Part shown: in pieces, positions 1 through 25,527 of the stretch
How positions within the stretch are numbered: position 1 is the first letter of the stretch
Layout of the letters: the number at the start of each line of letters is the position of its first letter
The notes under the pieces: model-generated
Database searches by the model: none
Told to the model about the DNA's origin: nothing
What the model saw: only the letters and a program-made list of their open reading frames with translations
Made by a program: the position numbers and the translations under genes
Origin: a virus
Length of the DNA: 25,527 nucleotides
Reading direction: 5' to 3' (one strand)
Virus record (IMG/VR): IMGVR_UViG_3300025133_000549
Location: 1 to 25,527 of that record

Positions 1-212
1 TCTTATCTGAAGTAAATCCTTATCTAGAATCAGTTCAACAAAGACAAGGAGTGTATGCCTTCAAAGTGGTGATGGATGATACAAATAACACAAATGATGT
101 GATTGATAGAAATGAGATGGTAGGTGCTATTTATATTCAACCAACAAGAACTGCTGAATTCATTTATCTTGACTTTAATATCCTTCCCACAGGGGCCACA
201 TTTCCTTCATAA
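1..212 (+). CDS. 18: Tail sheath protein, upstream paralogue (3' end only)
   Basis: The window opens inside this gene; codons start at base 3 and the frame ends with TAA at 210-212. The 69 visible residues end in DFNILPTGATFPS and match the C-terminus of the complete sheath gene that starts 9 nt downstream almost residue for residue, with conservative changes such as V for L, K for R and DD for GS. In contractile phages the sheath C-terminal domain packs against the tail tube and links neighbouring subunits. The gene is therefore a tandem sheath paralogue and not a remnant: its reading frame is intact and most differences from the second copy are synonymous or conservative. The N-terminal part lies outside the window. 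Confidence 0.9.
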   Translation, partial: LSEVNPYLESVQQRQGVYAFKVVMDDTNNTNDVIDRNEMVGAIYIQPTRTAEFIYLDFNILPTGATFPS

Positions 213-221
213 ACAAAAAAT

Positions 222-2315
222 ATGGCAAATAGTTTAATTTCTCCTGGATCATTAACAAGGGAAAAAGATTCAACTCAAATAACATCCCCCCCAGCTAAAG
301 TTGGGGCAGCTGTTGTTGGTCCTACTGTAAAAGGTAAACCTAATATCCCAACTTTAGTTACAAGCTATAGCGAGTATGTAGCTAAATTTGGAAATAAATT
401 TACTAGTGGATCAGGAGCAGGGGCAGTAGAATCTACATATTTAACTTCTATATCGGCTCAAAATTATTTTGCAAACGGAGGAAATTCATTATTAGTAACA
501 AGGATAGTTTCAAGATCTACTGATTTCAGTGCAGCTACTTCCTCAATTATAAATTCTAATGAGGGGTTAACAACGGCCTCACTTACTCTTGATATAACCC
601 CCTTTCATAATGAAGCTGCATCTGTTGGGTCATCTTCATTTAGTATAGAAGGAATTACATTTACATTAACTGGCAGTAGTGGAGGAACTAATACATCAAC
701 TATAATATATTTTCCTTCTGCATCCTCTGCGGCTGTCTCAGCACAATCATCATCTGCCGTTTTTGGGGTTAGTTCATCTATTGCTCCTTATAGTTCATCC
801 CTCCAAAACATATCATCCAGTGTATCCTCAACAAATATTACATACCATGCAATAAATGCTGGAATAGGAGGTAATTCATTTTCCCTAGTATCAGGTAGTG
901 TAACAACTTCTTTTTCAGGAGGTACTAATAAAAATGCATTTATATTAGAAACCTTGAGTCATGGTAATATTTTAAATAGTACAGGACCTACTGGTTCAAG
1001 TGGCACATTGTTAAGTGGTTCAAGGGATAACTTTAGATGGGAGATTGTAAATCCAAATTCCTCCTCAGGAATATTCAATCTCCTAATTAGAAGAGGGGAT
1101 GATAAACCAAACTCTCCTACAATATTAGAAGAATTCCGAAACCTATCATTAGATCCTAAAGCAAGTAATTATATTACCAAGATAATTGGAGATCAGGTTC
1201 AAGAAGTAAGAGGATCAGGGGTAGATGTATATCTCCAACCCACAGGATCATATCTTAATTCTTCAAAATATATAAGAATAAAATCTGTAAACCAGAACAC
1301 ACCTGATTATTTTGATAATAATGGTTCAGCAAGAGATATCTATACTGCATCTATACCCATGGCTTCTTCAGGTACTTTTGGTGATGCAACAGGGGATATA
1401 TATGTTGGGGCTAATACTCTTTATAACAATATAAATTCCTCTACCAAAACCCAAGGATTGACATTTGATAGTTATACTACAGCTATTAATTTATTATCAA
1501 ATAAAGATGAATTCAAATATAATATAATCACCACTCCTGGATTAATTTATCAAGGAGGGTTACAAACACCCTTAAATACCTTAATAGATAATACTGAGGA
1601 TAGAGGGGATGCTATTATTGTATTGGATCTTGAAGCCTATAGTTCTACCATTACCAATGCCATTGGTACTGCCACTAATATAGATTCTTCATATGTTGCT
1701 GCTTACTGGCCCTGGGTTCAAATTACAGAACCAGATACAGGTCAATTGGTATGGATTCCCTCCTCTACATTAGTTCCAGGAACCTATATGAATAATGATA
1801 TAGTTGGGGAACCTTGGTTTGCAGCTGCCGGGGTTAAACGTGGAGGGTTGGATAGGGTTCGTCAAGCAGAACGTAAATTAAATAATACTGATAGAGATAC
1901 ATTGTATGTTGGTAAAATTAATTCTATAGCTACCCTCCCAAAAAGAGGGGTTTTATTATTTGGTAATAAAACATTACAAACCGCGAAATCATCCCTAGAT
2001 AGGGTTAATGTTAGAAGATTACTTATTGAATTAAAAAACTACATCACCCAAGTTGCAGATAACTTGGTATTTGAACAAAACACTACGGCAACAAGAAATA
2101 CCTTTTTATCAACTATTAATCCTTATCTAGAATCAGTTCAACAAAGACAAGGATTGTATGCCTTCAGAGTGGTGATGGATGGTTCAAATAACACAAATGA
2201 TGTGATTGACCGGAATGAATTAATAGGGGCTATCCATGTTCAACCAACAAGAACTGCTGAATTCATTTATTTGGATTTCAACATATTACCAACAGGGGCC
2301 ACTTTTCCCTCATAA
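222..2315 (+). CDS. 18: Tail sheath protein (T4 gp18-like), second copy
   Basis: This 697-aa protein forms the contractile sheath around the tail tube. The N-terminus (LISPGSLTREKD, then VGAAVVGPTVKGKPNIPTLV and a YVAKFG segment) is typical of phage sheath proteins. The C-terminal third has the family pattern NVRRLLIELKNYI, FEQNTTATRN, then IDRNELIGAIHVQPTRTAEF ending near YLDFNI. Residues about 125-260 form a Ser/Gly/Thr-rich stretch, probably an inserted surface domain, which is why the protein is longer than many sheaths. The start ATG at 222 follows an A-rich leader 9 nt after the previous sheath stop, so the two sheath genes are probably co-transcribed. The tail tube gene follows after 64 nt. 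Confidence 0.95.
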   Translation: MANSLISPGSLTREKDSTQITSPPAKVGAAVVGPTVKGKPNIPTLVTSYSEYVAKFGNKFTSGSGAGAVESTYLTSISAQNYFANGGNSLLVTRIVSRSTDFSAATSSIINSNEGLTTASLTLDITPFHNEAASVGSSSFSIEGITFTLTGSSGGTNTSTIIYFPSASSAAVSAQSSSAVFGVSSSIAPYSSSLQNISSSVSSTNITYHAINAGIGGNSFSLVSGSVTTSFSGGTNKNAFILETLSHGNILNSTGPTGSSGTLLSGSRDNFRWEIVNPNSSSGIFNLLIRRGDDKPNSPTILEEFRNLSLDPKASNYITKIIGDQVQEVRGSGVDVYLQPTGSYLNSSKYIRIKSVNQNTPDYFDNNGSARDIYTASIPMASSGTFGDATGDIYVGANTLYNNINSSTKTQGLTFDSYTTAINLLSNKDEFKYNIITTPGLIYQGGLQTPLNTLIDNTEDRGDAIIVLDLEAYSSTITNAIGTATNIDSSYVAAYWPWVQITEPDTGQLVWIPSSTLVPGTYMNNDIVGEPWFAAAGVKRGGLDRVRQAERKLNNTDRDTLYVGKINSIATLPKRGVLLFGNKTLQTAKSSLDRVNVRRLLIELKNYITQVADNLVFEQNTTATRNTFLSTINPYLESVQQRQGLYAFRVVMDGSNNTNDVIDRNELIGAIHVQPTRTAEFIYLDFNILPTGATFPS
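2104..2315 (+). repeat. Second copy of duplicated sheath 3' end
   Basis: These bases align without gaps to 1-212, including the stop codon. The longest identical run is 36 nt (15-50 against 2118-2153), with further identical runs around 25 and 30 nt. The first copy probably extends left of the window, so this is the visible part of a tandem gene duplication. Confidence 0.9.
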
Positions 2316-2346
2316 GTAAAATAATAATGTTTTCCCCTATTTTATT

Positions 2347-2360
2347 ATATTTATAACAAA
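2347..2360 (+). promoter_or_regulatory. Candidate late promoter before tail tube gene
   Basis: The sequence ATATTTATAACAAA matches the motif ATATTTATAAYAAAA found before 4335, 7037 and 21352. It lies 19 nt upstream of the tail tube ATG. No -35-like element is shared among the copies, as in T4 late promoters, but the core differs from T4 TATAAATA. The late role is inferred from the structural genes downstream. Confidence 0.5.
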
Positions 2361-2379
2361 CACATAAAAATAGATAAAT

Positions 2380-2868
2380 ATGCCTTTATTAGATCCTAAC
2401 GAAATATTTTTTACCGCCTTTGAGCCAAAACAAGCCAATAGGTTTGTTTGTTATATTGATGGATTTGCTTCTTATTCTATTAAAGGGATAGGTGCAATTT
2501 CGGTTACACAGGGTTCAATAGCCCTTAACCATATTAATATCCAAAGATTTGTAAAAGGTAAAACTAAATGGAATACAGTCCAATTTACATTATTTGATCC
2601 AATAACACCATCAGGTGCACAATCTATGATGGAATGGGTTAGACTTCACCATGAATCCGTAACAGGTAGAGATGGATATTCTGATTTTTATAAAAAAGAT
2701 TTAACATTCAATGTTATTGGACCTCCTGGTGATGTAGTATCTGAATGGATTATTAAAGGTGCTTTAATTACAGATGCTACATTCGGGGATTATAATTGGG
2801 ATACAGAGGATTCAGCTGTTGAAATCCAAATGACAGTACAGCCTGATTATTGTATTTTAAATTATTAA
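2380..2868 (+). CDS. 19: Tail tube protein (T4 gp19-like)
   Basis: This 162-aa protein is the main subunit of the inner tail tube. Its length fits T4 gp19 (163 aa). Typical features are the opening DPNEIFFTAFEPKQANRF, the central NINIQRFVKGKTKWNTV-like strand, the helix QSMMEWVRLHHE, the YKKDLTF strand and the tail WIIKGALITDATFGDYNW, all characteristic of the phage T4-gp19/tail tube family. It lies directly after the sheath gene, the usual order in T4-like genomes. The leader is A-rich (ATAAAAATAGATAAAT) without a Shine-Dalgarno sequence, and a candidate late promoter lies at 2347-2360. Confidence 0.93.
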   Translation: MPLLDPNEIFFTAFEPKQANRFVCYIDGFASYSIKGIGAISVTQGSIALNHINIQRFVKGKTKWNTVQFTLFDPITPSGAQSMMEWVRLHHESVTGRDGYSDFYKKDLTFNVIGPPGDVVSEWIIKGALITDATFGDYNWDTEDSAVEIQMTVQPDYCILNY

Positions 2869-2872
2869 AAAC

Positions 2873-2904
2873 TTGGCTTAGCCAAATCATTTCCATATCT
2901 TTAC
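2873..2904 (+). promoter_or_regulatory. Bacteroidetes-type promoter of the 81-aa gene
   Basis: TTGGCTTAG at 2873-2881 and TATCTTTAC at 2896-2904 are 14 nt apart (20 nt from TTG to TAT). This fits the Bacteroidetes consensus (-33 TTG, -7 TAnnTTTG). The same two boxes at the same spacing occur before 13295 and 23229. Here the -7 box ends one base before the ATG, so the transcript would be leaderless or nearly so. Confidence 0.75.
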
Positions 2905-2905
2905 T

Positions 2906-3151
2906 ATGAAAAAAAGTGAATTAAGAAAACTCATAAGGGAAGAAATTGACTATCAAACTCTAGAGAATTTAGGGGATCAAATTAGATCTCTAATAGATGA
3001 TAAACCCTTTGATTCTCAACTGGCATATAAGATTTCAAGAATTTTAAACATACCACTAGAACAAGCTGAAAGAATTCGTGATGAAGTTTTAGTAAATGAT
3101 GAGGGTGATATAGAATATATCTTAAATATATATTTAAATAGAGGTTCATAA
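2906..3151 (+). CDS. Small protein with MKKSELR module, independent insert
   Basis: This 81-aa acidic protein has no function I can assign. It begins with MKKSELRKLIREEI, an amphipathic module that recurs at the start of the 93-aa protein at 21821 and inside the protein at 21352. The rest is predicted helical (SRILNIPLEQAERIRDEV). It has its own Bacteroidetes-type promoter immediately upstream and a rho-independent terminator 35 nt downstream, so it is a separate transcription unit placed between tail genes, like the 'morons' of lambdoid phages. It is therefore probably expressed at a different time from the flanking late genes. The ATG at 2906 is the only methionine in the frame. Confidence 0.8.
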   Translation: MKKSELRKLIREEIDYQTLENLGDQIRSLIDDKPFDSQLAYKISRILNIPLEQAERIRDEVLVNDEGDIEYILNIYLNRGS

Positions 3152-3185
3152 GAACAGTGCTCAGAGGGGAAACTTTATATATAGA

Positions 3186-3219
3186 AAGGGATTGATTTTT
3201 TAATCAGTCCTTTTTTTTT
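3186..3219 (+). terminator. Rho-independent terminator
   Basis: A 12-bp stem (3186-3197 with 3202-3213, including two G-T wobbles) with a TTTT loop is followed by a run of nine T. It ends the transcription unit of the 81-aa gene and is the only clear intrinsic terminator in the window. Confidence 0.85.
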
Positions 3220-3280
3220 ATATATGTATACGCGATAATTAAGTTATAACAAATAAAATTGTTTCATTAAAATAAAAACT

Positions 3281-4024
3281 ATGTCTGAAACCAAATTCAA
3301 ATTCCCAACAGAAGAAGTCGATTTACCCTCTAAAGGATTATTATATCCGGAGGGTCATCCATTAAAATCTGGTAAGATTGAAATGAAATATATGACTGCT
3401 AGGGAAGAGGATATTCTTACCAACCAAAATTTTATAAGTAGGGGGGTTGTATTAGATAAACTTTTAGAGGCATTAATTGTTACTAAAGTTAGTTTAAAAG
3501 ATCTTTTAATAGGAGATAAAAATGCGGTTTTAATTTCTTCTCGTATTTTAGGGTATGGTAAAGATTACAAAATTTCTTATAATGGTACTGATCATATTGT
3601 AGATTTAACTGAATTAAAAAATAAAAAATTAGATGAAAAATTATTTGCAGAAGGTATTAATAACTTTGAATATATTCTCCCCCACTCTAAAACAAAAATA
3701 ACATTTAGATTATTAACTGATGGAATTGATAAGCAAATTGAAGAAGAAATTAAAGGAGCTAAAAAAATTAATAAAAACGCCTCCCCTGAGTATTCTACAA
3801 GAATGAAATATTTAATTACATCCGTAGAAGGAGATTCTTCGGGAAAAACCATTAGAGATTTTGTAGATAATTATCTTTTGGCTAGAGATGCAAAAGCCCT
3901 AAGAGATCATGTTATTAAACTCCAACCCGATATAGAATTAAAAACCGAAATAGAAAATGATTTTGGTGAGCTTGAAGAAATAGATATTCCAATTTCTTTA
4001 AATTTTTTTTTCCCTGACTCCTGA
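3281..4024 (+). CDS. T4 gp26-like baseplate hub/tail assembly protein
   Basis: This 247-aa protein resembles the T4 gp26-type baseplate protein family of T4-like phages. Visible family features are the opening FPTEEVDLPSKGLLYP, the block MKYMTAREEDILTNQNFI, the helix VVLDKLLEALIV, SSRILGYGKDY, and the ending IDIPISLNFFFPDS. It lies between tail tube and tape measure genes, which in T4 order corresponds to genes 26-51-(27-28)-29. Its last codons run over a T9 tract (4003-4011). The overlapping frame that opens there continues into a gp51-like sequence, so a frameshifted longer product is possible. The leader AATAAAAACT is A-rich and there is a partial late-motif match (GTTATAACAAATAAA, 3243-3257). 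Confidence 0.75.
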   Translation: MSETKFKFPTEEVDLPSKGLLYPEGHPLKSGKIEMKYMTAREEDILTNQNFISRGVVLDKLLEALIVTKVSLKDLLIGDKNAVLISSRILGYGKDYKISYNGTDHIVDLTELKNKKLDEKLFAEGINNFEYILPHSKTKITFRLLTDGIDKQIEEEIKGAKKINKNASPEYSTRMKYLITSVEGDSSGKTIRDFVDNYLLARDAKALRDHVIKLQPDIELKTEIENDFGELEEIDIPISLNFFFPDS

Positions 4025-4301
4025 GGAAGCTTTAGCATATAGGAGTAATTTATTTTCCCAAATTCATGAAGTAGTTTTTAATGGTAAAGGAGGATATAGT
4101 TGGGAAACTGTATATAATATGCCTATCTGGCTACGAAACTTTACTTTTAATAAACTAAAAGAATATTATGATGCTGAGCAAGCAGCAGCTAACAAAGATC
4201 CTAATAAAATTGATTTAACAAACCCAGATAAATCAACACCCCCACAAAAAAGACCATCACATTCACCTCCTTCATATGTAACCAAGGTGTCAAGAAAGTA
4301 A
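4002..4301 (+). CDS. gp51-like tail/baseplate assembly protein, probably made by frameshift
   Basis: The frame is open from 4002 (TAA at 3999-4001 closes it upstream) to 4301. From about 4014 it reads LTPEEALAYRSNLFSQIHEV, then a GKGGYSWETVYNMPIWLRNF segment, which looks like real protein and is similar to small assembly proteins that follow gp26 in T4-like phages. The first ATG is 4119 and would discard about 35 plausible residues; it has no ribosome binding site near it. The frame is +1 (or -2) relative to the gp26-like gene and the two overlap over the T9 tract. I therefore read it as the downstream part of a frameshift product, with a non-ATG start or a homopolymer length error as alternatives. 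The C-terminus is Pro/Ser/Lys-rich. Confidence 0.6.
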   Translation: MFFSLTPEEALAYRSNLFSQIHEVVFNGKGGYSWETVYNMPIWLRNFTFNKLKEYYDAEQAAANKDPNKIDLTNPDKSTPPQKRPSHSPPSYVTKVSRK

Positions 4302-4310
4302 TATTTTTTA

Positions 4311-4325
4311 ATATTTATAATAAAA
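4311..4325 (+). promoter_or_regulatory. Candidate late promoter before tape measure gene
   Basis: ATATTTATAATAAAA, a full match to the shared motif ATATTTATAAYAAAA, ends 9 nt before the tape measure ATG at 4335 and begins 9 nt after the preceding stop. Confidence 0.5.
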
Positions 4326-4334
4326 TATTACTCA

Positions 4335-7013
4335 ATGCCCGTTGATCCAAAACAATTTAAAAAAGATCTAGAAGATCTTAATAAACTTTATAGGCAGTTG
4401 GAAAGAAAAGCTCTAAGTGCCAGCGACTTTTCTAAAGGAGCAGAAGGGGCTAAGCAAATGGCTATTTACCTTAGGGAAGCAAAAACAGAAGTTGCTATAT
4501 TAAATACCTCATTTAAAGATACAGCTAATTGGATTGGGGAGATTGCTGAAGAATGGTCAACAGGTTTTGTGAAGCCTCTTAAAGAAGGAACAAAATCCTT
4601 TAGAGTCTTAAGAGGTCTTGCATCTGATTTAGAAGATGATTTACATGGTGTTATTGATTTAGAAAAAAAACAATTATTAAATATAAAAAAGAAAGCTGAA
4701 CAGGAGAAGGAAAACCATAATAGAATAAAGGAAAACCTTGAAAAGAAAAAGAGGGATGGGAAGGAATTAAACACTGAAGAACAATCACTTTTAGCTAATT
4801 TGACTGCTGATGTAAAAGTAACTACGGTCATTATTTCCCAAGCCAAAAAAAGGCTTGAACAAGAAAGAAAGATTGCTAAAACCGCAGGGGTAACAGGAGC
4901 CATATTTAATAGTTTATCATCAACATTAGGAAAAGTAGGAATAGGATCAGAATTTTTTGAAGATGGAAAGAAAAATATAAGAGAAGCAGCTAAAAGTGGA
5001 TCAAAATTAAAGGTAGTAGGGGCTGGTATCTCGTCATTATTTAAGGGAATAGGAGAAGCATTAATGGATCCTGTAGTAATATTTGGTTTACTTACTACAG
5101 CATTTACTTCTTTATTAGCATTAGGTCAAAAATTCGCACAATATACAGCAGATATAGGAAAGGCATTTTTAGGTATGGGAGCAGACTCTAAAACTGTTGC
5201 TGATAATTTAAAGAATATGGCTGCTGGTAGTGAGGGTCTTTACATGAATTTTGAAGAAGCCAAAAAGGCTTTGATTGGGTTAAATAAGGTAGCAGGAACA
5301 AGTGTTGAATTTTCTGAAGCCCAAATAAAAAACTATCAAAAATTAACCCATTTTTTAGGTTTAAGTGAAGAAGCAGCTCAAGGATTATTTAAAACATCAT
5401 TACTTTCTGGAAGTGGTTTTGAAGATGTAGCTTCAGAAATAGGAGGTGTAGTAGCAGGATTAAATCAATCAAATGGTTTATCTCTTAATTTAAATGATGT
5501 TTTAGAAGAAGTATCAAAAGCTTCTTCAACCACAAGATTTAATGTGGGCCAAACATCAAGGGCTTTAGCAGCAGCAGCATTTGAAGCTAAACGTTTAGGA
5601 ATGACTTTAGACCAAATATCTTCAGCAGCAGAAAGCACATTAGATTTTGAAAGTTCTATTGCAAATGAAATTAAAGCTGAATTACTTTTAGGTAAAGATT
5701 TAAACTTAGAGAAATTAAGATACGAGGCATTAACTGGTGATACTAATACACAGGCCAAAGAATTAAATAGACTTCTTGCTGAAAATGTAGAGTCAACAGA
5801 GGGTAATGTTATAAAACAAAAGGCATTAGCTGATTCTTTAGGTATGAGTGTTGAAGATATGCTAAAAGCAAATGACGCACGAATACTACAAAATGAATTA
5901 TCAAAAAGGGGAATCACTGATAGGGTAAAAGCAGAAAAAGCACTTGCTATTTTAAGGTCAAAAGGTTTAACTCAAGAACAAGCTTTAGAAAAATTAGCTA
6001 AAGGAAAGCTTGACGCTATTGTTGAAGAAGGTAAAAAGGCTGAAACATCCATGAGAATGTTAGAAAATGCAAAAGAAACTTTAATGGTATCCATAGCACC
6101 TTTAGCTGATAAAATAGCAAAACTTGTTCAGTCTTTTGCTGAAAGTGGTGCATTAAAAAGTATGTTAAAAACAATAGGTGGAGTACTTAAATGGATTGGG
6201 GAAAATCCTAAAACATTTTTAGGTATTGGAGCTCTTGCAGGGGGTGCTATGTTTGCCGGAAAAGCTTTAGCAGGTAAATTAGGTACTGAAAGGAATCCTA
6301 TGGTAGTAAAATTTGCTGAAAAAGTAATAGGAGGACTTAAAAGTATATTTAAAGGTAAAAAGGGCAAACCCAGTATGATAGCCAAGGGGCTACAAAAATT
6401 GAATCCCATGAATTGGGGTAAAAAAATGGGTAAATCAGGGCTTTATAAAAAGAGTTCTAAAGGAATTATTTCAAAAACACTAGGTAAGGTTAGTAAAAGT
6501 GTAGTACCGAAAGTTGCTGGTAAAAATATTGCAAAAATTGGAGCTAAATTAGGAGCCAAAGCAATGGGAAAATCTTTACTTAAAAGAATACCTGGTCTTG
6601 GAGCATTAGCAGGAGTAGGTTTTGCAATAGATAGAGTAGCTAAAGGAGATATGGTTGGTGCCGCAATGGAATTAGCATCTGGAGGAGCAAGTTTATTAGA
6701 TCTTGTAGCCCCAGGAGCAGGTTTAACAGCAGGATTAGCTATGGATGCAGCAATAGCTGCTAGAGATATACACAAAGCAACATCAGAGGGAGAAGGAATA
6801 GCATCAGATTTTATTTCAAGACCGGGTCAACCCATACAAAAATTTAGAGCTGATGATGTTATAGTGGGGGGTACTAATTTAAATGGGGGGGGTAATAGGG
6901 TTGAACAATTACTTGAAAGATTAGTAGTAGCTGTTGAAAGTGGTGGTGATGTTTATATTGATGGAGCTAAAGCAGGCAGATCATTAGTATTGGCAGCTTC
7001 CCAAATGGGTTAA
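4335..7013 (+). CDS. Tape measure protein (T4 gp29 counterpart)
   Basis: This 892-aa protein is the longest helical protein of the tail block and lies where the tape measure is expected, after the gp26/51 genes. It sets tail length and is extruded from the tube on infection. Residues about 95-190 are strongly charged and coiled-coil-like (EKKKRDGKELNTEEQ). Hydrophobic segments occur near residues 245-265 (PVVIFGLLTTAFTSLLALGQ) and 635-655 (FLGIGALAGGAMFAGKALAG). The middle is helical and Ala/Leu/Lys-rich, followed by a very basic Gly/Lys region (about 660-760). The C-terminus with GGDVYIDGAKAG is common in tape measure proteins. At about 1.5 angstrom per residue the predicted tail would be near 130 nm; this is an estimate. 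Confidence 0.85.
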   Translation: MPVDPKQFKKDLEDLNKLYRQLERKALSASDFSKGAEGAKQMAIYLREAKTEVAILNTSFKDTANWIGEIAEEWSTGFVKPLKEGTKSFRVLRGLASDLEDDLHGVIDLEKKQLLNIKKKAEQEKENHNRIKENLEKKKRDGKELNTEEQSLLANLTADVKVTTVIISQAKKRLEQERKIAKTAGVTGAIFNSLSSTLGKVGIGSEFFEDGKKNIREAAKSGSKLKVVGAGISSLFKGIGEALMDPVVIFGLLTTAFTSLLALGQKFAQYTADIGKAFLGMGADSKTVADNLKNMAAGSEGLYMNFEEAKKALIGLNKVAGTSVEFSEAQIKNYQKLTHFLGLSEEAAQGLFKTSLLSGSGFEDVASEIGGVVAGLNQSNGLSLNLNDVLEEVSKASSTTRFNVGQTSRALAAAAFEAKRLGMTLDQISSAAESTLDFESSIANEIKAELLLGKDLNLEKLRYEALTGDTNTQAKELNRLLAENVESTEGNVIKQKALADSLGMSVEDMLKANDARILQNELSKRGITDRVKAEKALAILRSKGLTQEQALEKLAKGKLDAIVEEGKKAETSMRMLENAKETLMVSIAPLADKIAKLVQSFAESGALKSMLKTIGGVLKWIGENPKTFLGIGALAGGAMFAGKALAGKLGTERNPMVVKFAEKVIGGLKSIFKGKKGKPSMIAKGLQKLNPMNWGKKMGKSGLYKKSSKGIISKTLGKVSKSVVPKVAGKNIAKIGAKLGAKAMGKSLLKRIPGLGALAGVGFAIDRVAKGDMVGAAMELASGGASLLDLVAPGAGLTAGLAMDAAIAARDIHKATSEGEGIASDFISRPGQPIQKFRADDVIVGGTNLNGGGNRVEQLLERLVVAVESGGDVYIDGAKAGRSLVLAASQMG

Positions 7014-7027
7014 TATTTATAATAAAA
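7013..7027 (+). promoter_or_regulatory. Candidate late promoter before 75-aa gene
   Basis: ATATTTATAATAAAA begins at the last base of the tape measure stop codon and ends 9 nt before the ATG at 7037, the same spacing as before 4335. Confidence 0.5.
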
Positions 7028-7036
7028 CAAACAATT

Positions 7037-7264
7037 ATGCCTGGAATACTTGATAATTTAACAAATAACAATTCAATTTTCTCTAACCTAAATGGTGGGC
7101 CTGGTCCTGTAAATGATTTTGAGAATTCAAAATTACATAATCAATACTCGATTAATGGAACTCCTAATGTTGTTAATAAACCTTCCCCTTCCATATTAGA
7201 TTTAGATGGGTTGGTACCTGCAACTAATTATCGTGATAATGCCCCAGAGAATAGAACATTTTAA
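7037..7264 (+). CDS. Small tail-region protein, unknown
   Basis: This 75-aa protein is rich in Asn, Pro, Gly and Ser (GGPGPVNDFENSKLHNQYS) and has no recognisable domain, membrane segment or signal. It is probably largely unstructured. It sits between the tape measure and the next baseplate gene. The stop TAA (7262-7264) overlaps an alternative ATG at 7264, but the downstream gene reads from 7268, so the two cistrons are almost contiguous and probably translationally coupled. A small virion or assembly role is inferred only from position. Confidence 0.7.
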   Translation: MPGILDNLTNNNSIFSNLNGGPGPVNDFENSKLHNQYSINGTPNVVNKPSPSILDLDGLVPATNYRDNAPENRTF

Positions 7265-7267
7265 TGG

Positions 7268-8749
7268 ATGCCCCTAGTAACACAAAAAACAAATCTCAAA
7301 TCATTAAAATATGGTCACGATAGACCTGGTGGGGGGAGTAGTAATCAACCTTATATAACTACATCTATACCCCCTGATTCATTTCCACCTTCTCCAAAGA
7401 CAACACCTGATTCCCTTATACGAGGGGGGATATTTACTGCAGTAAAAACAGTACAAGATGTTAGCAGGCTTTCTAAAATGTTTTTGGATTTCAAATCCCT
7501 AAATGGAGGTTTATTTGCTATAAAACAAAACATTCTTAAAAAACAAGAATCCAAGTTATTAAATAGAAGTTTCAATCCTAAAAGGGACCTATATTTACCT
7601 TCAAATACAATTGCTCAAGCAATGGTTACTGCAGGGGGAAAACATTTGAAAAATTTTGGTATTAATCCTTTTGGGTCAACCCCTACTTATGGTGTTGGTA
7701 CTTTTGACACAAATCCTAAAGATAAAAAATTTCATACTGTAAGAGATACAAGTCCCTTTGCTACAAAACAAATCGAGCTTAAAAAGTACGAATCCGAGTT
7801 ATTAAATAAAGATGACACCCCTAAGCTTACATCAGCCCAAGATGCATTTTCCGGCCCACGATGCAAGATCAATCGTCATCGTCCACCCCCACCCTCTCAC
7901 TCATACCAACAAACGGATCACCTAAAATCCCATGTTGATAGAGTAGGAAGTGGTGATCCTGGTAAAGAAACCATTAAGGGTCAAAATAAAAGTGGAATTA
8001 GTTATTCTCTATCCGCAACCTCGAAGGAAATGGAAGCTATAGATAAGATTACAGCAATGCCCATGTATGAGGGTCAAGGCCCTAATGCTGATTTAGCTAT
8101 TAATGATTTAGTTAAATTTAGAATAGCAGTAATCGATAATTCCCCAGGGGCAAATGCAACCTATATCCATTTTAGAGCATTTATTGATTCATTTACAGAC
8201 AATTATTCTGCAGATTGGGGCTCTGTAAATTATGTAGGTAGGGGAGATAATTTTTGGAATTATACAGGGTTTAAAAGAGATATTAGTTTGGGATTTACAG
8301 TAGCAGCCCAGTCCAAACCTGAATTAATACCGATGTATAAAAAGTTAAATTATCTTGCATCGACTTTGGCACCTGATTATTCTACTGCGGGACTTATGCG
8401 TGGAAATTTGGTAAGGTTGACGGTAGGTGGTTACATATACGAACAACCAGGCATCATAACCACTCTAAATTATAGTATTCCTGAAGAATCACCTTGGGAA
8501 ATAGGGATTGATGAAGATGGGGGTTATGATAGTAGTGTTAAAGAATTACCTCATATTATTAGAGTAACAGGATTTGCATTTACACCAATCCACAACTTCT
8601 TAGTTGAAAAAGCAGATAACCCTATAAACCCAAAAGCTAAATTTATTTCATTATCACAAGGAGATAATAATTATGATGATAGTAGATACCCTTATTATAA
8701 ACAAGGAGGAGGAACTTCAGATATTGAAACAGCAAAAGGCGAGGCTTAA
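7268..8749 (+). CDS. Baseplate/tail tube-associated structural protein (gp48/gp54 position)
   Basis: This 493-aa protein has a long, low-complexity N-terminal half (Pro, Ser, Lys; PPDSFPPSPK, HRPPPPSHSY) and a folded C-terminal half, about residues 270-450. The folded half includes FRAFIDSFTDNYSADWGSV, FKRDISLGFTVAAQSKPEL, RLTVGGYIYEQPGII and EESPWEIGI. The alternating strand pattern and the TP/SPWEI element resemble baseplate proteins that cap or start the tail tube. In T4 order the genes after 29 are 48 and 54, which supports this but does not prove it. The ATG at 7268 fits; an ATG at 7264 is in another frame. Translation stops at 8747-8749, but the same frame stays open to 8827, coding for a similar Asp/Thr/Pro-rich tail. 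Confidence 0.6.
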   Translation: MPLVTQKTNLKSLKYGHDRPGGGSSNQPYITTSIPPDSFPPSPKTTPDSLIRGGIFTAVKTVQDVSRLSKMFLDFKSLNGGLFAIKQNILKKQESKLLNRSFNPKRDLYLPSNTIAQAMVTAGGKHLKNFGINPFGSTPTYGVGTFDTNPKDKKFHTVRDTSPFATKQIELKKYESELLNKDDTPKLTSAQDAFSGPRCKINRHRPPPPSHSYQQTDHLKSHVDRVGSGDPGKETIKGQNKSGISYSLSATSKEMEAIDKITAMPMYEGQGPNADLAINDLVKFRIAVIDNSPGANATYIHFRAFIDSFTDNYSADWGSVNYVGRGDNFWNYTGFKRDISLGFTVAAQSKPELIPMYKKLNYLASTLAPDYSTAGLMRGNLVRLTVGGYIYEQPGIITTLNYSIPEESPWEIGIDEDGGYDSSVKELPHIIRVTGFAFTPIHNFLVEKADNPINPKAKFISLSQGDNNYDDSRYPYYKQGGGTSDIETAKGEA

Positions 8750-8831
8750 TTCCCCACCACTTCTCCTAATGATGAAAGAGATAATACCCCACCTACAACA
8801 GATAATGAAATTAAACTTAATTTATAATTAA

Positions 8832-9203
8832 ATGAATAGATATTCATCCATACGACAAATCAATAATACTAATGATAATGTTGGTAAATTAGGAACACCC
8901 TACTACAAAACAGTATCATACCCTGATATTATTGAAGATGAGAATGATATTTATGTAATCACAAATTTTGGTGATAGGTTAGATTCTTTATCTCACCAGT
9001 TTTATAAAGATACTACATTGTATTGGATAATAGCAGTAGCAAACCCAACAAAAGTTTCTTTAGGCTCATTATATTTACCAATAGGAACACAATTAAGAAT
9101 ACCTGTTAATTTAAATGCTATTATAGATGATTATAATGAATTGAATATAGTAGGTGATGGAAAGAATAATAAATTGGTTAGTGTTAATGGTATAATTAAA
9201 TAA
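8832..9203 (+). CDS. 53: Baseplate wedge protein with LysM domain (gp53-like)
   Basis: This 123-aa protein carries a LysM-like domain at about residues 38-95: GDRLDSLSHQFYKDTTLYWI followed by IAVANP and, later, LYLPIGTQLRIP. The pattern matches the LysM domain of T4 gp53 and related baseplate proteins, which links baseplate wedges to the hub region and does not bind peptidoglycan from outside. The N-terminus (MNRYSSIRQINN, then YYKTVSYPDI) fits the gp53-like baseplate family. The gene follows the tube-associated protein after 82 nt and precedes a small gene and the hub gene, a baseplate cluster. Confidence 0.75.
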   Translation: MNRYSSIRQINNTNDNVGKLGTPYYKTVSYPDIIEDENDIYVITNFGDRLDSLSHQFYKDTTLYWIIAVANPTKVSLGSLYLPIGTQLRIPVNLNAIIDDYNELNIVGDGKNNKLVSVNGIIK

Positions 9204-9221
9204 CAATAAAAATAAAACAAA

Positions 9222-9554
9222 ATGAATAATTTTGATTTAAAAAAATATTTAGCAGAAGGTAAGTTATTAAAAGAAGACATGAGTCTTGAAATAGGTAAAG
9301 ATCAAGTTACAATAAATTCTGATTCAGGTAAATATGTTGGATTTATAGAAGATGATGATACAGTAGATTTTTCTGTAGTATATGAAGATGCAGGAGATAG
9401 GGATTATCAAGAATTTGATATAAATAATTGGGAAGGTATTTTGGGCCCCACCCATGCTTTTACTCAAATATCTAATAAAATTCCTACCCAAGTCGAAGCA
9501 ATAGATGATTATGTTATGATCACAGTTAACATAGAGGATCTTAAAAAGATTTAA
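9222..9554 (+). CDS. Small acidic protein with FDLKKYLAEGKL N-terminus
   Basis: This 110-aa acidic protein has no assigned function. It starts MNNFDLKKYLAEGKLLKED, a short amphipathic helix of a kind I associate with N-termini of small proteins of marine T4-like phages (from memory, not checked). The rest looks like a small beta-rich fold (VTINSDSGKYVGFIEDDD, DDYVMITVNIEDL). It sits between gp53-like and hub genes with an A-rich leader (AATAAAAATAAAACAAA). It ends 6 nt before an ATG that opens a 4-codon minicistron overlapping the hub start. Confidence 0.7.
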   Translation: MNNFDLKKYLAEGKLLKEDMSLEIGKDQVTINSDSGKYVGFIEDDDTVDFSVVYEDAGDRDYQEFDINNWEGILGPTHAFTQISNKIPTQVEAIDDYVMITVNIEDLKKI

Positions 9555-9567
9555 TAAGTAATGAGTA

Positions 9568-12500
9568 ATGAGTAATATTTTAGGGGAACATTTTCAAGAT
9601 TGGGTAACAGATCAAATTACCACAAGACAGAAAGCATTAGGTTATAGAACAGATGTTACTGATGATACTCTAAAATATATAAACACAAAAACCCCTTGGT
9701 TAAGATTAGCAAGCTCTGTGGATTTAACCAAAGTTGATGAAGATGGTGGAAAATTACATGATAGTGTTTTAGAAAGGTTAACCAAGAGAGGGGTTAATGA
9801 GCGTTTAATTGCTGAGGATAATTTAGCTAAAAATTTCATCCTACAAGGTTCAGTATCCTCCCTTGATCATAAAAATAGATATGAGGGGGTTAAATTTGGT
9901 TTAAATACTGTCGATAGTTTATTTGGTGGTCTTTATGGGTGGGGAGGAATGGAAGAAAGAGGATATGTACCCCCACCAGGAATTACCCAAGCTAGTGTTC
10001 AACATCAAAATAATGGTTCTCTCACAAAAACCATAGTTAATATAAAATGCTTTAGTAGAGCTCAATTCCAATTATTAGATGCTTTATATTTAAGACCAGG
10101 TTATACACTTCTTTTAGAATGGGGGTGGAGTCAATATCTTGATAATGATAATAAATTAAAAGAGTTTGGACCCTTCAAAACCACTCCATTAAAAAAATTG
10201 TTTAACACGGAAGATGTGGATCATTTTGACATGTATAAAGCTATTGATAAGGATACAGAGGAGTATGATGGAAATTATGGGGCTATCTATGGTAAAGTAT
10301 GTAATTTTAGTTGGAAATTTAATAAGGATGGAAGTTACGATGTATCTGTCCAAATCACAGGTATAGGGGATGTTATTGAATCCTTAAAATCAAACGTAAC
10401 AAAAACAGACGAGGCAGAATCATGTGAAGTAGATAGTGGGGTTGATACTGGTAAGGAAGAAGATAAATGTTTATTGCATCAAGAATTATCATCATTATTT
10501 TATTGGTCATCCCCATCAAACCCAACTGGAGGAGCAGTATCATGTTCTGAAGCAGCGGATTCAAAATTTTATTATTCGGATCTCAAGTTTGAGCATTTTC
10601 CATCTATTAAAGATTTGGAATACGAAGAATTAGACAAGATAGAAATTAATGGGGGTCTCTTTTCAATAACTGAAGGTGTTGTGAAAGGAGGGGAAAAAGA
10701 TAAGGTAAATAGGATAATGTATTTAACTTTTGGAACCCTATTAGCCATAATTCAAAAGAAATTATTATTATATAATAAAGGTGTCCCCCTTACAGGGTTT
10801 GATGTTAATTTTGAAAACCTACTTCAAGATGAAAATTATATAATCACATTTCCAGGACACTTTTCTTCTAACCCAAACATATGTTTAATCCCTTATACAA
10901 ACTCAAACCTAGATTTACAATTAAATCAGAAATATTCTGGCCAAAACATTAAGGATTTTGATATTAATAAAAAACTTACTGAGGGGGATAATTTCCATAT
11001 AGATGGGAATCCTTATTTAGGGAGATTAATGAATATTTACATTAATCGAGATTATATTGTTGAAATTATGGATAATATTGCAGCCGAAGATGGTTCTGTT
11101 TCTATTATTGATTTGTTACAATCTATACTCTCAGGTGTATCTCTATCTTTAGGGGGTATAAATAAGTTATCAATTAAAGAAACAAGAAATGGTTTAATTA
11201 AATTTTGGGAAGAATCCCCACAACAAATAGCAAATATATCTAAAGAAGATAGAAAATTAGCTAAATTTAATGTATTTGGGGTAAAACCTGGTATTGAAGG
11301 GAGTTTTATTCGTAATGTAGGATTAAATTCTGAGATACCCAAGGATTTCACAGCAATGATCACAATTGGTGCCCAGGTTCAGGGTAACCAACCATCAGAG
11401 AATTCTGTTTCATTTTCAAATTATAATGCGGGGTTGAAAGATAGAGTAGTTGATGAGAGGACTTCAACCGGGGCTTTAGGTGAAAACACCCCCTCAGATA
11501 ATATCCAAAAAATTTGGAATGAAAAAATAGTCCCTTTAGTTTCTTCTGAAGTTTCCACGTATGGGTTGTGGAGTGCACCAGCTTACATGTCTCCATTTCC
11601 CAGAATATATAATGATTTACAATTCCTCCCCGACAACATATCAAAATTAACTAACTATAATAGTGAATATTCTAAATTGGTGGTAGGGGTATTATCAACT
11701 ATAGGCCCTGACCAACAAATCCCTCCTAACTTTTTCCTGCCTTTTTATATTGATTTGGAAATGGATGGGTTAACAGGGATGGTAATGTATCAAAAATTTA
11801 AAATAAGTGATAATATACTACCCCCTTCATATGATGAAAATAAAATTGATTTGTTGATTACAAGTCTTAACCATACAATCAACCCCCAATCTTGGACTAC
11901 AACTGTTAAAGCTTTATCCTCTCCTACACCCCCAGATTTAAATGTTTTATCCTCTCCAGTATCTTCTCAAAATGAAGAAAAAGATAAATGTGGTGAAAAA
12001 GAGCTTGATATAGCCACTATTAATCCCCCAAGAGGTGTAGATACCCCTTTTAGTTTAAATGCTATGGAAAAGAGTTTTACAGGGTTCTTTAGTGAAAATG
12101 AAGAGAAGAAGAAAAAGTGTGCTCAATATTCTTATAATTTAGCTTTTAATTATACTAATTTTTTAAAAAATTCATTATCTCCTTTATCCCAGCTGATTAT
12201 AGAGAAGGGCCATACCAATGACCCTGTCTTCCATCAGAATATTAAAGATTTGGGTTATGAGATGGAAAAAGTAGGTACTAATATAAATAAAGGGGATATT
12301 TGGAATATTTTTAATAAAGTCTCCTTTGGAATTGGGGATATTGTTATTTATTGGGCCAATACTGGAGACCCCTCTTCATCCGCAAGAGAATATGGACACA
12401 CACAGATTTATGTTGGTGGTATAACTCCATCAGGATGGGCAAGTTCGTACAAAAATAATTATGGTACAAGCTTTGTATATAGTGGTACGAAAGTAACAGA

Positions 12501-12594
12501 AAGTGAATGTTGGGATATGTTAATATTTAGATCCCCAAGACCCCCTTCACTTGGAGCGTCTCCAATATTTACAAATATACCTTCACCTATATAA
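9568..12594 (+). CDS. Baseplate hub protein with C-terminal CHAP/NlpC-like hydrolase
   Basis: This 1008-aa protein has a large N-terminal part that looks like a T4-type hub: VNIKCFSRAQFQLLDALYLR, then a PGYTLLLEWGWSQ block, GAIYGKVCNFSWKFNKDGS and VQITGIGDVIESLKS. These are the features of the gp27-like hub ring at the tip of the tail tube. The C-terminal part (about 845-1000) resembles a CHAP or NlpC/P60 peptidase: Cys851 in KKCAQYSYNLA, then GIGDIVIYW, and His944 in YGHTQIYVGG. Cys and His are the expected catalytic pair. By analogy with T4 gp5 lysozyme it would open the peptidoglycan during DNA injection. The start at 9568 overlaps a minicistron starting at 9561. Hub identity is likely; the enzyme class is inferred from motifs only. 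Confidence 0.75.
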   Translation: MSNILGEHFQDWVTDQITTRQKALGYRTDVTDDTLKYINTKTPWLRLASSVDLTKVDEDGGKLHDSVLERLTKRGVNERLIAEDNLAKNFILQGSVSSLDHKNRYEGVKFGLNTVDSLFGGLYGWGGMEERGYVPPPGITQASVQHQNNGSLTKTIVNIKCFSRAQFQLLDALYLRPGYTLLLEWGWSQYLDNDNKLKEFGPFKTTPLKKLFNTEDVDHFDMYKAIDKDTEEYDGNYGAIYGKVCNFSWKFNKDGSYDVSVQITGIGDVIESLKSNVTKTDEAESCEVDSGVDTGKEEDKCLLHQELSSLFYWSSPSNPTGGAVSCSEAADSKFYYSDLKFEHFPSIKDLEYEELDKIEINGGLFSITEGVVKGGEKDKVNRIMYLTFGTLLAIIQKKLLLYNKGVPLTGFDVNFENLLQDENYIITFPGHFSSNPNICLIPYTNSNLDLQLNQKYSGQNIKDFDINKKLTEGDNFHIDGNPYLGRLMNIYINRDYIVEIMDNIAAEDGSVSIIDLLQSILSGVSLSLGGINKLSIKETRNGLIKFWEESPQQIANISKEDRKLAKFNVFGVKPGIEGSFIRNVGLNSEIPKDFTAMITIGAQVQGNQPSENSVSFSNYNAGLKDRVVDERTSTGALGENTPSDNIQKIWNEKIVPLVSSEVSTYGLWSAPAYMSPFPRIYNDLQFLPDNISKLTNYNSEYSKLVVGVLSTIGPDQQIPPNFFLPFYIDLEMDGLTGMVMYQKFKISDNILPPSYDENKIDLLITSLNHTINPQSWTTTVKALSSPTPPDLNVLSSPVSSQNEEKDKCGEKELDIATINPPRGVDTPFSLNAMEKSFTGFFSENEEKKKKCAQYSYNLAFNYTNFLKNSLSPLSQLIIEKGHTNDPVFHQNIKDLGYEMEKVGTNINKGDIWNIFNKVSFGIGDIVIYWANTGDPSSSAREYGHTQIYVGGITPSGWASSYKNNYGTSFVYSGTKVTESECWDMLIFRSPRPPSLGASPIFTNIPSPI

Positions 12595-13256
12595 TGTATA
12601 TACCTAAAAATAAAATATCAACTAATAATTATACTAAAGAAAAAGAGTATATTTACAAATCTAATAAAAAACCATATTCAGGCTTTTATTGGAAAACTTC
12701 TGATGGGAAAGCATTTACTGGAAAATCACCATCCCACCCTACAAGTGTTGAAATAATTAAAATACAGAATCCAGAAAATAGACCTGAATCGAATTATCCT
12801 GAATCCTCCATAGCTATAGGAAATTATCCAACCCCCTTTGATTCATTAGATAAAAATTCTTATAATCCAGGAATAATTATAGAATATGCTAAATTGACTA
12901 ATACCGAGTTAATTAATCCTATACATAGAAAATTACCATCCCACCATTACCCGGTTTTAGATGATGAGGATTATGAAAAAGGCTCATTTACTAGATATTT
13001 TACTATTAAAACAAATGAAATTTTAGTATTTGAGGTTTCTAAGGAGGTTTATGATAAAATAAAAAATAAAAGTCAAGAATGGGTTTGGGAATTGTATACT
13101 CCTTTCAAATTAGATTGGGTTATAGTAGGTGAAAGAGATAAAGTTTATATTATCAATAGAAATGTTGTTAGACTAGAACAAAAGAAATTGAAAAGAAATG
13201 GAATAGAATCTTCTTTCAAAAGCAATTTCAGTAAATTTTGGAAAGACTTGGCTTAG
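12594..13256 (+). CDS. Unknown protein of the baseplate gene cluster
   Basis: This 220-aa protein overlaps the hub stop by one base (TAATG), so it is translationally coupled to the hub gene and probably structural or needed for assembly. I do not recognise a family. Visible features are a Tyr/Lys-rich N-terminus (KPYSGFYWKTSDGKAFTGKS, repeated Ser-His-Pro), a central RKLPSHHYPVLDDEDYEKGS segment, and a C-terminal FTRYFTIKTNEILVFEVSKE strand-rich part ending in basic residues. It lacks membrane segments. Its last codons (TTG GCT TAG) form the -33 box of the promoter of the next gene, so the end of the late tail block and the start of the replication block overlap. Confidence 0.75.
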   Translation: MYIPKNKISTNNYTKEKEYIYKSNKKPYSGFYWKTSDGKAFTGKSPSHPTSVEIIKIQNPENRPESNYPESSIAIGNYPTPFDSLDKNSYNPGIIIEYAKLTNTELINPIHRKLPSHHYPVLDDEDYEKGSFTRYFTIKTNEILVFEVSKEVYDKIKNKSQEWVWELYTPFKLDWVIVGERDKVYIINRNVVRLEQKKLKRNGIESSFKSNFSKFWKDLA

Positions 13257-13279
13257 CAAGATAGGGTTCGTATCTTTAC
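13248..13279 (+). promoter_or_regulatory. Bacteroidetes-type promoter of the replication block
   Basis: TTGGCTTAG (13248-13256) and TATCTTTAC (13271-13279) are separated by 14 nt. The 3' part (GGGTTCGTATCTTTACA, then AAATAAGGTTTTATG) is nearly identical to the promoter before 23229. It would give a leader of roughly 10 nt before the ATG at 13295. Confidence 0.8.
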
Positions 13280-13294
13280 ACTAAATAAGGTTTT

Positions 13295-14566
13295 ATGTCA
13301 TGGTTGATCGAAGATGAAGAACAACTAAAATGGTTCCAAACACAAAAGTATGAAGAGGCCTTTATTGAGGTAATCCCATATAATTATAAAACTCACCCTG
13401 TAGAAAATCAAATAACTCTTTTATATGTTTTCCCGTTGGGGAGCAATAAGGGTTACATAGTTAATATAGATCATAGTGAGGCGCTTTACATTGAAAATAC
13501 CACGTATACTTCAATAATAGACACGTTTAAAACTGTGTATGTTCGTGATAAGAAGGAATCATTACATTATTTTATACATCCTAATATTATAGATTTAACT
13601 TTAAATCTCCCTGATTATATTCCTGAAGAACCTAAGGTATTTGAATATTTTCATAAATTATATTCTGAAAAAGAAGATGTAAATAGAATAATTCCAATTG
13701 TAAAACATTATGAATATTGTAATAGGATTTTTAAAAAATTAAAACCACAAATAAATGTACCATACAACGAATTTTACAACAACAAATTTTCATTGGTTTT
13801 CAACTACTTGGAAAGAAGTGGAATACAGGTGGATAAGGAACAATTCGAAGAACGTTTCCACAAGACCCCTTCCAATAGGGTATTCACACAATATAATTTC
13901 AAGACCACTACAGGAAGACCTTCAAACAAATACAACGGAGTAAACTATGCAGCTTTAAATAAGAAAGATGGTACAAGAAAAATGTTTATTCCATCTAATG
14001 ATGTTTTAGTTGAAATAGATATAAAAGCCCATCATCTTGTATTATTAGCAAAACTATTAGAGTATGATTTTGAAAATCAAAACATCCACCAACATTTTGC
14101 AGATTTATATGGGGTGGAATATGGGGAAGGAAAAAAGATTAGTTTCAAAATGTTATATAGTGGAAACTTTGGAGAATACTCCCATATCCCCTTTTTCAAA
14201 AAAGCACATGAATATACTGGGGATTTATGGAGAACTTTCCAGACCCAAGGCTATATTGAATGTCCTATCTCCAAACATAGATTTGTAAAGGATAAATTAC
14301 CAAAAATGAATCCTGCAAAATTATTAAATTATTTGTTACAAAATTTGGAGGCGTCAAATAGTGTTCGTATCTTATGGGAGATAATAGGATTATTAAAAGG
14401 AAAGAAAACAAAATTAATTTTATACACATATGATTCATTTTTGTTTGATTTTGTAGAAGAAGAAGCAAAAGATCTTTATAAAGAAATTAAAAAGGTTTTT
14501 ACAAAAAGAAAGTTCACAACTACAACAGTTTATGGAAGAAACTATGATTTTGCAGGGGTCTCCTGA
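13295..14566 (+). CDS. Small family A DNA polymerase
   Basis: This 423-aa protein carries a compact Pol I-type polymerase domain. TTTGRPS (204-210) precedes FIPSNDVLVEIDIKAHH; Asp242 matches the motif A metal ligand. GKKISFKMLYSG gives Lys280, Phe284 and Tyr288 at the spacing of E. coli Pol I Lys758, Phe762 and Tyr766. YTYDSFLF gives Asp380 of motif C. Both metal-binding aspartates are kept, but the steric-gate Glu (motif A, +5) is His247 and the motif C HDE is YDS. Residues 1-120 resemble a 3'-5' exonuclease fold without its DxE acids, so proofreading is probably lost. It heads the replication block and is probably the phage replicative or accessory polymerase; no T4-type family B polymerase lies in the window. 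Confidence 0.8.
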   Translation: MSWLIEDEEQLKWFQTQKYEEAFIEVIPYNYKTHPVENQITLLYVFPLGSNKGYIVNIDHSEALYIENTTYTSIIDTFKTVYVRDKKESLHYFIHPNIIDLTLNLPDYIPEEPKVFEYFHKLYSEKEDVNRIIPIVKHYEYCNRIFKKLKPQINVPYNEFYNNKFSLVFNYLERSGIQVDKEQFEERFHKTPSNRVFTQYNFKTTTGRPSNKYNGVNYAALNKKDGTRKMFIPSNDVLVEIDIKAHHLVLLAKLLEYDFENQNIHQHFADLYGVEYGEGKKISFKMLYSGNFGEYSHIPFFKKAHEYTGDLWRTFQTQGYIECPISKHRFVKDKLPKMNPAKLLNYLLQNLEASNSVRILWEIIGLLKGKKTKLILYTYDSFLFDFVEEEAKDLYKEIKKVFTKRKFTTTTVYGRNYDFAGVS

Positions 14567-14999
14567 TATTTATAACGAGCAATATAGCAAAGATACTATA
14601 AACTTTGAAGATTTGAATAATAAATTGTTTTGTACGTTTACTAGTTTGGATAAGCTAGACACGTTAATTGATGAGATCATTCACAGTTATGAAATTTTAT
14701 ACAACAAGATTTTTGTTTTGTATATCAAAAGCAATAACGAATATGCTTGTACCTACAATATAAGCCCCGTTAATATAAGTGTTATACCTAAGGATACTAT
14801 TCTGGTACATAGGAAAAAAGAATCAAATACTTTGTATACAATAAATGCCCTTAATGAATTAATTAGGAAACTAAATGAGGGTGTAGTAGATACAAGTTTT
14901 CCTGTAACATGGAAGCATTATAAGAATTCAATTCTATTAACACAACATAATGAATTAAAACAGCTTAAAACCAAGCTTTATAAGATATTTGAAGTATAA
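14532..14999 (+). CDS. Unknown protein between polymerase and SSB genes
   Basis: This 155-aa protein overlaps the end of the polymerase gene by 35 nt in another frame; ATG at 14532 or, four codons later, 14544 could start it. Downstream there is no further methionine, so the start must be in the overlap. The sequence is rich in Ile, Leu, Lys and Asn with helical segments (LDKLDTLIDEIIHSYEIL at the start, LKQLKTKLYKIF at the end) and a central strand pair. No domain is recognised. Its place between polymerase and gp32-like genes suggests a DNA replication or recombination role, but this is only positional. Confidence 0.75.
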   Translation: MEETMILQGSPDIYNEQYSKDTINFEDLNNKLFCTFTSLDKLDTLIDEIIHSYEILYNKIFVLYIKSNNEYACTYNISPVNISVIPKDTILVHRKKESNTLYTINALNELIRKLNEGVVDTSFPVTWKHYKNSILLTQHNELKQLKTKLYKIFEV

Positions 15000-15008
15000 T
15001 TTGGTTTA

Positions 15009-15016
15009 TATAAATA
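15009..15016 (+). promoter_or_regulatory. TATAAATA box upstream of SSB gene
   Basis: A perfect TATAAATA, the T4 late promoter core, lies 36 nt before the SSB ATG in a 53-nt intergenic gap. In an AT-rich genome this may be chance, and the apparent late motif of this phage is different. Confidence 0.25.
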
Positions 15017-15052
15017 AGCTCATTACATTTTTCACTAATTAAAACTTGAATT

Positions 15053-15922
15053 ATGGATTTAAATGCCATTAAAGCAAGGTTGGATGCTTTAAACCAACCA
15101 CAAGGTAGTCAAAACAAAGAAAAGAAAGACTACACAAAAATCTACTGGAAACCAAGGGAAGCTGGTAAATTTCAAATTCGTTTCCTCCCTTCAATCGTAG
15201 AGAGTCCAACTTCTCCATTCCAAGAAATTGATATGCATTACAACATTGGAAAATATCCAATTGTAGCATTGACTAATTGGGGTGAGAAAGATCCGGTTGT
15301 GGAATTTATCAAAAAACTTCGTAATTCTAGCGAATCTGAAAATTGGAGATTAGCAAATAAGCTTGGTCCCAAAATGAGAGTATTTGCACCTGTGATTGTT
15401 AGGGGGGAAGAAGATAAGGGGGTACGAATCTTTGAATTTAGTAAAACTCTTTATGCTGAACTATTATCCTATGCTGATGCAGATGAGTATGGTGAATTTG
15501 AAGATGTAGCTGAAGGATTTGATTTTACTGTTACAGCTGCTGCCGTTGAAAACAGAAGAGGATTTAATCTAACACTACGTCCTAAACGTAAACCATCCCC
15601 ATTATCTGAAGATGCATCTTTAATTGAAAAATGGTTAGAAGAACAACCACTTTTACTTGAAGAAAGATTCCACTATAAATTTGATAAGTTGAAAGAAGTA
15701 TTAGCGGAATTCATCAATTCATCAGATGAACAAGAAGGTAATAAGGAAGGAGAAATTTCTTCTGAACCTGCTGAGGATTTTGATGATACTGAAAAAGCAT
15801 CTACTAAAACAAATTATTCCCAACCTAAGAAAGAAAAACAAACAGCTTCAAAGAAGTTTGATGATTTGTTTGAAGATGGGGAAGATAGTGAAGAGGTGAA
15901 GGAAGATGATTTACCATTTTAA
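15053..15922 (+). CDS. 32: Single-stranded DNA-binding protein (T4 gp32-like)
   Basis: This 289-aa protein is the phage ssDNA-binding protein. The N-terminus (MDLNAIKARLDALN) and the core (YWKPREAGKFQIRFLPSIV, then WRLANKLGPKMRVFAPVIVR and EGFDFTVTAA) match gp32 of T4-like phages. It contains no cysteine, so the zinc site of T4 gp32 (His, three Cys) is absent. The C-terminal 75 residues are acidic and flexible and end in KEDDLPF, which matches the tip of bacterial SSB (DDDIPF) and not the T4 gp32 end. It lies just upstream of uvsX, its known partner in recombination-dependent replication. Confidence 0.92.
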   Translation: MDLNAIKARLDALNQPQGSQNKEKKDYTKIYWKPREAGKFQIRFLPSIVESPTSPFQEIDMHYNIGKYPIVALTNWGEKDPVVEFIKKLRNSSESENWRLANKLGPKMRVFAPVIVRGEEDKGVRIFEFSKTLYAELLSYADADEYGEFEDVAEGFDFTVTAAAVENRRGFNLTLRPKRKPSPLSEDASLIEKWLEEQPLLLEERFHYKFDKLKEVLAEFINSSDEQEGNKEGEISSEPAEDFDDTEKASTKTNYSQPKKEKQTASKKFDDLFEDGEDSEEVKEDDLPF

Positions 15923-15936
15923 TTAAACCCTAGATT

Positions 15937-17016
15937 ATGGCAAGAAAAAAATCACTATCGGAGGCAGTCTCCTCGGAAATTAGGTCAAAGTTTGATTTAA
16001 ATTCCTTTAAAGAGAAAAAAGGCTTCAACCAAAACATAAAGTTTAAAGACCAAGAATGGATACCTCTTTCAGAGGCATTTCAAAAAGTAACATCTGTTCC
16101 AGGTATTCCTATGGGTCAAATTTCTTTACTAAGAGGCCATTCAGATACAGGCAAAACCACAGCTTTACTAGAAGCTGCGGTTTCTGCCCAAAAACTAAAT
16201 GTATTACCTGTTTTTATTATTACTGAAATGAAATGGAATTGGGAATATGCAGAAAAGATGGGTTTGAAAGTTGAAAAGAAAATAGATGAAAATGGTGAAA
16301 TATCCAATTATTCTGGAAATTTCATTTATGTGGATAGAGAAACAATCCAAACAATCGAAGATGTTGCAGCTTTTATTTTAGATTTAATAGATGAACAAAA
16401 GAAAGATAATTTACCCTATGATCTATTATTTCTTTGGGATTCAATTGGATCAGTTCCTTGTGAAACGTCAATTAAATCAAATAAGAACAACAACGAATGG
16501 AATGCTGGCGCAATGTCCACTCAATTTGGAAATAATGTTAATCAAAAAATTACATTATCTCGAAAAGAAACCTCAAAATACACAAATACCTTGGTATGTA
16601 TTAACAAGGTTTGGACCTTGAAAGCAGAATCTCCTATGGGTAAACCTAAACTCATGAATAAGGGGGGATATACAATGTGGTTTGATGCTACCTTCATAGT
16701 AACCTTTGGTAATATTATGTCGGCAGGTACATCAAAGATTAAAGCCATCAAGGATGGTAAACAAGTAGAGTTCGCCAAAAGAACCAACGTTCAAATTGAT
16801 AAGAACCACATAAATGGTGTGGCTACACGTGGGAGGATTGTAATGACAGCTCATGGTTTTATTGAAGACGATGATAAAGCATTAAAGAAGTATAAGAAAG
16901 ACCATCAACAAGAATGGAAAGAGATTTTAGGTGGAAGTAATTTTGAATTAATTGAGGAAGAAGAAGAAGTTACAGTTTCTGAAACAACTACTTCAACTCC
17001 TACAGAACCTAATTAA
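15937..17016 (+). CDS. uvsX: UvsX/RecA-like recombinase
   Basis: This 359-aa ATPase catalyses strand exchange and recombination-dependent replication. The Walker A motif is GHSDTGKT (67-74) and Walker B is LLFLWDS with Asp168. MKWNWEYAEKMGL and the segment NNEWNAGAMSTQFGNNVNQK are typical of T4-like UvsX. The end is acidic (EEEEEVT), as in UvsX. It begins 14 nt after the SSB gene and ends 2 nt before the nuclease gene, consistent with one operon with the helicase and nuclease genes. Confidence 0.93.
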   Translation: MARKKSLSEAVSSEIRSKFDLNSFKEKKGFNQNIKFKDQEWIPLSEAFQKVTSVPGIPMGQISLLRGHSDTGKTTALLEAAVSAQKLNVLPVFIITEMKWNWEYAEKMGLKVEKKIDENGEISNYSGNFIYVDRETIQTIEDVAAFILDLIDEQKKDNLPYDLLFLWDSIGSVPCETSIKSNKNNNEWNAGAMSTQFGNNVNQKITLSRKETSKYTNTLVCINKVWTLKAESPMGKPKLMNKGGYTMWFDATFIVTFGNIMSAGTSKIKAIKDGKQVEFAKRTNVQIDKNHINGVATRGRIVMTAHGFIEDDDKALKKYKKDHQQEWKEILGGSNFELIEEEEEVTVSETTTSTPTEPN

Positions 17017-17018
17017 GT

Positions 17019-18047
17019 ATGAGTAAAAACCTTTTAAGTATTCTTGATAACGTATCACAGGATACTAACCCAACCCCCCAAAATGATAGGTATCTTATAA
17101 TAGATGGACTAAATTTGTTCTTTCGGAATTTTGCTATGTTAAACATGGTTAATTCAAAAGGAACTCATATTGGGGGTTTGGGGGGTTTTCTAAGGTCATT
17201 AGGGGCTTTAATCCGTCAAATTAATCCTACTGAAGTTTATGTAGTTTTTGATGGTCCGGGTTCTTCTATGGCTAGAAAAAACATAAACCCTAAATACAAG
17301 GCAAATAGAAATATTACTAGAATCACTAATTGGGAAGTATTTGATGATTTAGGGGAAGAACATGACTCCAAAATTGATCAAATAATTAGATTAATTTCTT
17401 ATGTAAAAACACTCCCAGTTACTCTATTGAGTTTGGAAAAAACTGAAGCCGATGATATTATTGCTCATTTAAGTAAAATATTATCTAAAAAGAAAAATAG
17501 TCAAACTTTTATAGTATCTAGTGATCAAGATTTTTTACAATTAGTTACAGATAATATTATAGTTTATCGTCCTATTGAAAAAGTTTATTATACTAAGGAT
17601 AAAGTTGAGGAAAAATTTAAAATCCTTAAAGATAATTTCCTAATATATAAAACTTTAATGGGAGACAGTTCTGATAACATTCCTGGTGTAAAAGGTTTGG
17701 GAATTAAAAAATTGTTTAGTAAATTTCCGGAAATAAAAGATACTCCACTAACATTAGATTCAATTGTTAATATTTGTGAGGGTAAATTTAAAAATCACAT
17801 CATTTATACTCGAGTGTTAGATAGTTTAAATGAATTAAAAAATAGTTATAAGATAATGGATTTATCTAATCCTATGTTAAGTAAAGATGACAAGGAATAT
17901 ATTGAATCTGCAGTTTCAAATAAAAAATTAGTATTTCTACCAGACCAATTCCAATCCTTATATGATGAGGATGAATTAGGGGGAATGATAAGAAATACTA
18001 GGTTATGGTTAAATGATATTTTCAAAGTTTTCAAAAAAGATAATTAA
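17019..18047 (+). CDS. rnh: 5'-3' exonuclease/flap endonuclease (T4 RNase H-like)
   Basis: This 342-aa nuclease removes RNA primers and flaps from lagging-strand fragments. Acidic metal ligands are all visible: Asp29 in LIIDGLNLFFR, Asp78 in VVFDGPGSS, EADD (143-146), SSDQDF (Asp169 and Asp171) and GDSSDNIPGVKGLG (Asp216, Asp219), the last being the helix-three-turn-helix region. The length is close to T4 RNase H (305 aa). The stop overlaps the helicase start (TAATGA, base 18047 shared), so the two are coupled. No ribosome binding site is evident; the gene starts 2 nt after the uvsX stop. Confidence 0.92.
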   Translation: MSKNLLSILDNVSQDTNPTPQNDRYLIIDGLNLFFRNFAMLNMVNSKGTHIGGLGGFLRSLGALIRQINPTEVYVVFDGPGSSMARKNINPKYKANRNITRITNWEVFDDLGEEHDSKIDQIIRLISYVKTLPVTLLSLEKTEADDIIAHLSKILSKKKNSQTFIVSSDQDFLQLVTDNIIVYRPIEKVYYTKDKVEEKFKILKDNFLIYKTLMGDSSDNIPGVKGLGIKKLFSKFPEIKDTPLTLDSIVNICEGKFKNHIIYTRVLDSLNELKNSYKIMDLSNPMLSKDDKEYIESAVSNKKLVFLPDQFQSLYDEDELGGMIRNTRLWLNDIFKVFKKDN

Positions 18048-19411
18048 TGACATTAGCATCAATTGATTCATATGGGCATGGCTTTCAAGTGAAAGTCATT
18101 TCTTCACTTCTTACACATAAAGTCTTCCTACAAAATATTTTTGATATATTAAATGAGGAGGATTTTCAAAACCAAGCACATAGATGGATTATAAAAGAAA
18201 TCCTTAAATATTACGATAAATATCATTGTAATGTTTCAATGGATGTGTTAAAGGTTGAATTACAAAAAGTTGAAAATGAGGTTTTAAAAGTTTCAATTAA
18301 AGAACAACTTAAAAATGCTTATAAAGCCTCTAATGAGGATATGGAATATGTTCAAGAAGAATTTTCTAACTTCCTAAAAAACCAACAATTAAAAAAAGCA
18401 TTACTCCAATCAGTAGATCTCCTGAAAGAAGGAGATTATGATTCTATAAAGGGTTTAATGGATGCTGCTATGAAAGCAGGTTCAGAAAAAAATATAGGTC
18501 ATGAATATCTTAAAGATGTAGAATCCAGATTTAGGGAAGATTTTAGAAGTCCAATTGCCACACCTTGGAAAGCAATTAATGATATATGTCAGGGGGGATT
18601 AGGTAAAGGGGATTTTGGTTTGTTCTTTGGAAGTCCTGGAGGAGGAAAAAGTTGGTTATTAGTAGCTCTTGGTGCTTTTGCTGCTAAAATGGGTTATAAT
18701 GTTCTTCACTATACATTAGAATTAGGAGAAGAATATGTTGGTAGAAGATATGATGCATTCTTTACTGGTATTGATGTTGATAAAATCCAAAACCATAGAC
18801 CTGAAGTAGAAAAAATAATGGGAGAATTGGAGGGGCAAGTTATTATAAAAGAATTTGCAATAGGTAAAGCATCCCTCCAGTCACTAGATTCACATCATCG
18901 TAAAACAAAAGATTTGGGGTTTGACCCTGATTTAATTATTATTGATTATGTGGATTTGTTAAGGACTAAGAGAAAATATAATGAAAGAAAAGATGAAATT
19001 GATGATAATTATAGAGCAACAAAAGGTTGGGCTAAGGAATTAGATCTTCCTATATGGTCAGTTTCACAAGTTAATAGAGCAGGAGCAAAAGATGATATTG
19101 TGGAAGGTGATAAAGCAGCGGGTTCATATGATAAAATGATGATTGCGGATTTAAGTATTTCATTATCCCGAAAAAGAAAAGACAAAGTTGAAGGTACAGG
19201 TAGATTCCATGTCATGAAAAATAGATATGGGGGTGATGGTATGACTTATGGTGTACAAGCTAATACGGCAACTGGATGTTTTGTTGTTGAGGAAGAAGAA
19301 TGGGATGAAGGTGATTATATCCAACCTAGTAATGATCCCTTTTCAAATAGTAGGTTTGATGATTTTGACAAGGGAATGTTGAAAAAAGAGTTCTTCTCAG
19401 TGAAAGGATAA
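18047..19411 (+). CDS. 41: Replicative DNA helicase (DnaB/T4 gp41-like)
   Basis: This 454-aa protein is a hexameric replicative helicase. The N-terminal helical domain (1-140) is followed by the RecA-like motor: Walker A GSPGGGKS (195-202) and Walker B LIIIDYVDLL with Asp300. Typical gp41/DnaB elements are HYTLELGEEYVGRRYDA, PIWSVSQVNRAG and the GRFHVMKNRYGGDGM end. It would unwind the phage fork and normally works with a primase, which is not seen in this window. The start shares a base with the nuclease stop. Confidence 0.93.
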   Translation: MTLASIDSYGHGFQVKVISSLLTHKVFLQNIFDILNEEDFQNQAHRWIIKEILKYYDKYHCNVSMDVLKVELQKVENEVLKVSIKEQLKNAYKASNEDMEYVQEEFSNFLKNQQLKKALLQSVDLLKEGDYDSIKGLMDAAMKAGSEKNIGHEYLKDVESRFREDFRSPIATPWKAINDICQGGLGKGDFGLFFGSPGGGKSWLLVALGAFAAKMGYNVLHYTLELGEEYVGRRYDAFFTGIDVDKIQNHRPEVEKIMGELEGQVIIKEFAIGKASLQSLDSHHRKTKDLGFDPDLIIIDYVDLLRTKRKYNERKDEIDDNYRATKGWAKELDLPIWSVSQVNRAGAKDDIVEGDKAAGSYDKMMIADLSISLSRKRKDKVEGTGRFHVMKNRYGGDGMTYGVQANTATGCFVVEEEEWDEGDYIQPSNDPFSNSRFDDFDKGMLKKEFFSVKG

Positions 19412-19475
19412 TATTTATTATCACATCTCCCCTAATAAAGGTTTTTATATTTTTAACACTTATTAAATTTAACTA

Positions 19476-21329
19476 ATGGATATATCCCAAGAAATCCTAT
19501 CACAAATTACAACTTATAACAAATATGCCAAATATTTACCTTCTATTCAACGAAGAGAAACTTGGGAAGAAATTGTTTTTAGAAATAAAAAAATGAACTC
19601 TGACAATTTTCCTAAATTACAGGAAAAATTAGATTGGGCTTATCAATATGTTTATGAAAAAAAGACTCTTCCATCTATGAGGAGTCTCCAATTCGCTGGA
19701 AAACCAATTGAAATAAATAATGCACGAATATTTAATTGTGCCTATCTACCAATTAATGATTGGAGAGCATTTAATGAAGTAATGTTTTTATTACTTTCAG
19801 GATGTGGGGTAGGATACTCTGTTCAAAATCATCATATAGATAGTTTACCTGAAATTCGTATCCCAACCAAAACTAGAAGATTTTTAGTAGGAGACAGTAT
19901 TGAAGGATGGGCTGATGCTGTTAAAGTATTGATGAAATCTTATTTTGGGATTTCCAATTCAAGGCCCAATTTTGATTTTAGAGATATTAGACCTAAGGGA
20001 GCAGAACTCATTACAGTAGGAGGTAAAGCACCAGGACCAGAACCTTTGAAAGAATGTTTATTCCAAATCCAAAAAATATTAGATAGAAAAGAAAATGGAG
20101 ATCAATTAACCCCATTGGAAGTAAATGATATAATTTGCCATATTGCAGATGCTGTATTATCCGGAGGTATTAGACGAGCAGCTTTAATTTGTTTGTTTGA
20201 TTTGGATGATGAAGAAATGTTAACGTGTAAGTATGGGAATTGGTGGGAATTAAATCCACAAAGGGGAAGAGCAAATAATTCTGCAGTTGCCATTAGATCA
20301 AAAATTACTAAATCAAGATTCTTTGAATTGTGGGGGAAGGTTTGTGGGAGTGGAACAGGTGATCCTGCTGTATATTTCTCAAATGATAAAGATTGGGGTT
20401 GTAATCCCTGTTGTGAAATTGGATTAAAACCCTTCCAATTCTGTAATTTAACAGAAGTAAATGTTTCAAACATTACATCACAAGAGGATCTAAATGAAAG
20501 AGTAAAAGCAGCATCCTTTTTAGGAACATTACAGGCAAGTTATACTAATTTCCATTACTTAAGAGAAATATGGAAAAGAACTACTGAAAAAGATGCACTT
20601 ATTGGTGTGGGAATGACAGGGATAGGAAGTGGAACTATATTAAATTATAATCTTAAAGAAGCAGCTAAGATTGCAGTTGAAATGAATATTTGGACTGCCG
20701 AACAAATAGGAATTAACCCTGCATCACGTGTAACAACTGTTAAACCTTCAGGTACCAGTTCACTTGTATTAGGCACATCTTCAGGTATTCATGCTTGGCA
20801 TAATGATTATTATATTCGAAGAATGAGAATTGGTAAAAATGAACCATTATATCAATACCTATCTATTTTCCATCCTGAATTAGTTGAAGATGATTTCTTC
20901 AAACCCCAAATCCAAGCAATCATATCTGTACCCCAAAAATCACCTTCAGGAGCAATTTACAGAAGTGAAAGTGTAATGGATTTACTTGAAAGAACCAATA
21001 AATTTAATATAGAATGGGTTAAAGCAGGCCATGTAAAAGGGGCTAATACTAATAATGTTTCAACAACAGTATCAGTTAAACCTAATGAATGGGAAGAAGT
21101 TGGTAATTGGATGTGGGAGAATAAAGAAAATTTTAATGGGTTAGCAGTATTTCCATATGATAATGGAACCCATGTACAAGCACCATTTGAGGATATAACT
21201 GAAGAAAAATATGAAGAAATGGTTTCCCATTTACATGCTATTGATTTAACTAAAGTGGTGGAAGAAGGTGATAATACTTCGTTAAGAGAAGAACTTGCAT
21301 GTTTTGGTTCAAGTTGTACTATTACTTGA
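19476..21329 (+). CDS. nrdJ: Class II (B12-dependent) ribonucleoside-triphosphate reductase
   Basis: This 617-aa enzyme makes deoxyribonucleotides using adenosylcobalamin. NPCCEIGL gives Asn310, Cys312 and Glu314, the thiyl-radical triad of monomeric class II reductase (N406/C408/E410 in Lactobacillus leichmannii). Cys323 lies 11 residues after Cys312, the spacing of C419 in that enzyme, and Cys88 (IFNCAYLPI) fits C119. The C-terminal pair Cys609 and Cys614 would be the reducing shuttle. It is shorter than the 739-aa model enzyme. No second subunit or activase is seen. It lies after the replication block with a 64-nt AT-rich gap and probably shares its timing. Confidence 0.92.
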   Translation: MDISQEILSQITTYNKYAKYLPSIQRRETWEEIVFRNKKMNSDNFPKLQEKLDWAYQYVYEKKTLPSMRSLQFAGKPIEINNARIFNCAYLPINDWRAFNEVMFLLLSGCGVGYSVQNHHIDSLPEIRIPTKTRRFLVGDSIEGWADAVKVLMKSYFGISNSRPNFDFRDIRPKGAELITVGGKAPGPEPLKECLFQIQKILDRKENGDQLTPLEVNDIICHIADAVLSGGIRRAALICLFDLDDEEMLTCKYGNWWELNPQRGRANNSAVAIRSKITKSRFFELWGKVCGSGTGDPAVYFSNDKDWGCNPCCEIGLKPFQFCNLTEVNVSNITSQEDLNERVKAASFLGTLQASYTNFHYLREIWKRTTEKDALIGVGMTGIGSGTILNYNLKEAAKIAVEMNIWTAEQIGINPASRVTTVKPSGTSSLVLGTSSGIHAWHNDYYIRRMRIGKNEPLYQYLSIFHPELVEDDFFKPQIQAIISVPQKSPSGAIYRSESVMDLLERTNKFNIEWVKAGHVKGANTNNVSTTVSVKPNEWEEVGNWMWENKENFNGLAVFPYDNGTHVQAPFEDITEEKYEEMVSHLHAIDLTKVVEEGDNTSLREELACFGSSCTIT

Positions 21330-21330
21330 T

Positions 21331-21345
21331 ATATTTATAACAAAA
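21331..21345 (+). promoter_or_regulatory. Candidate late promoter before small-gene/lysis cluster
   Basis: ATATTTATAACAAAA, the shared motif, starts 1 nt after the reductase stop and ends 6 nt before the ATG at 21352, close to the spacing at 4335 and 7037. Confidence 0.5.
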
Positions 21346-21351
21346 TACTCA

Positions 21352-21645
21352 ATGGCCCAATACAAAATTCTAAAATTAGAAGATGGTAAGAAATTAATTG
21401 TTACCTTTGAAGACTTTGCAAAATTGGATAAAGGGCATGATATTAAAGGTATTGATCCTACTACTGGGGGTTCTGTACCTATCCCATATTCTAGTGGGTG
21501 GAAAAAATATTATACTACATCCCAAAACGAAAATATAATGAAAAAAAGCGAATTAAGGGAAATAATTAAGGAAGAAATTCAAAACTTCAAAGAATGCAAG
21601 AAACAGTCCAAGACCATAATGGAAAAATATCTTCCAAACGAGTAA
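21352..21645 (+). CDS. Small protein with internal MKKSELR module
   Basis: The 97-aa reading frame starts MAQYKILKLEDGKKLIVTFE after the late-type motif; I prefer this ATG to the upstream one at 21295, which lies inside the reductase gene. Residues about 63-76 are MKKSELREIIKEEI, the same module that begins the proteins at 2906 and 21821. The ATG of the module is kept at 21538 and could itself start a 35-aa product. The gene thus either carries the module fused to a small N-terminal domain or encodes two nested products. Its end overlaps the next gene by 52 nt. No function is known. Confidence 0.7.
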   Translation: MAQYKILKLEDGKKLIVTFEDFAKLDKGHDIKGIDPTTGGSVPIPYSSGWKKYYTTSQNENIMKKSELREIIKEEIQNFKECKKQSKTIMEKYLPNE

Positions 21646-21824
21646 TAACCTTTATTAGCTTTTTTCTAATAGTGATGGGGTATGTTGGAAATATGTTTTG
21701 GGGCCTTACAGTAGAAGAATTTATGTATGATGCCCTTTCCTATATTACTATTGGAGGTATATTTGGTGTGGCTGCTGAGAAATTTACAAAATCTACAACA
21801 ATAAATAGAAGAGGAACAAAATGA
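21594..21824 (+). CDS. Probable holin, two membrane segments
   Basis: This 76-aa protein has two hydrophobic segments, about residues 17-38 (VITFISFFLIVMGYVGNMFW) and 44-62 (YDALSYITIGGIFGVA), a short polar N-terminus and a basic C-terminus (NRRGTK). This is the layout of small phage holins, which make holes in the inner membrane at lysis. The only usable ATG lies 51 nt inside the previous gene in another frame. The stop shares bases with the next start (ATGA). Holin is inferred from topology, size and the late-type motif of the cluster; a membrane protein of other function is possible. No separate free endolysin is seen nearby. Confidence 0.6.
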   Translation: MQETVQDHNGKISSKRVITFISFFLIVMGYVGNMFWGLTVEEFMYDALSYITIGGIFGVAAEKFTKSTTINRRGTK

Positions 21825-22102
21825 AAAAATCACAATTAAGACAATTAATAAGAGAAGAATTACAAAATGAAGGTTTGTTTGGTAATTCATCTGAAAAAGA
21901 AAATAAAAGAATACAAAAAGCTCTAGATAGATGGGTTACTTATTGTATGGATGAAGGGGATAGTGAAGCAGATATCCTAAGTGTAGGACAAGAATATCTC
22001 CAAGATTCTATTGATGTTTATTTAGGAGGAAAAATTGATGATAATGAATTAGAAGATAAATGGAATAAATATGTAGAAGATAACCCTGATTTCCCTAATT
22101 AA
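21821..22102 (+). CDS. Small acidic protein with MKKSQLR module
   Basis: This 93-aa acidic protein begins MKKSQLRQLIREELQNE, the third copy of the module seen at 2906 and 21538. The remainder is helical and acidic (KALDRWVTYCMDEGDSEAD, then EDKWNKYVEDN). It overlaps the holin gene by 4 nt and the next membrane protein gene by one base (TAATG), so all three are coupled. The function is unknown; the shared N-terminus suggests a common targeting or assembly signal. Confidence 0.8.
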   Translation: MKKSQLRQLIREELQNEGLFGNSSEKENKRIQKALDRWVTYCMDEGDSEADILSVGQEYLQDSIDVYLGGKIDDNELEDKWNKYVEDNPDFPN

Positions 22103-23178
22103 TGCTTTCTTTTATTAAGAAAACATTCTTTCCATCCATCATCCTGCTATCTGCTTTAGCAATTTCCATATCAGCAGCAACAATATCAGTAGTTGGATTA
22201 TCAAAATTATTTGCAGGAGCAGCATTAACTGTTATTGTGATGATGGCTACTTTGGAAGTCTCCAAATTGGTTGTTGCAAGTTTACTTCATCAATATTGGA
22301 ATAAACTAAATTTTCTCCTAAAAACCTACCTTTCATCTGCTGTTATAGTTTTAATGATTATAACTTCTATGGGTATATATGGGTTTTTATCTGGAGCATA
22401 CCAACAGACGTCAAATGTAGCTTCTATCGCAGATAAACGCGTAGCAATTTATGAAAACCAAATGGATTCATATGAGTCAAGCAAACAATTTAAACTAACC
22501 CAATTATCCCAATACCAATCCTCTATAACAGACCTAAATGAAGCATTAGGAAATAATACTATCCAATACACAAATAAAGAGGGCCAATTAATAACAACCC
22601 AATCATCAAATCAAAGAAAAGCAGTTCAAAAACAGTTAGATTTAGCTTATGATAATATTCAAAAGACTACTTCTGAAGTAAGTAAATTGGATTCTACTTT
22701 ATTAGCATTGGAAAATAAAGTATTTGAAATTAGAGTAGAATCTGATGCAACTAATGAATTAGGACCATTACTATATTTATCCTCTGTTACAGGGTATCCT
22801 ATGGATAAAATTGTTAATATTTTATTAATAATAATTGTATCTGTGTTTGACCCATTAGCTGTTACTCTAATATTAGCTGCTAATTTTGCGTTTGCCCAGG
22901 CTTTTAAAAAAAAACCTAAAGAAGATGAGATGTGTAGAGAAGAAGATTTAACTAAAGAAGCAATGGTATTAGCAGAACCTGTATGGGAAAGAGATGATGA
23001 TTTCCCCCCACCAAACAAAAATCTAATAAAAGCTGCTAAATCCTATCAAGAAGAAATAGAAAAACTAGAAAAATCAATAAAATCAACACAAAACATGCCT
23101 AACATTTCAGATTGGGGTAGAAGAAAAAAACTTAACCAACTACATTCTGAATTAGAAGCCTTAAAGAAAAAACAATAA
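22102..23178 (+). CDS. Membrane protein with central coiled coil
   Basis: This 358-aa protein has three N-terminal membrane segments (about 11-33, 37-62 and 76-98), a long polar helical region (105-215, YENQMDSYESSKQFKLTQLS and QRKAVQKQLDLAYDN) that looks like a coiled coil, a fourth membrane segment (about 236-266) and a charged C-terminal tail with a second coiled coil (EEIEKLEKSIKS). The layout resembles membrane proteins of the DUF4407 type, but I did not verify membership. It is coupled to the upstream small gene and follows the holin candidate. A role in lysis, superinfection exclusion or envelope remodelling can only be guessed from place and topology. Confidence 0.7.
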   Translation: MLSFIKKTFFPSIILLSALAISISAATISVVGLSKLFAGAALTVIVMMATLEVSKLVVASLLHQYWNKLNFLLKTYLSSAVIVLMIITSMGIYGFLSGAYQQTSNVASIADKRVAIYENQMDSYESSKQFKLTQLSQYQSSITDLNEALGNNTIQYTNKEGQLITTQSSNQRKAVQKQLDLAYDNIQKTTSEVSKLDSTLLALENKVFEIRVESDATNELGPLLYLSSVTGYPMDKIVNILLIIIVSVFDPLAVTLILAANFAFAQAFKKKPKEDEMCREEDLTKEAMVLAEPVWERDDDFPPPNKNLIKAAKSYQEEIEKLEKSIKSTQNMPNISDWGRRKKLNQLHSELEALKKKQ

Positions 23179-23182
23179 AAGG

Positions 23183-23214
23183 TTGGTTTAGTCAATAAGG
23201 GTTCGTATCTTTAC
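23183..23214 (+). promoter_or_regulatory. Bacteroidetes-type promoter of the dpdA-queC cluster
   Basis: TTGGTTTAG (23183-23191) and TATCTTTAC (23206-23214) are separated by 14 nt, as in the promoters before 2906 and 13295. The -7 region GGGTTCGTATCTTTACA and the start AAATAAGTTTTATG nearly copy the one before the polymerase. It gives dpdA a short A/T-rich leader. Confidence 0.8.
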
Positions 23215-23228
23215 ATCAAATAAGTTTT

Positions 23229-24011
23229 ATGAAAATAAGTCATGAAGTGCCTCTAAGTTTATTAGAGAAGAGTCGTGAATTCAACGATTATGATTTTTGT
23301 TTACCTCACTTAATGGATGAAAATCCTACCTACCGAGATTTCTTTTTAGAATCTAAAAGATTAGGACGATATATTGTTATGGATAACTCCTTACATGAAT
23401 TAGGAGAAGCATATGATCATAAACGTCTTCTATATTGGGTAAATGAATTACTCCCAAATGAATTTGTTGTTCCTGATGTATGGGCTGATTTTAATCAATC
23501 CCTAAGAAATGCAAAACAATGGATTGCAATGGATTTTCCTGAAGAAGTAACAAGAATGGCTGTAGTACAAGCAGGTTCTATGGGGCAAGCAGCTAGTTGT
23601 GCCCAAATCTACCAAGATATGGGTTATCAAAAAATTGCATTTACCTATGGTTTACCCTATTATGAAAGGGAATATGCAACAAATACTCAAGATACGGCAA
23701 GAGTATTTGGTAGAGTAGCAACTATCCAAGAATGTTATCATTCCGGAGTATTAACTGATACTAATCGAGTACATTTATTAGGTTGTTCAATGCCCTTTGA
23801 ATTTGGTTTATATTCAAATTTCAAATGTATTGAAAGTATAGATACTTCAAACCCCGTTATGGCAACTTTAGATGGAACTAAATATTCAATTGAAGGTACT
23901 CACCCAAAACCCAAATCAAATATGAATGAACATTTTGAAAAGCCAATAGATGATATTAACTTGGAATTATTAGAACATAACGTAAATATTTTTAAAAAAA
24001 TAACAGAATGA
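23229..24011 (+). CDS. dpdA: DpdA-like DNA 7-deazaguanine transglycosylase (TGT superfamily)
   Basis: This 260-aa protein shows the tRNA-guanine transglycosylase barrel in reduced form. MDNSLHELGE puts Asp52 where TGT has its base-binding Asp; FVVPDVWAD follows; AVVQAGSMGQ matches the TGT 'VQGG' loop; VHLLGCSMPF matches the substrate loop; and SIDTSNPV puts Asp205 at the nucleophile position. The TGT zinc site (CxCxxC) is absent. In phages such proteins (DpdA) exchange guanine in DNA for a 7-deazaguanine such as preQ0. A queC-like gene follows two genes downstream. It overlaps the next gene by 4 nt (ATGA). DNA, not tRNA, as substrate is inferred from phage context and shortness. Confidence 0.8.
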   Translation: MKISHEVPLSLLEKSREFNDYDFCLPHLMDENPTYRDFFLESKRLGRYIVMDNSLHELGEAYDHKRLLYWVNELLPNEFVVPDVWADFNQSLRNAKQWIAMDFPEEVTRMAVVQAGSMGQAASCAQIYQDMGYQKIAFTYGLPYYEREYATNTQDTARVFGRVATIQECYHSGVLTDTNRVHLLGCSMPFEFGLYSNFKCIESIDTSNPVMATLDGTKYSIEGTHPKPKSNMNEHFEKPIDDINLELLEHNVNIFKKITE

Positions 24012-24241
24012 GTGATTTTAAACAATACAGAAGAAAAGAAACAGCAGAACTAGCTGTAATTGATATTACACAAGATACGGCTACAACATTGGAATATGCT
24101 GGGGTGTCAATATCACAAGCAGATTTAGACAACGGTTCTCCTAAAGAAGGGGACATGCTTGCTAGAAATCCTAAAAATCACAATGATAAGTGGTTGGTAG
24201 CTAAAGCATATTTTGAAGATAATTTTGAGCCTGTAATATGA
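24008..24241 (+). CDS. Small conserved phage protein
   Basis: This 77-aa protein begins MSDFKQYRRKETAEL and contains SPKEGDMLARNPKNHNDKWL. This second block is conserved in a family of small phage and bacterial proteins that I recognise by sight but for which I know no function. It overlaps the dpdA end by 4 nt, so it is coupled to it, and the queC-like gene follows after 80 nt. It may bind DNA or a nucleoside intermediate, but nothing in the sequence shows this. Confidence 0.75.
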   Translation: MSDFKQYRRKETAELAVIDITQDTATTLEYAGVSISQADLDNGSPKEGDMLARNPKNHNDKWLVAKAYFEDNFEPVI

Positions 24242-24274
24242 ACTTATATAGTAAAAATGTTTTAATTATAAAAA

Positions 24275-24297
24275 CCTTCAACCCTTATGGTGGGAGG
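24275..24297 (+). other. Imperfect hairpin in queC leader
   Basis: CCTTCAACC and GGTGGGAGG can pair over 9 positions with one A-G mismatch and one T-G pair around a CTTAT loop. No T run follows, so it is not an intrinsic terminator. It lies 24 nt before the queC-like ATG, in the only leader of the window with a clear Shine-Dalgarno-like AAAGGAA. It might be a regulatory RNA structure or a processing site. Confidence 0.35.
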
Positions 24298-24321
24298 ATA
24301 ATTTAAAAAAAGGAAATAAAT

Positions 24322-25266
24322 ATGGAAAAAATTAAACAATGTGTTTTATCACTTAGTGGGGGATTAGACTCAAGTACTTTGCTCCTCCATCTTTTGGAGA
24401 AAGGTTATCAATGTGTAGCACTTTCATTTGATTATGGTCAGAAACATAAGGTGGAATTGGAAAGAGCAACTGAATTGGTTGAATATATAAATAATACTCT
24501 TCCAGTTAGAGGTACAGGTTGGGGAAGTTCATTTGTTAAACATCAAATCATTACCTTAGATGGATTATCTGAGTTATTAGTAAGTGGGTTAATGAGGAAT
24601 GATTCAATGGAATTAAAGAAAGGACATTATGCCCATGAAAATGCTTTAACATCCGTAGTTCCCAATCGAAATGCTATATTTGCATCAATTGTATATGCTG
24701 TGGCCTTATCAAAAGTAAAAGAAAATGGAAATCCTTGTAAAATTGCATTAGGTACTCATATGGGGGATTTTGATAATAATAAACAAGAAGGAATATATCC
24801 TGATTGTTCTGAAGAATTTCGAACAGCTTTAGAACATGCTTTTAAAATTGGGAATTGGGATTCAGATAAAGTAGATTATTATGCCCCTTATAATATAACA
24901 GATAAAACCGGGGTTTTGAGGGATGGAATTAAACAATGTGAAAATTTAGGATTAAATTATAAAGAGATTTATTTAAGAACCAACACAAGTTATGATCCTA
25001 TTAAAGTAGAATATTCTGGAAGTACAATGGAAGAAATGAGAAATGGAGGAGTTGAGATTGAGTGGTATAGTGATTATAAAAGTGGTTCAAGTATCGAAAG
25101 AATTGAATCTTTTATTAAATTAGGTTTGGAAGATCCTTTACAATATGCTGAAGAAGATGGTACATTAGTTTCTTGGGAATTTGTTAAAAAATATGTAGAA
25201 AAAATTTGTCAAAAATGGGAAAATAATAAATTAACAATTCAAGAATATTTAAATAAAACAGCATAA
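24322..25266 (+). CDS. queC: QueC-like 7-cyano-7-deazaguanine synthase without zinc cysteines
   Basis: This 314-aa protein is a QueC-type ATP pyrophosphatase: the P-loop is LSGGLDSST (11-19), followed by LSFDYGQKHKVELERA, VPNRNAIFASI and YPDCSEEFRTALEHAF, all typical. QueC converts carboxy-deazaguanine to preQ0, the base inserted by DpdA. The C-terminal zinc site is altered: TWSCY reads TNTSY (Ser223), and CGxCxxCxxR reads DYKSGSSIER (251-260), so all four cysteines are replaced by Ser or Asp while the flanking IESFxKLGLEDPLQY fits normally. An insert of about 20 residues lies between the two elements, and the protein is about 80 aa longer than usual. Either the zinc is dispensable here or the reaction differs. 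The leader has AAAGGAAATAAAT before ATG. Confidence 0.88.
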   Translation: MEKIKQCVLSLSGGLDSSTLLLHLLEKGYQCVALSFDYGQKHKVELERATELVEYINNTLPVRGTGWGSSFVKHQIITLDGLSELLVSGLMRNDSMELKKGHYAHENALTSVVPNRNAIFASIVYAVALSKVKENGNPCKIALGTHMGDFDNNKQEGIYPDCSEEFRTALEHAFKIGNWDSDKVDYYAPYNITDKTGVLRDGIKQCENLGLNYKEIYLRTNTSYDPIKVEYSGSTMEEMRNGGVEIEWYSDYKSGSSIERIESFIKLGLEDPLQYAEEDGTLVSWEFVKKYVEKICQKWENNKLTIQEYLNKTA

Positions 25267-25409
25267 TGAAAAAATGGAAATCATCAAGACAAAAAGGGGC
25301 TTTAGAACGTCTTCTAGTTCAAAAAGAAAAATTTGAAAATGAAGATAAAAAAATTCCTAAACGAATTTTAAAAGAAATTCGTATTTTAGAGGAAAAACTT
25401 AAATATTAA
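25266..25409 (+). CDS. Small basic protein, 47 aa
   Basis: This 47-aa protein starts at an ATG sharing one base with the queC stop (TAATG). It is basic and helical (GALERLLVQKEKFENEDKKI, then KRILKEIRILEEKLKY), with no known function. The helix has a heptad-like pattern and may form a coiled coil. Translational coupling puts it in the queC operon. Confidence 0.7.
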   Translation: MKKWKSSRQKGALERLLVQKEKFENEDKKIPKRILKEIRILEEKLKY

Positions 25410-25427
25410 ATTAAAAAACAATTAGTT

Positions 25428-25527
25428 ATGGAAAAGTGTCAATATTGTGGTGAAACACATGAAGAAATGTTTAAAGGTTTTATATCAATGGGATTACCTG
25501 ATTCCGAAATGGAAGAAAAGATAGATA
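25428..25527 (+). CDS. Protein with N-terminal CxxC pair (partial at window end)
   Basis: The ATG at 25428 follows an A/T-rich leader 18 nt after the previous stop. The first 33 residues include MEKCQYCGETHEEM, a CxxC pair with a nearby His that could form part of a zinc finger, then GFISMGLPDSEMEEKI. The rest is beyond the window. Function unknown. Confidence 0.6.
   Translation, partial: MEKCQYCGETHEEMFKGFISMGLPDSEMEEKID

Follow-up and report, generated by a model that had tools for sequence, protein, structure and literature searches.

Tail assembly chaperones produced by ribosomal frameshifting are known with -1, -2 or +1 shifts in different phages (PMC5009743). In phage lambda, the short form gpG and the form gpGT, which carries a frameshifted C-terminal extension, are encoded before the tape measure gene and arise by a -1 shift (PMC5009743). 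Vandenendeviridae were reported to have T-run sites for -1 shifts (PMC12846349); in that family and in Andersonviridae (phage Adele), the shift occurs at GTTTTT at the end of the short form (TAC-N), and the extension had earlier been annotated as a separate ORF or missed (PMC12846349). For T4, gp26 and gp51 have already been published as chaperones (Vladimirov, Gautam and Davidson 2022, cited in PMC10885494), and in the part of the PRFect paper that refers to that work, some T4-like phages are said to have a short gene and a longer fused gene and to use no frameshifting (PMC10885494). In T4 the two are separate, divergently oriented genes on opposite strands. A published title on the chaperones of T4-like phages reportedly argues for a non-frameshifting mechanism.

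The DNA analysed here, called the window, is the stretch of 25,527 bases at positions 1-25,527 of virus record IMGVR_UViG_3300025133_000549. One of its genes, which is gp26-like, very probably gives rise, through a programmed +1 frameshift of the ribosome, to both tail assembly chaperones of a phage that is T4-like and contractile-tailed. This arrangement of one gene with a +1 shift differs from the two-gene arrangement of T4. As in lambda, a short form and a frameshifted C-terminal extension are encoded before the tape measure gene, but the shift is +1 rather than -1, and sequence similarity to the lambda and HK97 proteins was not found. The T-rich site at the end of TAC-N, with an extension overlooked or annotated separately, is also shared with Vandenendeviridae and Andersonviridae, although the shift there is -1. 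The features of the locus are listed in Table 1.

Table 1. Features of the chaperone locus and neighbouring tail genes in the window
Feature	Position	Strand	Basis
Tail sheath gene	222-2315	+	phrog_23, E 3.4e-66
Tail tube gene (gp19-like), upstream of the gp26-like gene	2380-2868	+	phrog_4542, E 4.4e-22
gp26-like gene, most likely the short tail assembly chaperone (TAC-N), 247 aa	3281-4024	+	ORF; phrog_150, E 5.7e-8; fold matches
T9 tract, proposed slip site, AAT TTT TTT TTC CCT	4003-4011	+	Site kept in 211 distinct +1 junctions
+1-frame ORF, putative C-terminal extension (TAC-C domain)	4002-4301	+	Alignment across the junction with the C-terminus of T4 gp51
Proposed joined product TAC-NC, 339 aa, ...ISLNFF/SLTPEEALAY...	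3281-4301	+	Profile alignment, probability 96-98%
Dual-coded conserved stretch 3' of the slip site, CCCTGACTCCT; consensus GGCCTGACGCC	4012-4022	+	Column conservation 0.85-1.0 at +7 to +14
Tape measure gene, downstream	4335-7013	+	29% identity, E 4e-38, to annotated tape measure of immuto

The genes on the plus strand follow the order sheath, tube, small ORF, gp26, extension and tape measure. The location between tail tube and tape measure, which an earlier note on this DNA had pointed out, was confirmed, and the gp26-like gene holds the same position in Flavobacterium phage immuto. The gp26-like ORF ends in IPISLNFFFPDS, with the stop TGA at 4022-4024, and its 3' end reads AAT TTT TTT TTC CCT GAC TCC TGA, the T9 tract included. 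The second frame, offset by +1 (equivalent to -2), has no stop from 4002 to 4298 and closes with TAA at 4299-4301; the protein read from it begins IFFSLTPEEALAYRSNLFSQIHEVVFNGKGGYSWETVYNMPIWLR. Its first ATG lies at 4119, within the conserved motif YNMPIWLR, and no ATG, GTG or TTG precedes the conserved domain in the window. The only near-start codons before 4119 are ATT at 4002 and CTG at 4014, and no Shine-Dalgarno (SD) sequence was seen ahead of either. The stretch downstream of the tract is read in both frames, as W/F-P-D in frame 0 and as G/S-L-T-P in frame +1. On re-reading the window, the T9 tract, the overlapping frame without an ATG, and the coordinates and frames given by the earlier note were all correct. 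Only two runs of at least seven T occur on the plus strand, the slip tract and an intergenic run at 3211-3219; the latter belongs to a possible terminator at 3160-3219, between the small ORF at 2906 and gp26. A single gp26 copy was found in the window; as the record is fragmentary, another copy may lie outside it. Three small ORFs (2906-3151, 21295-21645 and 21821-22102) share a repeated motif in the near-identical stretches MKKSELRKLIREEI, MKKSELREIIKEEI and MKKSQLRQLIREEL.

Relatives were gathered by searching with the second-frame protein, and came from viral_contigs, two isolates (phage immuto and Microcystis phage Mel-JY01) and two genome-collection contigs, one of them labelled as a Flavobacteriaceae MAG. 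Distinct junctions numbered 211 in the +1 phase and seven in the -1 phase; the first 143 of the 211 span 66 gp26 clusters at 80% identity. Since overlap, offset and site recur in all 211 distinct +1 junctions, the overlap is more than chance, and the recoding that had been proposed at this junction is thereby supported by conservation across hundreds of phages. The consensus of the +1 site is AAC TTT TTT TGG CCT GAC. TTT TTT TGG is found at 136 junctions, TTT CTT TGG at 39 and TTC TTT TGG at 15; the type of the window, TTT TTT TTC, occurs at 14, TTT TTT TAY at four, TTT CTA T.. at two and TTT CTT TAC at one. Among 46 representatives, chosen by clustering gp26 at 75% identity, conservation of the third codon position in frame 0 was 0.95 across the site versus 0.49 in the 43 bases upstream. 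A run of seven T is the norm in the +1 relatives and T9 is specific to a clade; the same offset is kept across T7, T8, T9 and interrupted runs. Comparison with related phages thus bore out the overlap and the offset, but not the T9 itself, as conserved features. Three outlier loci with the same site (L076, L153 and L495) were set aside, since an indel or truncation outside the site is likely in each.

No conserved RNA structure was obtained with RNAalifold, and mean fold z-scores were -0.7 to -0.9, alike upstream and downstream of the site. In the window, TGG is used 12 times and TTC 10 times per 1000 codons. The A-site codons of UUU UGG and UUU UUC are not obviously hungry, which, like the missing RNA structure, counts against the +1 reading.

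In two further phages a +1 open frame was also observed at the end of gp26. In Streptococcus phage vB_SagM-GXN1 (L084), where gp26 ends near 4727, it follows GAA TTC TTT CGT CCC, and UUU_CGU_C resembles the +1 site of influenza A PA-X; in Listeria phage LIS04 (L085) it lies at the gp26 stop.

The earlier note had left the shift as +1 or -2. The phase holds, and the variant sites bear on the direction. A scan for the TTC pattern gave 16 loci with gp26 homologues (32-55% identity), all in the +1 phase, with sites AAC, AAT, AGT or ACA followed by TTC TTT TGG. The scan overturned the expectation of an invariant TTT as the first Phe codon, and slippage at either codon of the pair was adopted instead. 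A +1-slippable codon is present at every site, whether TTT TTT T, TTT CTT T, TTT CTA T or TTC TTT T. At the 15 TTC-TTT-TGG junctions only a run of four T remains, and UUU_U would pair again without mismatch after a +1 slip. TTT-CTT sites could slip by +1 at UUU_C or at CUU_U, the codon of RF2, and TTT-CTA sites, in which the T run is broken, at UUU_C only; the slipping codon may therefore vary among lineages. Programmed -2 frameshifting of the Mu type, two bases back on the T run with one extra Phe, would lead to an identical final frame; at most sites the T7-T9 runs would let UUU re-pair two bases back, and there is precedent in phage Mu (PMC5009743). Unlike what a Mu-type -2 shift requires, however, re-pairing two bases upstream fails in some members: in TTC-TTT-TGG it would place tRNA-Phe on UCU, and in TTT-CTA it would place tRNA-Leu on UUC with mismatches, though in both a good +1 partner is kept. 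Because a +1 shift fits every site and a -2 shift does not, +1 is preferred, and on these variants the -2 shift appears very unlikely.

The window's T9 is near the length at which transcriptional slippage becomes efficient. RNA polymerase slipping on the run would yield mRNAs lacking one base or carrying two extra, and the clade of the window has no GGAGG element (described below). Relatives with the same offset nevertheless have T7, TTTCTTT or TTCTTTT, which are too short or broken, and since the variants TTT-CTT-TGG, TTT-CTA-TGG and TTC-TTT-TGG break the T run, slippage of this kind is ruled out as the general mechanism. We regard it as quite improbable for the locus, and it could contribute to recoding only in T8-T9 clades such as that of the window. 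The second frame might also be a separate gene with its own start, either at a codon other than AUG or through coupling to the gp26 stop: relatives in the -1 phase are annotated in this way (S-PM2 gp51 from an ATG just past the gp26 stop), ATG, GTG or TTG is found in the second frame of some relatives, though at no conserved place, and an open ATG, GTG or TTG in the +1 frame follows the element in 50 of the 119 GGAGG-positive junctions. In the window, however, the frame opens only at 4002 and has no such codon before the conserved domain, and a separate gene would leave the strongly conserved dual-coded site unexplained. In 53 of 119 junctions a +1-frame stop separates the element from the site, and for these initiation in the second frame after GGAGG was rejected. 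Because of these stops, and because in 60 of 150 junctions the second frame has no ATG, GTG or TTG ahead of the conserved domain, we give separate initiation only a slim chance. T runs are generally error-prone, and a sequencing or assembly error could have split one continuous frame; yet the offset recurs in many separate assemblies as well as in the isolate genomes immuto and Mel-JY01, and as T7, T8, T9 and interrupted runs all keep it, such an error is excluded for practical purposes. Programmed +1 ribosomal frameshifting remains our preferred reading.

In the +1 family, GGAGG, GGAG or GAGG precedes the slip codon, in most cases by 26-29 nt (for example in L001, the immuto record, and L043). 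Among 192 distinct junctions whose T run is broken or at most seven long, 173 have the element, against a background of 9% for windows of 30 nt taken from these genes. With T runs of at least eight it occurs in 4 of 23 junctions; few independent lineages, perhaps three, lie behind this contrast. It is absent from the window, a further point against the +1 reading there. Glu codons at the element are GAG in 71% of cases versus 16% elsewhere in gp26, and we conclude from this enrichment that its nucleotides are selected. The spacing of 26-29 nt exceeds that of any SD-type stimulator known to us. In the window, 2 of 24 gene starts have GGAG, GAGG or AGGA in the 20 nt before them, as would fit a Bacteroidota host; the anti-SD of Bacteroidota ribosomes is usually hidden. 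Tentatively, the distal GGAGG might stimulate the +1 shift in phages that barely use SD sequences, and lineages with at least eight T might have dropped it, one of them reversing to -1; we hold this to be possible but rather doubtful. If true, GGAGG would represent a novel type of recoding stimulator, with a possible link to the ribosomes of Bacteroidota. Bacterial RF2 offers a comparison: the 39 TTT CTT TGG junctions have the same P-site codon and shift (CUU_U), and their CUU_UGG_C resembles the CUU_UGA_C of RF2, but the A site here holds a sense codon rather than a stop, and GGAGG lies far upstream. The stimulator of RF2 lies about 3 nt upstream.

That gp26 and gp51 form the chaperone pair, as had been suggested from the locus, agrees with the protein comparisons. 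The gp26 proteins of immuto (E 8e-9) and Mel-JY01 (E 9e-12) match phrog_150, as does that of the window, and this PHROG holds both T4 gp26 and T4 gp51; the window gp26 did not reach the Pfam family T4_baseplate. T4 gp51 also matches phrog_634, a short C-terminal domain that adjoins gp26 in cyanophages and is annotated there as a separate gp51. In profile alignment the joined +1 family is colinear across the junction with T4 gp51 and the joined cyanophage proteins; the tail domain alone reached a probability of only 47-58%. The joined-family profile gave no match to the single T4 gp51 sequence. The L083 tail domain, used as a search query, yielded no matches. The alignment of the joined product with T4 gp51 extends over the whole length, which makes the second frame the gp51 C-terminal domain rather than a gp51 of its own; calling it gp51-like was thus right for the C-terminal part only, the equivalent of T4 gp51 being the joined product. 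No convincing sequence-level relative in the PDB was found for gp26 or T4 gp51. The AlphaFold2 model of the window gp26 (short form only, pLDDT 90) had as its best PDB matches, at modest Z-scores, YqbN (3klu, Z 6.1), a PBSX-type phage protein, followed by the HK97 tail assembly chaperone (2ob9, Z 4.9). In BFVD the model matched T4-like baseplate hub proteins. It is most likely that gp26 is the short tail chaperone and the joined product the long one.

The seven distinct -1 junctions read GGT TTT TTT TGG and AAT TTT TTC TGG, and in all of them a T stands ahead of the first Phe codon, so that the classical heptamer T TTT TTY is formed. In the gp26 tree, whose deep branches are long and their order untrustworthy, the -1 group forms one clade (97/85) within a group supported at 100/99 that it shares with +1 phages. 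The -1 clade is nested among +1 phages, and therefore +1 was replaced by -1. The C-terminal gp51 domain is also in the -1 phase, with T TTT TTY directly before the gp26 stop, in six T4-like isolates: S-PM2 (L270), P-SSM2 (L260), Syn9 (L259), HTVC008M (L272), phiM12 (L263) and KVP40 (L271). GGAGGG or GAGGG lies about 9-10 nt upstream of the site in S-PM2, P-SSM2 and HTVC008M. Kyanoviridae, HTVC008M, KVP40 and phiM12 thus resemble the window in that their gp26 is homologous and the C-terminal domain is encoded in a different frame right at the gp26 stop, but differ in the phase and heptamer, and their gp26 and gp51 are annotated as separate genes where checked.

The conserved overlap, offset and slip site, the lack of independent starts in the window, the homology and the fold lead us to infer the following course, including the slippage itself, its efficiency, the exact P-site codon and chaperone action in the window phage. 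Most ribosomes would end at the gp26 stop and release the short form. In a minority, with peptidyl-tRNA on UUU (or CUU) and the next codon UGG, or UUC or UAY, in the A site, the ribosome would move one base forward onto UUU or UUC and enter the +1 frame; on the T9 of the window, peptidyl-tRNA-Phe is proposed to slip from UUU to UUU. Reading on would add about 95 residues, giving the long form (TAC-NC). If the two forms act as lambda G and GT do, the tape measure protein would be coated by the short form, and tail tube subunits would be brought in by the extra domain.

As far as our literature search reached, the +1 recoding in this T4-like branch, a shift that changed direction among homologues of a single family, and the GGAGG lying far upstream are new, with possible overlap with Vladimirov et al. 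2022. Public annotations overlook the extension: in the immuto record (6232-6342) it appears merely as a 36-aa hypothetical protein from an internal ATG, and the fusion is missed. The window phage, a marine one, and hundreds of its relatives appear to make two forms of a tail-building helper from one gene. A large branch of T4-like phages has a conserved +1 site, cyanophage-type relatives have a -1 site, and one clade changed from +1 to -1 at the same spot. Together, the +1, -1 and two-gene relatives form a natural series for how the ribosome chooses the direction of a shift, and for how recoding arises, changes direction or gives way to gene duplication.

Follow-up and report, generated by a model that had tools for sequence, protein, structure and literature searches.

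RESULTS

Genes at the right end of the window

The window (the whole 25.5-kb stretch of DNA analyzed here) is a phage fragment with genes for tail, replication, and nucleotide metabolism. At its right end lie, in order, ORFs of 260, 77, and 314 aa, and the contig ends 261 bases past the last of these, the QueC-like ORF. The features are as follows.

23229..24011, + strand: putative DpdA-like DNA guanine transglycosylase, 260 aa (ORF list, A2 alignment, AlphaFold2 model, PDB fold matches)
24008..24241, + strand: 77-aa ORF, its start overlapping the DpdA stop (ATGA); function unassigned
24322..25266, + strand: QueC-like ATP pyrophosphatase, zinc-less, 314 aa (PF06508, phrog_1550, 2pg3 profile match, fold)
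24355..24372, + strand: SGGxDS pyrophosphate-binding loop, QueC residues 12-17 (alignment)
24988..25092, + strand: former zinc-ribbon region, QueC residues 223-257; S223, D251, S254, and S257 replace four cysteines, Y224 is kept, and an insert lies between residues 224 and 250

The 77-aa ORF had no family matches in profile searches and no tblastn relatives in the fetched loci. An earlier note on this DNA had placed the cluster under a host-type promoter; the plus strand of the window holds 13 similarly loose matches, among them the sequence in question, TTG-N18-TATCTTT at 23183, which is not distinctive. Elsewhere in the window, three small, unrelated ORFs (at 2906, 21538, and 21821) have a common N-terminal peptide, MKKS[EQ]LR.[LI]I[RK]EE[IL], a looser form of which occurs 14 times in seven IMG/VR loci. 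Positions 19476-21329 encode a ribonucleotide reductase with a match to the B12-dependent (class II) insertion domain; the Flavobacterium phage immuto, discussed below, is instead annotated with alpha and beta subunits.

A QueC-like protein that has lost its zinc site

The 314-aa protein passes the PF06508 gathering score of 22 with ease (105.1 bits; 4.8e-30) and matches phrog_1550 (7e-29), and the profile of its family matches a solved QueC, 2pg3, at 1.7e-22. Its score against the NCBIfam equivalog TIGR00364 is 96.9 bits, under the cut-off of 150.3. The AlphaFold2 model (pLDDT, 86.6) matches Cap9, QatC, and QueC with Z scores of 17 to 18. In an alignment with E. coli (L283) and phage QueCs, S223, D251, S254, and S257 occupy the columns of the four zinc cysteines of the E. 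coli protein. The C(x)8CxxCxxC zinc motif of canonical QueC is absent from the window QueC, which is therefore not to be filed as canonical QueC.

According to a recent family survey, the canonical QueC signature consists of SGGxDS, YxQxHxxE, VPxRN, YPDC, K165, and Y189; zinc is called required, and Y189 of E. coli QueC, which lies inside the zinc region, was found by mutation to be needed (PMC13329287). The window QueC has all four motifs together with the equivalents of K165 and Y189 (the latter being Y224), and the metal ligands alone are gone. The same holds for its homologues, which retain SGGxDS (109/112), VPxRN (112/112), YPDC (109/112), K195 (112/112), and Y224 (111/112). Compared with canonical QueC (PF06508 cluster 1, including E. 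coli QueC and B. subtilis 3BL5), the window protein shares the fold, the four motifs, the tyrosine beside the first ligand, the conserved lysine, and, judging by its relatives, linkage to queD and queE. It differs in having S-D-S-S in place of four cysteines, in its longer loops and C-terminal helix (it is about 90 residues longer), and in falling into a separate, strongly supported clade.

The substitution is not peculiar to this phage. Among 269 aligned homologues, the ligand columns read S-D-S-S in 189 (nearly all from phages) and C-C-C-C in 60, with the remainder mostly other zinc-less sets; these searches were seeded by zinc-less sequences, and the counts do not estimate how common the zinc-less form is. 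Median dN/dS was 0.12 over 1,019 pairs of QueC homologues, which argues that selection preserves the zinc-less form. The earlier note had identified the same four substitutions, the flanking ERIESF..LGLEDP..Y stretch, and the intact P-loop and substrate motifs, and had judged that the loss of zinc was no accident; the alignment, the motifs kept in more than 100 homologues, and the conserved S-D-S-S under purifying selection bear it out on each of these points. The insert that it described between the two halves of the site is indeed present in the window QueC but is optional and does not define the lineage: only nine residues lie between the first two ligand positions in 67 of the 189 S-D-S-S homologues, compared with seven in the majority of four-cysteine QueCs.

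The 260-aa protein has a TGT-type barrel

The 260-aa protein is a member of phrog_19058 and has no Pfam match over the cut-off. Its matches to DpdA profiles are weak, namely, 1.2e-4 for PADLOC and 0.021 for NCBIfam NF041059, where its 13.7 bits lie below the cut-off of 200. The PADLOC DpdA profile matches 10 of the 23 members of its family and scores above TGT. When the family profile was run against the PDB, the matches were again weak, mostly to designed TIM barrels, and the fold was settled by structure search. The best PDB fold matches of the AlphaFold2 model (pLDDT, 95.3) are arcTGT (Z, 18.1) and the bacterial DpdA 7ui4 (Z, 17.8), indicating a TGT-type barrel, and Foldseek returned TGT at 1.8e-7. 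In the family alignment (A2), D52, D83, G185, and D205 are invariant and Q114 is nearly so; these residues fit the TGT active site, in which they would correspond to the Asp nucleophile, the general Asp, and the Gln and Gly of the base pocket. Thus, the TGT-like character proposed in the earlier note finds support both in a predicted fold of the TGT/DpdA type and in catalytic residues that are those expected of it. Like 7ui4 and TGT, the protein has the barrel fold (Z of about 17 to 18 over 230 residues) and the catalytic Asp/Gln pattern, but it is shorter by about 100 residues or more. The TGT C-terminal zinc site (CxCxxC...H) was not found, there being no conserved cysteine past D205 in A2, and the archaeosine-specific C-terminal domain is missing as well.

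The relatives recovered in our searches are from phages. Campylobacter phage CP220 gp056 and related short phage proteins are of about the same length as the 260-aa protein and have the same conserved residues; gp056 is 35% identical to it over 232 residues. CP220 differs in that its QueC has four cysteines and in that all of the G in its DNA is replaced by dADG (PMC8306585, citing Crippen 2019). This full replacement favors DNA as the probable target of the 260-aa protein, a target assigned by association with CP220 and immuto. Several homologues are annotated as hypothetical, including CP220 gp056 (L037:6001-6777), phiST gp042 (L039:11953-12732), and a protein of MA9V-3 (L040:9980-10774).

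Pathway genes in related phages

FolE, QueD, and QueE are absent from the window because the contig ends just past QueC. The earlier note had suggested that they could be elsewhere in the phage or come from the host. The former is supported, since related phages mostly have them a few kilobases or less downstream of QueC, past the point where the contig stops (median starts, where downstream, at 0.6 kb for QueD, 1.4 kb for QueE, and 3.1 kb for FolE). Of the S-D-S-S phage loci, 39 have 8 kb of sequence on either side; among these, QueE was found in 37 and QueD in 34, and 27 have DpdA, QueD, QueE, and FolE all together. The reading of the cluster as one for 7-deazaguanine DNA modification is well supported.

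Exactly one QueC was found in each of 13 large phage contigs of the lineage and in the isolate immuto, and all of the large phage genomes searched that hold any QueC have it in single copy (15/15). Flavobacterium phage immuto 3-5A (MW353176) resembles the window in its single, zinc-less QueC (48% identical) and in its DpdA (31.5% identity), and it is annotated with QueD, QueE, FolE, and DpdA; unlike the window, it also has QueF and a formyltransferase, and its annotation is silent on the loss of zinc. QueF occurs in 4 of the 14 large phage records of the lineage, a formyltransferase occurs in the same four, and all four have an S-D-S-S QueC. The substrate of QueF is preQ0, and it follows that the zinc-less QueC makes preQ0 in these phages unless the host supplies it. 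The co-occurrence of QueF with a PurN-like formyltransferase (L002:34995-36968; also G019, G021, and G023) suggests a formylated preQ1 base in the DNA. Weak PF14489 matches in relatives were considered as QueF candidates and rejected; one that was traced (G001) is FolE itself.

Zinc elsewhere in the pathway

In most of these phages, QueD has also lost zinc ligands: the histidines H16, H31, and H33 are replaced by F, H, and Y, while C27, D70, H71, and E110 are kept (e.g., L002:29964-30422), and HGY replaces HGH in 143 of 156 aligned QueDs. Such QueDs likewise occur in phi38:2, phiST, MA9V-3, Facilibium, and Thiotrichales 19S9-11. In phi38:2 the altered QueD accompanies a four-cysteine QueC, and in phiST it is present although no QueC was found; the QueD loss is therefore an event separate from the loss of zinc in QueC. 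FolE, on the other hand, keeps its ligands, with the full C/H/C pattern in 79 of 97 sequences and the last cysteine in all 97. In four phages (G001, G017, G021, and G025), the QueD that accompanies the zinc-less QueC keeps all three histidines. We therefore rejected zinc saving across the whole pathway as an explanation, since FolE retains its ligands and the losses in QueC and QueD are uncoupled.

Zinc-less QueC in archaea and bacteria

The cellular search, which sampled one genome per species, found zinc-less QueC on contigs from marine Group II-type archaea (Poseidonia and others), Candidatus Neomarinimicrobiota, and a Pirellulaceae genome, as well as in two gammaproteobacteria, Facilibium subflavum and Thiotrichales 19S9-11 (a 499-kb contig). 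In each of 13 cellular genomes searched, it is the sole strong PF06508 match, and 10 of these genomes have TGT; a 14th (G040) has a QueC with four cysteines. In the archaeal order of G028, presumably Poseidoniales, most of 79 genomes have one strong PF06508 match and all 68 QueC sequences read are zinc-less, as against 30 of 30 with four cysteines in the same phylum outside this order. Archaeal ligand sets include SSSD, SSTD, SHTD, and SATD; variation at the second position is too great for a metal site to be conserved there. QueD adjoins QueC in these marine archaea, including a genome with a 2.06-Mb contig. Judging by gene content, where an archaeon has TGT and only one QueC, this QueC is very probably the one that serves for preQ0.

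In the marine Group II-type archaea, the zinc-less QueC often carries, as a C-terminal fusion, an MsrB-like (methionine sulfoxide reductase) domain with its own CxxC pairs (L222:7977-9167, L352, and about 30 of the 68 archaeal sequences). In Thiotrichales 19S9-11 and F. subflavum (L208 and L210), the only QueC is a zinc-less one of the phage type, beside a phage-type zinc-less QueD; these genes may have arrived by phage-to-bacterium transfer or belong to a prophage.

Evolution of the zinc loss

In a maximum-likelihood QueC tree built with the zinc columns left out, the phage S-D-S-S sequences and those of the two gammaproteobacteria form one clade (99/89), within which phage L026 has S-H-T-D. 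The sister clade (100/96) contains the archaea, Neomarinimicrobiota, Pirellulaceae, and phage L129, plus two four-cysteine sequences (L027 and L218). Together, the two clades are set apart from canonical QueC at 100/100. The possibility that zinc was lost only once was considered and rejected: a tree with all zinc-less sequences in one clade fails the AU test (p, 0.017), implying that the ligands were lost repeatedly or were lost and then regained.

DISCUSSION

The observations made directly here concern sequence, fold, gene content, conservation, and phylogeny; from them, we infer the enzyme activity, the DNA target, and the final base. In the reading that we consider probable, the zinc-less QueC is an ordinary CDG-to-preQ0 (or ADG) synthase that works without zinc and feeds a DNA guanine transglycosylase. 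GTP would be converted by FolE, QueD, and QueE to 7-carboxy-7-deazaguanine (CDG), and the zinc-less QueC, of a lineage in which the zinc ribbon has given way to a zinc-free form of this region, would then convert CDG to ADG or preQ0 through activation by ATP, attack by ammonia, and conversion of the amide to the nitrile. The DpdA-like transglycosylase would exchange guanine in the phage DNA for the QueC product, and the modified DNA would no longer be recognized by host nucleases. The final base would be dPreQ0 or dADG for the window phage and of the aminomethyl or formylaminomethyl type for its QueF-bearing relatives. The main argument for normal chemistry is that the zinc-less enzyme is the only QueC in archaea that have TGT. 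Against it, the host might supply the preQ0 used by QueF. CP220 combines a four-cysteine QueC with dADG rather than dPreQ0, and the exact product therefore cannot be read from QueC alone.

The earlier note had raised the idea that loss of zinc marks a different base or a different target. This is not what the data favor, given that the catalytic residues are kept and that the zinc-less protein is the sole QueC in QueF-bearing phages and TGT-bearing archaea, with QueD adjacent. On such a view, the enzyme stops at the amide (giving dADG) or joins CDG to another amine, such as a small amine or, as in Cap9 and QatC, a protein N terminus, yielding a new base or a modified protein. The QueC fold can ligate CDG to protein, as Cap9 and QatC do (PMC13279940, PMC13329287), and these two are among the best structural matches of the window QueC (Z, 17.9); the related DpdA of CP220 goes with 100% dADG, and members of the window lineage that lack QueF could end the pathway at any step. 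However, Cap9 (of type IV CBASS) and QatC both keep the zinc cysteines, so that zinc loss is not their signature, and the QueC substrate motifs that QatC has lost are retained here. Neither a CD-NTase nor a QatB-like gene was recognized among the window ORFs, which look like phage genes for structure, replication, and nucleotides, with the small ORFs covered in part. Since the genomes with QueF need preQ0, and the zinc-less QueC is the only one in the TGT-bearing archaea and bacteria, we regard a different product as unlikely.

We think it more improbable still that the 260-aa protein acts on tRNA, in the manner of queuine or archaeosine enzymes, and that the cluster serves to raise tRNA modification in the host instead of altering phage DNA. 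arcTGT is admittedly its top structural match, practically tied with DpdA (Z, 18.1 versus 17.8), and the DpdA profile matches are weak. Set against this are the missing C-terminal zinc site and archaeosine-specific domain, the phage origin of its relatives, the higher score of the PADLOC DpdA profile over TGT, and the complete replacement of G in the genome of its CP220 relative. Least probable of all is that this QueC is a degenerate or regulatory remnant, with a host QueC supplying preQ0. Loss of the zinc ligands would fit such a view, and some phages are known to carry DpdA but none of the pathway genes (PMC6884629, PMC8306585); however, strong purifying selection, intact catalytic residues in more than 100 homologues, linkage to QueD, QueE, and FolE, and the status of the protein as sole QueC in cellular genomes all speak heavily against it.

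With an ordinary QueC reaction as the preferred reading, one may ask how far the pathway has dispensed with zinc. A tentative proposal, to which we would give somewhat less than an even chance, is that the dedicated 7-deazaguanine steps run zinc free, with a QueC that lacks the ribbon, a QueD that lacks two of its three zinc histidines, and a transglycosylase that lacks the TGT zinc site. If this is true, QueC can do without zinc, and QueD can reach carboxytetrahydropterin by a metal-free route. The Zur literature has examples of zinc-dependent enzymes whose paralogues are zinc free, although the QueD paralogues described there keep their zinc ligands (PMC2770081).

No description of the zinc-less QueC variant was found in the literature searched, which covered the directly relevant phage 7-deazaguanine work incompletely, and none of the QueCs described in the 2026 family survey lacks zinc while keeping the catalytic signature intact (PMC13329287). 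The window QueC, its activity being deduced as set out above, is best described as a zinc-free variant within a known kind of phage DNA-modification pathway. For phage biology, it offers a sequence handle for finding many more phages with modified DNA; annotation that relies on the cysteine motif will miss these proteins. For the family, zinc is taken to be one of the features that define QueC, and a zinc-less lineage that retains the catalytic signature runs counter to this. The lineage spans phages, all sampled genomes read from one marine archaeal order, and scattered bacteria, and it includes transitional sequences; it thereby makes testable whether the zinc of QueC is only structural. That the zinc-free form is the only QueC read in this archaeal order suggests that QueC can produce the base without zinc.
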